Shown here piece after piece: positions 1 to 63,264 of a stretch of DNA of 63,264 nucleotides; the stretch's first letter is position 1; the number at the start of each line of letters is the position of its first letter. Both the position numbers and the translations under genes were made by a program. The DNA is from Azospirillaceae bacterium (GTDB lineage: Bacteria > Pseudomonadota > Alphaproteobacteria > Azospirillales > Azospirillaceae): NCBI GenBank assembly GCA_035645145.1, contig DASQNC010000040.1, positions 1 through 63,264 of the forward strand, in the 5' to 3' direction. The notes beneath the pieces are model-generated. The model made no database searches. It was not told where the DNA came from and saw only the letters and a list, made by a program, of their open reading frames with translations.

Positions 1-114
1 ACAGCTGCTACTGGCACATTCTGGGTAACATGGCCTACGAGCTACCGAAATCGACACAGCTGCTACTGGCACATTCTGGGTAACACCGAAATCGACACGG
101 CCTACGAGCTGTAG
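1..114 (+). repeat. Shuffled duplicated segment, possible recombinase remnant
   Basis: Bases 1-30 recur at 56-85. Two short blocks that follow the first copy (31-43 and 44-55) follow the second copy in the opposite order (85-96, then 99-110). The layout is A-B-C-A-C-B. Reading frame 1 from base 61 gives CYWHILGNTEIDTAYEL and a stop at 112-114. This faintly resembles the C-terminal Tyr-containing segment (TYWYL...ELM) of tyrosine recombinases. The similarity is judged by eye and is weak. The segment starts at the first base of the window, so truncation or an assembly-end artefact is possible. Confidence 0.35.
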
Positions 115-952
115 ATTGATGAAGGCTGTGGCGTCATGTACGTCATGCATCCTTAAATGTGGAACCGGCGCTATGAGCGCGACCATGGGGTGGTTGTTCT
201 AAAATTGGCCGCACTTGGAAATCAGTTCTGAACGCTTTGAGCGCCCGGCGAGGGGGGGGGGGCTCCCGGGGGGGCTAAACCCTCAAGCGTCCGGAATGAC
301 CTCGTCTATTGTCGGGCGTAGTTTTTTACCGGGAAGGTCGGCCACCTGAGCCGAGCGAGCAGCGCTCTTTCGCCCTTAGCGCAGATATGTGTGCCGCGCA
401 ACGTGTGCATGCGGATCCTAGATCCTCTGCGCCCACTCGCATGGCACAGCGATCCCAAGCGTGAAGTGCTGCGTAGGGCGGACATGCATCGCAAAGCATC
501 CTTGTCCGCGCAATCCGGGAGGGATCATGGCCCAATCGGCCCAAAAATTGGCAAAATTATTCTTAGCCCTGGTTGTCTGCGCGAGATCCCAGCCTGGGTT
601 CACCCAATCCAGCTCGGCTAGGGTGAGCGCTTCCGCCTTATCCGCCCCGCCGCGGAGAATGTCTCTGCTGCATACGGTCAGCCACAGCCCAGGCCCACTG
701 GGTCTTGTCCCTCCGGAGACTGCCAGCCAGAGACAATTTCTTCATCGGAACGCTCCTGTGTACCCGGCAATGAGCAGCTCGGGCGCGGCGCTCGGTCTTG
801 GAAATGTAGTGATTGTGTTTTCGCCCGGTCAGAAAGACACCGCCCGGTTGCGCCTCAAAGACAGCAAGCGGAAAATGTGGGGTTAAATACGGGGCAGACT
901 GCCCTGCCGCTTCAATAAGGCCAAAGCTCTGAATGCCTTAGCCTAGGGGGAA
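115..952. other. Lower-GC region without a convincing gene
   Basis: About 840 bases whose composition is visibly less GC-rich and less codon-structured than the rest of the window. It contains a run of G residues at about 252-262 followed by another G-rich tract. Short open frames exist on both strands, but none shows a recognisable domain or sustained codon bias. It ends at the 3' terminus of tRNA-Ser, so it could be the inner edge of an integrated and decayed element. No second copy of the tRNA 3' end (an att site) is visible in these bases. Confidence 0.5.
527..886 (+). CDS. Doubtful small ORF, possible exported protein
   Basis: A 119-residue open frame begins with ATG 527, preceded by a GGGAGG ribosome-binding-like sequence. 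The N-terminus (KLAKLFLALVVCA) looks like a short signal or lipoprotein-type leader. The remainder is Ser/Pro/Arg-rich with no domain I recognise, and codon usage is unlike the neighbouring genes. It lies in the anomalous region beside the tRNA. It may be a chance frame or a decayed gene. I list it only because a start signal and a hydrophobic leader coincide. Confidence 0.18.
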   Translation: MAQSAQKLAKLFLALVVCARSQPGFTQSSSARVSASALSAPPRRMSLLHTVSHSPGPLGLVPPETASQRQFLHRNAPVYPAMSSSGAALGLGNVVIVFSPGQKDTARLRLKDSKRKMWG

Positions 953-1042
<90 letters not shown>

Positions 1043-1320
1043 GCATGCCCCGCTGGGCAAGCCCGGCGAAGCGGGCGTACAGATACGCAATCCGGACCGG
1101 CTCCGCAAGCCCGCTCGACATGATGCGAGCCGGTAACGGCGGTGTGTGGTCTGCACGCCTTGCATGCGCGCCGGCCGATCCCAATCCTCTTGACGGACGG
1201 GGCGGGGCACGTGTATTTCCCGCGCTCCGCTGATGCGCCGGGGGATAGCCGCCGGGCGCCTCGCTTTGCGTTTACGCAATCTCAGGCTTGGTGGGGACCG
1301 GCACGTCCGGTTTTGGAAAG

Positions 1321-1638
1321 ATGTTCGCAGTCATCCGTACCGGCGGTAAGCAGTACAAGGTCGCCAATGGCGACGTGATCAAGGTCGAGAAGCTGGAAGC
1401 CGAGGCCGGCGCCAGCATCACGCTCGAAGACGTTCTCATGGTCTACGGCGACGGGAAGGCCCAGGTCGGCACCCCGCTGGTCGCCGGCGCCACGGTGACG
1501 GCGGAAGTGGTCGAGCAGACCCGCTCCCGCAAGATCATCATCTTCAAGAAGAAGCGCCGGCAGAACTACCGCCGCAAGAACGGCCATCGTCAGCACCTGA
1601 CGGTGCTGAAGATCACCGGCATCAAGGTTGCCGCGTAA
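1321..1638 (+). CDS. rplU: 50S ribosomal protein L21
   Basis: A 105-residue protein opening [14 protein letters not shown], the universal L21 N-terminus. It has a basic [23 protein letters not shown] stretch near the C-terminus that contacts 23S rRNA. The start at 1321 is chosen because an upstream in-frame GTG would add non-conserved residues. It is followed 24 bases later by rpmA, the standard rplU-rpmA pair. The 278 bases between tRNA-Ser and rplU hold no other gene and should contain the promoter. A small palindrome (TTGCGT/ACGCAA) lies at about 1265-1278. Confidence 0.98.
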
Positions 1639-1662
1639 TCCGCGCGTTGAAGGAGAGCATCC

Positions 1663-1950
1663 ATGGCACATAAAAAAGCAGGCGGTAGCTCCCGCAACGG
1701 GCGCGACTCCGAGGGCAGGCGCCTTGGCGTCAAGCGGTACGGCGGCGAAGCCGTCATCCCCGGCAACGTGATCGTGCGCCAGCGCGGGACCAAGTTCTTC
1801 GCGGGCAAGAACGTGGGCATGGGCAAGGACCACACCCTGTTCGCCCTGGTCGAGGGCAAGGTTCAGTTCCACACCTCGATCAAGGACCGCACCTTCGTGC
1901 ACGTCGTGCCGGCGAACACCGAAACCGCCCCGGCCCAGGCCGCCGAGTAA
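1663..1950 (+). CDS. rpmA: 50S ribosomal protein L27
   Basis: A 95-residue protein opening [20 protein letters not shown], the conserved L27 N-terminus that reaches the peptidyl-transferase centre. There is no Firmicute-type N-terminal pre-sequence, so no protease processing is expected. The ribosome-binding site AAGGAG precedes ATG 1663. The last residues are a short Ala/Pro/Glu tail. It is the second gene of the rplU-rpmA transcript and is followed by a strong intrinsic terminator. Confidence 0.98.
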
Positions 1951-4410
<2,460 letters not shown>

Positions 4411-4414
<4 letters not shown>

Positions 4415-4878
4415 CGGCCGGCATCCCCGCGCCGCCGCCTTGGATCCCGCCGGCCCGGGTCCGGCCGAAGGTCGCGTGCATCCTGTGCCGCGGCGACGCG
4501 GTCCTGGTCTTCGAGGACCGCGACCACACGGCCGGAACCACGTTCCACGGCCTGCCGGGTGGCGGGATCGAGTTCTGCGAATCGAGCGCCGAGGCCGCCG
4601 TCCGCGAGATGCGCGAGGAAATCGGGATCGCCGTCGAACCCGTTCGCCTGCTGGGCGTGGTGGAGAGCCTGTTCCGCCGGGAGGGGGCGCCGGGGCACGA
4701 GATCATTTTCGCCTGGGAGGTGCGGTCGACCGATGCGAGCGCCCTGGAGAGGCTTCCCGCGGTGTTGACCGAGGACGACGGTGCGGTCTACCGCCTGCTC
4801 TGGCGCCCGTTGGCCGGTGCTGCGGACGTGCCGCTGAATCCGGCGGAGATCGTCGGCCTGCTCGGGAAGATGGCATGA
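4411..4878 (+). CDS. NUDIX hydrolase, first of a tandem pair
   Basis: A 155-residue NUDIX protein. The Nudix box matches GX5EX7REUXEEXGU exactly (GGIEFCE...REMREEIGI), so metal-dependent hydrolysis of a nucleoside diphosphate linked to another group is expected. The substrate cannot be read from the sequence. GTG 4411 overlaps the proB stop by 4 bases. The protein is clearly paralogous to the next gene: both share WIPPARVRPKVACI, EPVRLLGVVE and YRLLWRPLA. The two copies plus the following HAD gene suggest a phosphate-ester clean-up role, which is inference. Confidence 0.88.
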
Positions 4879-5357
4879 GCGGGGCGGGCGCCGAGCCGGC
4901 GGCCCCGGCGTATTGGATCCCGCCAGCCCGCGTGCGGCCCAAGGTGGCATGCATCATCCGGCGCGGGGCGGACATGCTGGTGACCGAGACGTACGACCAC
5001 GCCCGTGGCTTGACCGACCACTGCCCGCCCGGCGGCGGGATCGAGTTCCTGGAAACCAGTGCGCAATGCGCCGTCCGCGAGATGCGGGAGGAGCTGGGCA
5101 CCACCGTCGAACCGGTGCGCCTGTTGGGCGTGGTGGAAAACCTCTACGTCGCCGAGGGATGCCCGGGACACGACATCGTTTTCGTGTGGGAGGTCCGGCC
5201 GACCGATCCCGCTTTTCTCAATGCCGTGCCCGAATGGCTGGTCGAGGACAACGGACTGGCCTATCGGCTGCTGTGGCGTCCGCTGGCCGATGCGGACCGT
5301 GAGGAGGTGCCGCTGTTCCCGGCCCCCGTCCGCGATCTGATACGGAGCCTGGAATGA
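4875..5357 (+). CDS. NUDIX hydrolase, second of a tandem pair
   Basis: A 160-residue paralogue of the preceding gene, with an intact Nudix box (GGIEFLE...REMREELGT). The two proteins align end to end without large gaps. They differ most in the loop before the Nudix box (here DHARGLTDHCPPGG), which could alter substrate choice. ATG 4875 overlaps the upstream stop (ATGA), and its own stop overlaps the next start in the same way. This looks like a local gene duplication kept in one operon. Confidence 0.88.
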   Translation: MSGAGAEPAAPAYWIPPARVRPKVACIIRRGADMLVTETYDHARGLTDHCPPGGGIEFLETSAQCAVREMREELGTTVEPVRLLGVVENLYVAEGCPGHDIVFVWEVRPTDPAFLNAVPEWLVEDNGLAYRLLWRPLADADREEVPLFPAPVRDLIRSLE

Positions 5358-5995
5358 TCCGCGCCGTTCTTTGGGACATCGACGGCACGCTGCTGGAAAG
5401 CGAGCCCTTGCATTGGGAGGCCCTGGCCACGGTGACCAATGCCGTCGGCGGCCACCTGACCGAGGACTCATACCTGTCCTACCTCGGCCTCGGCATGCCT
5501 GCGGTGTTCGACAAGGTGAGCCGCGCATTCGGCCTGTCGATCGACTACGCGTCCTGGCTCGACCGCATCAACGACCACTATGTCCGGGAGGCGCACAGGG
5601 TCGCTTTCCGGCCGGGTGCCGTGGAATGCGTGGATGCCCTGGCGGCGCGCGGGATGATCCAGGCCTGCGTGTCCAATTCGGGCCGTCGGGTGGTGGACGC
5701 CAACATGCGCCGCCTGGGCCGTCCGCACCTCCGGTTCGGGCTGAGCCGGGACGATGTGGTCAACGGCAAACCGCACCCCGAACCCTACCTGACGGCGGCC
5801 GAGCGGCTGGGCGTCCGCCCATCGGAATGCCTGGTGGTCGAGGACAGTCCCGTCGGCGCCAAGGCCGGCAAAGCCGCTGGAATGCGGGTGGTCGCCTGGC
5901 CGGAGTGGGCGGAACTCGAATTTCCGGATGCCGACTGGATCGTGTCTGACCTGTCGGAAGTCGACTGGGATGCGCTCCGGGCGCACGGTGCCTGA
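5354..5995 (+). CDS. HAD-superfamily phosphatase/phosphomutase
   Basis: A 213-residue HAD hydrolase of the beta-phosphoglucomutase/phosphoglycolate phosphatase type. Motif I is DIDGTLLES near residue 8, with an alpha-helical cap of about 70 residues. Motif II is CVSNSGRR, the motif III lysine region is GKPHPEPYL, and motif IV is VVEDSPVGAKAG. It should hydrolyse or isomerise a small phosphorylated metabolite, but the substrate is not evident. It is the last gene of the obgE-proB-NUDIX-NUDIX-HAD series, each overlapping its predecessor. Confidence 0.88.
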   Translation: MIRAVLWDIDGTLLESEPLHWEALATVTNAVGGHLTEDSYLSYLGLGMPAVFDKVSRAFGLSIDYASWLDRINDHYVREAHRVAFRPGAVECVDALAARGMIQACVSNSGRRVVDANMRRLGRPHLRFGLSRDDVVNGKPHPEPYLTAAERLGVRPSECLVVEDSPVGAKAGKAAGMRVVAWPEWAELEFPDADWIVSDLSEVDWDALRAHGA

Positions 5996-6059
5996 ACGGG
6001 GGAGATCCCGTGCGCGGCCGGCTTGACCGTCTCCACGGGGAACCGCGAGCGGGCGGCGG

Positions 6060-6182
6060 TCACATGCAGAAGGCGATGATCGCGTCCAGCCAGATCTCGA
6101 CTCCGTGGGTCTGCCACAAGGCCAGAACGCCCGCCAGGACGGCAAAGCCGCCGGCGGCGAGCATGAGCCTGGCGAGGACCAC
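6060..6182 (-). CDS. Possible small single-span membrane protein
   Basis: An open frame directly downstream of the MFS gene on the same strand. From GTG 6182 it encodes 40 residues, or 34 residues from ATG 6164. It contains one hydrophobic span (LMLAAGGFAVLAGVLALW) and a short tail ending IIAFCM. No family is recognised and no strong ribosome-binding site is visible. Translation by coupling to the MFS gene, whose stop is only about 8 bases upstream, is possible. Confidence 0.35.
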   Translation of the reverse strand: MVLARLMLAAGGFAVLAGVLALWQTHGVEIWLDAIIAFCM

Positions 6183-6190
6183 GGCCGGCC

Positions 6191-7402
6191 TCAGGCGGCG
6201 CCGGACGGGACCGCCTGAGGGCGGGTGACCGGAACGTCGCGGATCGGCCAGTGGACGATGGCGGCGAACAGGCCCAAGGCGACCGAGATCCACCACACCG
6301 AGTCATAGGATCCCAGCGCATCGTAGGCGTAGCCGGCGAACCAGGCGCCCAGGAAGCTGCCCACCTGGTGGCTGAGGAAGACGATCCCGTAGAGCGTCGA
6401 CAGGTATCGGATGCCGAAGATCTGGGCGACGAGGCCGCTGGTGAGCGGTACCGTCCCCAGCCAAAGGAAACCCACACCGGCGGCGAACACCAGCGCCGTG
6501 ACCGGCGTGATGGGCAGCACCAGGAAGATGGCGAAAACGGCTGCGCGGGCGAGATACAGCCCGCTCAGCAGCCGCTTCTTCCGGTAGGTCCCACCCCACA
6601 GGCCGAACAGATAGGACCCGGCGATGTTGAACAGGCCGATCAGCGCCAGCGCCGAGGCGCCGATCTGGTCGGGCAGCCCCTCGTCCTTGAGGAAGGCGGG
6701 CAGGTGGGTGGCGATGAAGGCGACGTGGAACCCGCACACGAAGAACCCGGCCACCAGCAGCCAATAGCCGCTGTGTCCGCCGGCCTCGCGCAGGGCCTCG
6801 CGGAGCGTCTGCTGGTCGGCGGCGGAGGCCGTGCCCGAGGGGGAGGCCTTGCCCGCCACGCCGACGGCCAGGGCGATCATCAGGGCCGCCGCCAGCGTCA
6901 TCAGCAGGAAGGCCTGGCTCCACCCGAAGGTGGACAGCAGCGATTGGCTGATCGGCACCACCGCGAACTGGCCGAACGAGCCGCCCGCCCCGACCAGCCC
7001 GAAGGCGAGGCTGCGGCCTTCCGGCGGCACCGCGCGGCTGACCGCGCCGAAAACGATGGCGAAGGTGGTGCCGCTCAACGCGAAGCCGACCAGAACCCCC
7101 AGCGACAGGTACAGGTCCAGCGGCGTGCTGGCCACGGCGGCGTAGAGGAGGCCGAGAATGTAAAGGACGGCGCCGCTCGCCACGGCCTTACCGGCGCCGT
7201 AGCGGTCCGCCAGAATGCCGACGAACGGGCCGGCGACACCCCACAGCAGGTTCGAGATCGCCATGGACATGCCGTACACGTCGCGCCCGACGCCCAGGTC
7301 CATGGTGATGGGGCGCAGGAACAGGCCGAACGATTGGCGCAGCCCCATGCTGAGCGTGACGATCAGCGCGGCGCAGGCGACAACGATCCAGGCCTTCCGC
7401 AT
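6191..7402 (-). CDS. MFS transporter
   Basis: A 403-residue major facilitator with about 12 hydrophobic spans. The N-terminus has the (M)GLRQSFGLFLRPI stretch seen in the oxalate/formate antiporter-like and related carboxylate MFS groups. The loop 2-3 signature is GILADRYGAGK. ATG 7402 follows GGAGG. Substrate is unknown. The gene is divergent from the HAD operon end and stands before the alpha/beta hydrolase on the same strand, without an obvious functional link. Confidence 0.85.
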   Translation of the reverse strand: MRKAWIVVACAALIVTLSMGLRQSFGLFLRPITMDLGVGRDVYGMSMAISNLLWGVAGPFVGILADRYGAGKAVASGAVLYILGLLYAAVASTPLDLYLSLGVLVGFALSGTTFAIVFGAVSRAVPPEGRSLAFGLVGAGGSFGQFAVVPISQSLLSTFGWSQAFLLMTLAAALMIALAVGVAGKASPSGTASAADQQTLREALREAGGHSGYWLLVAGFFVCGFHVAFIATHLPAFLKDEGLPDQIGASALALIGLFNIAGSYLFGLWGGTYRKKRLLSGLYLARAAVFAIFLVLPITPVTALVFAAGVGFLWLGTVPLTSGLVAQIFGIRYLSTLYGIVFLSHQVGSFLGAWFAGYAYDALGSYDSVWWISVALGLFAAIVHWPIRDVPVTRPQAVPSGAA

Positions 7403-7529
7403 GCGGTCCTCCGAAACCCGAAGGGGCACGCACGGCGCGGCCCGGATTTCAGGTTACCGCACGACCGTTCGTTTCTCAAACGCAGGTGGAGTAGCGCCTG
7501 TGACTTTTTCGCATGGCTGGAATGCAGCC

Positions 7530-8615
7530 TTAAGGTGTCTGCCGATCCGGTGACAGTTCCGGTACCCCGGTCAGGAACCCGTCGATGGCCTCCCAGGCTT
7601 GGTTGCGGATCTCGTCGCGTTCGATGAAGGGCTCGTGGCCGGAACCGGGCAAGTCCTTCACCACCGCCCCCTTGATGCGGGCCGCCACGGCCCGTTGGCT
7701 GTCCGCTGGCACGACCTTGTCGCCGGGCGCGATGACGAACAGGGTCGGGATCCGGATGCGTTCCAGCCCACCGGGGGCCGTCAGCGCCTCCACCGACCGG
7801 AATGTGGCGTGCAGCCATCCGAAGGTGACGCCGCCCACCCGCAGATCGGGGTTGTCGCGGTAATGGTCGTGATGGATGCGGAAGCGCACCGGGTCGCTGG
7901 TGAGCACGTTCCCTTCGAACGACGAGCTGCCGGCGCTGTAGTCGCCCTGGCCGAAGGCGTACCGCTCGGACAGCCCCAGGTTCGCCAGGGTGGCCGCAAG
8001 CCGGGAGGCCGCCCAGCGCGGGAACGGGCCGGTGTGGATGTCGGTCATGGGGGCCGAGAAGACGGCGGCATGGAAGCGATCGTCGTCGCCCGCCAGATGC
8101 CGCAGGCCGACGTGCCCGCCCATCGAATGGCCGAACAGGACCCAGGGCCCGGGCGGGGCTGCGGGCGTCACCACCTTGTCCAGGAAGGCCCGCAACTCGT
8201 CGAGGTAGACGGAATAGTCGGTCACGTGCCCGGCCTGTCCGATGCCGTCGAAGCGGCTGGACAGGCCCTGGCCGCGCCAGTCGAACGTGAAGACATCGAA
8301 TCCGCGGCGGTTCCAGTCCGCCGCCGTTTCCGCATACTTCTCCAGGAATTCGGTTCGGCCGTGCAGCAGCACGACGGTCCCGCGCACCGGTCCCTGCGCG
8401 TGCCAGCGCGCATGGCGGACGGCGATGCCTTCGGACACCTGGAGGCGGCCCAGCACGGGCTCGGGCCAGGGGGACGTGGTGGCGACCGCCGGCGGCGTGG
8501 CGAACGCGGTCATCAGGCAAACCGCCGCAAGAAGGGTAAGGCCGCGCCGTACCCCTTTCCGCCAAACCACGGTCCAACAAACCACGGTCCAACAAACCAC
8601 TGCCGGCCAAACCAT
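7530..8615 (-). CDS. Alpha/beta hydrolase (lysophospholipase-like), exported
   Basis: An alpha/beta hydrolase of the serine aminopeptidase/monoacylglycerol lipase type (Hydrolase_4). The oxyanion region is VVLLHGRTEFLEKY. The nucleophile elbow is GHSMGG, the acid is in APGDKVVP and the histidine in GSGHEPFI. A hydrophobic leader (RRGLTLLAAVCLM...PPAVA) suggests export to the periplasm. The start is uncertain: ATG 8615 would place a VVCWT repeat ahead of the leader, while a downstream GTG would make a cleaner signal peptide. The tandem repeat encoding VVCWT may therefore be untranslated. Confidence 0.8.
   Translation of the reverse strand: MVWPAVVCWTVVCWTVVWRKGVRRGLTLLAAVCLMTAFATPPAVATTSPWPEPVLGRLQVSEGIAVRHARWHAQGPVRGTVVLLHGRTEFLEKYAETAADWNRRGFDVFTFDWRGQGLSSRFDGIGQAGHVTDYSVYLDELRAFLDKVVTPAAPPGPWVLFGHSMGGHVGLRHLAGDDDRFHAAVFSAPMTDIHTGPFPRWAASRLAATLANLGLSERYAFGQGDYSAGSSSFEGNVLTSDPVRFRIHHDHYRDNPDLRVGGVTFGWLHATFRSVEALTAPGGLERIRIPTLFVIAPGDKVVPADSQRAVAARIKGAVVKDLPGSGHEPFIERDEIRNQAWEAIDGFLTGVPELSPDRQTP
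8564..8600. repeat. 15-bp tandem repeat at the hydrolase 5' end
   Basis: The unit AAACCACGGTCCAAC occurs at 8564-8578 and 8579-8593, with a partial third copy at 8594-8600. It falls at the ambiguous start of the alpha/beta hydrolase gene. If translated it adds five-residue repeats (VVCWT), so copy-number change would keep the frame. Confidence 0.85.
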
Positions 8616-8745
8616 GCCATGCCGCCTCCGCACGTGCCGCCGGCCACGCGGGCCGATGAAGGGCAGGGTAGTCGCGCCGCCGATCCCGGCCAAGCGGTTG
8701 CGGACGGGCTTTACCCCCGCCCGTGCGGACCGGCATAGTCGGGTG

Positions 8746-9387
8746 ATGCGCTTGTCCGCCCGCCGCCTCCTCCGTCTGGCTGCCGGTCTTGCGGCCACAA
8801 CCCTACTTCTCGCCGCGCCGGCCCGGCCTTGGGCGCAGTTCTGGGCCGCAGGGCCCGTCACCTTCTCCGACGAACTGGGCGGATTCCGGATCGTCTCCAC
8901 AAAAGGGGCCGGCACGCTGGAAGACCCCTATGTGGTCGTCGAGGAGATCACGAATCCGGAAGGGGCGGTCCTGGTGGTCCGGGGATTGGGCGCTTGGCCG
9001 GCGCGGGAAGCGACCGGCGCTTTGGCCGGGTTCGTCCTGCGCAAGGTGGTCACCAACCGGTCGGGCGAGGATTGGCCGGCGTTTGCCATGGAATTGCAGG
9101 AAACGCTGGGAAAGCCCAGCAACCAGGGCGACGGGATTTCGTTCGGGCAGGCGACGGCGGCCGGCCGTCCCTTCTCGTCGAACCGGTTCACCCGTGTCCA
9201 CGAGGTGATCGACGTCCAGGACGCGGTGGTGTTCCAAGACGGCCTGCTGCGCGACGGCGAGACGGCGGTCTTCGACGTGGTGGTGACCGACACGACGCCC
9301 CGGTCGGAATTCTTCCTGCTCCAGCGCCGCGAACAGCCGATCGCCCTTGGCGTCCGTCGCCACTTCGCGCAATGGGATCCGCAGTAG
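8746..9387 (+). CDS. Exported protein of unknown function
   Basis: A 213-residue protein with a good signal peptide: RRLLRLAAGLAATTLLLA, with probable cleavage after ARPWA near residue 30. The mature part is rich in beta-forming sequence and contains conserved-looking EEITNPEGAVLVV and FVLRKVVTNRSGEDW segments. I recognise no family. ATG 8746 directly follows an in-frame GTG at 8743. It is divergent from the alpha/beta hydrolase and convergent with the SDR gene. Periplasmic location is inferred from the leader only. Confidence 0.75.
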   Translation: MRLSARRLLRLAAGLAATTLLLAAPARPWAQFWAAGPVTFSDELGGFRIVSTKGAGTLEDPYVVVEEITNPEGAVLVVRGLGAWPAREATGALAGFVLRKVVTNRSGEDWPAFAMELQETLGKPSNQGDGISFGQATAAGRPFSSNRFTRVHEVIDVQDAVVFQDGLLRDGETAVFDVVVTDTTPRSEFFLLQRREQPIALGVRRHFAQWDPQ

Positions 9388-9437
9388 CGGGGCGCCGCCG
9401 CACGGTCCCGCTCAACCGTCCCGCCCACTGGCCCCGC

Positions 9438-10274
9438 TCAGTGACGGTCCCGCGCGTGCTCCCGCCGGTGCACCCATCCGCCCTCCCGCCCCCGCGTCGA
9501 CAGGAAGCCGGTCACCAGTGCCGCCCCGGCCGTCACCACCCGGCGTGTGCCGAGGAACGGCGACACCGCCACCCGTGCCGCCGGATCGCTGACGTAGACC
9601 GTCCGGCGGCCCAGGGCGGCGAGCGCCTCGCGGGCGACCGGGTCGGCATCGCGCACGCCCGGCAGCGCCTCCAGGTCAACTTCGGCGCGCGATCCGAACC
9701 CGGTCCGGACGGCCCCGGGGCACAGGGCCAGCACATCGACCGGGCGGCCGCGAAGCTCCTCCGCCAGCGCCTCGGTCCAGGCGAGCAGGAAGGACTTGGT
9801 CGCCGCATAGGTCGCAAAGCGTGGGATCGGCTGGAAGGCGGTCGTGCTGGAGACGTTCAGGAGCCCGCAGCGCCGCAGGTCGGTTTCGGCCCGCGACAGC
9901 ATGCCGGGCAGCAGGGCCCGCGTGAGGTCCACCGGGGCGACGCAGTTCACCTCGACGGCCGCGACCTCGGCTTGGGCATCGTTGTCCAGGAACAGGCCGA
10001 AGCGGCCGTTGGCGGCATTGTTGACCAGGAGGTCGATGCGCAGCGCCTCGGCCCGCTCGATCAGGCGCCGCCGGTCGGCGCTTTTGCTCAGGTCGGCGGG
10101 TTCGATCTCCACGATGCGGCCGGGGCGCTTGAGGTCCGATTGCAGGGCCAGCAGCTCCGCCTCGGAGCGACCGGTCAGCAGGAGCCCGCAGCCGTCGGGA
10201 AGCGCCCGCGCAAAGGCGCCGCCGAGCCCGCCGCTCGCCCCTGTTATGAGCGCCATCGCATAGGGGTAGGTCAT
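9438..10274 (-). CDS. Short-chain dehydrogenase/reductase
   Basis: A 278-residue SDR. The nucleotide-binding motif TGASGGLGGAFA lies near the N-terminus, followed by LVNNAANG. The catalytic triad is visible as NVSSTTAF (Ser), then YAATKSF (Tyr and Lys). The C-terminal region past residue 200 is variable and Arg-rich. ATG 10274 follows GGGAG; an internal ATG just before ALITGASGG is an alternative. Substrate is unknown. It is divergent from ribF. Confidence 0.88.
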   Translation of the reverse strand: MTYPYAMALITGASGGLGGAFARALPDGCGLLLTGRSEAELLALQSDLKRPGRIVEIEPADLSKSADRRRLIERAEALRIDLLVNNAANGRFGLFLDNDAQAEVAAVEVNCVAPVDLTRALLPGMLSRAETDLRRCGLLNVSSTTAFQPIPRFATYAATKSFLLAWTEALAEELRGRPVDVLALCPGAVRTGFGSRAEVDLEALPGVRDADPVAREALAALGRRTVYVSDPAARVAVSPFLGTRRVVTAGAALVTGFLSTRGREGGWVHRREHARDRH

Positions 10275-10446
10275 TGCCGTTCTCCCGGGCCGTTCTCGTG
10301 GGTGCATTCCCCGCTTCAACAGCGATCCGGGGGAACCGGTGCGGTCATGGCCGACCGGTGCGGCACCCGCGCCCGCTGGCAGCCGCGGGCGAGGGGGATT
10401 ATAAGAGCGGCCCGATCCTGCTTTCGCCCGACCGCCTGGACCCCGC

Positions 10447-11382
10447 ATGCGCCTGTTCCGCCACTGGACCGACGTACCGGCCGACGCCCGCGGGGGTGTG
10501 CTGGCGCTGGGCAATTTCGACGGCGTGCACCGGGGACACCGGCATGTGATCGGCACCGCGCAGTCCGCGGCCCGCGCCATCGGTGCCCCTGCGGGCGTCG
10601 TCACGTTCGAGCCGCACCCGCGCACCCTGTTCCGGCCCCACGATCCGCCGTTCCGCCTGACGCCCCTGCGCCTCAAGATCCGCGAGCTGCAGGCCCTGGG
10701 GCTCGACCTGGGTTTCGTGCTGACCTTCGACCGCGCCTTCAGCCGGATCCCGGCCGAAGCCTTTGTCGACGAGATCCTGGTCGCGGGGCTGGGCGTGCGG
10801 CATGTCGTGGTCGGCTACGATTTCGTGTTCGGCCACGACCGCGGCGGCACCGTCGACCGGCTGAGCAAATGGGGCGATGCCCGCGGCTTCCAGGTCACGG
10901 TGGTCCCGCCGGCGGGCGACGACGGATCGGTGTTCTCGTCCACCGCCGTGCGCGACGCGTTGAAGTCCGCCGACCCCCGCCGGGCCGCCGCCATCCTGGG
11001 GCGCCCGTGGGAGATCGAGGGGCGGGTGGAGCACGGCGACAAGCGCGGCCGGACCATCGGCTTCCCCACCGCCAACGTGGAGCTCGACGATTACCTGCGG
11101 CCGGCCTTCGGCGTCTACGCGGTGCGCGCGGGCGTCGACCACGGCACCGGCACCGCATGGCACGACGGGGTGGCGAACCTCGGCCGGCGGCCCACCGTGG
11201 GCGGCACGGTGGAGCGGCTGGAGGTCCACCTGTTCGACTATTCGGACGACCTCTACGGCCGCCACCTGCGGGTCCAGCTGGTCGATTTCGTCCGGCCGGA
11301 ACGGGCCTTCGCCGGGCTCGACGAACTCAAGGCGCAGATCGCCCGCGATGCCGACGCGGCCCGCCGGCTGCTGCGGCTGTGA
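10447..11382 (+). CDS. ribF: Bifunctional riboflavin kinase/FMN adenylyltransferase
   Basis: A 311-residue enzyme that makes FMN and then FAD from riboflavin. The N-terminal adenylyltransferase domain has LGNFDGVHRGHRHVI and VGYDFVFGHDRGG, with ISSTAVRDA-type motif SSTAVRDALK. The C-terminal kinase domain shows HGDKRGRTIGFPTANV and the catalytic-region sequence LEVHLFDYSDDLYG. Length is typical for RibF. It lies upstream of ileS-lspA, an order common in bacteria, but with 253 bases in between that hold no gene I can see. Confidence 0.96.
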   Translation: MRLFRHWTDVPADARGGVLALGNFDGVHRGHRHVIGTAQSAARAIGAPAGVVTFEPHPRTLFRPHDPPFRLTPLRLKIRELQALGLDLGFVLTFDRAFSRIPAEAFVDEILVAGLGVRHVVVGYDFVFGHDRGGTVDRLSKWGDARGFQVTVVPPAGDDGSVFSSTAVRDALKSADPRRAAAILGRPWEIEGRVEHGDKRGRTIGFPTANVELDDYLRPAFGVYAVRAGVDHGTGTAWHDGVANLGRRPTVGGTVERLEVHLFDYSDDLYGRHLRVQLVDFVRPERAFAGLDELKAQIARDADAARRLLRL

Positions 11383-11635
11383 CCCGGCACCCCGCCGATG
11401 CCCTTGCATCCCGCCCCCCGGCCGCTAACATCACCGCCCATGCTGCGGCTCGATGCATGGCCGCCGTCCCCCGGCCACCGCCCCCGGGGACGGCCCCTTG
11501 GACGAATTACCCGCCCGGTCCCCTGACCAGGGGGCCGGGACACGCCGGTTGCGACCACGCGACCGCCCAGACGCCGCGGGCTCCGCACCCGCCTTCCACC
11601 CGCTTCCGCACATTCTCCCGATTGGGGCCGTCCCG

Positions 11636-14494
11636 ATGAGCCGCGATTACAAGTCCACCGTCTTCCTGCCCAAGACCGAATTCCCGATGCGCGCCGGCCT
11701 GCCGCAGAAGGAGCCGGAGATCCTGGCCCATTGGCGGCGCATCGGCCTGTGGGACCGCCAGCGCGCCCAATCCAAGGGGCGTCCGCAATTCGTGCTGCAC
11801 GACGGTCCGCCCTACGCCAACGGCAACATCCACGTCGGCCATGCCGTCAACAAGGTGCTGAAGGACGTGGTCAGCCGCAGCCAGCAGATGCTGGGCAAGA
11901 ATTCGGTCTACGTTCCCGGCTGGGACTGCCACGGCCTGCCGATCGAATGGAAGATCGAGGAGAAGTACCGCAGCGCCGGCAAGGACAAGGACCAGGTGCC
12001 GATCCTCGAGTTCCGGCGCGAGTGCCGCGAGTTCGCGCAGCACTGGGTGGGTGTCCAGGCCGAGGAATTCCAGCGCCTGGGCGTGGACGGTGATTGGGCC
12101 AACCCCTACACCACCATGACCAATGCGGCGGAGGCCCGGATCGTCGGCGAGATCCACAAGTTCCTGCTGAACGGCGGGCTGTACCGGGGCGACAAGCCGG
12201 TCCTGTGGTCGGTGGTCGAGAAGACCGCCCTGGCCGAGGCCGAGGTCGAGTACCACGACCTCACCTCCACCACCCTGCACGCCGCCTTCCCCGTGGTGAC
12301 GCCGAGCGTGCCGGAGCTGGCGGGCGCCGCGATCCTGATCTGGACCACCACGCCCTGGACCATCCCGGGCAACCGCGCGCTCGCCTATGGCGAGGAATTC
12401 GACTACGGCGTGTTCGAGGTCGAGGCCGTCGAGGACGGCAGCCACGCCAGGCCCGGCATGCGGCTGGTGGTCGCCACCGGGTTGGCCGAGGGCGTGCGCC
12501 AGGCCTGCGGCATCGCGCGGTGGACCCATCGCCACACCGTCAAAGGGACCGCCATCGCGGGCACGGTCTGCGCCCATCCGCTGCGCGGCGTGGCCGGGGC
12601 GAACGGCTACTACGATTTCGACGTCCGGCCATTCCACGGCGACTTCGTCACCACCGACGCCGGCACCGGCGTCGTCCACATCGCGCCCGGCCATGGCGAG
12701 GACGACTTCGCATTGGGCCAGGCCAACGGGGTGGAGGTGCCGCAGACCGTGGGCGAGGAGGGGGCCTACTATCCCCATGTCGCCCTGTTCGCGGGCAAGC
12801 GCGTCTACACGCCCCAGGGCAAGCCGGGCGATGCCAACAAGGCGGTGATCGAGGCGCTGGCCGGATCCGGCAATCTCGTCGGCGTGGGCAAGCTGGCGCA
12901 CAGCTATCCCCATTCCTGGCGGTCGAAGGCGCCGCTGATCTTCCGCAACACGCCGCAGTGGTTCATCTCGATGAGCCACAACGGGCTGCGCGACGTCGCG
13001 CTGAAGGCGATCGACGAGACCCGGTGGGTGCCGCCGCAGGGCCGCAACCGCATCCGCGCGATGATCGAGCAACGCCCCGACTGGTGCATCAGCCGCCAGC
13101 GGGCCTGGGGCGTGCCCATCGCCATCTTCGTGCGCAAAACCGACGGCCAGCCGCTGCGCGACCCCGCGGTCTGCGCCCGTATCGTCGAGGTGTTCCAGGC
13201 CGAAGGGTCGGACGCCTGGTACACCCGCCCGGCACAGGACTTCCTGGGCCCCGACCACCGCGCCGAGGATTTCGAGCAGGTCCGCGACATCGTCGACGTC
13301 TGGTTCGAGTCCGGCTCCACCCACGCCTTCGTGCTGGAGCAGCGACCCGAGCTGCGCTGGCCGGCCGACCTGTACCTGGAAGGTTCGGACCAACACCGCG
13401 GCTGGTTCCATTCCTCGCTGCTGGAGTCGTGCGGCACCCGTGGCCGGGCGCCCTACAACACCGTCCTGACCCATGGCTTCACGCTGGACGAGCAGGGCCG
13501 GAAGATGTCCAAGTCGCTGGGCAACGTGGTCGCCCCGCAGGACGTCATCAACCAGTACGGCGCCGACATCCTGCGCCTGTGGATCGTGGGATCCGACTAT
13601 TCCGAGGACATCCGGGTCGGGTCCGAGATCCTGAAATACCAAGCCGATTTGTACCGGCGCCTGCGCAACACCTTGCGCTACCTGTTGGGGGCGCTCGACG
13701 GCTTCACCGAGGCCGAACGCCTGCCCGACGCCGAAATGCCGGGCCTCGAGCGCTGGGTCCTGCACCGTCTCTGGGAGCTGGACGGGACGGTGCGGCGGTC
13801 CATCGACGCCTTCGACTTCCATGCCATGTTCACGGCGCTCCACAATTTCTGCGCCGTCGACCTGTCGGCCTTCTACTTCGATGTCCGCAAGGATGCGCTG
13901 TACTGCGACCCGCCGGGCTCCACCGTGCGCCGTGCCACGCGTACGGTCATGGACCGCTTGTTCGGTTGCCTGACGGCCTGGCTCGCCCCGGTCCTGGTCT
14001 TCACCGCCGAGGAGGCGTGGCTGGCCCGGCCGGGTGCCAAGCCGGACGACAGCGTGCACCTGCGCACCTTCCCCGAGGTGCCGGCGGCTTGGCGCGACGA
14101 CGCGCTTGCCGCCAAGTGGGAGGCGGTGCGCGCCGTGCGCCGGGTGGTGACCGGCGCGCTGGAACGCGAGCGTGCGGAAAAGCGCATCGGCTCGTCCCTG
14201 CAGGCTGCCCCGACGGTCCATGTCACCGCCGACCAGATGAAGGCCCTGTCCGGAGTCGACATGGCGGAAGTGGCCATCGTCTCGGCCATCCGGCTGGTCG
14301 AAGGGCCCCCGCCCGCCGGCGCCTTCGCGCTGGAGGAGGTGCCGGGGGTCGGCGTCGTGCCCGGCCCGGCCGACGGCGGCAAGTGCGAGCGGTGCTGGAA
14401 GATCCTGCCCGAGGTGGGGAGCGTCCCGGATCACGGGGCGCTGTGCGTCCGCTGTGCGGATGCGGTCGGGTACGAGGCGGAGGCGGCCGAATGA
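11636..14494 (+). CDS. ileS: Isoleucyl-tRNA synthetase
   Basis: A 952-residue class I aminoacyl-tRNA synthetase. The HIGH motif appears as NGNIHVGHA near residue 65, and KMSKS as GRKMSKSLGN. An editing (CP1) domain carries WTTTPWTIPGN. The C-terminus keeps a zinc-binding Cys set (CERCWK...CVRCADAV), so it is the bacterial IleRS1 type. ATG 11636 starts MSRDYKSTVFLP. Earlier in-frame starts lie in non-conserved sequence. It overlaps lspA by 4 bases (ATGA). Confidence 0.98.
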   Translation: MSRDYKSTVFLPKTEFPMRAGLPQKEPEILAHWRRIGLWDRQRAQSKGRPQFVLHDGPPYANGNIHVGHAVNKVLKDVVSRSQQMLGKNSVYVPGWDCHGLPIEWKIEEKYRSAGKDKDQVPILEFRRECREFAQHWVGVQAEEFQRLGVDGDWANPYTTMTNAAEARIVGEIHKFLLNGGLYRGDKPVLWSVVEKTALAEAEVEYHDLTSTTLHAAFPVVTPSVPELAGAAILIWTTTPWTIPGNRALAYGEEFDYGVFEVEAVEDGSHARPGMRLVVATGLAEGVRQACGIARWTHRHTVKGTAIAGTVCAHPLRGVAGANGYYDFDVRPFHGDFVTTDAGTGVVHIAPGHGEDDFALGQANGVEVPQTVGEEGAYYPHVALFAGKRVYTPQGKPGDANKAVIEALAGSGNLVGVGKLAHSYPHSWRSKAPLIFRNTPQWFISMSHNGLRDVALKAIDETRWVPPQGRNRIRAMIEQRPDWCISRQRAWGVPIAIFVRKTDGQPLRDPAVCARIVEVFQAEGSDAWYTRPAQDFLGPDHRAEDFEQVRDIVDVWFESGSTHAFVLEQRPELRWPADLYLEGSDQHRGWFHSSLLESCGTRGRAPYNTVLTHGFTLDEQGRKMSKSLGNVVAPQDVINQYGADILRLWIVGSDYSEDIRVGSEILKYQADLYRRLRNTLRYLLGALDGFTEAERLPDAEMPGLERWVLHRLWELDGTVRRSIDAFDFHAMFTALHNFCAVDLSAFYFDVRKDALYCDPPGSTVRRATRTVMDRLFGCLTAWLAPVLVFTAEEAWLARPGAKPDDSVHLRTFPEVPAAWRDDALAAKWEAVRAVRRVVTGALERERAEKRIGSSLQAAPTVHVTADQMKALSGVDMAEVAIVSAIRLVEGPPPAGAFALEEVPGVGVVPGPADGGKCERCWKILPEVGSVPDHGALCVRCADAVGYEAEAAE

Positions 14495-15009
14495 GCGGCG
14501 TGCTCGTCGCCGCGGCGCCGCGCGGCCGCCTGGCTTTCGGCTTGGCGGTCGCGTTCATCGTGTTCGTCCTCGATCAGTTGAGCAAGTGGTGGATCGTCGA
14601 TGTCTTCGACATGCCGTCCCGGCGCATGGTCGAGGTGACGTCCTTCTTCAATCTGGTCATGGTCTGGAACCGGGGCGTCAGCTTCGGCCTGTTCGCCAAC
14701 CATGCCGAGGTGATGCCCTATGTGCTGGCCGGGGTGGCGCTCGCGATTTCGGCGGCGCTGCTGGTCTGGCTGGCGCGGGTCCAGCGCGGCTGGATGGCGG
14801 TGGCCATCGGCATGGTGGTCGGCGGGGCCATCGGGAACGTCATCGACCGGTTCCGGTTCGGGGCCGTTGCCGACTTCCTGGACTTCCATGCCGCGGGCTG
14901 GCATTGGCCCGCTTTCAACATCGCCGACACCGGAATCACGGTCGGCGTGTTGATGATCCTGGTCGATGGTCTGTTCGGCGGCCATGACAAGGACACAGAC
15001 AGACGGTAG
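14491..15009 (+). CDS. lspA: Lipoprotein signal peptidase (SPase II)
   Basis: A 172-residue inner-membrane aspartic protease that cleaves prolipoproteins. It has four hydrophobic spans. The family motifs are VLDQLSK, the WNRGVSFGLF block, GNVIDRFRFGAVADFLDFH with the first catalytic Asp, and NIADTGI with the second. Translationally coupled to ileS. The next gene encodes a lipoprotein, which LspA itself would process. Confidence 0.97.
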   Translation: MSGVLVAAAPRGRLAFGLAVAFIVFVLDQLSKWWIVDVFDMPSRRMVEVTSFFNLVMVWNRGVSFGLFANHAEVMPYVLAGVALAISAALLVWLARVQRGWMAVAIGMVVGGAIGNVIDRFRFGAVADFLDFHAAGWHWPAFNIADTGITVGVLMILVDGLFGGHDKDTDRR

Positions 15010-15058
15010 CCCGGCGACTATAAGGGTGCCACGATTGCTGGAATCCGGTCCCACAGCC

Positions 15059-15691
15059 ATGCCCGCCTCCTTGCCCATGCCTTCTTTCCCGGTGCGCCGC
15101 GTCTCCCGCGGACTCTCGCGCGCGGTCTGCCTGCTTGCCGCCACCGCAATGCTGTCGGCGTGCAGCAACGGCTTCCGCAAGACCATCGGGCTGGAGAAGA
15201 CCACGCCCGACGAGTTCCAGGTTGTCACCCGGGCACCCCTGGCGATGCCCCCCGACATGGCACTGCGGCCGCCCGCACCGGGCGCTCCGCCGTCCCAACA
15301 GCAGGACACACGCCAGCGCGCCCAGACGGCTGTGTTCGGCCCCGGCTCCGCACCCGGTTCCACCGGGGCGAATGCCCGGGTGGCGGTCGTTCCGGGCGCC
15401 GGCCTATCCAACGGCGAGGCCGCCCTGCTCACGCAGGCGGGGGCCGGCCGGACGCCGGGCGACATCCGCGCACTCGTCGATCGGGAAACCCAAGCCCTTG
15501 CCGCAGCCGACCGCGGCCTCGTGGACCGACTGATCTTCTGGCAGGATCCGCCGCCGCCGGGCACCGTGGTCGACCCGTCCGCGGAAGCGCGGCGCCTGCG
15601 CCAGAACGCGGCATCCGGCCGTCCGCTGAACCAGGGGGATGTCCCCACCATCCAACGCCGCCGCCGCGCCCCGCTGGCAGGAATCTTCTGA
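15059..15691 (+). CDS. DUF3035 lipoprotein, BamF-like
   Basis: A lipoprotein of about 210 residues. The signal sequence ends in the lipobox LSAC, giving a lipidated Cys near residue 37. The mature start (NGFRKTIGLEKTTPDEFQVVTRAPLAMPPDM) matches the DUF3035 family, found next to lspA in alphaproteobacteria and named for BamF, a subunit of the outer-membrane beta-barrel assembly machine. The rest is Pro/Gln/Ala-rich and ends in a basic segment. ATG 15059 is preferred; an ATG seven codons later is an alternative. An outer-membrane-facing site is inferred. Confidence 0.82.
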   Translation: MPASLPMPSFPVRRVSRGLSRAVCLLAATAMLSACSNGFRKTIGLEKTTPDEFQVVTRAPLAMPPDMALRPPAPGAPPSQQQDTRQRAQTAVFGPGSAPGSTGANARVAVVPGAGLSNGEAALLTQAGAGRTPGDIRALVDRETQALAAADRGLVDRLIFWQDPPPPGTVVDPSAEARRLRQNAASGRPLNQGDVPTIQRRRRAPLAGIF

Positions 15692-15872
15692 GCCGGAGGG
15701 CCATTTCCCGCGCCGGGGGGCCCGCCGTTCCCCTCTTTGTCGCCAGTTGGTCTCCAAAAAGGGCCGCACCTTCGTGGCCCGATTGTCCGAGAAGTATGGT
15801 GTGCGGGGATGCGTGCCCCGCCACCCCGGATCCGGGCCGCGATCCGACGGCCGTCGACACAGGAGCCCGCCC

Positions 15873-17273
15873 GTGACCGAACGCCGCCGTTCCGGCCGTC
15901 CCGTCGCCGCCGCCCTGGTGGGGTTGGCGTTGTTGTCCGCCCCCGTCCCCTCCACTCCGGCCGCCGCACAGCAGGAGACCATGGGTCAAGGCGTCTTCTT
16001 CCCCGAAACCTTCACCCTGTCCAACGGCATGCAAGTGGTGGCGGTGGTCAACCGCCGTGTGCCGGTGGTCGCCCACATGCTGATGTACAAGGTCGGTGCG
16101 GCCGATGAGCCGCGTGGCAAGTCGGGCATTGCGCACTACCTCGAGCACCTGATGTTCAAGGGCACCGAGACCCGCGCACCCGGCGAGTTCAGCCGCATCG
16201 TCGCGCGCAACGGCGGCCGTGACAACGCCTTCACCTCGTGGGACTACACCGGCTACTACCAGACCATTGCGGCCGACCGGCTGGAAACCGTCATGCGGAT
16301 GGAGGCCGACCGCATGGCGAACCTGCGCCTGACCGACGAGGTCACCGCACCCGAATTGCAGGTCGTGCTGGAGGAGCGGCGCCAGACCGTCTCCAGCAGC
16401 CCGGCGCGCCGCCTGGGCGAAGAGGTCTCGGCCGCGCTGTTCGTCCATCATCCCTACGGCACCCCGATCATCGGATGGCAGGACGAGGTCGCCGGGCTGA
16501 CCCGTGAGGACGCCGAGGCCTTCTACCGGCAGTGGTACGCACCCAACAATGCCGTCCTGCTGGTGTCCGGCGACGTGGACCTGGAGCGGTTCCGTGCGCT
16601 GGCGGAAGAGGTCTATGGCCGGATTCCGGCACGGCCGGTCCCGACCCGCACCCGGGTGGCCGAGCCGCGCCTGGAAACGGCGCGCCGTGTCGTCCTGCGC
16701 GACGCGGAGGTGCGCCAGCCCGCCTTCCAGCGCTACTTCCTGGCCCCTTCCTACAGCCGCGGCGCCACCGAACACGCCTATCCCCTGCAGGTTCTGGCCG
16801 AGATCATGGGCGGCGAGACCGGGCGGCTGTACCAGTCGCTCGCGGTCGAGCAGAAGGTGGCGACGTCGGCCAGCATGTCCTATGGCGCGGACGTCTTCGA
16901 CCTGTCCTCGGTCGGGGTGTACGCGTCCCCGGCGCCATCGGCCACGGTGGAGCAGGTCGAGGCGGCGGTCGAGGCCGAACTCCTGAAGCTCCTCAAGGAC
17001 GGGGTGACGGTGGCGGAGGTCGAACGGGCCAAGCGCCGCCTGCGCTTCGAGGCCGTGTACGCCCGCGACAGCGTTTTCGGTCCGGCCCGTACGCTGGGCA
17101 CCGCCCTTGCGACCGGCCAGTCCGTCGAGGACGTGGAGGAGTGGCCCTCGCGCATCGCCGCGGTGACGGTGGAACAGGTCAATGCGGCCGCGCGCGCCGT
17201 GCTCGGCACGTCCGGCCATGTGACGGGCCTCCTGCTCCCCGTGGCCGGGGACCGCGCGGAGGCCGTGCGATGA
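15873..17273 (+). CDS. M16 zinc metallopeptidase, catalytic subunit type
   Basis: A 466-residue M16 (pitrilysin/processing-peptidase-like) protein. A signal peptide ends in TPAAAQQ. The inverted zinc motif HYLEH places the ligands at H88 and H92 with catalytic E91. The conserved GRDNAFTSWDYTGYY segment and a downstream glutamate-rich helix complete the site. GTG 15873 is chosen because AGGAG precedes it and the signal peptide follows. It overlaps the next M16 gene by 4 bases, so the two probably form a heterodimer in the periplasm. Confidence 0.9.
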   Translation: MTERRRSGRPVAAALVGLALLSAPVPSTPAAAQQETMGQGVFFPETFTLSNGMQVVAVVNRRVPVVAHMLMYKVGAADEPRGKSGIAHYLEHLMFKGTETRAPGEFSRIVARNGGRDNAFTSWDYTGYYQTIAADRLETVMRMEADRMANLRLTDEVTAPELQVVLEERRQTVSSSPARRLGEEVSAALFVHHPYGTPIIGWQDEVAGLTREDAEAFYRQWYAPNNAVLLVSGDVDLERFRALAEEVYGRIPARPVPTRTRVAEPRLETARRVVLRDAEVRQPAFQRYFLAPSYSRGATEHAYPLQVLAEIMGGETGRLYQSLAVEQKVATSASMSYGADVFDLSSVGVYASPAPSATVEQVEAAVEAELLKLLKDGVTVAEVERAKRRLRFEAVYARDSVFGPARTLGTALATGQSVEDVEEWPSRIAAVTVEQVNAAARAVLGTSGHVTGLLLPVAGDRAEAVR

Positions 17274-18634
17274 CCCGCTACCGACCCTTGGAGGTTTTGC
17301 GCCGCATGGCCACCGTGATCGCCCTTGCGCCCGCGTTGCTGGCCGCACCGGCCTACGCCATCGATATCGAGCGAGTGGTCAGCCCTGGCGGGATCGAAGC
17401 CTGGCTGGTGCGCGATCCGAAGACCCCGATCATCGCCATCGAATTCGTGTTCGAGGGGGGCAGCGCGCTCGATCCCGCCGGCCGGGAAGGCACGGCCAAC
17501 ATGATGGCGGCGCTCCTGACGGAGGGGGCGGGCGAACTCGACTCGACCGCCTATCAGGAACGGTTGGCCGACGATGCCATCTCGGTCGGGTTCAGCACCG
17601 ATCGGGATGCGGTGTTCGGAAGCATCCGGACCCTGGCCGAAAACGCGGACAGCGCCTGGGATCTCGGCCGCATGGCGTTGCTGGAGCCGCGGTTCGACGC
17701 CTCGGCGGTGGAGCGGGTTCGCGGCCAGATCCTGGCCGGCCTGCGACGCGATCTGGCGAACCCCGGCGCGGTCGCCGGCCAAGTGTTCGGGCGCGCCGTT
17801 TTCGAGGGGCATCCCTACGGACGCCCGCCCCGCGGTACGCTGGAAACGGTGCCGACTGTGACCGTGGAGGACATGCAGGGGTTCCGCCGCGCGCGGCTGG
17901 CCCGGGACAACCTGTTGGTGGCGGTGTCCGGCGACATCGCGCCGGAGGCGCTGGGGCCTGTCCTCGACCGCCTCTTCGGCGATCTGCCGGCGAAGAGCGA
18001 GCCTTTCCAAATGCCCTTGGCCCAGGCCAAGGGGGGCGGCGAGGTCGTGGTCGTCCAGCGTCCGACCCCGCAGAGCATCGTGAACATGGGCCAGCAGGGT
18101 ATCCGGCGGTCCGACCCGGATTGGTTCCCGGCCCAAATCATGAACTACGTGCTCGGCGGCGGCAGCTTCTCGTCGCGCCTGATGGAGGAGATCCGGGTCA
18201 AGCGCGGGCTGACATACGGTGTTTCATCGGGCCTGTCCGCCTGGGACGAGGGAGCGCTTTTGACCGCCGGCGGGTCCACCAACAACCCCAATGCCGGTGC
18301 CTTCGTGGATCTGGTCAAGGCGGAGTGGCAACGGATGGCCGAGGGGGGCGTGACCGACGAGGAATTGGCGGACGCCAAGACCTACCTGACCGGGTCCTTC
18401 CCGCTGCAGTTCACCACCACCTCCTCGATCGCGCGCGTGCTGCTGCAGGTGCGGCGGGACGATCTGGGGATCGATTACCTGGCCCGGCGCAACGCCCTGA
18501 TCGACGCGGTGACACGCGAGGATGTTGCCCGTGTCGCCAAGCGCCTGCTGGACGCCGACCAGCTCCTGACCGTCATCGTCGGCCGGCCCGAGGGCGTGAA
18601 GCCGACCCGGGTGATCGAGGACTGGCGCGGGTAG
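17270..18634 (+). CDS. M16 family protein, probable inactive partner
   Basis: A 454-residue M16 homologue with a signal peptide ending APAYA. The position of the zinc motif reads GREGTANMMAALLTEGAG, with no HxxEH, so it should lack catalysis. The C-terminal half retains the RGLTYGVSSG-type substrate-binding motif (KRGLTYGVSSGLS). Pairs of an active and an inactive M16 subunit are well known in bacteria and in mitochondrial processing peptidase. ATG 17270 overlaps the upstream stop, consistent with 1:1 assembly. Confidence 0.9.
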   Translation: MTRYRPLEVLRRMATVIALAPALLAAPAYAIDIERVVSPGGIEAWLVRDPKTPIIAIEFVFEGGSALDPAGREGTANMMAALLTEGAGELDSTAYQERLADDAISVGFSTDRDAVFGSIRTLAENADSAWDLGRMALLEPRFDASAVERVRGQILAGLRRDLANPGAVAGQVFGRAVFEGHPYGRPPRGTLETVPTVTVEDMQGFRRARLARDNLLVAVSGDIAPEALGPVLDRLFGDLPAKSEPFQMPLAQAKGGGEVVVVQRPTPQSIVNMGQQGIRRSDPDWFPAQIMNYVLGGGSFSSRLMEEIRVKRGLTYGVSSGLSAWDEGALLTAGGSTNNPNAGAFVDLVKAEWQRMAEGGVTDEELADAKTYLTGSFPLQFTTTSSIARVLLQVRRDDLGIDYLARRNALIDAVTREDVARVAKRLLDADQLLTVIVGRPEGVKPTRVIEDWRG

Positions 18635-18671
18635 GTCCCGCCGCCGATCCCCTGGTCCGCCGGGGGAGGCT

Positions 18672-18692
18672 GGGCGGCCGGACAGGCCGCCC
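18672..18692. terminator. Hairpin between convergent genes
   Basis: A perfect 8-bp stem GGGCGGCC (18672-18679) pairs with GGCCGCCC (18685-18692) around a 5-base loop. It lies between the ends of the second M16 gene and the glycosyltransferase. Neither side has a clear U-run, so it may act with Rho or only protect 3' ends. Confidence 0.4.
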
Positions 18693-18698
18693 GTCCCC

Positions 18699-20351
18699 TC
18701 AGCCGGTGACCTGCTGGATCTCGGCGCTCCACTTCCTCTCCGACAGACAGGTGATCACGGAGTCCATCAACTGCCGCAGCATATGCTCGCGCGAGGAGAT
18801 GGTCGCATACTGCGCCTTCGCCTTGGCCCGCATGTCCTCCCGGTACGCCGGCTCGTCCCGCAGCCGCCGCAGCGCCGTGGCAAGTCCGGCGTAGTCGGGT
18901 ACGTGGAAGTCCGGGCCGACCACGACCGATACATCCCCCCACGGGAACGTATAGGCCGGCACGCCGTCCGCGATGGCATAGGCCGCCGATGCCCCGCCGC
19001 CGCCGCGAGGCGGGTTGGCGTAGGCATCGCAAACGGCATAGACGGCGCGCACATCCGGGGTGAAGCCGACCCATACCGAACGCGCCGCAAGTGCCGGATG
19101 CGCCGCGGCCACCTGACCGTATCTGGCAAAATTCCCGACAAATACGAAAAACGCTTCCGGTACATCGGCCAGAACAGTTTCGAGGCCGGCGGCGAACGCC
19201 TCCGTGACCTCGGTGTCGAGCCGCATGCCGCAGACCGCCACTGCGATCGCGTCGGCCGGTATTCCCAGCTCCGCACGCGTCCGGGGAGAGCCGGTCTCCG
19301 GCAGCGAGTACGCGTAGTGCATGTTCACAACGTCCTGCTCGCCCAGACCGATCTGCGCCAGCATCTGCCGGTCGCTGTCACCCACCGCCCGGGGCAGGCC
19401 GAACAGCGTCGGCTCGGCGATCGGCAGATAGGTGCCGAACGGGATCGCGACCACGTCCGTGAACAGCCGGCAAAGATCCGCAACCGGGCTGGTCCCGCCG
19501 AAGGAGAGCACCAAAAGCGGACGCCCCGCAGCGATCTGGCGTGCGCAGACGTAGGCCTCGGCCATGGTGGTGATGCCGGAGGACAACTGCACGAAGGGGA
19601 TCTGGGCATCGCCGCAGGCGATTGCCCCATACTCGCTCAGGTCCTTGTGGTAGTTGCCCAACGCCCCCAAGCTCATTGGAAGCAACGGCTCTGTCGGCGG
19701 ATCCGCCGTATTCATCAGTATGACGTCGAGGCCGAAAACGGACTTGATGATCTCGCAATATTCCTGGATGTCGATTGTCGGCTGGTGCATTCCGGGCAGC
19801 ATCTGGTTGGTCAGAACCACGACCAGCTGGCGGTTGCGCTCCGGAAACGGGATGTATTCGAGGTCCGGCCCGCAGACCTTGCGGTAGCATTCGACCGCCG
19901 CACCGTATGTCCGGCGCAGCTTGGGCCACGTGTCCGGCCCGGGCCCGCCTTCGATCGCGTTCTGCCAGAAGCCGTAGATGAACTGCCAAAGCTGGAAAAG
20001 GACCTGTTCCGGCGACAGGTCGGCCCAGCCGGCCTCCGGATCGTAACCGGAGAGCAGCAGGTCGAGGATCTCGTCCACATGCCGGGCGGACCGGGTCACC
20101 GTCAGCAGGGCAATCTGGCGGTAAAGGCGTTCCAAGGTGCCGGCGTCCGGTGCCGGCTCCAGTGCCGCTACGATGCGCGCCCGCTCTTCCGGGCCGCTCC
20201 GCACAAAAATTCCGTGGAGATGGTAGCAGCAACTCGTCGCCGTTTCCTGGGCGCTGTTCTCCGAGCGCAGTCGGTGCACCTGGGGACCGAGCAGGTGTTT
20301 CAGCGTCGTTAGTACAAGAGTCAAATTCTCGGCAGTCTGACTGTCCTGCAT
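18699..20351 (-). CDS. Large glycosyltransferase-like protein, GT-B fold
   Basis: About 550 residues. The first half is helical and carries no motif I recognise. The second half resembles a GT-B enzyme: VLSFGGTSPVADL, then a sugar-nucleotide-binding region around NPPRGGGGASAAYAIADGVP, followed by a typical helical C-terminus. Family assignment (GT4/GT41-like) is tentative. It has no neighbour of related function and is flanked by convergent and divergent genes. ATG 20351 lacks a good ribosome-binding site. The upstream 70 bases are strikingly AT-rich for this genome and probably hold the promoter. Confidence 0.65.
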   Translation of the reverse strand: MQDSQTAENLTLVLTTLKHLLGPQVHRLRSENSAQETATSCCYHLHGIFVRSGPEERARIVAALEPAPDAGTLERLYRQIALLTVTRSARHVDEILDLLLSGYDPEAGWADLSPEQVLFQLWQFIYGFWQNAIEGGPGPDTWPKLRRTYGAAVECYRKVCGPDLEYIPFPERNRQLVVVLTNQMLPGMHQPTIDIQEYCEIIKSVFGLDVILMNTADPPTEPLLPMSLGALGNYHKDLSEYGAIACGDAQIPFVQLSSGITTMAEAYVCARQIAAGRPLLVLSFGGTSPVADLCRLFTDVVAIPFGTYLPIAEPTLFGLPRAVGDSDRQMLAQIGLGEQDVVNMHYAYSLPETGSPRTRAELGIPADAIAVAVCGMRLDTEVTEAFAAGLETVLADVPEAFFVFVGNFARYGQVAAAHPALAARSVWVGFTPDVRAVYAVCDAYANPPRGGGGASAAYAIADGVPAYTFPWGDVSVVVGPDFHVPDYAGLATALRRLRDEPAYREDMRAKAKAQYATISSREHMLRQLMDSVITCLSERKWSAEIQQVTG

Positions 20352-20587
20352 GATCGCGCGGCCGGCATAATGGAAAACAAAATTCAGAAATACGCGAATG
20401 TTCTTAACAAATATCCTCCTGCTGGGGCCTGGACGCCTGCCAGAAATATCCATGGCACCGGTGGTGCAGGCGGGAAGCATGCGTCTTGCCCTTCAGGGTG
20501 TGGTGTCGTCTCATCCATTGCCCGGCCGCCTTCCCGGTTCGCGGCCCTTCGTTGAGCCGTCCCATGCGGAACCGGACGAGGTGCGAC

Positions 20588-21010
20588 ATGGCGGAGACGG
20601 TATCGTCCATCACCGGCATCCTCGAAACGCCGCTCTACGTGGATGATGTTGCGCGGGCGCGGGCGTTCTACGTGGATGTCCTGGGGCTGGCGGCGGTGTA
20701 CGACAGTCCGCGGCTGGTCGCGCTGAAGGCGGGGGAGCGGCAGGTGCTCCTGCTGTTCCTGCGGGGGGCCTCGACTGAGCCCATCGCAACGCCGGGCGGC
20801 ACCATCCCGCCCCACGATGGGGCCGGCCCGCTCCATTTCGCGTTTCAAGTGCCGGCCGGGGAGCTGCCGACCTGGGAACGGCACCTGTCGCGGCATGGCG
20901 TGGTGGTCGAAGGCCGTGTGACCTGGGCGCAGGGCGAAAGCCTGTACTTCCGCGATCCCGATGGGCATCTGGTCGAACTCGCCACGCCCGGCCTGTGGGG
21001 CATCGGCTGA
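20588..21010 (+). CDS. VOC-family (glyoxalase/dioxygenase-like) protein
   Basis: A 140-residue vicinal-oxygen-chelate protein with two beta-alpha-beta-beta-beta modules. The recognisable parts are ARAFYVDVLGL, LHFAFQVP (a metal-ligand His) and YFRDPDGHLVEL, which ends in the metal-ligand Glu. The first expected ligand position reads LYVDD, so metal binding may not be canonical. ATG 20588 is preferred to an upstream frame with unrelated residues. Function within the superfamily (lyase, dioxygenase or resistance binding protein) cannot be assigned. Confidence 0.82.
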   Translation: MAETVSSITGILETPLYVDDVARARAFYVDVLGLAAVYDSPRLVALKAGERQVLLLFLRGASTEPIATPGGTIPPHDGAGPLHFAFQVPAGELPTWERHLSRHGVVVEGRVTWAQGESLYFRDPDGHLVELATPGLWGIG

Positions 21011-21127
21011 GCGCATCCCACGGCCGGTCCGGTATGCCTTCCCCGTTCGAGCGAATAGCCGCCTCGCCGGTTTGGGGCTAGGTTGCGCCCGTTCCAACCA
21101 TTCCCGCCGAACGCCACCGGAGCCGTC

Positions 21128-22780
21128 ATGTCCGCGCTGACCGAGAGCCCCGCCTGGACCGCCCTGGCCCGCCACCGCCAGTCCATGGAAGGGGTCGGGA
21201 TGCGCGACCTGTTCGCGCAGGATCCCGACCGTTTCCGCCGCTTCTCGACCGAGGCGTGCGGATTGCTGCTGGACTATTCCAAGAACCGGATCACGTCGGA
21301 GACCATGGGCCTGTTGCTGGATCTGGCCCGGCAGGCGGACGTCGCCGGCTGGCGCGACAGGATGTTCGCCGGCGAGAGGATCAACTTCACCGAAGGGCGG
21401 TCGGTGCTGCACACGGCCTTGCGCGCGGGTCCCGACGGCGCCGCCCGGGCTGACGGGGCGCGCGTCGCGGACGAGGTCGAAGCGGTGCGCGGGCGCATGC
21501 TGGCCTTCGCCCGCGCGGTGCGTGACGGAACCTGGACCGGCTGGACCGGCAAGCGCATCACCGACGTGGTGAACATCGGCATCGGCGGGTCGGACCTGGG
21601 CCCGGCCATGGTGACCGAGGCGCTCGCGCCCTATCGCCATCCCGAAATCCGGCCCCACTTCGTCTCCAATGTCGACGGCACCCACCTGGCCGAGGTGCTG
21701 AAGCGGGTGGATCCCGAGACCACGCTGTTCCTGGTGGCCTCCAAGACGTTCACGACGCAGGAGACGATTGCCAACGCGGAGTCCGCCAAGGCCTGGTTCC
21801 AGGCCCGCATCTCCGATCCCAAGGCGGTGTCCAAGCACTTCGCGGCGCTCAGCACCAATGCCAAGGCCGTCGAGGCGTTCGGCATCGATCCCGCCAACAT
21901 GTTCGGGTTCTGGGACTGGGTGGGGGGCCGCTATTCGCTCTGGTCCGCCATCGGCCTGCCGATCGCCATCGGCATCGGGCCGGAGCGGTTCGAGGAGCTG
22001 CTGGCCGGCGCCCGCGCCATGGACCAGCATTTCCGCACGGCCCCGCTCGACCGGAACATGCCTGTGGTGCTGGGCATGCTGGGGGTGTGGTACGTGAACT
22101 TCTGGGGGGCGGCCGCCCACGCCGTTCTGCCCTACGACCAGTACCTCGCACGCTTCCCGGCGTTCCTGCAGCAGTTGGACATGGAGTCCAACGGCAAGCG
22201 CGTGGACAGGGGCGGCCATCCGGTGGACTACGCCACGGGCCCGGTCATCTTCGGGGAGCCCGGCACCAACGGCCAGCACGCATTCTACCAGTTGATCCAC
22301 CAGGGAACCCAACCGATCCCCTGCGATTTCCTGGCCCCGGCGCAGACGCAGAATCCGCTGCCGCGGAGCCCCCTTGGCGACCACCACCGGATCCTGCTGT
22401 CCAATGTCCTGGCCCAGGCGGAAGCCCTGATGCGGGGCAAGACCGAAGCGGAGGCACGGGCGGAGCTGGAAGCCCAGGGGCTGACAGGCCCGGCCGCGGA
22501 CGCGCTGGTGCCGCACAAGGTCTTTCCCGGAAACCGGCCCAGCAACACCATCCTGTTCCGGCGCCTCGACCCGGCCACGCTCGGTGCCCTGATCGCGCTC
22601 TACGAGCACAAGGTGTTCGTGCAGGGCGTGGTCTGGCGCATCAACTCCTTCGATCAATGGGGGGTGGAGCTCGGCAAGCAGCTTGCCAAGCCGATCCTGG
22701 CGGAGCTGGAGGCGGGCCGCCCGTCCGGGAACCATGACGCATCCACAACCGGCCTGATGGAATGGCTGCTGCGCGTATAA
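21128..22780 (+). CDS. pgi: Glucose-6-phosphate isomerase
   Basis: A 550-residue phosphoglucose isomerase that interconverts glucose-6-phosphate and fructose-6-phosphate. Family signatures are [28 protein letters not shown], the PROSITE-like segment [16 protein letters not shown] and [18 protein letters not shown]. The C-terminal signature [16 protein letters not shown] is intact. Length matches the E. coli enzyme. It is followed by the pentapeptide-repeat gene with 65 bases between. Confidence 0.98.
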
Positions 22781-22845
22781 GCGCGGTTCCGCTCCCCCGT
22801 CTTCCGGATTATTGCCAGGGGATTGTCTCCATCAGGAATCGTGGC

Positions 22846-24159
22846 ATGGGCACCCCGGTCCTCGAACCGAAACCGCTGGTCCGGCCGACACAGGACCAGT
22901 TGGACCGGATCCTCAAGCGCCACGCCATGTTCCGCAACGCCCGGGTTGGCGGTGCGCGGGCGGTGCTGGCCAACATGGATCTTTCGGGGCTGGACCTGGA
23001 GGACCGCGACCTTGCGCATGCGGATTTGACCCTGACCAATCTGGCCGGGGCCCGTCTCGCCCGGACGACCCTGGACTGCGCCAACCTGTTCGCCGCCAAC
23101 CTGCGCCGGGCGAATCTGGAGGGCGCAAGCCTGGTGAAGGCGGATCTGCGCGGGGCCTGCGCGCGCGGGGCCGTCCTGACCGGTGCCAACCTGTTCGACG
23201 CCGATCTGCGCGATGGCCTTCTGGCCGAGCGGGATGCGGGCGGGGAGCTGCACTCCCATCAGGCCAGCGTGCAGCCGATGGACCTGGAGGACACCGGTTT
23301 CCGGAGCGCCGACCCGGCCCGGGCGAGGCTGTCCGGTTCGGTGGCGGTGCGCACCGATTTTTCGGCCGCTGTGATGCGGGGGGTCCGGCTGGTGCGCGCC
23401 AACCTGCGCAACGCGAACTTCGAAGGCGCCAACCTGGAGGGGGCGGACCTGTCGCAGGCCGACATGCGCGGGGCCAATCTGAAAAATGCGGTTCTGGCCG
23501 ACTGCGTCATGGCGCTGACCGAGATGGGCGGAGCCGACCTCGAGGGGGCGCTCACCGACACGCCGGCCGGGCGTCCCTTCGCCGAGATCGCGGCCGAGTT
23601 CGAGGATATGATCCGGCTCCACGCCGAGTTCGTCGGTTCGGCGGGACGGGAGGGGCGGGCACTCGATCTTTCGGGCATCGACATGCGCGGCGCGCCCGGG
23701 CTGTCCCGCACGCTGCTGACCATGCTCAAGGCGCCGGGTGCGTGCCTGTACGGCCTGGATCTGTCGCGGGCGCAGATGCAGGCGGCGAACCTTGCAGGGG
23801 CCGACCTGAGGGCCTGCAACCTGGAAGGTGCGGATCTGCGCGGCGCGAACCTGCGCGGTGCGCGCCTGGACAACGCCATCCTGCGCGATGCCAATCTGGC
23901 CCCGCTGGTCATCGGCAGCGACCGGACGGTTCCCGCTTCCCTGGATGGCGCCAGCCTGCGCCATGCCGACCTGACGAATACCAGGTTGCGCGGTGCCAGC
24001 CTGCGGGGGGCGGACCTCGGCTTCGCCACGGCCATCGGCGTTGACCTGCGCGACGCCGACCTGACCGCGGCCACGCTCGACGGGGCGTGGATCGCACCCG
24101 ACGCGCTCCCGACCGCCATTCTCGACGCGGCCCCGGCCGCCGGACTCCTGGGGCGCTGA
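22846..24159 (+). CDS. Pentapeptide-repeat protein
   Basis: A protein of about 437 residues built largely from A(D/N)LXX pentapeptides that fold as a right-handed quadrilateral beta-helix. There are two repeat blocks: roughly residues 45-110 with another at 170-240, and a C-terminal block from about 300 to 415. Non-repeat segments separate them, including FAEIAAEFEDMIRLHAEF. The C-terminus is non-repetitive. There is no signal peptide or transmembrane span, so it is probably cytosolic. Function is unknown; DNA-gyrase protection is known for some members but is not evident here. Confidence 0.85.
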   Translation: MGTPVLEPKPLVRPTQDQLDRILKRHAMFRNARVGGARAVLANMDLSGLDLEDRDLAHADLTLTNLAGARLARTTLDCANLFAANLRRANLEGASLVKADLRGACARGAVLTGANLFDADLRDGLLAERDAGGELHSHQASVQPMDLEDTGFRSADPARARLSGSVAVRTDFSAAVMRGVRLVRANLRNANFEGANLEGADLSQADMRGANLKNAVLADCVMALTEMGGADLEGALTDTPAGRPFAEIAAEFEDMIRLHAEFVGSAGREGRALDLSGIDMRGAPGLSRTLLTMLKAPGACLYGLDLSRAQMQAANLAGADLRACNLEGADLRGANLRGARLDNAILRDANLAPLVIGSDRTVPASLDGASLRHADLTNTRLRGASLRGADLGFATAIGVDLRDADLTAATLDGAWIAPDALPTAILDAAPAAGLLGR

Positions 24160-24255
24160 GCGCGATCGGTGGCTCGCCGGCCCGCGGACGGCACGCGATC
24201 ACCGGAGGAAGCGATGAATGGTGACAAGGGGCCCGCGGGACCCCAAATGTAGCCT

Positions 24256-26142
24256 ATGCCCCTTCGCCGCCTGCCCGAGACCCTGGTGAACCGCATCGCC
24301 GCCGGTGAGGTGGTGGAGCGGCCGGCTGCCGCCGTGAAGGAACTGGTCGAAAACGCGCTGGATGCCGGTGCCGCCCGGATCGAGGTGGCGATCCGCGACG
24401 GCGGGCGGGCCCTGATCTCGGTCGCCGACGACGGTTGCGGAATGGGGCCGGACGAGTTGGACTTGGCGGTCGAGCGCCATGCCACCTCCAAGCTGCCGAG
24501 CGACGACCTTCTCGACATCCACACCTTCGGTTTCCGCGGCGAGGCGCTGCCCTCGATCGGCGCCGTCAGCCGCCTGACCGTCACCAGCCGTCGGCGCGAC
24601 GCCGACGCCGCCTGGTGCGTGGTGGTGGAGGGTGGGGTGAAGTCGCCGGTCGCCCCGGCCGCCCACCCCGGCGGCACCCGTGTCGAGGTGCGCGACCTGT
24701 TCTTTGCCACGCCGGCCCGCCTGAAGTTCCTGAAGGGTGCGCGCACCGAGGCCGAGCACGCCCGCGACGCGGTGGAACGTCTGTCCATGGCGCACCCGCA
24801 GGTGGCCTTCACCTTCCTCGACGACGGCCGCACCGCCCTGCGCCTTCCCGCCGGGACGGGCGACCTTCTGGATGTCCGGCGGGAGCGGTTGGGGGCGGTG
24901 CTGGGCCACGACTTCGCCGACAACGCCCTGCCGGTGGACGCCCTGCGCGAGGGGGTGCGCCTGACCGGCCTGATCGGCCTGCCGACGCTGAACCGCCCGA
25001 CCTCGCGCGAGCAATACCTGTTCGTCAACGGCCGGCCGGTGAAGGACCGGCTGCTGCTCGGCGCCGTCCGCGGTGCCTATTCCGACACGCTCCCGCGCGA
25101 CCGGCACGCGATGCTGGCCCTGTTCCTGGATCTCCCGCCCCAGGAGGTCGACGTCAACGTCCATCCGGCCAAGACCGAGGTGCGTTTCCGCGACCAGGCC
25201 CTGGTGCGCGGGCTGATCGTGGGAGCCATCCGGCACGCGCTTGCCGCCGCCGGCCACCGGGCGACCAGCACCGGCGGCGGTGCGACGCTGGCCGCGTTCC
25301 GGCCCGGTGATGCCCCGTCCGGAGCGCAGCAGGCGGGCGGCTTGCCGGCAGGGGGCGCGCATCGCGGCGGCTACGCCGGCCCTCACGGCGCCGTTCCGCC
25401 ACCCCGGGGCCTGTCCGAACTGGCCACGCGCTGGCAGGGGCCGTTGCCGGGCCTGGTGGCGGAACCCGCGGCGCGGCCGGCCGGTGTCTCGGCGCCGGTA
25501 TCCAATCATCCGGACGAGGCCGGCGCGGCTCCCGGCATCCCATCGCCCGAACCGTTTTCCGACCATCCGCTGGGTGCGGCCCGTGCCCAGCTGCACAACA
25601 CCTACATCGTCGCCGAGACGCGGGACGGCATCGTCATCGTCGACCAGCACGCGGCCCACGAACGGCTGGTGTACGAGCGGTTCAAGGCGGCGTTCGTGGA
25701 CGGCGGTGCCAAGGCGCAAGGCCTGCTGCTGCCGGAGGTGGTGGAGCTCAGCGAGGCCGATGCCGAGCGTCTGGCCGCCCGCGCCGAGGAATTGGGCCGT
25801 TTGGGCCTGGACCTGGAACGGTTCGGGTCCACCGCCGTCGTGGTCCGGGCCACACCGGCGCTGCTCGGCCGCTGCGATGTCCGCGCGCTCGTCACCGATC
25901 TGGCGGAAACCCTGGCCGAGTTGGGCGACGCCGGCCTGCTGCGGGAAAAGCTGGACGCCGTCTGCTCGACCATGGCCTGCCACGGGTCGGTGCGCGCCGG
26001 CCGGCCGATGAACGAGGCCGAGATGAACGCGCTCCTGCGCCAGATGGAGGCCACCCCCATGAGTGGCCAATGCAACCATGGCCGGCCGACGTATGTGGAG
26101 CTGAAGAAGGGCGACATCGAACGGCTGTTCGGCCGTCGGTGA
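24256..26142 (+). CDS. mutL: DNA mismatch repair protein MutL (endonuclease type)
   Basis: A 628-residue MutL. The N-terminal GHKL ATPase domain has [16 protein letters not shown] and [14 protein letters not shown] Pro/Gly-rich linker spans about residues 340-440. The C-terminal dimerisation domain carries the nuclease motif [12 protein letters not shown], with D463 matching DQHAX2EX4E, together with ACHGSVR and CNHGRPT. It should therefore nick DNA itself, as expected in bacteria without MutH. It converges on rsmD. A GC-rich hairpin at about 26147-26180 spans the junction. Confidence 0.97.
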
Positions 26143-26161
26143 TGGCCGCCGCGGCTCCCTT

Positions 26162-26728
26162 TCAGCAGGGGGCCGCGGCGAAAAGAACCTGGGTGTCGCC
26201 CCACACCCGTTTGTCCAATTCCTCGAAGCCGGGTGGGAGAGGCACGTCCGCTCCCTGCCGCTCCTCCACAACCACCAGCGCACCGGTCGTAAACCAGCCC
26301 TGGGCGGCGAGCGCGGTCAGGGCCCGCGGCGCCAGCCCCTTGCCATAGGGCGGGTCGAGGAAGGCGAGGGTGCAAGCCATGCGGGCGGGCGGCGGGCGGA
26401 TCGCGTCGCCACGGACGGGCGTGCCGCGTGCGACCTCGCCCAATGTCGCCAGATTGCGCCGGACCACGTCGAGGCTGGCGGGGGCGGCATCCAGGAACAG
26501 GGCATGCGCGGCCCCGCGGGACAACGCTTCCAACCCAAGGGCACCGGTGCCGCAGAAGGCATCCAGCACCACGGCCCCTTCCACCACCGGTCCGCCGCCC
26601 GGCCCCCAACCGGCATGGGTCAGGACATTGAACACGGCTTCCCGGACCCGGTCGCCGGTCGGGCGCACGCCGGCCGCGGGCGGTCCCTCGATCCGACGGC
26701 CCCGGTGCCTACCGCCGACGATCCGCAT
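26162..26728 (-). CDS. rsmD: 16S rRNA (guanine966-N2)-methyltransferase
   Basis: A 188-residue SAM-dependent methyltransferase that modifies G966 of 16S rRNA. The N-terminus [16 protein letters not shown] is the family start, followed by [33 protein letters not shown] (SAM binding) and the catalytic [12 protein letters not shown] 26728 lies 20 bases inside the 3' end of the upstream pseudouridine synthase gene, so the two RNA-modification genes are coupled. Confidence 0.96.
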
Positions 26729-28310
26729 GGCCCCGCGGCCCGGCGCGCCCCGGCCCGCTCCGCTCCGCTCCGGCACGCCCCGATCCTGCGCGACCCGGGC
26801 CGCCACGGCCGGGGCCGCCTTTCGGCCCGCTGCCCTTTGGCCCGCTGCCCTTTGGCCCGCTGCCCTTCGGCCCGCCGCCCCTTGGCCCGCCGCCCCTTGG
26901 CCCGCCTTTGTGGTCGGGACCCTGGCGGTCGGCGTTCTTGCGTTCGGTGCCCTTGGCGGCGCCCTTCGGTCCGGCCGACGGTTTCGGCTTCGCGCCCGCG
27001 TGTGCTTTCGCCTCCGCCGGGTTCCGGTGGGTTTTCCCCGCGGCCGGGCGGAACGGCTTGGCGCCCCGTGCCTCTTCGCGGGGGGTCTCGTCGCGGGATG
27101 CGGGACGGCCGGCCGCCTTGGAGCGCGGGCGGTCCTGGGCAAAGGTTTCTTCGTTCCGGCGGTCGGGTTTTGTGAACCGCTGGGTCCGGCCCTCCGGGAC
27201 CGCCGCGCGACGGGTGGGGGCGTCCTCCCGGTCGGCCGTCCGCACCCGCCCGCCGGCCTTGCGCGGGGCGGAGCGCTCGGAAGCCTCCTGCGAACCTTCC
27301 CAACGGCGCTGCGGCCCGGCGTCCCTGCCCCGGTCACGGGTCCGCTCGCGGTTCCCGGCCGACGTGGCGCGTTCGGGGCGTTCGGCGCGCTCGGGCGCGG
27401 GCCGCGACGGCCGGCGCGCGGGCGGCTCCTCCGTCCGGGGGCCGGCGGCGCGTTGCGGCTTTTTCGCTTTGGCCGGAGCGGTCCTCGGCCGCGGCGCCTT
27501 GAGCCCCAGCGGCTCGTCCGCTCCGCCGGCGGCTTGGCCGAGGCTGCGGATCTGGTCGCGGATCACCCGGGCCGGAACCTCCTCGACCGCGCCGCGGGGC
27601 AGCTTGCCCAATTGGAACGGGCCGTAGGAGATGCGGATCAGGCGCGTGACCTGCAGGCCCAAGTGCTCCATCACCCGGCGCACCTCGCGGTTCTTACCTT
27701 CGCGCAGGGCCACCGAGATCCAGGCGTTGGAGCCCTGTTCCTGTTCCAGCGTGGCGGCGATCGGGCCGTAGACGATGCCGTCCACCACCACGCCCTCGGC
27801 CAGCGCCTCCAACTGCGCTTCGTTCACTTGGCCATGGACGCGCACGCGGTAGCGGCGGATCCAGCCGGTGGTCGGAAGCTCCATGTGCCGGGCAAGCTCG
27901 CCGTCGTTGGTGAGCAGCAGCAGCCCTTCGCTGGTGATGTCCAGCCGCCCGACCGAGACCACCCGCGGCAGATCCGGCGGCAGATGGTCGAACACGGTCT
28001 CGCGGCCCTTCTCGTCGCGGGCCGTGGTCACCAGGCCGGATGGCTTGTGGTAGCGCCACAGGCGCGGCGGCTCGGGCTCGGGCACCGGCTTGCCGTCGAC
28101 CACGATGCGGTCGCCGGGCCGGACCACCACGGCGGCGCTGTCGAGCACGCGGCCGTTCACGGCGACGCGGCCTTCGGCGATCCAGCGTTCGGCGTCGCGG
28201 CGCGAGCAGAGCCCGGCACGGGCGAGGCGCTTGGCAATGCGCTCGCCGACCTTTCCGCCGGTGCCGTTCGGGATGTCGTCTGCGGTGTCGTCGGGGGGAA
28301 TATCGGTCAT
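26709..28310 (-). CDS. rluB: 23S rRNA pseudouridine synthase (RluB type), long basic tail
   Basis: A 533-residue protein. An S4 RNA-binding domain (about residues 20-70) precedes the RsuA/RluB/E/F catalytic domain, with the signature [20 protein letters not shown] (catalytic Asp) and [13 protein letters not shown]. The enzyme core ends near residue 255. The remaining 275 or so residues are Arg/Lys/Gly/Pro/Ala-rich, low complexity and presumably disordered, ending in PKGSG repeats. Such basic extensions occur in alphaproteobacterial homologues, but this one is longer than the enzyme. RluB rather than RluE/F is inferred. It overlaps rsmD by 20 bases. Confidence 0.88.
26819..26900. repeat. 15-bp tandem repeats in the rluB tail
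   Basis: About five consecutive degenerate copies of a 15-base unit resembling GGCCCGCTGCCCTTT. On the minus strand they encode GPKGS/GPRGG pentapeptides in the disordered C-terminal tail. Unit length is a multiple of three, so copy-number change keeps the reading frame. Confidence 0.8.
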
Positions 28311-28412
28311 GGCGGCGGACACTACGCGTGTGGGCGGCACCGGGCAACCGGCGACGCCCGCCCGCTGCCCGCCGCCAACCGGTCCCCACACCGCCGGGCG
28401 AAGATCTCGTAC

Positions 28413-28541
28413 CGTCCTGCGAAAAATCCGCCTTCGCAGGACGGAGGGCGCGACCGCGCCCCGCGCCGGAGGCGCGGACTTGAACCCGGGGCGCCCCCTG
28501 GCGCGCAAGCCAAGGCCCACAGGGCCGCCGGCGCTTGAGGA
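28413..28541. repeat. Dispersed intergenic hairpin element, copy 1
   Basis: An inverted repeat, CGTCCTGCGAA (28413-28423) with TTCGCAGGACG (28433-28443), is followed by GGAGGGCGCGACCGCGC and later by a GGCGCGCAAGC block and a TGAGGA end. The same order recurs at 52813-52911. Copy 1 carries about 25-30 extra bases in the middle, including a GCGCC-rich tract. It lies in the 265-base gap between rluB and the PNPOx-like gene, which contains no gene. Confidence 0.75.
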
Positions 28542-28551
28542 ACCGAACAAA

Positions 28552-28571
28552 GCCGAGTGCATGCACTCGGC
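28552..28571 (-). terminator. Palindromic terminator after the PNPOx-like gene
   Basis: A perfect 20-base palindrome (GCCGAGTGCA/TGCACTCGGC) just past the stop of the minus-strand PNPOx-like gene. On that strand it is followed by a short T-rich run (TTTGTTC), so a stem of about 8 bp with a 4-base loop could act as an intrinsic terminator. Confidence 0.5.
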
Positions 28572-28575
28572 GGCG

Positions 28576-29085
28576 TCACATGCTGATCTTCTGGTGATCG
28601 CCCGGTTTCGGCGACTCGCCGGTCAGCTTGGCCTTCAAGTAGCCGTAGGCATGGACCATGGTGCTGGACGGCGCGTCCCAGTACTCCGCCTTCTCGATCC
28701 GCACCTTGATCAGCGCGATGCGCGGATCGTCCTTGCCCCTGGGGAACCAGGTGGCGAGCGGTTCGCGCCAGAGCCGGTCGATCTCCGCCTTGTCGCGCAC
28801 GATCTCGGCATGGCCCGACACCGAAACGAAGGTTTGCCGGCTTGCGTCGGCAAAGGCCAGGCAGACCTGGTGCTCGCGGTTGGTCTCGTCCACCTTGGGC
28901 GTGTCCGCATAGGTGAAGAACCACAGCGTGCCGTCGAAGGCGTCGGTCTGGTGGTTCGCCATCGGCCGGGACCGCAGGTGGCCGTCCTCGTCGCGGGTCA
29001 CCATCATCGCGAATTGCACATCGCGGATCATGGACCACAGCTTGTCCAACTGGTCCTGCCGCGGCATGTGGGTGTCCATCGGCAT
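28576..29085 (-). CDS. PNPOx-like FMN-binding stress protein
   Basis: About 169 residues of the pyridoxamine-5'-phosphate-oxidase-like split-barrel fold, resembling the general stress protein 26 group. Recognisable parts are [18 protein letters not shown] near the N-terminus, [14 protein letters not shown], and a C-terminal [20 protein letters not shown], which is typical of that group. It should bind FMN or a related flavin. ATG 29085 follows AGGAGG closely; ATG 29079 is an alternative. It is not the biosynthetic PdxH, whose C-terminal residues are absent. Confidence 0.85.
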
Positions 29086-29184
29086 CCTCTCCTCCTGGTG
29101 GGCCCTGAGCCCGGACAACAAGGGGCGTTTCCCGGCCGTTCCGGCCGAACGCCGACACCGCCCGCCGACACCGCCCATTGACGG

Positions 29185-29208
29185 GCACCTTCCGCGCGCG
29201 GAAGGTGC
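29185..29208. promoter_or_regulatory. Perfect 24-base palindrome over the tadA ribosome-binding site
   Basis: Two 12-base arms, GCACCTTCCGCG and CGCGGAAGGTGC, are exactly complementary with no loop. The palindrome ends 4 bases before the tadA ATG (29213) and contains its only Shine-Dalgarno-like bases (GAAGG). It could be a repressor operator in the divergent gap between the PNPOx-like gene and tadA, or an RNA hairpin limiting tadA translation. Confidence 0.55.
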
Positions 29209-29212
29209 GGCG

Positions 29213-29665
29213 ATGGACCGTCCCGCCTTCATGTCCCTTGCGCTGGCCGAAGCCGAGGCCGCCGCCGCCCGCGGCGAGGTGCCGGTGGGCGCCGTCGTGG
29301 TGGATCCCGCGACGGGCGCGGTGGTGGCATCGGCCGGCAACCGGACCGAGGAGCTGGCCGACCCCACCGCCCATGCGGAGGTGCTGGCCATCCGCGCGGC
29401 GTGCGCCCATGTCGGCGCGCCCCGCATCCCGGACTTCGACCTGTACGTGACGCTGGAACCCTGCGCCCTGTGCGCGGCCGCGATCAGCTTCGCCCGGGTG
29501 CGGCGGCTGTATTTCGGCGCCTACGATCCCAAGGGGGGCGGGGTGGAGCACGGTCCGCGCTTCTTCGCCCAGCCCACCTGCCACCATGCGCCCGAGGTCG
29601 TCGGCGGCGTGGAGGAGACGGCGGCCGCCGTGCTGCTCAAGCGGTTCTTCGCGGCACGCCGGTGA
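29213..29665 (+). CDS. tadA: tRNA(adenine34) deaminase
   Basis: A 150-residue zinc deaminase that converts A34 of tRNA-Arg(ACG) to inosine. The zinc and catalytic motif HAEV is followed by the second zinc motif EPCALCAAA. The substrate-pocket segment RVRRLYFGAYDPKGGGVEHG is typical of TadA as opposed to guanine deaminases. The C-terminal helix (AAAVLLKRFFAARR) is complete. ATG 29213 lies immediately after a perfect palindrome. Confidence 0.94.
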   Translation: MDRPAFMSLALAEAEAAAARGEVPVGAVVVDPATGAVVASAGNRTEELADPTAHAEVLAIRAACAHVGAPRIPDFDLYVTLEPCALCAAAISFARVRRLYFGAYDPKGGGVEHGPRFFAQPTCHHAPEVVGGVEETAAAVLLKRFFAARR

Positions 29666-29721
29666 CACCCGCGCCGACCGTGTGGTAAGGCCGCCCGGCC
29701 CATCGGACCAAGGGTTACGGA

Positions 29722-30735
29722 ATGCCGCGCCCCCGGATTTGCCTGACCCTCGTGCGCAACGAGGCCTGGATCCTTCCCGCGTTCCTGCAGGCCGCGTCCA
29801 CCTGGGCCGACCACATCCTGATTTGCGACCACCGCTCGGACGACGGCAGTCGCGAGATCGCGGCCGGCTTCCCGAAGGTCCGCGTCATCGACTACGCCGA
29901 TCCCGCGTTCGACGGGTCGGCCATGCGCGCCCTGCTGCTGGCGGAGGCCCGTCGGATCGCGCCCGGTGCTGCCTGCTTCCCGCTCGACGCGGACGAGATC
30001 CTGTCGGCCGGGCATTTCGGATCGGATTTCTGGACGGCGATCGACCGGGCGGAACCGGGGACCGTGTTCGATGCGCTCTGGCGGAATCTGGCGCCGGGGC
30101 TGGAAGCCTATGTGGCCGCGCGCGACGAGCGCCAGGTGGTGTGCTGGATCGACCGGCCGGACCTCGCCTATGGTGACCGACGCTTCAACGAGGAGCGGGC
30201 GCCGCGCCAGGACAGGCTGCCGCGCGTCCACCTCGACGACATTTGCCTGATGCACCTCCAGTACGCGGACTGGCCCCGGTTCTCGACGAAGATCTGCTGG
30301 TACCAGTGCGTGCGCAAGGTTGCGGGCGAGGGAACGGCGGACAGGTTGGCCTGGGGTTACCGCGCGATCCTCAACGAGGTCACGGACCCGGCGGCGCGCC
30401 GGCCGCTCCCGCCGGAATGGCTCGACGGGTACCGCGGGCGTGGCATCGACCTCCACATCCGCCCGACGCCGCTGGCGGAACTGTGGCGGGTGCGCGAGGT
30501 GCTCGACCTGATGGCCCGCCACGGGACCGCCGCCTTCAAGGGCCTGCTGATCTGGGACCACGACTGGGTCGGGACCGCACGCGAACTCGGGGTGCCGGAT
30601 CCAGACCGGTTCGCCGACCCCCGCGACGCCGCCACGCGCTGGGTGCACCGGCGGATCTTCGAGCGGGCGCGCGGCAAGCGCAAAGGCTTGCCGCGTCACG
30701 CCGGGCGGGTGGCGGCGACGGTGCTGGGCTGGTAG
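29722..30735 (+). CDS. Glycosyltransferase family 2-like protein
   Basis: A 337-residue GT-A-type protein. The N-terminus CLTLVRNEAWILPAFLQAA matches GT2-like enzymes that act in polysaccharide or protein decoration. A DxD-equivalent motif is FPLDADEI near residue 90. The C-terminal half has RVHLDDICLMHLQYADW, a conserved-looking His/Asp patch. There is no membrane span. Acceptor and donor are unknown. It lies after tadA and faces purD, with only 18 bases between their stops. Confidence 0.75.
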   Translation: MPRPRICLTLVRNEAWILPAFLQAASTWADHILICDHRSDDGSREIAAGFPKVRVIDYADPAFDGSAMRALLLAEARRIAPGAACFPLDADEILSAGHFGSDFWTAIDRAEPGTVFDALWRNLAPGLEAYVAARDERQVVCWIDRPDLAYGDRRFNEERAPRQDRLPRVHLDDICLMHLQYADWPRFSTKICWYQCVRKVAGEGTADRLAWGYRAILNEVTDPAARRPLPPEWLDGYRGRGIDLHIRPTPLAELWRVREVLDLMARHGTAAFKGLLIWDHDWVGTARELGVPDPDRFADPRDAATRWVHRRIFERARGKRKGLPRHAGRVAATVLGW

Positions 30736-30753
30736 GGGCGGGGAGCCCCCCCA

Positions 30754-32043
30754 TCAAGGCTTGGACCCGGCGAAGTTCGCGGCGATGTCGCGCCGGCAGA
30801 ACCCGCCCGGCCAGTCGATGGCGTCGACGGCCCGGTACGCCGTGGCCCGCGCCTCGGCCACGTTCGCACCCGTTGCGGTGACGGTGAGCACGCGGCCGCC
30901 GGTGGCAATGAACGCCCCGCCTTCGACCTTCGTGGCCGCGTGGAAGACGACGGCGCCTGCGACCTGGGCGGCACGGTCGAGACCGCGGATTTCGGTCCCG
31001 GTGCGCGGCGTGTCGGGATAGCCTTCGGCCGCCATGACGACCGTGACCGCCGACCGGTCGTGCCAGCGGGCCGACACCGTGTGCAGCGCCGCGTCCGACG
31101 CCGCCATCAGCAGCGGCAGAAGATCGCCCTTCACCCGCGGCATCAGCACCTGGGTTTCCGGGTCGCCGAAGCGCGCATTGAACTCGATCACATAAGGCTT
31201 GAGGCCGTCCGGCCCGGGCACCAGCATCAGTCCGGCATACAGCACGCCCTTGTAGGGCGCCCCGGCTTCGGCCATGGCCCGGACCACGGGTTCGACCACC
31301 TCGCGCATCACGCGGGCTTCCAGGTCGGGCGTGAAGGCGGGGTGGGGCGAGACCGCGCCCATGCCGCCGGTGTTCGGACCCGTGTCGCCGTCGCCCACGC
31401 GCTTGTAATCGCGCGCGCTGGCCAGGGGCAGGGCGGTAGTCCCGTCCACCAGCGCGAAGAAGCTCGCCTCCTCACCGGCCAGGAACTCCTCGACGACCAC
31501 CCGGCCGCCGGACGCGCCGAAACGCTTGTCCTCCAGCATCGCCGTGATGGCGGCCTCGGCCTCCTCGACCGTTTGCGCCACCACCACGCCCTTGCCCGCG
31601 GCCAGGCCGTCGGCCTTCACCACGATGGGGGCGCCGTTCCCGCGCACATAGGCCCGCGCCGCATCGGCGTTGTCGAAGGTCCGGTGGCGGGCGGTGGCCA
31701 CGCCGGCCTTCAGGCAGATCTCCTTCATGAAGGCCTTGGATCCCTCGATCCGGGCCGCGGCGGCGGACGGGCCGAAGACACCGATGCCGGCATCCTGCAA
31801 CCGGTCCGCCAAGCCGGCCACCAACGGCACTTCCGGGCCGACCACGACGAAGTCGATTCGGCCTTCGCGGGCGAAGTCGACCAGCCCGTCGATGTCGTCG
31901 GCCTTGACCGGAACGCACTCGGCCACCTCGGCGATGCCGGCGTTGCCGGGTGCGCAGAAGAGCTTGTCGCACAGGGGCGAGGCCGCGATGGCCCAGCACA
32001 GCGCATGTTCGCGGCCGCCGCCGCCCACCACCAGGATCCGCAT
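30754..32043 (-). CDS. purD: Phosphoribosylamine-glycine ligase
   Basis: A 429-residue ATP-grasp enzyme of purine synthesis (GAR synthetase). The N-terminus is MRILVVGGGGREHALCW. Further motifs are KADGLAAGKGVVVA, VVEEFLAGEEASFFALVDG, and the NTGGMGAVSPHP and VIEFNARFGDPETQ blocks. ATG 32043 follows GGAGGG. It is divergent from xseA, with 55 bases between the two starts. Confidence 0.97.
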   Translation of the reverse strand: MRILVVGGGGREHALCWAIAASPLCDKLFCAPGNAGIAEVAECVPVKADDIDGLVDFAREGRIDFVVVGPEVPLVAGLADRLQDAGIGVFGPSAAAARIEGSKAFMKEICLKAGVATARHRTFDNADAARAYVRGNGAPIVVKADGLAAGKGVVVAQTVEEAEAAITAMLEDKRFGASGGRVVVEEFLAGEEASFFALVDGTTALPLASARDYKRVGDGDTGPNTGGMGAVSPHPAFTPDLEARVMREVVEPVVRAMAEAGAPYKGVLYAGLMLVPGPDGLKPYVIEFNARFGDPETQVLMPRVKGDLLPLLMAASDAALHTVSARWHDRSAVTVVMAAEGYPDTPRTGTEIRGLDRAAQVAGAVVFHAATKVEGGAFIATGGRVLTVTATGANVAEARATAYRAVDAIDWPGGFCRRDIAANFAGSKP

Positions 32044-32098
32044 GTTGCCCTCCGCCTGTGCTGGCTTATTTCGCGCACGCACCTGCTATCATCCCCGC
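32044..32098. promoter_or_regulatory. Divergent purD/xseA promoter interval
   Basis: The only 55 bases between two divergent ATG codons. Both promoters or their leader parts must lie here or inside the genes. I see the purD ribosome-binding site but no reliable -35/-10 pair. No purine-riboswitch structure is apparent. Confidence 0.3.
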
Positions 32099-33724
32099 AT
32101 GATCGCCGACAACGTGATTGCCGGGTCCAACGCGCCGGTCCTCACCGTCTCCGAACTGAGCCACGCGCTGAAGCGGACCGTCGAGGACGCGTACGGCTTC
32201 GTGCGCGTGCGGGGCGAGATTTCGCAACCCAAGCGCCATGCCTCGGGCCATGTCTACATGCGCTTGAAGGACGAGGCGACGGTGCTGGAGGCGGTGTGCT
32301 GGCGCGGGGCGGCCGCCAAGCTGGCCGTCCGACCCGAAGAGGGGCTGGAGGTCGTCGTCACCGGCCGCCTGACCACCTATCCCGGCCGTTCGCAGTACCA
32401 GCTGGTCATCGAGACCATGGAGCTGGCGGGCGAGGGCGCGCTGCTCAAGATGCTGGAGGAGCGCCGAAAGCGGCTCGCCGCCGAAGGCCTGTTCGATCCC
32501 GAGCGCAAGCGGCCGCTGCCCTTCCTGCCCGAGGTGGTCGGGGTCGTCACCTCGCCCACCGGGGCGGTGATCCGCGACATCCTCCACCGGTTGGCCGACC
32601 GCTTCCCCCGCCATGTGCTGCTGTGGCCGGTGGCGGTGCAGGGCGAGGGGGCGGCGCCGCAGGTGGCGGCCGCCATCCGCGGCTTCAACGCGATTGCGCC
32701 GGGCGGGCCCGTGCCGCGGCCGGACGTGCTGATCGTCGCGCGCGGCGGCGGCTCGCTGGAGGATCTGATGGCCTTCAACGAGGAGGCCGTGGTCCGCGCC
32801 GCCGCCGAAAGCCGGATCCCCCTGATCTCGGCCGTCGGGCACGAGACCGACACCACCCTGATCGACCATGCCGCCGACGTGCGCGCGCCCACGCCCACGG
32901 CTGCGGCCGAAATGGCGGTGCCGGTGCGGGCCCATCTCCTGGAACAGGTGCTGGACGACGCCCGGCGCCTCTACGGCGGGCTCGCCCGCACGCTGGACGA
33001 GCGGCGCATGCGGGTCGAGGGGCTGGCCCGCGGCCTGGGCGAGCCCATGCGCCTGATCGAGGGCCACCGCCAGCGTCTGGACGACCGGGCGGAGCGGCTG
33101 GCACTGTGCGCCCGCGCCTACATGGAGAAACGCGCCGTCCGCACGGCGGAACTGGGCGCCCGGCTGCGCCACCCGTCCCAATTGCTGACCCACGCCGAAA
33201 GCCGTTTCGGTGCGGTGGTGCGGCAGTTCGCCGGGGCGCTGCGCCAGTCGGTGACGGTGCAGCGCGGCCGTTTCGAGACGGTCGCCATCCGCTTGCGGCT
33301 GCGCCCGTTGATGGACCGGACCGAGCGGGGCGGGGTGGCGCTGGCCGACCTCGACCGGCGATTGGACCGGGCCTATGCGCAGCGTCTGGACGACGCCGGA
33401 CGCCGGGTGTCGGTGGCACGGCAGCTCTTGGACACGCTGTCCCACAAGGGTGTTCTGAAGCGCGGCTACGCCTACGTCACGGCCGCGGACGGGCAGCCCG
33501 TCGTGTCGGCGGCGGAAGCCGCGCCGGGGCGTGCCTTGACACTCCACTTCCAGGACGGGCAACGGGGTGCGGTCGTCGGAGGGGGCGGGGAGGCCAGCGC
33601 CGCTTCGTCCGACCAAACGGCACCGGCTCCCGCGGCCCCGCTTCGCCGGGCGTCCTCCCGCGGGCCGTCCAAGCCGGCGGTCCCCAAGGCACCGGCCGGA
33701 CCACGGCAGGGCAGCCTGTTCTGA
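32099..33724 (+). CDS. xseA: Exodeoxyribonuclease VII large subunit
   Basis: A 541-residue subunit of the XseAB single-strand nuclease. An N-terminal OB fold (VRVRGEISQPKRHASGHVYM) precedes the nuclease core with TSPTGAVIRDILHRL, PDVLIVARGGGSLEDLMAFNEE and SAVGHETDTTLIDHAADVRAPTPTAAAE. A long helical region follows. The C-terminal end is Ala/Pro/Arg-rich and low complexity. xseB is not in the window. ATG 32099 gives the conserved VLTVSELSHALK close to the start. Confidence 0.97.
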   Translation: MIADNVIAGSNAPVLTVSELSHALKRTVEDAYGFVRVRGEISQPKRHASGHVYMRLKDEATVLEAVCWRGAAAKLAVRPEEGLEVVVTGRLTTYPGRSQYQLVIETMELAGEGALLKMLEERRKRLAAEGLFDPERKRPLPFLPEVVGVVTSPTGAVIRDILHRLADRFPRHVLLWPVAVQGEGAAPQVAAAIRGFNAIAPGGPVPRPDVLIVARGGGSLEDLMAFNEEAVVRAAAESRIPLISAVGHETDTTLIDHAADVRAPTPTAAAEMAVPVRAHLLEQVLDDARRLYGGLARTLDERRMRVEGLARGLGEPMRLIEGHRQRLDDRAERLALCARAYMEKRAVRTAELGARLRHPSQLLTHAESRFGAVVRQFAGALRQSVTVQRGRFETVAIRLRLRPLMDRTERGGVALADLDRRLDRAYAQRLDDAGRRVSVARQLLDTLSHKGVLKRGYAYVTAADGQPVVSAAEAAPGRALTLHFQDGQRGAVVGGGGEASAASSDQTAPAPAAPLRRASSRGPSKPAVPKAPAGPRQGSLF

Positions 33725-33782
33725 TGCCCGCCCCGGGTCCGGGATACGGGCGAATGGATGGCATCCCGGCTCCAGGATCGGG

Positions 33783-33807
33783 GAACTCGTAACAGGCCTT
33801 CGTGTTT
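33783..33807 (+). promoter_or_regulatory. Candidate EcfG-type general-stress promoter
   Basis: GGAAC at 33783-33787, a 16-base spacer, then TGTT at 33804-33807 approximates the alphaproteobacterial EcfG consensus (GGAAC-N16/17-cGTT). It lies about 140 bases upstream of the histidine kinase start. One core position differs, and a match of this length occurs often by chance. Confidence 0.25.
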
Positions 33808-33943
33808 GCGCGGCAGATGCGTGCTGCGTTTGTGGAAGACCCTGGATCCTTTGGACACCCGATCACATGGGCACATAGCCGGCGGGGCCAAGTTGCCCCG
33901 CGTCGGACCGGGACATCCGCCCGCTCCCGATCAGAGTCCGTCC

Positions 33944-36256
33944 GTGGTGTCTGACCTCCCGCCTTTCCAAGCTTCGGGCGCAGCGGAGCAATCCGCGCCG
34001 CTCGACCCGAACCGGCACAAGCCGATCAGCGACCTGCTGAGACGCCTCAGGCCGATCCGCCAGCTTCCGGTCTGGGCGTGCTACGCGCTGACGTTCGCCC
34101 TGGTGCTCGTGTGCTTCGGCCTGCGCTATGCGCTGGAGGGGGTTTACGACTACCCGTTTCTCCTGTTCCTGCCCGGCATCGTGCTCGCCGCGACGCTGTT
34201 CGACCGGGGGTCCGGCTTCCTGGCCACAGGGCTTTCGGCGGTCCTGGCGCTCTATTTCTTCGTTGAGCCGCGCCACACCTTCGCTTTCGTACCCCGGCAC
34301 ATCGGATCGGTGGTGGCAACGGTCCTGTTCACCGTGATCGGGCTTTTCCTGTCTGCGCTCATCGAAGCCCTGCGCAATGCCGTGGAGGATCTTGGACTCG
34401 CCTACAGGGATCTGGCCGAACGCGACCGCAAGCTCGAGGCGGGCGTCCGGGAGCTTGCGTTGAGCGAGGCGCGGTTCCGCAGTTTCACCGAAGCGATGCC
34501 AACGCTTCTGTTCGTCACCGACCCGGGCGGGGGCAACACCTATACCAATCCTCCGTTCCACGCCTATACGGGTCTGCCGCCCAAGAACCTCCTGGGGGAC
34601 GGATGGCTCCGGATCATCCATCCCGACGACCGGGACCGTGTCGCCGCGACCTGGGCGCAAGCCGTGCGCGAGGGCTCGTCCTATGAGGTCGAGTACCGTC
34701 TCCGGCGTCACGACGGGGCGTACCGTTGGCACATCGGGCGCGGCCGCCCGATCCTCGACCCGGACGGACGCATCGTCCAATGGCTCGGCACCTGCTCCGA
34801 CATCGAGGAGGCCAAGCACGCGCAGGAAGCGTTGCGGCGCGCCGAAGCGCTGTCTCGTGCGTACGTTGAACATGCCCCGCTCAAAATGTGGGTGACCAAC
34901 CCGGATGGATCGGTCGCCCATTTCAATGCCGAGTGGCGCACCTATACGGCCCAGCCCGGCACGCATGTTGGACCGTCCTGGGGGGAGGTGGTCCATCCCG
35001 AGGATCTTCCGGGCATGCGCGCCATTCGGGACGGCGCCATTCCGGCCGGCCGGGGCTACGACGTCGAGTTGCGCATCCGCGAGGCGGCCAGCGGTCGGTA
35101 CCGCTGGCATATCGGGCGTGTCGCCCCGGTTCGGATCGGCGAGGACGGAGACATCGTGGCCTGGGTCGGAGGGGCGACGGACATCGACGACATCCGGGCC
35201 GCCGAAGCGCGCCTGCGTGCGAGCGAGGAGCAGCACCGCCTCATCGTCGAACGCGCGCGGGATTACGCGATCCTGACCACTGACCTGCCCGGCCGGATTA
35301 CAAGCTGGTCGCCGGGAGCGGAAGCCGTGTTCGGCTTCGACGCCCAGGAGATAATCGGCCAGCCCGTGGACATGCTGTTCACGCCCGAGGATCGTGGAGC
35401 GGGCGTGCCGGCCTGGGAAAGGGAAACGGCACTCAGGGATGGGCATGCGCCGGACATGCGCTGGCACCTGCGCAAGGACGGCGATCGCATTTGGGTGGAT
35501 GGGGCCGCTTGGCCGCTGCACGACCCGGAAGGACGGGAGACGGGTTTCCTGAAGATCGGGCGGGACGAGACGGCGCGTCGGCAGGCGGAGCTTCTCATGC
35601 AGAACGCGGTGGAGCGCCAAGCCTTTCTGACCCGCGAAGTGGGGCACCGGGTCAAGAACAACCTGACCATCATCACCAGCCTGCTCAGCCTGCAGGCCCG
35701 GAACACCGCCAATGCGGAGACCAGGGCCGCCCTCGACGATGCACGTGGCCGGATCAATGCGATCGCGCAGGTCCATGACCTGCTCTGGCGCCAGGGCCAG
35801 GGCCAGGGCGAAGCCATCGATCTGGACGCGTTCCTGCACGAGCTTTGCGAAGGCGTCCAGCGGACGGTGCCCCACCATCGGATCCAGTTCGGGGGCAACG
35901 GGTCCGTCATGGTCCCGATCGACCGGGCGGTGACCATCAGCCTGCTGGTCAACGAACTCGTCACCAACGCGGTCAAGTACGCCTACCCCGAGGAGGAAGG
36001 GGGCTTGGTCGCCGTTTCGCTCCGCCGAATGGGGAGGGGGATGCTGTGCCTGGAGGTGGCGGACAACGGGGTGGGCCTGCCAAGCGACATCGCGGAGGGT
36101 GGGGTGAAGGAAGGCAGTTTCGGCACGCGGTTGCTGCGCACCTTCACGCGCCAGCTCGGCGCGGAAATGGAGATCGATGCCGGGGCGGGCGGCACACGCG
36201 TGGCACTGACCATGCCGATCAACCCGGATGGCCCGGTGGGGGCCGAACGCCCTTAA
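33944..36256 (+). CDS. Membrane histidine kinase, three PAS domains, HisKA_2
   Basis: About 770 residues. An N-terminal DUF4118/KdpD-like block of about four spans (near residues 45-140) is followed by three PAS domains: about 165-285, with WLRIIHPDDRDRV; 290-415, with RWHIGRVAPV; and 420-545, with ITSWSPGAEAVFGFDAQEIIG. The phosphoacceptor region EVGHRVKNNLTIITSLLSLQAR (H568) is of the HisKA_2 type. The ATPase domain has NELVTNAVKYAYP and ADNGVGLP. Kinases of this group often feed the PhyR/EcfG stress response. No response regulator is adjacent. The start is one of two adjacent GTG codons (33944 or 33947); no ATG fits. Confidence 0.88.
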   Translation: MVSDLPPFQASGAAEQSAPLDPNRHKPISDLLRRLRPIRQLPVWACYALTFALVLVCFGLRYALEGVYDYPFLLFLPGIVLAATLFDRGSGFLATGLSAVLALYFFVEPRHTFAFVPRHIGSVVATVLFTVIGLFLSALIEALRNAVEDLGLAYRDLAERDRKLEAGVRELALSEARFRSFTEAMPTLLFVTDPGGGNTYTNPPFHAYTGLPPKNLLGDGWLRIIHPDDRDRVAATWAQAVREGSSYEVEYRLRRHDGAYRWHIGRGRPILDPDGRIVQWLGTCSDIEEAKHAQEALRRAEALSRAYVEHAPLKMWVTNPDGSVAHFNAEWRTYTAQPGTHVGPSWGEVVHPEDLPGMRAIRDGAIPAGRGYDVELRIREAASGRYRWHIGRVAPVRIGEDGDIVAWVGGATDIDDIRAAEARLRASEEQHRLIVERARDYAILTTDLPGRITSWSPGAEAVFGFDAQEIIGQPVDMLFTPEDRGAGVPAWERETALRDGHAPDMRWHLRKDGDRIWVDGAAWPLHDPEGRETGFLKIGRDETARRQAELLMQNAVERQAFLTREVGHRVKNNLTIITSLLSLQARNTANAETRAALDDARGRINAIAQVHDLLWRQGQGQGEAIDLDAFLHELCEGVQRTVPHHRIQFGGNGSVMVPIDRAVTISLLVNELVTNAVKYAYPEEEGGLVAVSLRRMGRGMLCLEVADNGVGLPSDIAEGGVKEGSFGTRLLRTFTRQLGAEMEIDAGAGGTRVALTMPINPDGPVGAERP

Positions 36257-36861
36257 TCCGCGTTCCGGATGCGGGGCAATCCCCGTTCCGATGCAGGCGC
36301 GCGGCCTGCCGCCTCGTATTCGGGCCGTAGGATCGAGCAGAGGTGGGACGACCACCACTCGCCGCGCACGCGCAGGTGCTCGCGCAGGGCGCCTTCCTCG
36401 CGCATGCCGAGCTTGTCCATGACCCGGCGGGAGGCCGTGTTCTCCACCCGGCACATCGCGGCGATGCGGTGCAGGCCCAAGTGCTCGAATCCCAGTGCCA
36501 GCATGGCCCCGCCGATCTCGGTGGCGAGCCCCCGGCCCGCGAAGCGGCTGTCCAGGCCCCAGCCGATCTCGCCCTGGGTCCGCCCACGGTCGGTGATCTT
36601 CAACAGGCCCTCGCCGACCACCTCGTCCGTATCCCGGAGGACCGCCGCCAGGAGCCACGCCGTGCGCGGCTCATCCGACTGCTCCTGGATGCGGCGTGCG
36701 ACGGATGCCTCGACCCACGCCCGCGTGGGCGGGTCGATGGGCAGATGGCGCCAATACGTCTCGCGCGGCATGTAGGCCGCGAAGGCGTCGGCGTCCGTCT
36801 CCCGCACCTCGCGCAGCAACAGGCGGTCCGTTTCGATGGCGAGGGCGCTGCCCGACGGCAT
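36253..36861 (-). CDS. GNAT N-acetyltransferase (RimJ/RimL type)
   Basis: A 202-residue acetyltransferase of the Acetyltransf_3 group: the N-terminus is LAIETDRLLLREVRETDADAF. Acetyl-CoA binding is seen at GWGLDSRFAGRGLATEIGGAML, followed by RIAAMCRVENTASRRVMDKLGM. The substrate is unknown: ribosomal-protein N-terminus, antibiotic or metabolite are all possible. It converges with the histidine kinase (4-base tail overlap) and ends the minus-strand lipid A gene run, 4 bases after lpxL. Confidence 0.87.
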   Translation of the reverse strand: MPSGSALAIETDRLLLREVRETDADAFAAYMPRETYWRHLPIDPPTRAWVEASVARRIQEQSDEPRTAWLLAAVLRDTDEVVGEGLLKITDRGRTQGEIGWGLDSRFAGRGLATEIGGAMLALGFEHLGLHRIAAMCRVENTASRRVMDKLGMREEGALREHLRVRGEWWSSHLCSILRPEYEAAGRAPASERGLPRIRNAD

Positions 36862-36865
36862 GGTT

Positions 36866-37771
36866 TCAGTCCTTCCAGCGCCGGTGGGTCCAGAGCCACT
36901 GCTCGGGCCGGGCCCGCACCCACGCCTCGATCGCGTTGTTGATGCGGGCCATGGTGGCGGCGTCGTCCGCCTTGTCGTCGCCGGTCCGCGCGCGCTCGAG
37001 CGGCGGGTCGATCGTCAACCGGAACCGGGCGCCGCCCAGGCGCTCGATGTGCACCATCACCAGCGGGCAATCGAACACGCGGGCGAACTGGGCCGGGGTG
37101 GGGGCGGTCATGGCCGGGCGCCCGAAGAACGGCACTGCGATACCCCGGTTGAGCTTCTGGTCCACCAGCATCGCGATATGGCCGCCCGACCGCAGGGTTG
37201 CGAAAAGGCCGCGCGCGGCCTCGGGCCCCTTCGGCAGGAAGGTGGCGCCCTCGGTGGCCCGTGCCCGGCGCAGCAGCCGGTCCACGGGCGGATTGTTGGC
37301 ATGCCGGTAGACGAAGGTCAGCGGCAGGCCCATGCGCACGCCGCCGGTGGCCAACAGTTCCCAATTGCCGAGATGCGCACCGACCAGGATGCCCGGCCGC
37401 CCGTCCAGCCGCAGGGCCTCCACATGCTCCCGCCCGATCACCTCGATCCGGCCGGTCTCGGCCTGATCCCAGATGGTCCGGAGGTGCGGGTATTCGGTGA
37501 TGACACGGCCGAGATTGTCCCACATGCCGCGCAGGATGGCCCGGATCTCCCGTACGTCCTTGTCCGGGAAGGCACGCTCCAGGTTGCGGCGTGCACGGCG
37601 ATGGGCTGGCAGCAGCGGACCGACGGTGCGGCCGATCCAGCCGCCCAATGCCGACGCCGCATCCACGGGCAACAGACCGACGGCATGGAACAGCGCCCAC
37701 GCCAGGGCCGCCTGCACAGGGTAGTCGAGGTTGCGCTGGCGCCAGCGTTCAAAAGTCGAATGCTTGGCCAT
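36866..37771 (-). CDS. lpxL: Lipid A biosynthesis acyltransferase (LpxL/HtrB type)
   Basis: A 301-residue inner-membrane acyltransferase that adds a secondary acyl chain to Kdo-lipid A. An N-terminal hydrophobic segment is followed by the catalytic H(X4)D/E-type motif GAHLGNWEL. Then come VYRHANNPPVDRLL and FLPKGPEAARGLF, and MLVDQKLNRGIAVPFFGRPA binds the acyl donor. ATG 37771 starts inside lpxK (23-base overlap). lpxL rather than lpxM is chosen by general similarity only. Confidence 0.9.
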   Translation of the reverse strand: MAKHSTFERWRQRNLDYPVQAALAWALFHAVGLLPVDAASALGGWIGRTVGPLLPAHRRARRNLERAFPDKDVREIRAILRGMWDNLGRVITEYPHLRTIWDQAETGRIEVIGREHVEALRLDGRPGILVGAHLGNWELLATGGVRMGLPLTFVYRHANNPPVDRLLRRARATEGATFLPKGPEAARGLFATLRSGGHIAMLVDQKLNRGIAVPFFGRPAMTAPTPAQFARVFDCPLVMVHIERLGGARFRLTIDPPLERARTGDDKADDAATMARINNAIEAWVRARPEQWLWTHRRWKD

Positions 37772-38786
37772 CGAACGCTTGCATGTCTGCCGATACGGGG
37801 TCCTGCGGCGGGCCGAGCAGCGGAAGGACCAGACGGCGCACCGCCCCCGGGTCCGGCCAATGCAGTCCAACGGGGACAACGCGGACCATGGTCCGGGCGG
37901 ACGAGGGCAGGCGGACCGCGTCCTTCTCGGTGGTGACCAGTTCGGCCCGCAGGGCCTGGGCACGCTCGACGAGGCGGAACACCTCGTCCTCGTTGTAGAC
38001 GTGGTGGTCGGGGAAGGCGGCGGTGCCGACGACCTCTGCGCCGAGATCCCGCAGCGAGGCGAAGAATTTGCCCGGTCGGCCGATCCCGGCGAAGGCGAAC
38101 AGGCGCACCCCCCGGACCCAGGCGGCTGCGGGCGGATGGACAAGATGCGCCTCCAGGACCGGAAGGTCCGGACGGTGGGCGGCAACCCGTTCCCGCACGC
38201 CGGCACGGTCGGTGCCGATCACCACGACGGCATCGGCCCGGGCCAGGCCCTCGTTCACGGGTTCGCGCAGGGGGCCGGCGGGAATCACCCGGCCGTTGCC
38301 GAAGCCGGTCTCCCCGTCCACCACCACCAGGGACAGGTCCTTGGCCGGTTGCGGGTTCTGGAAGCCGTCGTCCATGACCAGGATGTCCGCCCCTGCGGCG
38401 GCCGCGGCGGCCGCCCCGGCCGCACGGTCGCGCGATACCCAGGTCGGGCCGGTCCCGGCATGGAGCAGCGCCTCGTCCCCCACGTCCCGGGCGGTGTGCC
38501 GCTCGGGTTCCACCCGGAGCGGGCCGCTCAGGCGTCCGCCATGGCCGCGGATCAGCACATGGCAGTCCACTCCGGCCCGGCGGAGCGCCAGGACGATGCT
38601 CCGCGCCACCGGCGTCTTGCCGGCGCCGCCCGCGACCAGATTGCCGACGCAAAGGACCGGAACAGGCGCCCGCCGCGGGATTTGGCGGCGGCGGCGGCGG
38701 CCCGCCCAGGCGAAGGCGGCGGCGGCCGGCGACAAGAGGGTGGCCGCGAGCCCCGGCGGCGTGGTCCAGAACGCTGGCGCCTTCAT
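37749..38786 (-). CDS. lpxK: Tetraacyldisaccharide 4'-kinase
   Basis: A 345-residue kinase that phosphorylates the lipid A disaccharide precursor at the inner membrane. The motifs are VPVLCVGNLVAGGAGKTPVA (P-loop), then RGHGGR, DVGDEALLHA, the catalytic ILVMDDGFQNPQPAKD and IPAGPLREPVNEGLARAD. A Gln/Ala-rich stretch of eight or so alanines precedes ADILVMDDG. It overlaps waaA by 4 bases (ATGA) and lpxL by 23. Confidence 0.95.
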   Translation of the reverse strand: MKAPAFWTTPPGLAATLLSPAAAAFAWAGRRRRRQIPRRAPVPVLCVGNLVAGGAGKTPVARSIVLALRRAGVDCHVLIRGHGGRLSGPLRVEPERHTARDVGDEALLHAGTGPTWVSRDRAAGAAAAAAAGADILVMDDGFQNPQPAKDLSLVVVDGETGFGNGRVIPAGPLREPVNEGLARADAVVVIGTDRAGVRERVAAHRPDLPVLEAHLVHPPAAAWVRGVRLFAFAGIGRPGKFFASLRDLGAEVVGTAAFPDHHVYNEDEVFRLVERAQALRAELVTTEKDAVRLPSSARTMVRVVPVGLHWPDPGAVRRLVLPLLGPPQDPVSADMQAFDGQAFDF

Positions 38787-40063
38787 GCCGCGAACTTCGC
38801 CGCCGCTTCGCCCAGGACGGGCTCGATCGCCTCCATCACCCGGTCGACCACCTGGCGGTTGCGCTCGGCAACGGCCCGGCCGGCGGCTGCCTGATGGAAG
38901 CGGGCCTCCGGGTCGGACAGGAGCCGGTCCACGGCTTCGGCCAGTTCCGCCGCCGTCCGGACCCGGCGGGCGGCGCCCGCCTCCTCCAGCTCAACCGCGA
39001 TCTCGGCGAAGTTGAACATGCTGGGGCCGTACAGGACGGCGCAACCGAGTTGCGCCGGCTCGACCGGGTTGTGGCCGCCCTCGTTCGTGAAGGAGTTGCC
39101 CAGGCAGACGATGGGGGCCACGCGCAGCACGACGCCCATCTCGCCCAGGGTGTCGACCACATAGGCTTGGTCCGACCGGGACGGTAGCTTGCCCTCGCTG
39201 CGCCGTGCGCACCACAGACCGCGCTGGTGGAGGATGCTCGACACCTCCTCGCCGCGGGCAGGGTGGCGCGGGACGACGATGGTCAGCAGGTCGGGCCACT
39301 TCTCCTTCAGGCGCAGGTGGACCCGTGCCGCGATGTCCTCCTCGCCCGGATGAGTGGAGGCGAAGGCCCAGACCGGCCGTTTGGCCACGGCGGCATTCAG
39401 TTGGGCAAAGGCCAGCGGTTCGGCCGACAAGGGCTCGGCCGAATATTTCAGGTTCCCGATGGCGGCCACGTTGCGCGCGCCCAGCTTGACCAGGCGGTCC
39501 GCCTCGCGCTTGGTCTGGGCCAGGCAGACGCGGAACGGCGACAGCAGGGTCCGGATGGTCCGCGGGACGCGGCGCCAACGCCGGAACGAACGTGCGGACA
39601 TGCGGGCGTTGATCAGTGCCGCCGGAATCCGGCGCGCCCGCAGTTCCATCAGCATGTTCGGCCAGATCTCGGACTCGATCCATAAGGCCGCGTCCGGCCT
39701 CCAATGGTCCAGGAACCGTCGGACCCACGCCGCACGGTCGAGCGGCGCGAACTGGTGGATGGCGCCCCTGGGCAGGCGCTCGGCCATCAGCCGGGCCGAG
39801 GTCACGGTGCCGGTGGTGACGAGCACACGGGTGTGTTCGTCCTCCACCAGGCGGCGGACCACCGGCAGGGCGGACAGGGATTCGCCGACGCTGGCGGCGT
39901 GCAGCCAGATCACACGGCCGAAGGGGCGGGGCTGCGACGCCTTGCCGAACCGCTCGCCCCGGCGGGCGCGGTCTTCCTTGCCTCGCGCCGTCCGCCGCTC
40001 CACCAGCCAGAGCAGGACCGGCGCGCCGAGGGTCGTCAGCACGCGGTAAAGGCTCAGGATCAT
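38783..40063 (-). CDS. waaA: Kdo transferase
   Basis: A 426-residue GT30 enzyme that transfers Kdo from CMP-Kdo to lipid IVA. An N-terminal membrane anchor (YRVLTTLGAPVLLWLV) precedes WLHAASVGES, carrying the conserved Glu. Then come IESEIWPNML and the C-terminal donor site GNSFTNEGGHNPVEPA. ATG 40063 is the family-like start (MILSLYRVLT). It is the first gene of the waaA-lpxK-lpxL-GNAT overlap chain. Confidence 0.96.
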   Translation of the reverse strand: MILSLYRVLTTLGAPVLLWLVERRTARGKEDRARRGERFGKASQPRPFGRVIWLHAASVGESLSALPVVRRLVEDEHTRVLVTTGTVTSARLMAERLPRGAIHQFAPLDRAAWVRRFLDHWRPDAALWIESEIWPNMLMELRARRIPAALINARMSARSFRRWRRVPRTIRTLLSPFRVCLAQTKREADRLVKLGARNVAAIGNLKYSAEPLSAEPLAFAQLNAAVAKRPVWAFASTHPGEEDIAARVHLRLKEKWPDLLTIVVPRHPARGEEVSSILHQRGLWCARRSEGKLPSRSDQAYVVDTLGEMGVVLRVAPIVCLGNSFTNEGGHNPVEPAQLGCAVLYGPSMFNFAEIAVELEEAGAARRVRTAAELAEAVDRLLSDPEARFHQAAAGRAVAERNRQVVDRVMEAIEPVLGEAAAKFAA

Positions 40064-40196
40064 GGGCGGGGCGGTGGTTGGCTGTCGTTGGGCATGGGCG
40101 ATGGCATCCGCCGGGCAGGCGGGGCGGGGCAACCTAGCACGCACCCTCCGCCGGCGTTAAGGCTTTCGGGGCCGTGATGTCCGGCCTGGCCGACGA

Positions 40197-41192
40197 TCAC
40201 ACCCGGCGCAGGTTGTCCAGGAACTGTGCCGAGGAGGCCTGCCAGGAGTGGCGCAGGGCGAACGCCCGGCAACGTTCGGGCGGGATCGCCAGCGCGCGGG
40301 TGACGGCGGCCGCAAGGTCCTCGTCCAGCACGCCGACGTCCGATCCCCCCAGGATGTCGATCGGGCCGCACACCGGATACGCCGCCACCGGGACGCCCGA
40401 TGCCAGTGCCTCCAGCAGCACGAGTCCGAAGGTGTCCGTGCGCGAGGGGAACACGAAGACGTCGGCGGCGGCGTAGTGGCGGGCCAGGTCCTCGCCGTGG
40501 CGGGCTCCGACGAACCGGACCTGCGGGTACCGGGCCTTCAGTTCGGCCAGTTGCGGGCCGTCGCCAACGACGTACTTGGTCCCCGGGAGGTCCAGGCGCA
40601 GGAAATCCTCGATGTTCTTTTCCACCGCCACCCGGCCCACGTACATCATCACCGGGCGGGGGGCGTCGAGGAAAGCCTTCGGGCGCGGGCGGAACAGCCC
40701 AGTGTCCACCCCGCGGCTCCAGCGCAGGATGTTGCGGAAGCCGCGCTCGCGGAGCGCACGCTCGAGCGACGCGGTGGCCACCATCACCCCGGACGCCGGG
40801 GCATGGAAGCGCCGGATGATATCGTAGCTGAGCGCCAGCGGCACGGGTGCGCGGTCGCGGATGTATTCGGGGAACCGCGTATGATAAGCGGTTGTGAAGG
40901 CGATCCGGCGCCGGACGCAGTAGCCCCGGGCCGCAAATCCGAGGGGGCCTTCGGTTGCCACGTGGATGGCGTCGGGCCCGAAGTCCTCGATCATCCGCCC
41001 CATCCTGCGCCACGGCGCAAGGGCGATGCGGATCTCGGGGTAGGTGGGCAGCGGAACGGTGCGGAATTCGGCCGGCGAGATGATGCGCACCTCGTGGCCC
41101 AGCCGCTCCAATTCGCGGCTGGTGGTGTCGATGGTGCGGACGACACCGTTGATCTGGGGGAACCAGGCGTCGGTGGTGATCAGGATCCTCAG
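40197..41192 (-). CDS. GT4-family glycosyltransferase, apparent CTG start
   Basis: About 331 residues of a GT-B retaining glycosyltransferase similar to GDP-mannose or UDP-sugar-dependent lipid glycosyltransferases. The N-terminus is RILITTDAWFPQINGVVRT. Further motifs are YHTRFPEYIRDR, MYVGRVAVEKNIEDFL, VGDGPQLAELKA and PSRTDTFGLVLLEALASG (donor-binding E). The only codon that gives a family-like start is CTG 41192, which overlaps the upstream stop as CTGA and follows AAGGAGG. An in-frame ATG at 41234 would add 14 residues of unlike sequence inside the upstream gene. Confidence 0.85.
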   Translation of the reverse strand: MRILITTDAWFPQINGVVRTIDTTSRELERLGHEVRIISPAEFRTVPLPTYPEIRIALAPWRRMGRMIEDFGPDAIHVATEGPLGFAARGYCVRRRIAFTTAYHTRFPEYIRDRAPVPLALSYDIIRRFHAPASGVMVATASLERALRERGFRNILRWSRGVDTGLFRPRPKAFLDAPRPVMMYVGRVAVEKNIEDFLRLDLPGTKYVVGDGPQLAELKARYPQVRFVGARHGEDLARHYAAADVFVFPSRTDTFGLVLLEALASGVPVAAYPVCGPIDILGGSDVGVLDEDLAAAVTRALAIPPERCRAFALRHSWQASSAQFLDNLRRV

Positions 41193-41968
41193 GCGGCCTC
41201 CTTCAGGCCCACCGGAACCGCACGCTCCGCCCATCGGATGATCTCCAGCTCACCGGAATGGTGCTCGACCAGGGCCGTGCAGGACTCGACCCAGTCCCCG
41301 TCGTTGCAATAGAGGACCCCCTCGAAATCCCGCATCTCGGCGGTGTGGATGTGTCCGCAAATGATGCCGTCGACCCCACGCCGCCGCGCCTCTTCGGCCA
41401 GTGTGGCCTCGTACTGGCTGATGTATTCGACGGCCTTTTTCGTCTTGTGCTTGAGGTATGCGGAGATTGACCAGTACTGGAATCCCAACTTCCGGCGGAC
41501 GATGTTGACGACGGTGTTGAGCCGCAGGAGCAGCATGTACGCCGTGTCGCCGACGTGGGCCAAAACCTTGAAGTGGCAAACCACCGTGTCGAACTGGTCG
41601 CCGTGGATCACCAGCAACCGGCGGCCGTCGGCCGTGGTGTGCACCACCTCGTCCATGATGGCGATGCCGCCGAAGCGTACGCCCGTATAGGACCGGAATC
41701 CCTCGTCGTGGTTGCCGGGCAGGTAGACGACCCTGGTTCCCTTGCGCGCCTTGCGCAAAATCTTCTGGATCACGTCGTTGTGGCTCTGCGGCCAGTACCA
41801 GCTTCGCTTCAGCCGCCATCCGTCGACGATGTCGCCGACCAGATACAGGTTTTCCGAGTCCGTCTGCTTCAGAAAGTCCAGGAGCATCTCGGCTTGCGAG
41901 CCGCGCGTTCCAAGATGGACGTCGGAAATCCAGATCGACCGGTAGCGTCGGACGGTGTCTCTCCCCAT
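41189..41968 (-). CDS. UDP-2,3-diacylglucosamine diphosphatase-like phosphoesterase
   Basis: A 259-residue calcineurin-like metallophosphoesterase of the LpxH-like group. The dimetal motifs are ISDVHLG, LVGDIVDGW, LPGNHDE, VIHGDQFD and CGHIHTAEM. LpxH proper hydrolyses UDP-2,3-diacylglucosamine in lipid A synthesis. This LpxH2-like form is widespread in alphaproteobacteria, where its substrate is less certain. Pairing with the overlapping GT4 gene suggests a shared lipid or envelope pathway. ATG 41968 follows a purine-rich GGGAG. Confidence 0.88.
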   Translation of the reverse strand: MGRDTVRRYRSIWISDVHLGTRGSQAEMLLDFLKQTDSENLYLVGDIVDGWRLKRSWYWPQSHNDVIQKILRKARKGTRVVYLPGNHDEGFRSYTGVRFGGIAIMDEVVHTTADGRRLLVIHGDQFDTVVCHFKVLAHVGDTAYMLLLRLNTVVNIVRRKLGFQYWSISAYLKHKTKKAVEYISQYEATLAEEARRRGVDGIICGHIHTAEMRDFEGVLYCNDGDWVESCTALVEHHSGELEIIRWAERAVPVGLKEAA

Positions 41969-42005
41969 ACGGCGGCTCCCTGGATCGAAGAAGGCCTGAG
42001 GCGGT

Positions 42006-42083
42006 CTACGGGAGTTCCCTGGAATGGTCTACGTTGCCGGAAAGTAACGTCTCATATTTAATCGTTTTTCTTTTAGTTTTCAT
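42006..42083 (-). CDS. Possible 25-residue leader peptide
   Basis: A short open frame ending 37 bases before the LpxH-like ATG on the same strand. It reads MKTKRKTIKYETLLSG... and is strongly basic at the N-terminus. It is preceded by AAAGAGA and is far more AT-rich than any other reading frame here. It lies in the 344-base gap between the LpxH-like gene and the DUF2254 remnant. That gap otherwise holds AT-rich, promoter-like sequence for one or both directions. It could be a leader peptide or just AT-rich promoter DNA. Confidence 0.25.
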   Translation of the reverse strand: MKTKRKTIKYETLLSGNVDHSRELP

Positions 42084-42312
42084 TGACTTGTCTCTTTGTT
42101 GAAACCTTTGCGGCGGCCCCGAAGCGCTCCGGAGTGCATGACGTCCACGGCCTTTTGGACGCATGCGTTCGTTCCGGGCTGCGGCCGGGCGAATCGTACC
42201 GTCCTGCAACTCCGCGCCGGGGTGCGCATTTGGGGCATGGCGGTGGGGCGCTCCATGCAAGGAAAACGCGCGAAACCCCGCCACGTGCCCGACCCTACGG
42301 CGGTGGAGACGG

Positions 42313-43597
42313 TTGCTCGTTCGATTGGCGAACCGGTGGGAACTGCTGCGGACCTCCCTTTGGTTCCTGCCCAACCTTCTGGCGGCGGCGGGGTCGAGGA
42401 TGCCCGCAGCCTGCTCTCGACGCTGCTGTCGTCCATGATCACCATGACCAGCCTGGTGTTCTCGATCACCATGGTGGTCCTGGCCCAGGCCGCCAGCCAG
42501 TTCGGGCCCCGGTTGATCCGCAGCTACATGGCCGATCCGGGCACCCAGGTGGTCCTGGGCATCCAGGTGATGACCATCGTCTACCTTCTGCTGGCGTCTA
42601 CCTTCTGCTGGCGCTCCGCGGCATGGACGGCCGCACCGGCGCAACCGCGCCCCATGTCGCCGTGACGCTGGCCAGCGGCCTTTCCCTGGTATCGATCCTG
42701 ACGCTGCTGTTCTTCATCCACGCGGTCGGACGTTCCATCGTGACGGAAACGATGGTGGGCAGGTTGGCCGCCGAACTGGATGCCCACATGGGCGATCTTC
42801 CGCCGCTGGCGGAGGGGGCGAACGGGACCGGAACCGCGGACGAAGGCGCCCTCCTGCCCGAGGATTTTGGCGCCCGTGCCCGGACGGTGCCGCTGGCGCT
42901 GGAGGGCTATGTGCCGTCGGTGGACTATCCGGCCATCGCGGAGGCCGCCCGGGCGGCCGGTGTGCTGGTCCAATTCGGCCTGCCCGCCGGCGCGTTCCTG
43001 ATCCATGGTGCGCACCATGTGCGCGTCTACCCGGAGGAGCGCGCCTCGCCCGAACTGGTGCAGGCGATCACGGCCGCGGTGATGGTGGGCAGTCTCCGTA
43101 CACCGGTCCAGGACATCGAGTTCTCGATCCGGCACCTGGTCGAGATCGCCGTGCGGGCCCTCTCGCCGGCGATCAACGATCCGTTCACCGCGGCGGCCGT
43201 CATCGACCGGTTGGGGGTGGCGTTCTCGCGCCTGCTCGGCCGGTCGCTGGGCGAGGGGGTGCACCGGGACTCCGGCGGTGTCCCGCGGGTGTTCACCGTC
43301 GTCCCCACCCATGACGAGGTGCTGGACATCGCCCTGCGCCAGATCCGCCATGCGGCCAGGAACACGCCGGCCATCATCGTCCAGCTTCTGGAAATGCTGG
43401 CCGAGGTGGCGGCCTTCGCCCGGACCGACGCCGCACGGGCGGCCCTGGCCCGTCAGGCCGATATCGCCGCCGCCGCCGGGTGCCACGGCCCGATCGAGCC
43501 CTCCGACCGCGCCCTGATCGAGGCCGCGCACGCCGCCACCCGCGAGGCGCTGGCCCGCTGCGGGAGCGCCGTGGACGTACCTTCGCCAGCCGTTTGA
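42313..43597 (+). pseudogene. DUF2254 membrane protein, disrupted
   Basis: The remains lie in three frames. The N-terminal part, in the frame of 42313, gives RLANRWELLRTSLWFLPNLLA. The second frame gives ARSLLSTLLSSMITMTSLVFSITMVV and runs to IVYLLLA. The third (to 43597) carries RGMDGRTG..., FFIHAVGRSIV, RTPVQDIEFSIRHLVEIAVRALSPAINDPFTA and the C-terminus. In DUF2254 proteins the first two blocks are separated by more membrane sequence, so an internal deletion near 42385 is inferred. The second shift is explained exactly by a 17-base tandem duplication. The start codon is uncertain. Confidence 0.8.
42579..42612 (+). repeat. Exact 17-bp tandem duplication in DUF2254
   Basis: GTCTACCTTCTGCTGGC occurs at 42579-42595 and again at 42596-42612. 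Removing one copy gives the codons ATC GTC TAC CTT CTG CTG GCG CTC CGC GGC ATG, which joins the two downstream frames into the expected DUF2254 sequence. Confidence 0.97.
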
Positions 43598-43695
43598 TGG
43601 GAGTCGTGCCCGGCCATCCGCCACCCTGCCATTCCGGGCCTTTGCCATTTCATTGGGTGTTTGACGGACCGGGACCGGCCCGCCAGGATCCGCCG

Positions 43696-44376
43696 ATGAT
43701 GGACCATTCCACCCCCGAAGCATCCGCCGACCCCGTGGCGTTCGTCCGTGCCAAAACGGTGCTCGCCCCGCCATCGCTGCTGCCCGAGTTGCGCCTGCAC
43801 CTCGCCACCGAGGTCACGCCGCTGTGGCATGCGACCGAGGCGGTCCTGCACGCATCCGACCTGCCGCCGCCATACTGGGCGTTCGCTTGGCCCGGCGGGC
43901 AGGCGGTGGCGCGGCTCGTGCTGGACCGGCCGGAGCTGGTGCGCGGGCGGCGCGTCCTCGACTTCGCGGCCGGGTCGGGTCTGGCCGCGGTCGCCTGTGC
44001 CAAGGCCGGTGCGGCCCGGGTCGTCGCGAACGAGATCGACCGTTTTGCGAGCGCGGCCATCCGCCTGAACGCCGCCGCCAACGGTGTCGATGTCGAGGTG
44101 CTGGCGGAGGACGTGGTGGGCCGGCCGTTGCCGGACTTCGACCTCGTCCTGTGCGGCGATGTCTGCTACGAGCGGCCCATGGCCGACCGCGTGATTCCGT
44201 GGCTCTACGCGCTTACCGCCGCGGGGGCCGAGGTTCTGCTGGGCGATCCCGGCCGGGCCTATCTGCCCAAGGATGGGCTGGAGACGCTGGCGGAATTCGT
44301 CGTGCCCACGTCGCTCGACCTGGAGGACCGGACCCAGCGGAGCACCCGCGTCTATCGCATCGCCGCTCCCGGCTGA
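43696..44376 (+). CDS. Class I SAM-dependent methyltransferase (ETFB-KMT-like)
   Basis: A 226-residue methyltransferase. The N-terminal [31 protein letters not shown] is characteristic of the group related to electron-transfer-flavoprotein-beta lysine methyltransferase and to ribosomal L11 methyltransferase-like enzymes. SAM motif I is [19 protein letters not shown], and a D-containing [12 protein letters not shown] follows. An ETFB target is inferred from this family resemblance only. Two adjacent ATG codons (43696, 43699) could start it. Confidence 0.85.
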
Positions 44377-44483
44377 TCCGCCGCCCGCGGTGCCCGAGGG
44401 TTTTTCCCCGAGCCTGCGCGCCTACGCTTGACGGCGGCGGGCTGCGGTCCATGATCCCGACCGCTTTCCCAACCGCCCCACGG

Positions 44484-46001
44484 ATGGCCATGCCCTACGC
44501 TTCGCTGCGCGACTTCATCGACCGTCTGGAGCGCGAGGGCCGTCTGGTCCGGGTGCGCGAGCCGGTCTCCACCGTGCTGGAAATGACCGAGATCCACACC
44601 CGGCTCCTGGCGGAGCAGGGGCCGGCGGTCCTTTTCGAGCGGCCGGTGAAGGCGGACGGCACGGTCTCGCCCATCCCGGTCCTGGCCAACCTGTTCGGCA
44701 CGGTGGAGCGGGTGGCCTGGGGCATGGACCGCGAACCGTCGGAGCTGCGCGGGGTGGGTGAAACCCTGGCCTTCCTGCGCCAGCCCGAACCGCCGCGTGG
44801 TCTGGCCCAAGCGCTGGAACTGTTGCCGCTGGCCAAATCGGTCCTGTCCATGCGGCCGAAGACGGTGGGATCGGGGCCGGTGCAGGAGGTCGTCCTGACC
44901 GGGGCGGACATCGATCTGAACATGCTGCCCATCCAGACCTGCTGGCCGGGCGAGCCCGCCCCGCTCATCACCTGGCCGCTGGTGGTGACGAAGGGCCCCA
45001 CCGGCGCCCGCGAGGACGACTTCAACCTGGGCATCTACCGCATGCAGGTGCTGGGCCGGGACCGCACGCTGATGCGCTGGCTGAAGCACCGCGGCGGGGC
45101 GCAGCACCACCACCGCTGGGGGGCGGCGGGCAAGCGCGAGCCATTGCCGGCCGCGGTGGTCATCGGGGCCGATCCGGCCACCATCCTGGCCGCCGTGACG
45201 CCTGTGCCGGAGACCCTGTCCGAATACCAGTTCGCCGGCCTGCTCCGCGGCAAGCGGTTGGAACTGGTGGATTGCCGGACGGTGCCGCTGAAGGTGCCCG
45301 CCCACGCCGAGATCGTCATCGAGGGGCTGGTCAGCCTGGACGAATACGGGGACGAGGGGCCGTACGGCGACCACACCGGCTATTACAACTCCGTGGAACC
45401 GTTCCCGGTGTTCCAGGTGACGGCGATCACCATGCGCCGGAACCCGATCTACCTCTCCACCTTCACCGGGCGTCCGCCCGACGAGCCGTCGGTGCTGGGC
45501 GAGGCCTTGAACGAGGTGTTCATCCCGCTGCTGCGCCAGCAGTTCCCCGAGATCGTGGATTTCTGGCTGCCGCCCGAGGGGTGCAGCTACCGCATCGCCG
45601 TGGTGTCGATCCGCAAGGCCTATCCCGGCCACGCCAAGCGCGTGATGATGGGCGTTTGGTCCTTCCTGCGGCAATTCATGTACACGAAGTGGGTGATCGT
45701 GGTGGACGAGGACATCAATGCCCGCGACTGGAAGGACGTGATGTGGGCGGTGTCCACGCGCATGGACCCCGTGCGCGACGTGACGCTGATCGAGGGAACG
45801 CCCATCGACTATCTGGACTTCGCCAGCCCGGAAAGCGGGCTGGGCGGCAAGGCTGGCCTGGACGCGACGAACAAGTGGCCACCCGAGACCTCGCGCGAAT
45901 GGGGCCGGCAACTGGCCATGGATCCTGGGGTGGTCGAAGAGGTGACCCGGAAATGGGCAAGCCTGGGCCTGCCCGGATCGGGCCGGCCGATCTGGAAATA
46001 A
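44484..46001 (+). CDS. ubiD: UbiD-family prenylated-FMN decarboxylase
   Basis: About 505 residues. The length and N-terminus ([20 protein letters not shown]) fit 4-hydroxy-3-polyprenylbenzoate decarboxylase of ubiquinone synthesis. The prenyl-FMN and active-site region shows [25 protein letters not shown] and [22 protein letters not shown], containing the conserved Glu-Asp pair. The enzyme needs prenylated FMN from UbiX, which is not in the window. ubiA lies at 52951-53886. ATG 44484 is preferred; ATG 44490 and 44451 are alternatives. Confidence 0.93.
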
Positions 46002-46068
46002 GACTTCCGTTCCGGGGGCTGTCTCTTATGCTATCCTTTTGGGTAGTTCCCAAGGGGCGCTCAATCGC

Positions 46069-47055
46069 ATGTCCGAGACCGACCGGAAGCCTGATCGCTC
46101 GATGGTTTTCGCGTTCGCGCACAAGGTGTTCGAACTGCGCAACGGGCATTTCATCCGTTCGCCCACCGACGACGAGCCGGTTTTCCGCTTCAAGCTGGAT
46201 GAACAGGATGTTTCCGTCTCGGTCAAATCGCTGAGCAGCACATTCGACATCCCCGAGGACAGCCTCGACGGGATCCTGCTGGACACGGTTGTCAAGGGGC
46301 TGAAATACGTCAAAACCATCCGGCCCGGCGATTCGATTCCCCGTGAAATCCTGGACGGATCGGCCTCCTGGGCGGTGGATGACCAGCACATGGAGTTGGC
46401 GCGCGGGCGTCTCACCATGCAATTGGTCTCGTGGTTCTCCGGTGGCGAAACCGTCATTACCGACCTCGACCATCTTGCCCAGATCGCCGACGACCCCGGT
46501 ACCAAGCGGCGTGTGCAGGACGCATTCCAGATGGCGGCCGACAAGCTGGCGCTGGACGGCTCCGAGGAAGGTGCGCCCGAGCGCATCGAGCGCCTTGCCC
46601 GCGAACTGAGCTATGTGGAGGCCCTGCGCGACCGCATGAGGCTGGTCGTGAACATCCGTAAGGGCCTGGAGCGTTCCGCTGCCCTCTACCGCACCGACCG
46701 TTCGGTGATGGAGGAGATGACGCGCATGCTGACGCTGATCGGCAGGCCCATTGCCGATCTGGAGCAGCGCTTCGAGCAATTGGATGCCCAGACGGGCGAG
46801 ATCCTGTCCATGTTGCGCGCCATGGAGCCGACCATCGGCTACATCCGCGGGATGCGCGACGACCTGCACCAGATCCTGATGGTGTGGGACGAAATGATCG
46901 AGAAGTGGAAGGATCCGCCCAGGATCCGCAACGAAGGCCATCTGGCCCTGCTTCGGTCGACCTACCAGTTCCTGGCCCGCCGCTTCACCCATGCCACGGA
47001 TTGGCGGCTTGCCCAACGCAAGCCGCCGAGTGCCAGGAACCGCGCGGAATTGTGA
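46069..47055 (+). CDS. Conserved-looking protein of unknown function
   Basis: A 328-residue soluble protein. It opens MSETDRKPDRSMVFAFAHKV. A beta-rich N-terminal third (about residues 10-90) gives way to long amphipathic helices, including LIGRPIADLEQRFEQLDAQTG, with heptad spacing that suggests a coiled coil around residues 215-265. There is no signal peptide, membrane span or catalytic motif I know. Good codon bias supports that it is real. It stands between ubiD and doxX with its own gap on both sides. Confidence 0.7.
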   Translation: MSETDRKPDRSMVFAFAHKVFELRNGHFIRSPTDDEPVFRFKLDEQDVSVSVKSLSSTFDIPEDSLDGILLDTVVKGLKYVKTIRPGDSIPREILDGSASWAVDDQHMELARGRLTMQLVSWFSGGETVITDLDHLAQIADDPGTKRRVQDAFQMAADKLALDGSEEGAPERIERLARELSYVEALRDRMRLVVNIRKGLERSAALYRTDRSVMEEMTRMLTLIGRPIADLEQRFEQLDAQTGEILSMLRAMEPTIGYIRGMRDDLHQILMVWDEMIEKWKDPPRIRNEGHLALLRSTYQFLARRFTHATDWRLAQRKPPSARNRAEL

Positions 47056-47180
47056 CGCGGCGTGGAACAGTCGGTTTCGAAACAGACGGATTAACGCCTT
47101 CCGGAAGGCAGATCATATTCGACTCCGACAGGAGGACGGCATGTCCCGTCCGGCGTCCGTGCCCAACCTGGAGAGTTGAG

Positions 47181-47606
47181 ATGAACGACCACCGTCATGC
47201 CCAGTACGCGGCCTTCGTGCTGCGCGTCAGCATGGGCATCATGTTCCTGGCCCACGGGCTGGTGCTGAAGGTGATGACCTTCGGCTTCGCCGGCACCGCC
47301 GGTTTCTTCGAGTCCATCGGCTACCCGGGCATCTTTGCCCATATCGTCATCCTGGCCGAGATCCTGGGCGGCATCGCGCTCATCTTCGGGGTCCTGACCC
47401 GCCTCGTGTCGATCCTGTTCCTGCCGATCATGCTCGGGGCGCTCGCCCTCCACCTGCCGAACGGTTGGGTGTTCTCCGCCCCGAACGGCGGTTGGGAATT
47501 CCCGGCCTTCTGGACCGTCATGCTTGTGGTGCAGGCCCTGCTCGGCGACGGTGCCTTCGCGCTGCAATCGCGGCTGCCGTTCGGGAGCCGTCAGGCGACC
47601 GCCTGA
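47181..47606 (+). CDS. DoxX-family membrane protein
   Basis: A 141-residue DoxX protein with four hydrophobic spans. The family signature LRVSMGIMFLAHGLVLK is in span 1, AEILGGIALIFGVLTR joins spans 2-3, and the loop NGWVFSAPNGGWEF precedes span 4. DoxX proteins are linked to thiosulfate:quinone oxidoreductase and to redox stress defence in other bacteria; the role here is not known. ATG 47181 follows GGAGAG. Confidence 0.9.
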   Translation: MNDHRHAQYAAFVLRVSMGIMFLAHGLVLKVMTFGFAGTAGFFESIGYPGIFAHIVILAEILGGIALIFGVLTRLVSILFLPIMLGALALHLPNGWVFSAPNGGWEFPAFWTVMLVVQALLGDGAFALQSRLPFGSRQATA

Positions 47607-47701
47607 TCCCATTGCCGGTGGCGGTACTGGCGCGGGTGCCCTTGCGGCGCCCGCACCTTTGTCCTTCTTGATCCTTGAAAGCTGCCCGAATAGGATTTCG
47701 A

Positions 47702-47781
47702 GGCTCTGGCGGAGCCGAAGGGTGTGAAGCCCCGAAAATAAGTGCCCCGAGACGGGACGGGATCCCGCAAGGGAGGCACTT
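47702..47781 (+). promoter_or_regulatory. Structured leader before the CAT-like gene
   Basis: Three hairpins occupy the 175-base gap. The first is GGCTC (47702-47706) with GAGCC (47712-47716). The second is AAGTGCC (47740-47746) with GGCACTT (47775-47781), extended by two more pairs past a bulged A. Nested inside it is CGGGA (47753-47757) with TCCCG (47763-47767). The long stem includes the ribosome-binding site GGGAGG (47771-47776) and ends just before the GTG start, so it could shut off translation. Confidence 0.5.
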
Positions 47782-48408
47782 GTGTTCAGCCGTCAGGCTC
47801 ACCTTGACCTTTTTTCGGGTTACGATTCCCCGACCGTGAACATCACGGCCGCATGCGAATGCCGGGACTTCGTAGGACCGGCAAAGGCCCGCCGCATTCC
47901 GCCCTTTGCCTTGTTGTTGCACGGGATCGCGCAGGCGAGCCTGCATGTCGAGGCGTTCCGGTACCGGTTGCTGGATGGGAAGCCCCGCACGGTCGAGCGG
48001 CTGACCGTGTCCTACACGGTCGTTGGTGCGGACGGAAACCTCAACTTCTCCACATTCCCGTTCGACCCGGATCGGGGCGAGTTCGTCCTGCGCTATCTCG
48101 CCGACCGGGCCGAGGCCCGCACGGCCGGCCATCTCAGGCTCACGCCGATGGACCACCGCGACTACCTGTTCGTGACGTGCCTGCCCTGGCTCCGCTTCAC
48201 GTCCATCCAGCATCCGGTGGCCCGGTTCGCCGACTGTTCGATCCCCAACATCGCCGTCGGCCGGTTCGACCACCGGCGGGACCGGGTCGCGTTCCCGATT
48301 GCGGTTCAGGCCCATCACGGATTGGTCGATGGGCTGCACGTGCACCAGTTCATCCAGGCCCTGGAAGGGATCATGGATGCGGCGGTGGAGGAGATCGGCC
48401 ATGGCTGA
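47782..48408 (+). CDS. Chloramphenicol acetyltransferase-like protein
   Basis: A 208-residue protein matching the CatA trimer fold. The catalytic signature is QAHHGLVDGLHVHQFIQALE, placing the catalytic His at H179 and the structural Asp at D183. It is preceded by PWLRFTSIQHP, corresponding to the CAT core. Length fits the family (about 210-220). GTG 47782 has GGGAGG upstream. True CATs keep other chloramphenicol-binding residues in the N-terminal half, which I cannot confirm. An acetyltransferase for another small molecule is equally possible. It overlaps the next methyltransferase by 8 bases. Confidence 0.85.
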   Translation: MFSRQAHLDLFSGYDSPTVNITAACECRDFVGPAKARRIPPFALLLHGIAQASLHVEAFRYRLLDGKPRTVERLTVSYTVVGADGNLNFSTFPFDPDRGEFVLRYLADRAEARTAGHLRLTPMDHRDYLFVTCLPWLRFTSIQHPVARFADCSIPNIAVGRFDHRRDRVAFPIAVQAHHGLVDGLHVHQFIQALEGIMDAAVEEIGHG

Positions 48409-49123
48409 CAGGGCCCCATCCCAGGGAAACCCGCCCGGCGCGGCGGTCTTCCTGCCCGTCGCCGACGCCTACGACCGGTGGTCGGGGCTTTACGATTCCT
48501 ACGACAACCCGATGGTCTTCGCCGCCACGGCGGTGATCCGGGCCGGACTGGCGGGGACGCCCGGCTGGGATGTCCGGGGTGCCGACGTGGTGGAATTCGG
48601 CTGCGGCACCGGCCGGAACCTGGCGATGCTGAAGGCCCATGGCGCCCGTACCCTGGTCGGCTGCGACCTGTCCGTCGGAATGCTGGCCAAGGCCCGCGCG
48701 CGTGACGCGGCGTTCCGCCTGCTGCGCCACGACATGGCCGAGCCCTTGCCGCTGCCCGACGCCTCGGCCGATCTGGTCCTGTTCTGCCTCTCGCTGGAGC
48801 ATGTGGGCGATCCGGGAGCGCCGCTGCGCGAGGCCCGGCGTTTGCTGCGGCCGTCCGGGCGGGTCGCCGTCATCGAAATCCATCCCTTCGTGTCGCAGGG
48901 CGGCGTGTCGGCCCATTTCCGGGATGAGGCGGGCGAGGTGCGGATGCCCACCTTTGCACACCGGTTCTGTGATCACCTCAACGCGTTCGCCGGTGCCGGG
49001 CTGCGTGTGGACGCCTGCCGCGAGTGGCGGCCCCGCGACCTGGGCCCGTCCGTGCCGGCGAAGGTCCTGAAGCGCGGGCCGGACGTTCCGTTGGTCGTGG
49101 AGTTCTCCGCCGTGCCGTTCTGA
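48401..49123 (+). CDS. Class I SAM-dependent methyltransferase
   Basis: A 240-residue Methyltransf_11/25-type enzyme. The N-terminus VADAYDRWSGLYDSYDNPM resembles UbiG/BioC-like methyltransferases. SAM motif I is VVEFGCGTGRNLAML, followed by GCDLSVGMLAKA and the post-I DLVLFCLSLEHVGD. The acceptor is unknown. Coupled by overlap to the CAT-like gene, so the two might act on one small molecule; that is inference from position. Confidence 0.85.
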   Translation: MADRAPSQGNPPGAAVFLPVADAYDRWSGLYDSYDNPMVFAATAVIRAGLAGTPGWDVRGADVVEFGCGTGRNLAMLKAHGARTLVGCDLSVGMLAKARARDAAFRLLRHDMAEPLPLPDASADLVLFCLSLEHVGDPGAPLREARRLLRPSGRVAVIEIHPFVSQGGVSAHFRDEAGEVRMPTFAHRFCDHLNAFAGAGLRVDACREWRPRDLGPSVPAKVLKRGPDVPLVVEFSAVPF

Positions 49124-49253
49124 CCGGGGGAGCCGTCCGGCACGCAACCCTGCCATTCCGGTGCGATCCATTGGCGTGGGGCGGGTTGGGGTTAATCTCG
49201 ACCCGTGCGATCGGTTCCGGCCGCGCCGGAACAACCATGGACCCCATCCGCGC

Positions 49254-50477
49254 ATGCCGACGCCGCCCCGCAGGCCCCCCATCCTCCTGCTGATCGCCTT
49301 CGTGGCCCTCAGTCCGCTGTCCATCAACATCGTGGTCCCGTCGCTTCCGCAGCTGCCGGCGGTCTTCGGGACCGACTACACCCGGGCGCAATTGACGCTG
49401 ACCCTGTATCTGGCCGGGATCGCGTTCGGGCAGCTGGTCTACGGCCCCGTGTCCGACCGGTTCGGGCGGCGCCCGGTCATGATCGCCGGGCTCGGCCTGT
49501 TCGTGGCGTCCAGCGTGCTGGCCCTGGCGGCACTGTCCATCGACATGCTGATCCTGGCGCGAGTCGGCCAGGCGGCGGGCGGCTGCGCGGCCATGGTCCT
49601 CACCCGCGCCATCGTCCGGGACGCCTGGACGCGCGAGCAGTCGGCGAGCGTCATGGGGTACGTGACCATGGGCATGGCCGTCGCGCCGATGCTGGCCCCC
49701 GCCCTGGGCGGCGTGCTCGACGAGCTCTACGGCTGGCGCGGGGCCTATGTGGTGATGCTGGGCTACGGCACCCTGGCCACGCTCCTTGCCGTGTTCGCGC
49801 TGTCCGAAACCCTTGGGGAGCGCAGCGCGGCCCTCGGTGCGGCCGGCCTGCTGCGCGGTTACCGCTCGCTCCTGGCCTCGCCCGCGTTCGTCTGCTACGC
49901 GCTCAGCACCGGCTTCAACAGTGCGAGCTTCTTCTCCTTCCTCGGCGGCGCACCGTATGTGACGCAGCACCTCATGGGCCTCACGCCCAAGGAGTACGGG
50001 CTCTACTTCATTATGATCTCGATGGGCTACATGCTGGGGAACTTCCTCAGCGGCGCCTTTTCGGTCCGGGTCGGGCTGGAGCGGATGGTGCTGGCCGGCG
50101 GCGTGATCACCGTCGGGGCCGGCATCGCCATGGACGTGCTCGCCCGTGTGGGCGGCCTGGCGCCGCTCGACATCTTCGGCCCGATGACGCTGGGGGCGAT
50201 CGGCAGCGGCATGGTCCTGCCCAACGCGTTGGCTGCGGGGGTCAGCGTGGATCCGCGCGCGGCTGGGGCCGCATCGGGTCTGATGGGGTTCGTGCAGATG
50301 GGCATCGGGGCGTTGTCGACCGTGCTGGTCGTGGCGCTGCAGGGCGAGACCGCGGACGCCATGGTCTACTGCGTGCTGGGATCGAGCGTGCTGTGCCTGG
50401 TGTTCTTCCTCCTGGCCTGGACCGCGCAGCGGCGCCAATCGGCCCGGCAGGGCACGGTTCCGGCGGCATCCGACTGA
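49254..50477 (+). CDS. MFS drug-resistance transporter, Bcr/CflA type
   Basis: A 407-residue major facilitator with 12 predicted spans. Characteristic parts are LSPLSINIVVPSLPQLPAVFGTD, LTLYLAGIAFGQLVYGPVSDRFGRRPVMI (loop 2-3 motif A) and GYVTMGMAVAPMLAPALGG, carrying the motif C of drug:H+ antiporters. It is placed after the CAT-like and methyltransferase genes on the same strand, separated by 130 bases. Export of a drug or metabolite is likely, but the substrate is unknown. ATG 49254 is chosen on the family N-terminus. Confidence 0.9.
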   Translation: MPTPPRRPPILLLIAFVALSPLSINIVVPSLPQLPAVFGTDYTRAQLTLTLYLAGIAFGQLVYGPVSDRFGRRPVMIAGLGLFVASSVLALAALSIDMLILARVGQAAGGCAAMVLTRAIVRDAWTREQSASVMGYVTMGMAVAPMLAPALGGVLDELYGWRGAYVVMLGYGTLATLLAVFALSETLGERSAALGAAGLLRGYRSLLASPAFVCYALSTGFNSASFFSFLGGAPYVTQHLMGLTPKEYGLYFIMISMGYMLGNFLSGAFSVRVGLERMVLAGGVITVGAGIAMDVLARVGGLAPLDIFGPMTLGAIGSGMVLPNALAAGVSVDPRAAGAASGLMGFVQMGIGALSTVLVVALQGETADAMVYCVLGSSVLCLVFFLLAWTAQRRQSARQGTVPAASD

Positions 50478-50504
50478 AGCCCGCCCGAATTCCGGCGGGT
50501 GGGC

Positions 50505-51293
50505 TCAACCCGGCAGGTCCATCCCCTGGGATGGCATGGACCGTAGTGGCGCCATCGGTTTCCCGTCCTGCACCAGCACCATGCCGTAGGCGCCCGACAG
50601 CGCCGGCAGCGGCACCCGGGCGAGGGTTCGCGCGGCCCGCTCCGCCCAAGGCGGCAGGCGCATCTCGGCCTGTGCGGGCGGCACCCAGGGCAGCGACCAC
50701 ACGCCCCGGACCACCAGACCGCACCCGCGGGCCATGCGTGCCACCGCCATCGGCGTCTTGAGACGTGCCGCCACCGCCCGGTCGTCCGTCCGCCGCGTCG
50801 CCCGGCGGGCATAGGACCCGCCGGGACTCCACCGGTGGGGCGAAACGACGAGGATCCGGCCCCACGGTCCGATGCGCCGTCCCCAGGCCGACAGCAGGTC
50901 GGCGGGATCGTCGACATGCTCCAGCACGCCGGCGAGGATCGCCAGATCGATCAGGCCGGGCGGTTCGGCGTGGCGGGCCGCGTCCAGGGCGTCGCCCTCG
51001 AGGAACCGGATGTTCCCGACCCCGCGGGCATCGACGGCGCGCTCGGCCTCGTCGAGGGCTTCGCCGCTGATGTCGATGCCCACGCCGTGCCCGATCACGT
51101 CCGAGAGCGCCAGCAGCAGGTGGCCGGATCCGCATCCCACATCGACCACCTGCTGGGCGCCGGTCGCCAGCCGGCGCGCCAATGCAACGCGTGCGGCAAG
51201 ATCGCGGGCATCGGGGGTGGGGAACGCCCAGGTCCCGGAGCCCCCGGGACGGGTTGCCGGGTCCTTGGCCAAGCGGGCGGTCGTGCCGGTCAT
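50505..51293 (-). CDS. Class I SAM-dependent methyltransferase
   Basis: A 262-residue methyltransferase. SAM motif I is VVDVGCGSGHLLLAL and motif II is VGIDISGEALDEAE. Post-I is IDLAILAGVLEHVDDP, which resembles MetW/UbiG-like enzymes. The C-terminal half is Arg/Trp/Pro-rich and carries LPWVPPAQAEMRLPPWAERAAR. Acceptor unknown. It converges with the MFS gene and diverges from pmbA (about 130 bases between starts). The ribosome-binding site at ATG 51293 is weak. Confidence 0.82.
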   Translation of the reverse strand: MTGTTARLAKDPATRPGGSGTWAFPTPDARDLAARVALARRLATGAQQVVDVGCGSGHLLLALSDVIGHGVGIDISGEALDEAERAVDARGVGNIRFLEGDALDAARHAEPPGLIDLAILAGVLEHVDDPADLLSAWGRRIGPWGRILVVSPHRWSPGGSYARRATRRTDDRAVAARLKTPMAVARMARGCGLVVRGVWSLPWVPPAQAEMRLPPWAERAARTLARVPLPALSGAYGMVLVQDGKPMAPLRSMPSQGMDLPG

Positions 51294-51425
51294 GGCCGGA
51301 GAACAAACGGCCCGAACCGCCGTTCCGTGTCGGCGTGCAATGTTCCCGCTCCCGAATGCGTGGCTTCCGGGGTTCGGCCGGTTTCTGCTAGGAGCGTGGA
51401 CGACCGTTTCGGAAGAGAGCCGTCG

Positions 51426-52793
51426 ATGCCCCATGCCCTGAACGCCTCCCCGACCGCTGGCGACCCGCGCGAGCTTCTGTCCGACCTCATCCGCAAGGCT
51501 TGCGCCCGCGGTGCCGATGCGGCCGACGCGATCCTGTTCGACAGCGCGTCCTTGTCGCTGGCCCAGCGCCTGGGCCAGCCCGAGCGGCTGGAACGCAGCG
51601 AAAGCCAGGACCTGGGCCTGCGGGTGCTGGTCGGCCGTCGGCAGGCGATCGTGTCCTCCACCGACCGGCGCCCGGCGACGCTGGACGAGCTGGTGGACCG
51701 CGCGGTCGCCATGGCCCGCACCGTGCCCGAGGATCCGTTCTGCGGCCTTGCCGACCCGGACCGCATCGGGACCGGCCCTCTGCCCGACCTCGACAGCGCC
51801 GACCCGGCCGAACCTCCGCCCGACGTGCTCATCGCGCGCGCCAAGGTGGCCGAGGCGGCGGCAATGGCCGTCCAGGGCGTCACCAACTCGGAAGGGGCGG
51901 AAGCCTCGTGGAGCCGGAGCGGCGTCTGGCTGGCGGCCTCGAACGGCTTCGTCGGCGGCTACACCGTCACCCGGCACAGCCTGTCGGTTTCGGTGATCGC
52001 CGGCCAGGGCACGGCCATGGAGGTGGACTACGACTTCTCCTCCACCGTCTATGGCGGGGATCTGGACGACCCGGAGGCGCTCGGCCGCAGCGCCGGCGAA
52101 CGCGCGGTGCGGGCGCTGAACCCGCGCAAGGTCCCCACCCGCAAGGTGCCGGTGGTCTTCGACCCGCGCGTGTCGCGCTCGCTGGTCGGCCATTTGGCGG
52201 GCGCGGTGAACGGCGCCTCCATCGCCCGTGGCGTCAGCTTCCTCAAGGATCGGATGGGGCAGCAGGTCTTCGCCAAGGGCGTGGACATCGTGGACGACCC
52301 GTTCGTCCGCCGGGGCCTGCGGTCCAAGCCCTTCGACGCCGAGGGCATCCGGCCGAGCCGCCGCAGCATCATCCAGGACGGTGTGCTGACCACCTGGTTC
52401 CTGGATCTGCGCTCGTCCCGCCAACTGGGCCTGGAGAGCACCGGACACGCCAGCCGTGGCACGTCGGGGCCGCCGTCGCCCGCGCCCACCAACCTGTACC
52501 TGGCCGCCGGCCGTCGCAGCCCGGCCGAACTGATGGCCGACATCGGGGACGGGTTCTACGTGACCAAGCTGATGGGGCACGGCGTCAACGGCGTGACCGG
52601 CGACTACAGCCGCGGTGCATCCGGTTTCTGGATCGAGAACGGCCGGATCGCCTATCCGGTCAGCGAGGTGACCATCGCCGGCAACCTCAAGGACGTGTTC
52701 CGGAACCTGGAGCCGGCATCCGACCTGGAGTTCCGCTACGGCATGGATGCGCCCACGGTCCGGGTCGAAGGGCTGACCGTCGCCGGCACCTGA
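51426..52793 (+). CDS. pmbA: PmbA/TldE, metalloprotease partner subunit
   Basis: A 455-residue TldE/PmbA protein, the non-zinc partner of TldD. The N-terminus is LLSDLIRKACARGADAADAIL. Further family segments are RLERSESQDLGLRVLVGRRQA, VVFDPRVSRSLVGHLAGAVNG, and GDYSRGASGFWIENG near the C-terminus. No HExxxH is present, as expected. TldD/E matures microcin B17 and degrades CcdA and modified peptides in E. coli. tldD is in the same window but 7 kb away on the other strand. Confidence 0.95.
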   Translation: MPHALNASPTAGDPRELLSDLIRKACARGADAADAILFDSASLSLAQRLGQPERLERSESQDLGLRVLVGRRQAIVSSTDRRPATLDELVDRAVAMARTVPEDPFCGLADPDRIGTGPLPDLDSADPAEPPPDVLIARAKVAEAAAMAVQGVTNSEGAEASWSRSGVWLAASNGFVGGYTVTRHSLSVSVIAGQGTAMEVDYDFSSTVYGGDLDDPEALGRSAGERAVRALNPRKVPTRKVPVVFDPRVSRSLVGHLAGAVNGASIARGVSFLKDRMGQQVFAKGVDIVDDPFVRRGLRSKPFDAEGIRPSRRSIIQDGVLTTWFLDLRSSRQLGLESTGHASRGTSGPPSPAPTNLYLAAGRRSPAELMADIGDGFYVTKLMGHGVNGVTGDYSRGASGFWIENGRIAYPVSEVTIAGNLKDVFRNLEPASDLEFRYGMDAPTVRVEGLTVAGT

Positions 52794-52812
52794 GGACGGG
52801 GCCTGGGAGACG

Positions 52813-52911
52813 CCGGTCTGCGGAGGTCCCGGCCTTCGCAGACCGGAGGGCGCGACCGCGCTCCGCGCCCTGTTGGCGCGCAAGCAAAGCGGGAGCGCCG
52901 GCGAATGAGGA
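52813..52911. repeat. Dispersed intergenic hairpin element, copy 2
   Basis: The inverted repeat CCGGTCTGCG (52813-52822) with CGCAGACCGG (52837-52846) is followed by GAGGGCGCGACCGCGC, a GGCGCGCAAGC block and a TGAGGA end, in the same order as at 28413-28541. It lies between the convergent ends of pmbA and ubiA. The arms differ from those of copy 1, but both copies stay fully paired. Confidence 0.75.
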
Positions 52912-52950
52912 GCAAAAGGCCGGGCGGCGCAGCCACCGCCCGGTGGGCCG

Positions 52951-53886
52951 CTACAACCCGCCCCCGAGAAGCCCCAGCAGGACCAGCAGGCCCACCCAGC
53001 GGTTCGACTTGAACTTCGCCAGGCAGTCGGCCGGGTCGTCGGGCCGCCAGGTCTGCACCTGCCACGCCATATGGAACGCCGCGGCGCCCACCCCGACCAG
53101 GACGGCCGGGTGGGCCCGGGCCAGCATCCCGGCGACCAGCAGGGCGTTCACGCTCATGGCGTAGAACACCCAGATCCAGACCTTCGATGCGGCGCCCAGG
53201 CGCAGGGCGGTGGACTTCACGCCGATGCGGGCGTCGTCCTCCTTGTCCTGGTGGGCGTAGATCGTGTCGTAGCCGAGGGTCCAGAAGATGCCGGCGACGT
53301 AGAGTGCCGCCGCCGGCCAGTCCAGGGTCCCGCGCTCGGCCACCCAGCCCATCAGCGCCCCCCAATTGAAGGTCAGGCCCAGGAAGGCCTGCGGCCACCA
53401 GGTGATCCGCTTCATCAGAGGGTAGCTGAACACCAGCGCCAGCGACGCAATGCCCAGCCAGACCGCCAGCGGCGGCAGCGCCAGCAGCACCAGCAGTCCG
53501 GTTGCAAGCAGCGCGCCGAGGAACAGCAGCGCCTGCAAAACGGTGACCTGGCCCGACGGGATGGGCCGGACCCGCGTGCGTTCGACCTGCGCGTCGAAGT
53601 CGCGGTCGAGGATGTCGTTCACCACGCATCCGGCGCCGCGCATGACGACCGCGCCCACGGCGAACAGGACCATCAGCCAGGGATCGGGCAGCGAGGGATC
53701 GGGTTGCCCGCCGGCCGCCAGCGCCTGGCCCCACCAGCAGGGGAACAGCAGCAGCCAGGTTCCGATCGGCCGGTCGAGCCGGGCCAGACGGGCATAGGGC
53801 CGGGCCGGGGCGGGCAGGAACCGGTCCACCCAATTGCCGGTATGGATATCGGTATGGCCGGACACGGCCCGGATCTGGTCAGCCAA
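52951..53886 (-). CDS. ubiA: 4-hydroxybenzoate polyprenyltransferase
   Basis: A 311-residue integral-membrane prenyltransferase of ubiquinone synthesis. Aspartate-rich motif 1 is VVNDILDRDFDAQVERTRVRPI, and motif 2 is GYDTIYAHQDKEDDARIGVKSTA. About eight hydrophobic spans are visible. The start is TTG 53886, because AGGAGGTGA, an extended match to the anti-Shine-Dalgarno, lies immediately before it. A GTG two codons upstream lies inside that sequence. It works in the same pathway as ubiD in this window. Confidence 0.95.
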   Translation of the reverse strand: MADQIRAVSGHTDIHTGNWVDRFLPAPARPYARLARLDRPIGTWLLLFPCWWGQALAAGGQPDPSLPDPWLMVLFAVGAVVMRGAGCVVNDILDRDFDAQVERTRVRPIPSGQVTVLQALLFLGALLATGLLVLLALPPLAVWLGIASLALVFSYPLMKRITWWPQAFLGLTFNWGALMGWVAERGTLDWPAAALYVAGIFWTLGYDTIYAHQDKEDDARIGVKSTALRLGAASKVWIWVFYAMSVNALLVAGMLARAHPAVLVGVGAAAFHMAWQVQTWRPDDPADCLAKFKSNRWVGLLVLLGLLGGGL

Positions 53887-53945
53887 GGTCACCTCCTGCG
53901 GTCGGCAGGAAGCTGGACCGGCCGTCCCGCCGGGGCAAGGGGCGT

Positions 53946-54206
53946 TCAGTGCGCCTTCTTTTCCAGATGTTCGATCAGGGCGGGCAGGCTGCGGGCCACC
54001 GACCGTCCGTTGGCCTCGGCCGCGCCCGGGGCCGATCCCTCGACCACCAGCTTGGCCATTGCGATGGTCATGGCGCGCAGCAGCAGGTCGTTGTCGATTC
54101 CGGTCTGGCTGAGCGAGCTGGCCGTGGCCAGGATGGCGTTCGCCGCGCGGGCCAGCGGAACGGCTTGGCGCGAGTGCCGGATCTTTTCGAGGTCGATGAG
54201 GTCCAC
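53946..54206 (-). CDS. Small protein of unknown function
   Basis: An 86-residue soluble, mainly helical protein. It opens VDLIDLEKIRHSRQAVPLARAANAIL and ends in LIEHLEKKAH. No family is recognised. GTG 54206 is chosen because GGGAGGGAA precedes it; an in-frame ATG 24 codons further upstream has no such site. It is 60 bases upstream of ubiA on the same strand and divergent from rsmE. Confidence 0.6.
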   Translation of the reverse strand: MDLIDLEKIRHSRQAVPLARAANAILATASSLSQTGIDNDLLLRAMTIAMAKLVVEGSAPGAAEANGRSVARSLPALIEHLEKKAH

Positions 54207-54364
54207 GTCGTTCCCTCCCGTCCTGTTCCGGTTCGTCCGGTCCGCGTGAGGTGACCTGCGGACCCACGAGACCAACAAGAATGACCCGTCCCGCGGGCCA
54301 GGGCGAGGCGAAAAAGATGTCGGCCCGCTGGCCCGCGGGCGGTCGTTGGGGCAATGTGGCGGCC

Positions 54365-55162
54365 ATGCCGGACGATACGTTTCCCACCCTGCCCAAGACC
54401 CGCCTGCACGTGGCCCCGGACCTTTCCGAAGGGGTCGGCATCCCGCTCGACGCCGACCGGGCGCACTATCTGCGCCATGTGCTGCGCCTTCCGCCCGGTG
54501 CCCGGATCGCGGTCTTCAACGGGCGGGACGGGGAGTGGGCGGCCACGGTGGCCTATCCGGGCAAGCGCGACGCGGTGCTGGAAGTCGCCGGCCGGCGCCG
54601 CCCACAGGAGGCGGGGCCCGATCTCTGGCTTCTGGCGGCGCCGATCCAACGCACCCGTTTCGAGACGGTGGTCGAGAAGGCGACCGAGCTGGGCGTCGCC
54701 CGCATCGTGCCGGTGGTCACGGAACGAACCCAGGGCGGGCGGGTGAACACCGGGCGTCTGGCCGCCATCGCGGTCGAATCGGCCGAACAGTGCGAGCGGC
54801 TGGACGTTCCAACGGTGGGCGAGCCGGTCGATCTTCCCCGGGTGCTGCGCGAATGGCCCGAGGAGCGCGCAATGCTGGTTTGCGCCGAGGCGGGGCCTGC
54901 CGAACCGATTGCCGCCGTCGTCAAGGACCTCGCCGGCCGTCCCGCCGCCGTGCTGGTCGGGCCGGAGGGCGGGTTCGCGCAGCGGGAGCTTGACCTTCTG
55001 CGCAAACTTCCATCTGCTCGTGCCGTCGGCCTGGGTCCCCGTGTGCTCCGCGCCGACACCGCCGCCGTGGCCGCGCTCGCCTGCTGGCAATCCCTGGCCG
55101 GGGATTGGACGGGCGGCGGGGACGCGGGGAAGGGGGGGCCGCGGCCACCCTTCCGGGCCTGA
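54365..55162 (+). CDS. rsmE: 16S rRNA (uracil1498-N3)-methyltransferase
   Basis: A 265-residue SPOUT methyltransferase. A PUA-like N-terminal domain has DADRAHYLRHVLRLPPGA. The knotted C-terminal domain carries KATELGVARIVPVVTERTQ, ESAEQCERLDVP, VGPEGGFAQRELDLL and the SAM-binding GLGPRVLRADTAAVAAL. The C-terminus has a Gly/Arg-rich extension. ATG 54365 is preferred to ATG 54317, which would add low-complexity residues. It precedes gshA by 29 bases. Confidence 0.95.
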   Translation: MPDDTFPTLPKTRLHVAPDLSEGVGIPLDADRAHYLRHVLRLPPGARIAVFNGRDGEWAATVAYPGKRDAVLEVAGRRRPQEAGPDLWLLAAPIQRTRFETVVEKATELGVARIVPVVTERTQGGRVNTGRLAAIAVESAEQCERLDVPTVGEPVDLPRVLREWPEERAMLVCAEAGPAEPIAAVVKDLAGRPAAVLVGPEGGFAQRELDLLRKLPSARAVGLGPRVLRADTAAVAALACWQSLAGDWTGGGDAGKGGPRPPFRA

Positions 55163-55191
55163 AACTCGAACCGAAATCACCGGACGGATCC

Positions 55192-56556
55192 ATGTCGGCA
55201 CCCCCGACCACCCGTGGCGCTCCCGTTACCGACCGCCGTCAGCTCATCGAGTACGTGGAGGCGGGGTGCAAACCGGCCGATGCCTGGCGCATCGGGACCG
55301 AGCACGAGAAGTTCGCCTTCCGGCGGTCCGACCTGCGCCCGCTGCCCTACGACGGGCCCGACGGCATCGGTGCCGTGCTGCAGGGCCTGACCCGTTTCGG
55401 GTGGGAGCCCTTGCGCGAAGGTGCCAACGTGATCGCGCTCGTCCGCGGCAAGGCCAACATCACGTTGGAGCCGGGCGGCCAGTTCGAGCTGTCGGGTGCC
55501 CCGCTGGAAACCATTCACCAGACCCGGGCCGAACTGGTCCAGCACCTCGACGAGGTGGGGGCGGTCGGCCGCGACCTGGGCACCGGCATGCTGGGCCTGG
55601 GCTTCAATCCGAAATGGCGGCGCGACGAGATCCCGTGGATGCCCAAGGGCCGCTACGGGATCATGCAGGCCTACATGCCGAAGAAGGGCAATCTGGGCCT
55701 CGACATGATGACCCGCACCTGCACGGTGCAGGTGAACCTGGACTTCGCCGACGAGGCCGACATGGTCCGGAAGTTCCGGGTCAGCCTGGCCTTGCAGCCC
55801 ATCGCCACGGCGCTGTTCGCCAATTCGCCGTTCACCGAGGGCCGGCCCAACGGCTTCCAGAGTTTCCGCAGCCACATCTGGACCGACACCGACCCCGACC
55901 GCTGCGGCGACCTGCCGTTCGTGTTCGCGGACGGGTTCGGGTTCGAGCGGTACGTGGACTGGATGCTCGACGTGCCGATGTACTTCGTCTACCGCGACGG
56001 CCGGTACATCGATGCCTCCGGCCAGTCGTTCCGGGACTTCCTGGACGGCCGGCTGCCGGCCCTGCCGGGCGAGATCCCGCTGATCACCGATTGGGTGGAC
56101 CATCTGACCACCGCCTTCCCGGAGGTCCGGTTGAAGCGGTACCTGGAGATGCGCGGGGCCGATTGCGGCTCGCTCGACCGGCTGACGGCGCTGCCGGCCC
56201 TGTGGACCGGCCTGCTGTACGACCAGGGCGCACTGGACGCCGCCTGGGATCTGGTCAAGGACTGGACCGAGGCCGAACGCGCGGCCCTGCGGCGGGACGT
56301 GCCGCGGCTGGGCTTGGCGACACCGTTCCGCGGCCGCACCGTGCGCGAGGTGGCCTTGGACACCCTGGCCATCGCACGGGCCGGGCTGAAGGCGCGCGAC
56401 CGCCGCGACGACGCGGGCACCGACGAAAGCGGCCACCTGGACACGCTGTTCGCCATCGCCGACAGCGGCCGGACGGCGGCGCAGGAGATGCTGGACCGGT
56501 TCCACGGTCCCTGGGGCGGGCGCGTGGACCCGGTCTACGGGGACTACGCGTTCTAA
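55192..56556 (+). CDS. gshA: Glutamate-cysteine ligase, class 2 (plant/alphaproteobacterial type)
   Basis: A 454-residue enzyme that makes gamma-glutamylcysteine, the first step of glutathione synthesis. Key parts are WRIGTEHEKFAFRRSD, ITLEPGGQFELSGAPLETIHQT, MQAYMPKKGNLGLDMMTRTCTVQVNLDF, and NSPFTEGRPNGFQSFRSHIWTDTDPDR. The set is typical of the proteobacterial/plant family and not of E. coli GshA. Coupled downstream of rsmE. No gshB is in the window. Confidence 0.96.
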   Translation: MSAPPTTRGAPVTDRRQLIEYVEAGCKPADAWRIGTEHEKFAFRRSDLRPLPYDGPDGIGAVLQGLTRFGWEPLREGANVIALVRGKANITLEPGGQFELSGAPLETIHQTRAELVQHLDEVGAVGRDLGTGMLGLGFNPKWRRDEIPWMPKGRYGIMQAYMPKKGNLGLDMMTRTCTVQVNLDFADEADMVRKFRVSLALQPIATALFANSPFTEGRPNGFQSFRSHIWTDTDPDRCGDLPFVFADGFGFERYVDWMLDVPMYFVYRDGRYIDASGQSFRDFLDGRLPALPGEIPLITDWVDHLTTAFPEVRLKRYLEMRGADCGSLDRLTALPALWTGLLYDQGALDAAWDLVKDWTEAERAALRRDVPRLGLATPFRGRTVREVALDTLAIARAGLKARDRRDDAGTDESGHLDTLFAIADSGRTAAQEMLDRFHGPWGGRVDPVYGDYAF

Positions 56557-57003
56557 CATCGCCCAGGCGAAGGTTCCGGCCTTTGCGACGGCGGGCGCGC
56601 CCGCATACCCCCTGGTTCCGGCGGGAACGGGCCAGGGGGCCGGCCCGTCGCACGACCTGGACCGCGGCCCATCGCAGGGATCGCTTCGGGGCGATCCCGA
56701 TCATCTCGACGAGTTGCGTGTGGATTGCCTTGTAGGGGGGGGCGCCCGGTCGTCGCGCAGGGGATCGTCCCTGCCCCCGGGCATCCGCACCTCGCGCTCA
56801 TCGGATTTGCATTTGCCGAGGAAGCTGAAGTGCGAGCCCGGGGGCGGGCTGCGGCAAGTCCACAACCCCCGTCACACTTGATGCGCGCATGTTTTTATTC
56901 CAAAACCATCTATAGTTCCGAATTCGTGCGCCTCCACCCGGAAAGCCCCGCCGGACCTCCGCGCAGGGCTTTGGCATTCGGCGGCCGGATGGGTGGAGCG
57001 GCA
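56557..57003. other. 447-base intergenic region with hairpins
   Basis: No gene is convincing here. A stem CCCCCTGG (56608-56615) with CCAGGGGG (56632-56639), enclosing a smaller TTCC/GGAA hairpin, may end gshA transcripts, though no U-run follows. A segment at about 56570-56595 weakly resembles the dispersed hairpin element. An AT-rich stretch at 56880-56925 includes TATAGT (56911-56916), a possible -10 for the next gene, without a clear -35. Confidence 0.45.
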
Positions 57004-58011
57004 ATGGGGGGCAGGGTGGCCGGCATCACAAAACGGGTTCTGGCCAGTGCCGCCGCGGCCTGGCTGGTATTAGCGGCCGGCGTGGTCGGCGCCCAGGACA
57101 CGGCGGATGAGGAGGGCGAGTACATCTTCCCGCCGCCCCAAGGCATCGACCCGGAGGCGTGTGGCGACGGGTTATCCCCAATCCGCTCCGCCGCCCCGGT
57201 GCCGGTGCGCGGGCTCGCCCCTGGCTTCCGCGCACTGCACGTCGCACGCGAGGACTTCGAGACACACACCGATGCCGAAGCTTATGTGGATGCCGCCACG
57301 GGCCAGCTGCTTGCCGGCTATGTGGTCGCCCAGCCCGACGGCAGCGAACGCTTCGGGCTGCACAACCTGCACACCGGCTTCTATGTGCAACTGGTCCGCT
57401 CGGATACGGGAAGCGCCTTTCCCAGGCCAACGACGGAGGATTTCGGGCGGAGCATCCGTGGCGTGGAGCGCCGCATCGGACTGAAGGCGGAGTTGCGCCC
57501 GGTAAGTGGTGGGATCCCGCTCTTTGTGGACGGCTCCGTGGAGACGGCGGGCCATCGGCACCTTGTCGAGTCCGGTCACTTTGGTGCGTTCGACAAAAAG
57601 CAGCACTGGTTCCCCTACATCTGCCGGTCGGTCGACGGCGGACCCACCGAGGACTTCTTCCTGGCGCTGGTGCACGACCGGGCGGGGCGGGTGGTGCACG
57701 ACACCTGCGCCGCCGTCCGCGACCAGGGCGCCGACGCGCTGCTCGCCCGGCCCGCCGACCGTGTCTCGCACTTGGTGACCGAGGAGGATCGCCTGCTCAC
57801 CCTCGTCCGCAATCACCCGGTGGTAGTCATCGACGCCGGGCTGGACGGCCGCGACGTCCGCGTGGACGGGGGCGTGCTGGTGGTGGCCACGGCGGTGCTC
57901 GCCGAACTCCTGCGGGCGCACGGCGAGCACGAGGAGTGGAACACCCTGTCCGATGAAGTGATCTCGCGGCACGTGCTGGAGCGGGCGTGCCGGGCGGGGC
58001 CCCGCCCCTGA
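57004..58011 (+). CDS. Exported protein of unknown function
   Basis: A 335-residue protein. A signal peptide is visible (KRVLASAAAAWLVLAAGVVGA), with cleavage expected before QDTADEE. The mature protein is acidic at its start, contains several Cys (CGDG, YICRS, DTCAA, ERACR) that could form disulfides, and has no known motif. ATG 57004 has GGTGGAG upstream; an ATG five codons earlier is an alternative. It is followed by a strong terminator, so it is probably a single-gene transcript. Confidence 0.7.
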   Translation: MGGRVAGITKRVLASAAAAWLVLAAGVVGAQDTADEEGEYIFPPPQGIDPEACGDGLSPIRSAAPVPVRGLAPGFRALHVAREDFETHTDAEAYVDAATGQLLAGYVVAQPDGSERFGLHNLHTGFYVQLVRSDTGSAFPRPTTEDFGRSIRGVERRIGLKAELRPVSGGIPLFVDGSVETAGHRHLVESGHFGAFDKKQHWFPYICRSVDGGPTEDFFLALVHDRAGRVVHDTCAAVRDQGADALLARPADRVSHLVTEEDRLLTLVRNHPVVVIDAGLDGRDVRVDGGVLVVATAVLAELLRAHGEHEEWNTLSDEVISRHVLERACRAGPRP

Positions 58012-58056
58012 GATTCCCAACCCCGCCCCGCACCGGGCGGGCAACCGTTCCCACCC

Positions 58057-58087
58057 AAGAGCCGCCGGCCCCACCGGTGGCTCTTTT
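58057..58087 (+). terminator. Intrinsic terminator
   Basis: AAGAGCCGCCGG (58057-58068) pairs with CCGGTGGCTCTT (with one G-T wobble, to about 58085) and runs directly into TTTTTATTTTA. It is the clearest rho-independent terminator in the window, ending the preceding exported-protein gene. Confidence 0.9.
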
Positions 58088-58104
58088 TATTTTATGGAGG
58101 ACCC

Positions 58105-58431
58105 TTGATTTACAATCCCAACCACCCGCGCCACCCTGCCGCCGCTGGCGGGTCGGTGCCGAGCCCGTTGCTGTTTGTCGGAGGCCGCCGCACCCCGATA
58201 CCACAGCAGCAGATCGACCACATCTACGCCGGCATCTACATGACCGAGCTGGGTGGAGACGCGGCTTCCCATCATGCCGCCCCCGGCCAAGGGGGACTTG
58301 AGCTCGCCCTCAATCGGCGTCACCCAGACCGACCTGTTCTGGAACCCGAAAGAGACAAGGGAACTGGTAGTCGCCATGCAGGCGGCCGGTTACCTCAAAC
58401 CGGACGGGGCCGAGACCGACAGAGTCGTTGA
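58105..58431 (+). pseudogene. Probable N-terminal part of the following gene, out of frame
   Basis: TTG 58105 lies 4 bases after GGAGG, giving MIYNPNHPRHPAAAGG... and then PIPQQQIDHIYAGIYMTELGG. From about base 58295 this frame turns into Arg/Pro-rich shadow sequence, while the next frame becomes protein-like (TDLFWNPKETRELVV). A one-base change in the G5 run at 58291-58295 would join them into one protein of about 530 residues. Either a frameshift mutation, a sequencing error or a real +1 shift is possible. Confidence 0.55.
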
Positions 58432-59704
58432 AATCCTTAGGGGACGGGGCGATCCGTCCGTTCTGATCCGGGAGAACCTGGGCCTCAAGATCAACCACTT
58501 TCTCAATACTTCCGATGGCCGGGCGATGGTCGACCGATGGGACAACAACAACCGCCTCAAGGCGGTCGAGCGGGTGAGGGAGCACGCGATCGGGAGCAAC
58601 CGGTTGGAAGGGCGCGGCGTCTTCGATCCCCGCCACAATGACCACGCCAAGGCCATGATGCTTCTGGGTGCGGTCGCCAACAACCAGCCCGGTGGGGATT
58701 ACAACGGGTCCCATGCCTTCCAGGCGGTCCGGGAGATGGGGCAGCCGACGCTCCACGACATCGTGCAGACACTCTGGAAGGTTCCGAAGTTCCGGGACGT
58801 TTCCGGCCGCAACATCCTGACCAAGCTCGGGATCCCCATCCCGAAGGAAGTCAATGCCATGGGTGCGGATGCGCCCAAGACCGCCGCCCCGGCACAGCCC
58901 CGGATCCAGGAGACAACGCGGCAGGGTCTCTCCATGCCGCCGGCTGGGGCGCAGACCCGTTCCGAGCCGCCGGCTCCCTTGCCCGGCGGGCCGACCCGCG
59001 GGCCGGCTGACCTCATGCCGCCGCTCCTTACCCCGCCGGGTGGACAGACCATCCCCGGGCCCCGGGGCACCCCATCCCCTACCGGCACGCCGGCCGGATC
59101 TGCGCCGTCGGTCGCGCCCACACCCCCACCGTCGTTCCCGTCCGGTGGACAGGAAGCCTTCCTGTACGAGGAACCGGCCGGGAACCTGCTCCCGGCCACG
59201 TACTCACCCAGGCCGGAGTTGGGGGCCGAAGGGTTGGGCGCGGGGGACTGGCCGGCGAGCGTGAACCCCGATTGGTCCCTGACCCACCCCCCGATGCCGT
59301 TGCCCCCGGTTGCGCCTCTGCCCGGACGGTTCAACCTTGCCTCGGCAGAGGCAGGAACAGGGGGAGGGGGGTGGCCGGCGGGCAGGAGCCCTGGCTGGCC
59401 CCTCACCGGTCAGCCGTTGATCCCGGCCGCGCACGCCTCCGGACCGGGGCTCGGGTTCGGGGCGGCGGGCGCAGGCTTTCGGCCGACGGGCCTGGACCGG
59501 CTGTTCCCCCGCCTCCCGATGCCGCCGGTCCCGGATGCGCCCGGCCGGCGGCCCTGGGGGCTGCTCGACGTCGTCGCGCCGGGCCTGCTGGAGCCGCCGG
59601 AGGAGCCCGTGGGCCTTCTGGGCTCGTTCGGTGCCTTGAAGCCGCGCCCGGAAGGGGGGCTGTTGGCCGGGTTCCTGGACCTGGACAGGAACGGGACGAC
59701 CTGA
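58253..59704 (+). CDS. Large protein of unknown function, Pro/Gly-rich C-terminus
   Basis: A 483-residue frame from GTG 58253 (ATG 58274 is alternative). Neither has a good ribosome-binding site, which lies instead before the out-of-frame TTG 58105. Residues about 20-190 look like a folded helical domain (FLNTSDGRAMVDRWDNNN, GVFDPRHNDHAKAMMLLGAVANNQPGG). The rest is Pro/Gly/Ala-rich, low complexity, and probably extended. No signal peptide or membrane span is present. I do not recognise the family. Codon bias is strong, so the frame is real. Confidence 0.65.
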   Translation: METRLPIMPPPAKGDLSSPSIGVTQTDLFWNPKETRELVVAMQAAGYLKPDGAETDRVVEILRGRGDPSVLIRENLGLKINHFLNTSDGRAMVDRWDNNNRLKAVERVREHAIGSNRLEGRGVFDPRHNDHAKAMMLLGAVANNQPGGDYNGSHAFQAVREMGQPTLHDIVQTLWKVPKFRDVSGRNILTKLGIPIPKEVNAMGADAPKTAAPAQPRIQETTRQGLSMPPAGAQTRSEPPAPLPGGPTRGPADLMPPLLTPPGGQTIPGPRGTPSPTGTPAGSAPSVAPTPPPSFPSGGQEAFLYEEPAGNLLPATYSPRPELGAEGLGAGDWPASVNPDWSLTHPPMPLPPVAPLPGRFNLASAEAGTGGGGWPAGRSPGWPLTGQPLIPAAHASGPGLGFGAAGAGFRPTGLDRLFPRLPMPPVPDAPGRRPWGLLDVVAPGLLEPPEEPVGLLGSFGALKPRPEGGLLAGFLDLDRNGTT

Positions 59705-59794
59705 CGGAGCCGGGGTGCGGGCGGCGACGCCCGTGCCCCGACGGGCCGGTGGGCGAGGTGGCGTTCCGCCCCGCCGGCCCGTCGTGCGGCGGCC

Positions 59795-61228
59795 TCAGGC
59801 CGCCGTGCCGCCGACCGTCAGCCCGTCGATGCGCAGCGTCGGCTGGCCGACGCCGACGGGCACGCCCTGGCCCTCCTTGCCGCAGGTCCCGATGCCGGGA
59901 TCCAGTTCGGTGTCGTTGCCGACCATGGTGACCTTGGTCAGGGCGTCCGGGCCGTTGCCGATGATGGTGGCGCCCTTCACGGCCGGGCCGATCCGGCCGT
60001 CCTCGATCAGGTAGGCCTCCGACGCCGAGAACACGAACTTGCCCGAGGTGATGTCCACCTGGCCGCCGCCGAAGTTCACGGCGTACAGGCCGCGCTTCAC
60101 GCTGGCGATGACCTCGTCCTTGGTGTGGGCGCCGGGACGCATGACGGTGTTGGTCATGCGCGGCATCGGATGGTGGGCGAAGCTCTGCCGGCGGCCGTTG
60201 CCGGTGGGCTTCACGCCCATCAGGCGCGCGTTCAGCCGGTCCTGCATGTAGCCGACCAGGATCCCGTCCTCGATCAGCGTCGTGCACTGGCTGGGCGTGC
60301 CCTCGTCGTCCACGGTCAGCGAGCCGCGGCGGCGCTCCAGCGTGCCGTCGTCCACCACCGTGACGCCCGGGGCGGCCACGCGCTGGCCCAGCAGGCCGGA
60401 AAAGGCCGACGTCTTCTTGCGGTTGAAGTCGCCCTCCAACCCGTGGCCGATGGCCTCGTGCAGCAGGATGCCCGGCCAGCCGGGGCCGAGCACGATGGGC
60501 ATCTCGCCCGCCGGGGCTGGGATCGAGCCCAGGTTCACCAGCGCCTGGCGCAACGCCTCGTCCACTTGGCCCTGCCAGGTCTCGGTGCGCAGATAGTCGC
60601 CGTAGGACACCCGGCCGCCCGCGCCGAAGGACCCCGATTCCTGCCGGTCGCCTTCGCCGACGACCACCGACACGTTGAAGCGGACCAGCGGGCGGACATC
60701 GGCCACGCGCAACCCGTCGGGGCGCAGGATCTGCACCGCCTGCCACTCGCCCGACAGCGACACCGACACCTGCCGCACCCGCGGGTCGCGGGACCGGGCA
60801 TAGGCGTCGACGGCGGCCAGAACCGCCACCTTGTCGGCGAAGGGGACCTGGGACAGCGGGTTGTCGTCGCCGTAGAGGCGCCGGTTGGTGCCGGCCGGCG
60901 GGGTCGCCAGGGTGCCGCTGTGGCCCGCGCGCACGGCCTTGACCGTGTCGCCGGCCCGCCGGATCGCGTCCTCGGACAGGACCGAGGCATGGGCGTACCC
61001 GGTCGCCTCGCCGGCGATGGCGCGCAGGCCGAAACCCTGCTGCACGTCGAAGGACGCGCTGCGCAGCTTGCCGTCGTCCCACACCAGCGCTTCGGACTGG
61101 GTGTATTCCAGGAACAGTTCCCCGTCGTCCGCCCCCTTCAGCGCATCGGCGACGATGGCTTCGGTGCGCGCCCGGTCGAGGCCGGCCTGGGTGAAGAAGA
61201 GGTCGTCGGTGACGGCGAGATTGGACAT
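59795..61228 (-). CDS. tldD: TldD, zinc metalloprotease subunit
   Basis: A 477-residue TldD. The zinc and catalytic motif HEAIGH (H257, E258, H262) sits in LLHEAIGHGLEGDFNRKKTSAF. The C-terminal block PMPRMTNTVMRPGAHTKDE and the metal-ligand region FGGGQVDITSGKFVFSASEAYLIE are typical. ATG 61228 follows GGAG. It partners PmbA/TldE (51426-52793) to form the TldD/E heterodimer, but the genes are not in one operon. Confidence 0.96.
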   Translation of the reverse strand: MSNLAVTDDLFFTQAGLDRARTEAIVADALKGADDGELFLEYTQSEALVWDDGKLRSASFDVQQGFGLRAIAGEATGYAHASVLSEDAIRRAGDTVKAVRAGHSGTLATPPAGTNRRLYGDDNPLSQVPFADKVAVLAAVDAYARSRDPRVRQVSVSLSGEWQAVQILRPDGLRVADVRPLVRFNVSVVVGEGDRQESGSFGAGGRVSYGDYLRTETWQGQVDEALRQALVNLGSIPAPAGEMPIVLGPGWPGILLHEAIGHGLEGDFNRKKTSAFSGLLGQRVAAPGVTVVDDGTLERRRGSLTVDDEGTPSQCTTLIEDGILVGYMQDRLNARLMGVKPTGNGRRQSFAHHPMPRMTNTVMRPGAHTKDEVIASVKRGLYAVNFGGGQVDITSGKFVFSASEAYLIEDGRIGPAVKGATIIGNGPDALTKVTMVGNDTELDPGIGTCGKEGQGVPVGVGQPTLRIDGLTVGGTAA

Positions 61229-61594
61229 CGCGCACTCCGGGTATTCGAATGGGGCAGGGGAGCCGGACGGGAAGATTGCCGGGACGGCGGATTCGCTCCT
61301 GCATGAAGAGTGGCGTCGCCCGCGCCGGGGAACAAGCGCGCACAAGGGAGGGGGCGCGCCGGGCGTGCGGCGGCTTGCCGCCACGGCCTCCGCGCGATTG
61401 CGGACGGGGCCTCCGCCATCCATTTCCAACCCACGCGGAGATAGCACAAGGGTCACGGTGCGACGCGTAATCGCACACATCGTCCGCAGGGACGATTGAG
61501 CGTTGCACCGGGATCGGGGTAGTGTCCCGCGCGACTAAAACGGAGGCGCGGCGGATTCGTCGCGCCGAAATTCAGATTGGGACGCGGGTTGGGC
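61229..61594. other. Divergent tldD-coxB gap
   Basis: This gap has no convincing gene. It must carry the tldD promoter on the minus strand and the cox promoter on the plus strand. A plausible coxB promoter is TTGAGC (61496-61501), an 18-base spacer, and TAGTGT (61520-61525). This is an imperfect match to sigma70 and should be read as a candidate only. No clear regulator box or palindrome was found. Confidence 0.35.
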
Positions 61595-62449
61595 ATGTTT
61601 TCGAAGCGGTTCGGCGCCTTCGCGGCGCTCATGCTGACCATTCTCCTGGCGGCGCCGGCCGCGTTCGCGCAGGCGCCGGAACCCTGGCAGCTCGGCCTTC
61701 AGGCCGCGGCCTCGCCGGTGGGGCACCAGGTGGGGGCCTTCCACAATCTCCTGCTCTGGATCATCACGGGCATCACGCTGTTCGTGCTGGCCCTGCTCGT
61801 CTACGTGATGGTCCGGTTCAACGCGAACCGGAACCCGAACCCGGACAAGACCACCCATCATACCCTGATCGAGGTGGTGTGGACGGTGGTGCCGGTCCTG
61901 ATCCTGGTGGTGATCGCGATTCCGTCGTTCCGCCTGCTCTACTTCATGGAGAAGGCCGAGAACCCGGAAATGACGGTCAAGGTCACCGGGTACCAGTGGT
62001 ACTGGGGGTACGAGTACCCCGACCAGGGCGGGGTCTCCTTCACCAGCAACATGATCCCCGACGCGGAACTGAAGCCCGGCCAGAAGCGCCTGCTGGAAGT
62101 GGACAACCGCATGGTGGTGCCGGTGAACACCGTCGTCCGCCTGCAGACCACTGCCGCCGACGTGATCCACGCCTTCGCGCTGCCGGCCTTCGGCGTCAAG
62201 AAGGATGCCATCCCCGGCCGCTTGAACGAGACCTGGTTCAAGGCCGAGCGCGAGGGCGTCTACTACGGCCAGTGCTCGGAAATCTGCGGCATCAACCACG
62301 GCTACATGCCCATCGCGATCGAGGTCGTGTCCAAGCCGGTCTTCGAGGCTTGGGTGAAGCGCGCGCAGGCAGGCAATGTCCTGAGCCCCGCCATGGCCGC
62401 CGCCGATCCGGCCGACGGCCGGACGCAGACCGCCCAGGCCGGCAACTGA
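61595..62449 (+). CDS. coxB: Cytochrome c oxidase subunit II
   Basis: A 284-residue aa3-type subunit II. A signal peptide (LTILLAAPAAFA) is followed by two membrane spans. The periplasmic cupredoxin domain has KVTGYQWYWGYEYP (electron-entry Trp region) and ADVIHAFALPAFGVKKDAIPGR. The CuA site is GQCSEICGINHGYM, with both Cys, His and Met, plus the upstream His of VIHAF. ATG 61595 is chosen on the signal peptide. It precedes coxA by 50 bases. Confidence 0.98.
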   Translation: MFSKRFGAFAALMLTILLAAPAAFAQAPEPWQLGLQAAASPVGHQVGAFHNLLLWIITGITLFVLALLVYVMVRFNANRNPNPDKTTHHTLIEVVWTVVPVLILVVIAIPSFRLLYFMEKAENPEMTVKVTGYQWYWGYEYPDQGGVSFTSNMIPDAELKPGQKRLLEVDNRMVVPVNTVVRLQTTAADVIHAFALPAFGVKKDAIPGRLNETWFKAEREGVYYGQCSEICGINHGYMPIAIEVVSKPVFEAWVKRAQAGNVLSPAMAAADPADGRTQTAQAGN

Positions 62450-62496
62450 GCGCAAGGCCGATCGCCGAAACCCGACGAACGAACAAAGACCCCTAG

Positions 62497-63264
<768 letters not shown>

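Follow-up and report, generated by a model that had tools for sequence, protein, structure and literature searches.

The window, by which we mean the whole 63,264-nucleotide stretch of DNA analyzed here, carries a DUF2254 gene on its plus strand, and this locus is most likely an ordinary pseudogene of an accessory gene, the only DUF2254 gene found in the genome, that has been disabled by two lesions (probability about 0.92). The gene is spread over three reading frames, with the lesions at the two places where the frame changes, and its parts are as follows.

About 42313 to 42392, plus strand: piece A, the N-terminal part of the DUF2254 gene, read in a frame of its own (codon starts at 1 mod 3) and matching positions 4 to 27 of the family model with 13.4 bits alone
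42381 to 42393, plus strand: lesion 1, where about 85 nt (82 to 88 nt) have been lost on balance, with the junction inside GGCGGCGGCGGGG
About 42387 to 42611, plus strand: piece B, which encodes DUF2254 helices 2 and 3 and uses a different frame (0 mod 3), model positions 54 to 123, 107.3 bits
42579 to 42595, plus strand: lesion 2, the upstream of two copies of the 17-mer GTCTACCTTCTGCTGGC, located where helix 3 ends
42596 to 42612, plus strand: lesion 2, the downstream copy of GTCTACCTTCTGCTGGC, which shifts the frame
42596 to 43597, plus strand: piece C, helix 4 and the C-terminal soluble part in a third frame (2 mod 3), model positions 118 to 434, 284.5 bits

The loss of about 85 nt removes most of transmembrane helix 1 together with the loop behind it and shifts the frame, and the 17-bp duplication at the end of helix 3, which may have arisen by replication slippage or misaligned repair, is a second frameshift. 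Both lesions presumably persist through the dispensability of the gene in this lineage. The first-pass annotation had also described a DUF2254 pseudogene with a frame-breaking duplication and a net loss of membrane sequence, and the frames and spacing reported below support that description.

Membership in the DUF2254 family (PF10011/IPR018723), a family of predicted membrane proteins, is clear from two profiles. The curated cut-off of PF10011 is 28.8 bits, and the window exceeds it in two different frames with 91.6 and 207 bits: piece B, in the 42096 frame, covers profile positions 40 to 110 (E value of 5.6e-26), and piece C, in the 42083 frame, covers positions 104 to 367 (E value of 4.9e-61) and ends at a stop codon at 43595 to 43597. 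This change of frame within one profile bears out the earlier claim that the frame is lost at the duplication. The second profile is a family model built from 28 intact DUF2254 copies, out of 30 that are full length (the other two are without a locus), to which the three pieces of the window were matched separately. Pieces A, B, and C follow one another in order on this model, with a gap of 26 positions between the first two and an overlap of 6 positions between the last two. The overlap corresponds to model positions 118 to 123, which are six residues encoded twice by the duplication. Three frames, and not one continuous frame, thus cover the DUF2254 profile, and for this reason the locus is regarded as a pseudogene of the family rather than as a working member.

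The same three frames are recovered independently of homology, as the third-position GC signal changes codon phase at approximately 42370 to 42390 and again at approximately 42600, with values of 0.95 in piece B and 0.88 in piece C. Piece A, which includes the start of helix 1 (LWFLPNLLAAA), is short and weak when taken alone (13.4 bits), and this counts against the pseudogene reading. In a six-frame scan of the window, it scored 25.9 bits and was the best of 1082 open stretches, the runner-up reaching 2.3 bits. A possible TTG start at 42313 is suggested by the lengths of the relatives and by GGAGA at 42305 to 42309, and reading from this probable start ends at a TGA codon at 42436 to 42438, after 41 codons.

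The second break, which had been placed near 42385 with different frames on its two sides, is confirmed by the score of piece A in its own frame and by the shift in codon phase, and its junction can now be narrowed to 42381 to 42393. The conserved P of the LWFxP motif and the conserved R of the xxAR motif are 32 nt apart in the window versus 38 to 40 residues (median, 39) in each of the 22 close relatives with an intact gene; a count by eye in Paracoccus gahaiensis also gave 39 residues. Six more distant rows of the 28, with spacings of 34 to 42 residues, were excluded from this count. Measured against intact DUF2254 proteins in this way, the missing segment comes to about 85 nt (82 to 88 nt) and takes most of helix 1 and the loop behind it; model positions 28 to 53 are absent, so that the N-terminal membrane segment is incomplete and the earlier impression of dropped membrane sequence was correct. 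The close intact members differ from the window copy in having one frame and the full P-to-R distance, whereas the window copy has three frames and has lost most of helix 1. A structural model of the intact P. gahaiensis protein contains long helices at residues 19 to 36, 56 to 92, 104 to 128, and 137 to 184. On this model, which is of moderate confidence (3-row alignment; mean pLDDT of 69, and below 50 over residues 1 to 52), lesion 1 is predicted to remove most of the first helix and lesion 2 to lie near the end of the third.

The duplication itself is unambiguous. The two copies of GTCTACCTTCTGCTGGC are exact and lie head to tail, and the exact 17-bp tandem duplication at 42579 to 42612 that had been noted from the letters was found both by a position search and by TRF, which reports 42578 to 42613 with a period of 17 and 100% matches. 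The 17-mer occurs at no other place in the window on either strand and has no further copy in the 3.89-Mb genome with up to 1 mismatch allowed. In order-2 Markov simulations of the window (n = 200), scanned for exact tandem duplications of periods 10 to 60, a period of 17 bp was reached in 0 of 200 and the largest was 14 bp; 137 simulations were free of exact tandem duplications, and 63 had one or two. The run of matches at period 17 is 19 bases long, and the ends of the unit consequently share 2 bp (CG), which at this length may be either microhomology or coincidence. A slipped-strand origin, as suggested in the first-pass annotation, is compatible with these observations. The potential hairpin at the duplication is unconvincing (DNA fold z score of −1.93, with 7 of 200 shuffles as good). 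The two copies show 0 differences over 17 paired sites, which bounds their divergence loosely at best, and the recent age that had been assigned to the duplication is weakly supported. That the gene was already damaged when the duplication occurred is likewise an inference, since the sequence gives no order for the two lesions.

Exact tandem duplications are also present elsewhere in this genome. The window contains five with periods of 10 to 60 and units of 13, 15, 15, 15, and 17 bp. The 13-bp duplication, at 29150 to 29176, lies between two genes as judged by eye from the list of open reading frames. A region at 26818 to 26905 consists of a 15-bp unit repeated approximately 5.8 times with 93% matches, a period that preserves any reading frame. 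A 232-kb sample of contig C71, in which genes were called crudely as open frames of at least 150 codons, has 8 exact tandem duplications of periods 12 to 80. Six of these have a 12-bp unit, five of them in frames with coding-like GC and the sixth in a frame without it (third-position GC of 0.60 and second-position GC of 0.65), and the 17- and 37-bp duplications lie where a stop-to-stop frame begins. A 17-bp tandem repeat on C71, at 128309 to 128359, has three copies of an unrelated unit and stands at the start of an open frame. The description of the DUF2254 duplication as unusual is thus weakly true, and in a local sense: among exact duplications with a period of at least 12 in the window and the 232 kb, it is the sole out-of-frame one placed in a likely gene body, given these crude calls. 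No further out-of-frame duplication was placed in the genes of this sample, a pattern that is consistent with a gene that has escaped selection and that disfavors an assembly error of a common type.

This observation bears on the explanation that one or both breaks are artefacts of assembly or sequencing and are absent from the cell. The genome is a draft assembly of 74 contigs, the GC content of the window is about 70%, and both lesions are known from this single assembly, which counts against the pseudogene reading. Such an error would have to account for two different lesions in one gene, both accompanied by a shift in codon phase. Among the likely gene bodies of the window and the 232 kb, no second out-of-frame exact duplication with a period of at least 12 was placed. 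In addition, typical sequencing reads are longer than the 34-bp array. An artefact is therefore highly unlikely, and a pseudogene carrying two real lesions remains the preferred interpretation.

The duplication was further proposed to be a reversible on/off switch. In its most developed form, changes in the copy number of the 17-mer would toggle DUF2254, and translation from an upstream start in the B frame would give a protein without helix 1. The unit is not a multiple of three and is inside the gene, which is the first property expected of a gene that is phase variable by repeat copy number, and no stop interrupts the B frame upstream as far as a TTG at 42096. The fission-yeast gene ssp1 provides a comparison. 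Reverting short tandem duplications in coding regions are described for this yeast gene in the review PMC13207564, which cites Dan et al. 2021 for microhomology-mediated tandem duplication in ssp1, and the likeness is that the duplication is short, lies within a coding region, and leads to a premature stop. The ssp1 duplications are described as reversible and as affecting an otherwise usable gene, whereas the duplication in the window has unit ends that share 2 bp and is accompanied by a second lesion that does not revert.

The array in the window has only two copies, and the net loss of lesion 1 cannot revert, as there is no template from which the missing nucleotides (about 85 nt, upstream of the duplication) could be restored. 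A change in the number of 17-mers would give no full-length protein and would leave the upstream frame break and its sequence loss in place. Between 42310 and 42399, the third-position signal follows frame A (0.83) and not frame B (0.53), and it is weak between 42250 and 42339; the B-frame leader is outside the Pfam match and looks hydrophilic by eye; and all 28 intact copies used keep a P-to-R spacing of 34 to 42 residues. The switch is unsupported because lesion 1 cannot revert, and we regard it as exceedingly improbable. A truncated product from the B frame is a formal possibility. There is next to no likelihood that a new start upstream drives a helix-1-less frame running from B to C and that the 17-bp duplication toggles it, which would make a truncated DUF2254 protein phase variable in an alphaproteobacterium.

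It has also to be considered whether the split gene is alive by re-initiation, with the fragments being made separately and assembled in the membrane. Frame A ends in a stop that shares bases with a start in frame B (ATGA, 42435 to 42438), the same holds for the stop of frame B and a start in frame C (GTGA, 42662 to 42665), and the pieces stay open and conserved. Overlaps of a start with TGA are, however, often expected by chance, and these two are probably chance; a product begun at the second would lack the first part of piece C. Re-initiation would also leave helix 1 mostly missing, and 0 of the 30 full-length copies have a stop inside the DUF2254 match. Re-initiation is hence scarcely credible here, and the pseudogene reading is retained.

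The gene is well kept outside its lesions, and this is a point against a dead gene, which must be either lately dead or partly still usable. Neither piece B nor piece C is interrupted by a stop along the stretch that is homologous to the family. In columns that are invariant in the 22 close copies, 2 of 22 are changed in piece B (L to Q and F to Q, in helices 2 and 3) and 2 of 28 in piece C, and the same test applied to single intact copies gives 0 to 2 changes in 22 to 24 columns for B and 0 to 3 in 28 to 31 for C, L039 being the only one of the 22 with two changes in B columns. Leave-one-out scoring puts 3 of the close copies below piece B and all 22 above piece C, and both pieces beat the six distant copies. 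The death of the gene is probably not ancient.

DUF2254 is patchily present among relatives. In the relatives set (119 genomes), a match was found in 28, including the present one, and none was found in the sole listed congener; no second copy was found in the same genome. In a sample of 385 genomes from the class, 15, again including its own, matched piece C at an E value of 1e-20, and piece C as a protein was matched by 101 of 72,556 plasmid records, all with less than 60% identity, which places DUF2254 on plasmids too. A search of genome contigs found 3 loci, none of them from a near relative, and viral contigs contained no relative. With a 66-bp query spanning the duplication, plasmids gave no match, and a DNA search of 59 relatives found no near-identical region outside the own genome, with partial hits at 67% to 97% identity. 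The closest of the 28 intact copies over piece C is a plasmid copy of Skermanella mucosa (44% identity), and over piece B, two loci (L028 and L032) are the closest at 68%. Relatives with named records (Skermanella and Indioceanicola) originate from soil, sand, or sediment. A tree was computed from 39 rows, comprising piece C, the 28 intact copies, 3 named loci, and 7 of 16 class-level loci. It does not place piece C in any small group with good support, and descent and transfer are not separated; the branch of one row, L072, is very long, and this row may have been misread.

In the relatives set, the 36 matched rows correspond to 34 copies; 30 of these are full length, and the other 4, including that of the window, are broken or partial. 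Two partial copies, covering model positions 1 to 114 (genome G066) and 264 to 384 (genome G003), are located at 951 to 1721 of L056 and 1102 to 1875 of L049, respectively, away from contig ends. The remaining one is on plasmid pSR-1 of Skermanella rosea (G034; NZ_CP086112.1, 22748 to 25844), where the halves (L075 and L055) are annotated as two DUF2254 proteins; they cover model positions 1 to 158 and 157 to 434 and have an IS1595-family transposase gene between them. The S. rosea copy resembles that of the window as a second, independent inactivation of DUF2254 in the same family, Azospirillaceae, and differs from it in mechanism, as the break was made by a mobile element, with the pieces meeting at model position 157/158, whereas the window has a tandem duplication and a loss. 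Together with these split and partial copies, the present case suggests that DUF2254 is dispensable and has been repeatedly lost in Azospirillaceae. The locus is a well-resolved case of gene death, for which a single pseudogene, rather than several DUF2254 proteins, is the appropriate annotation.

No function for the DUF2254 family was found in the portions of the literature searched, and the accessible part of PMC11184937 mentions DUF2254 for predicted knots and gives no function. In a fold search with the P. gahaiensis model, 0 of 595 PDB matches reached an E value of 0.001; a designed repeat protein and 14-3-3 chains were rejected as fold relatives, their best E values of 0.047 or worse not being meaningful, and no solved structure related to piece C was found up to an E value of 1. 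A link to defense systems was likewise rejected, as the two frames queried gave no PADLOC or NCBIfam match up to an E value of 0.1.

A repeat search within the gene found nothing more of weight, and a promoter scan found 0 sites versus a mean of 0.2 in shuffles. To the left of the DUF2254 gene, on the minus strand, are genes for a calcineurin-like phosphoesterase and a glycosyltransferase, and to its right are genes for a methyltransferase and UbiD. In the congener, by identities assigned by eye from translations, the phosphoesterase and glycosyltransferase genes are together beside other genes and the methyltransferase gene is on another contig, and no DUF2254 gene was seen at either of these two places. 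Terminator-like sites number 2, versus a mean of 1.1 in shuffles.
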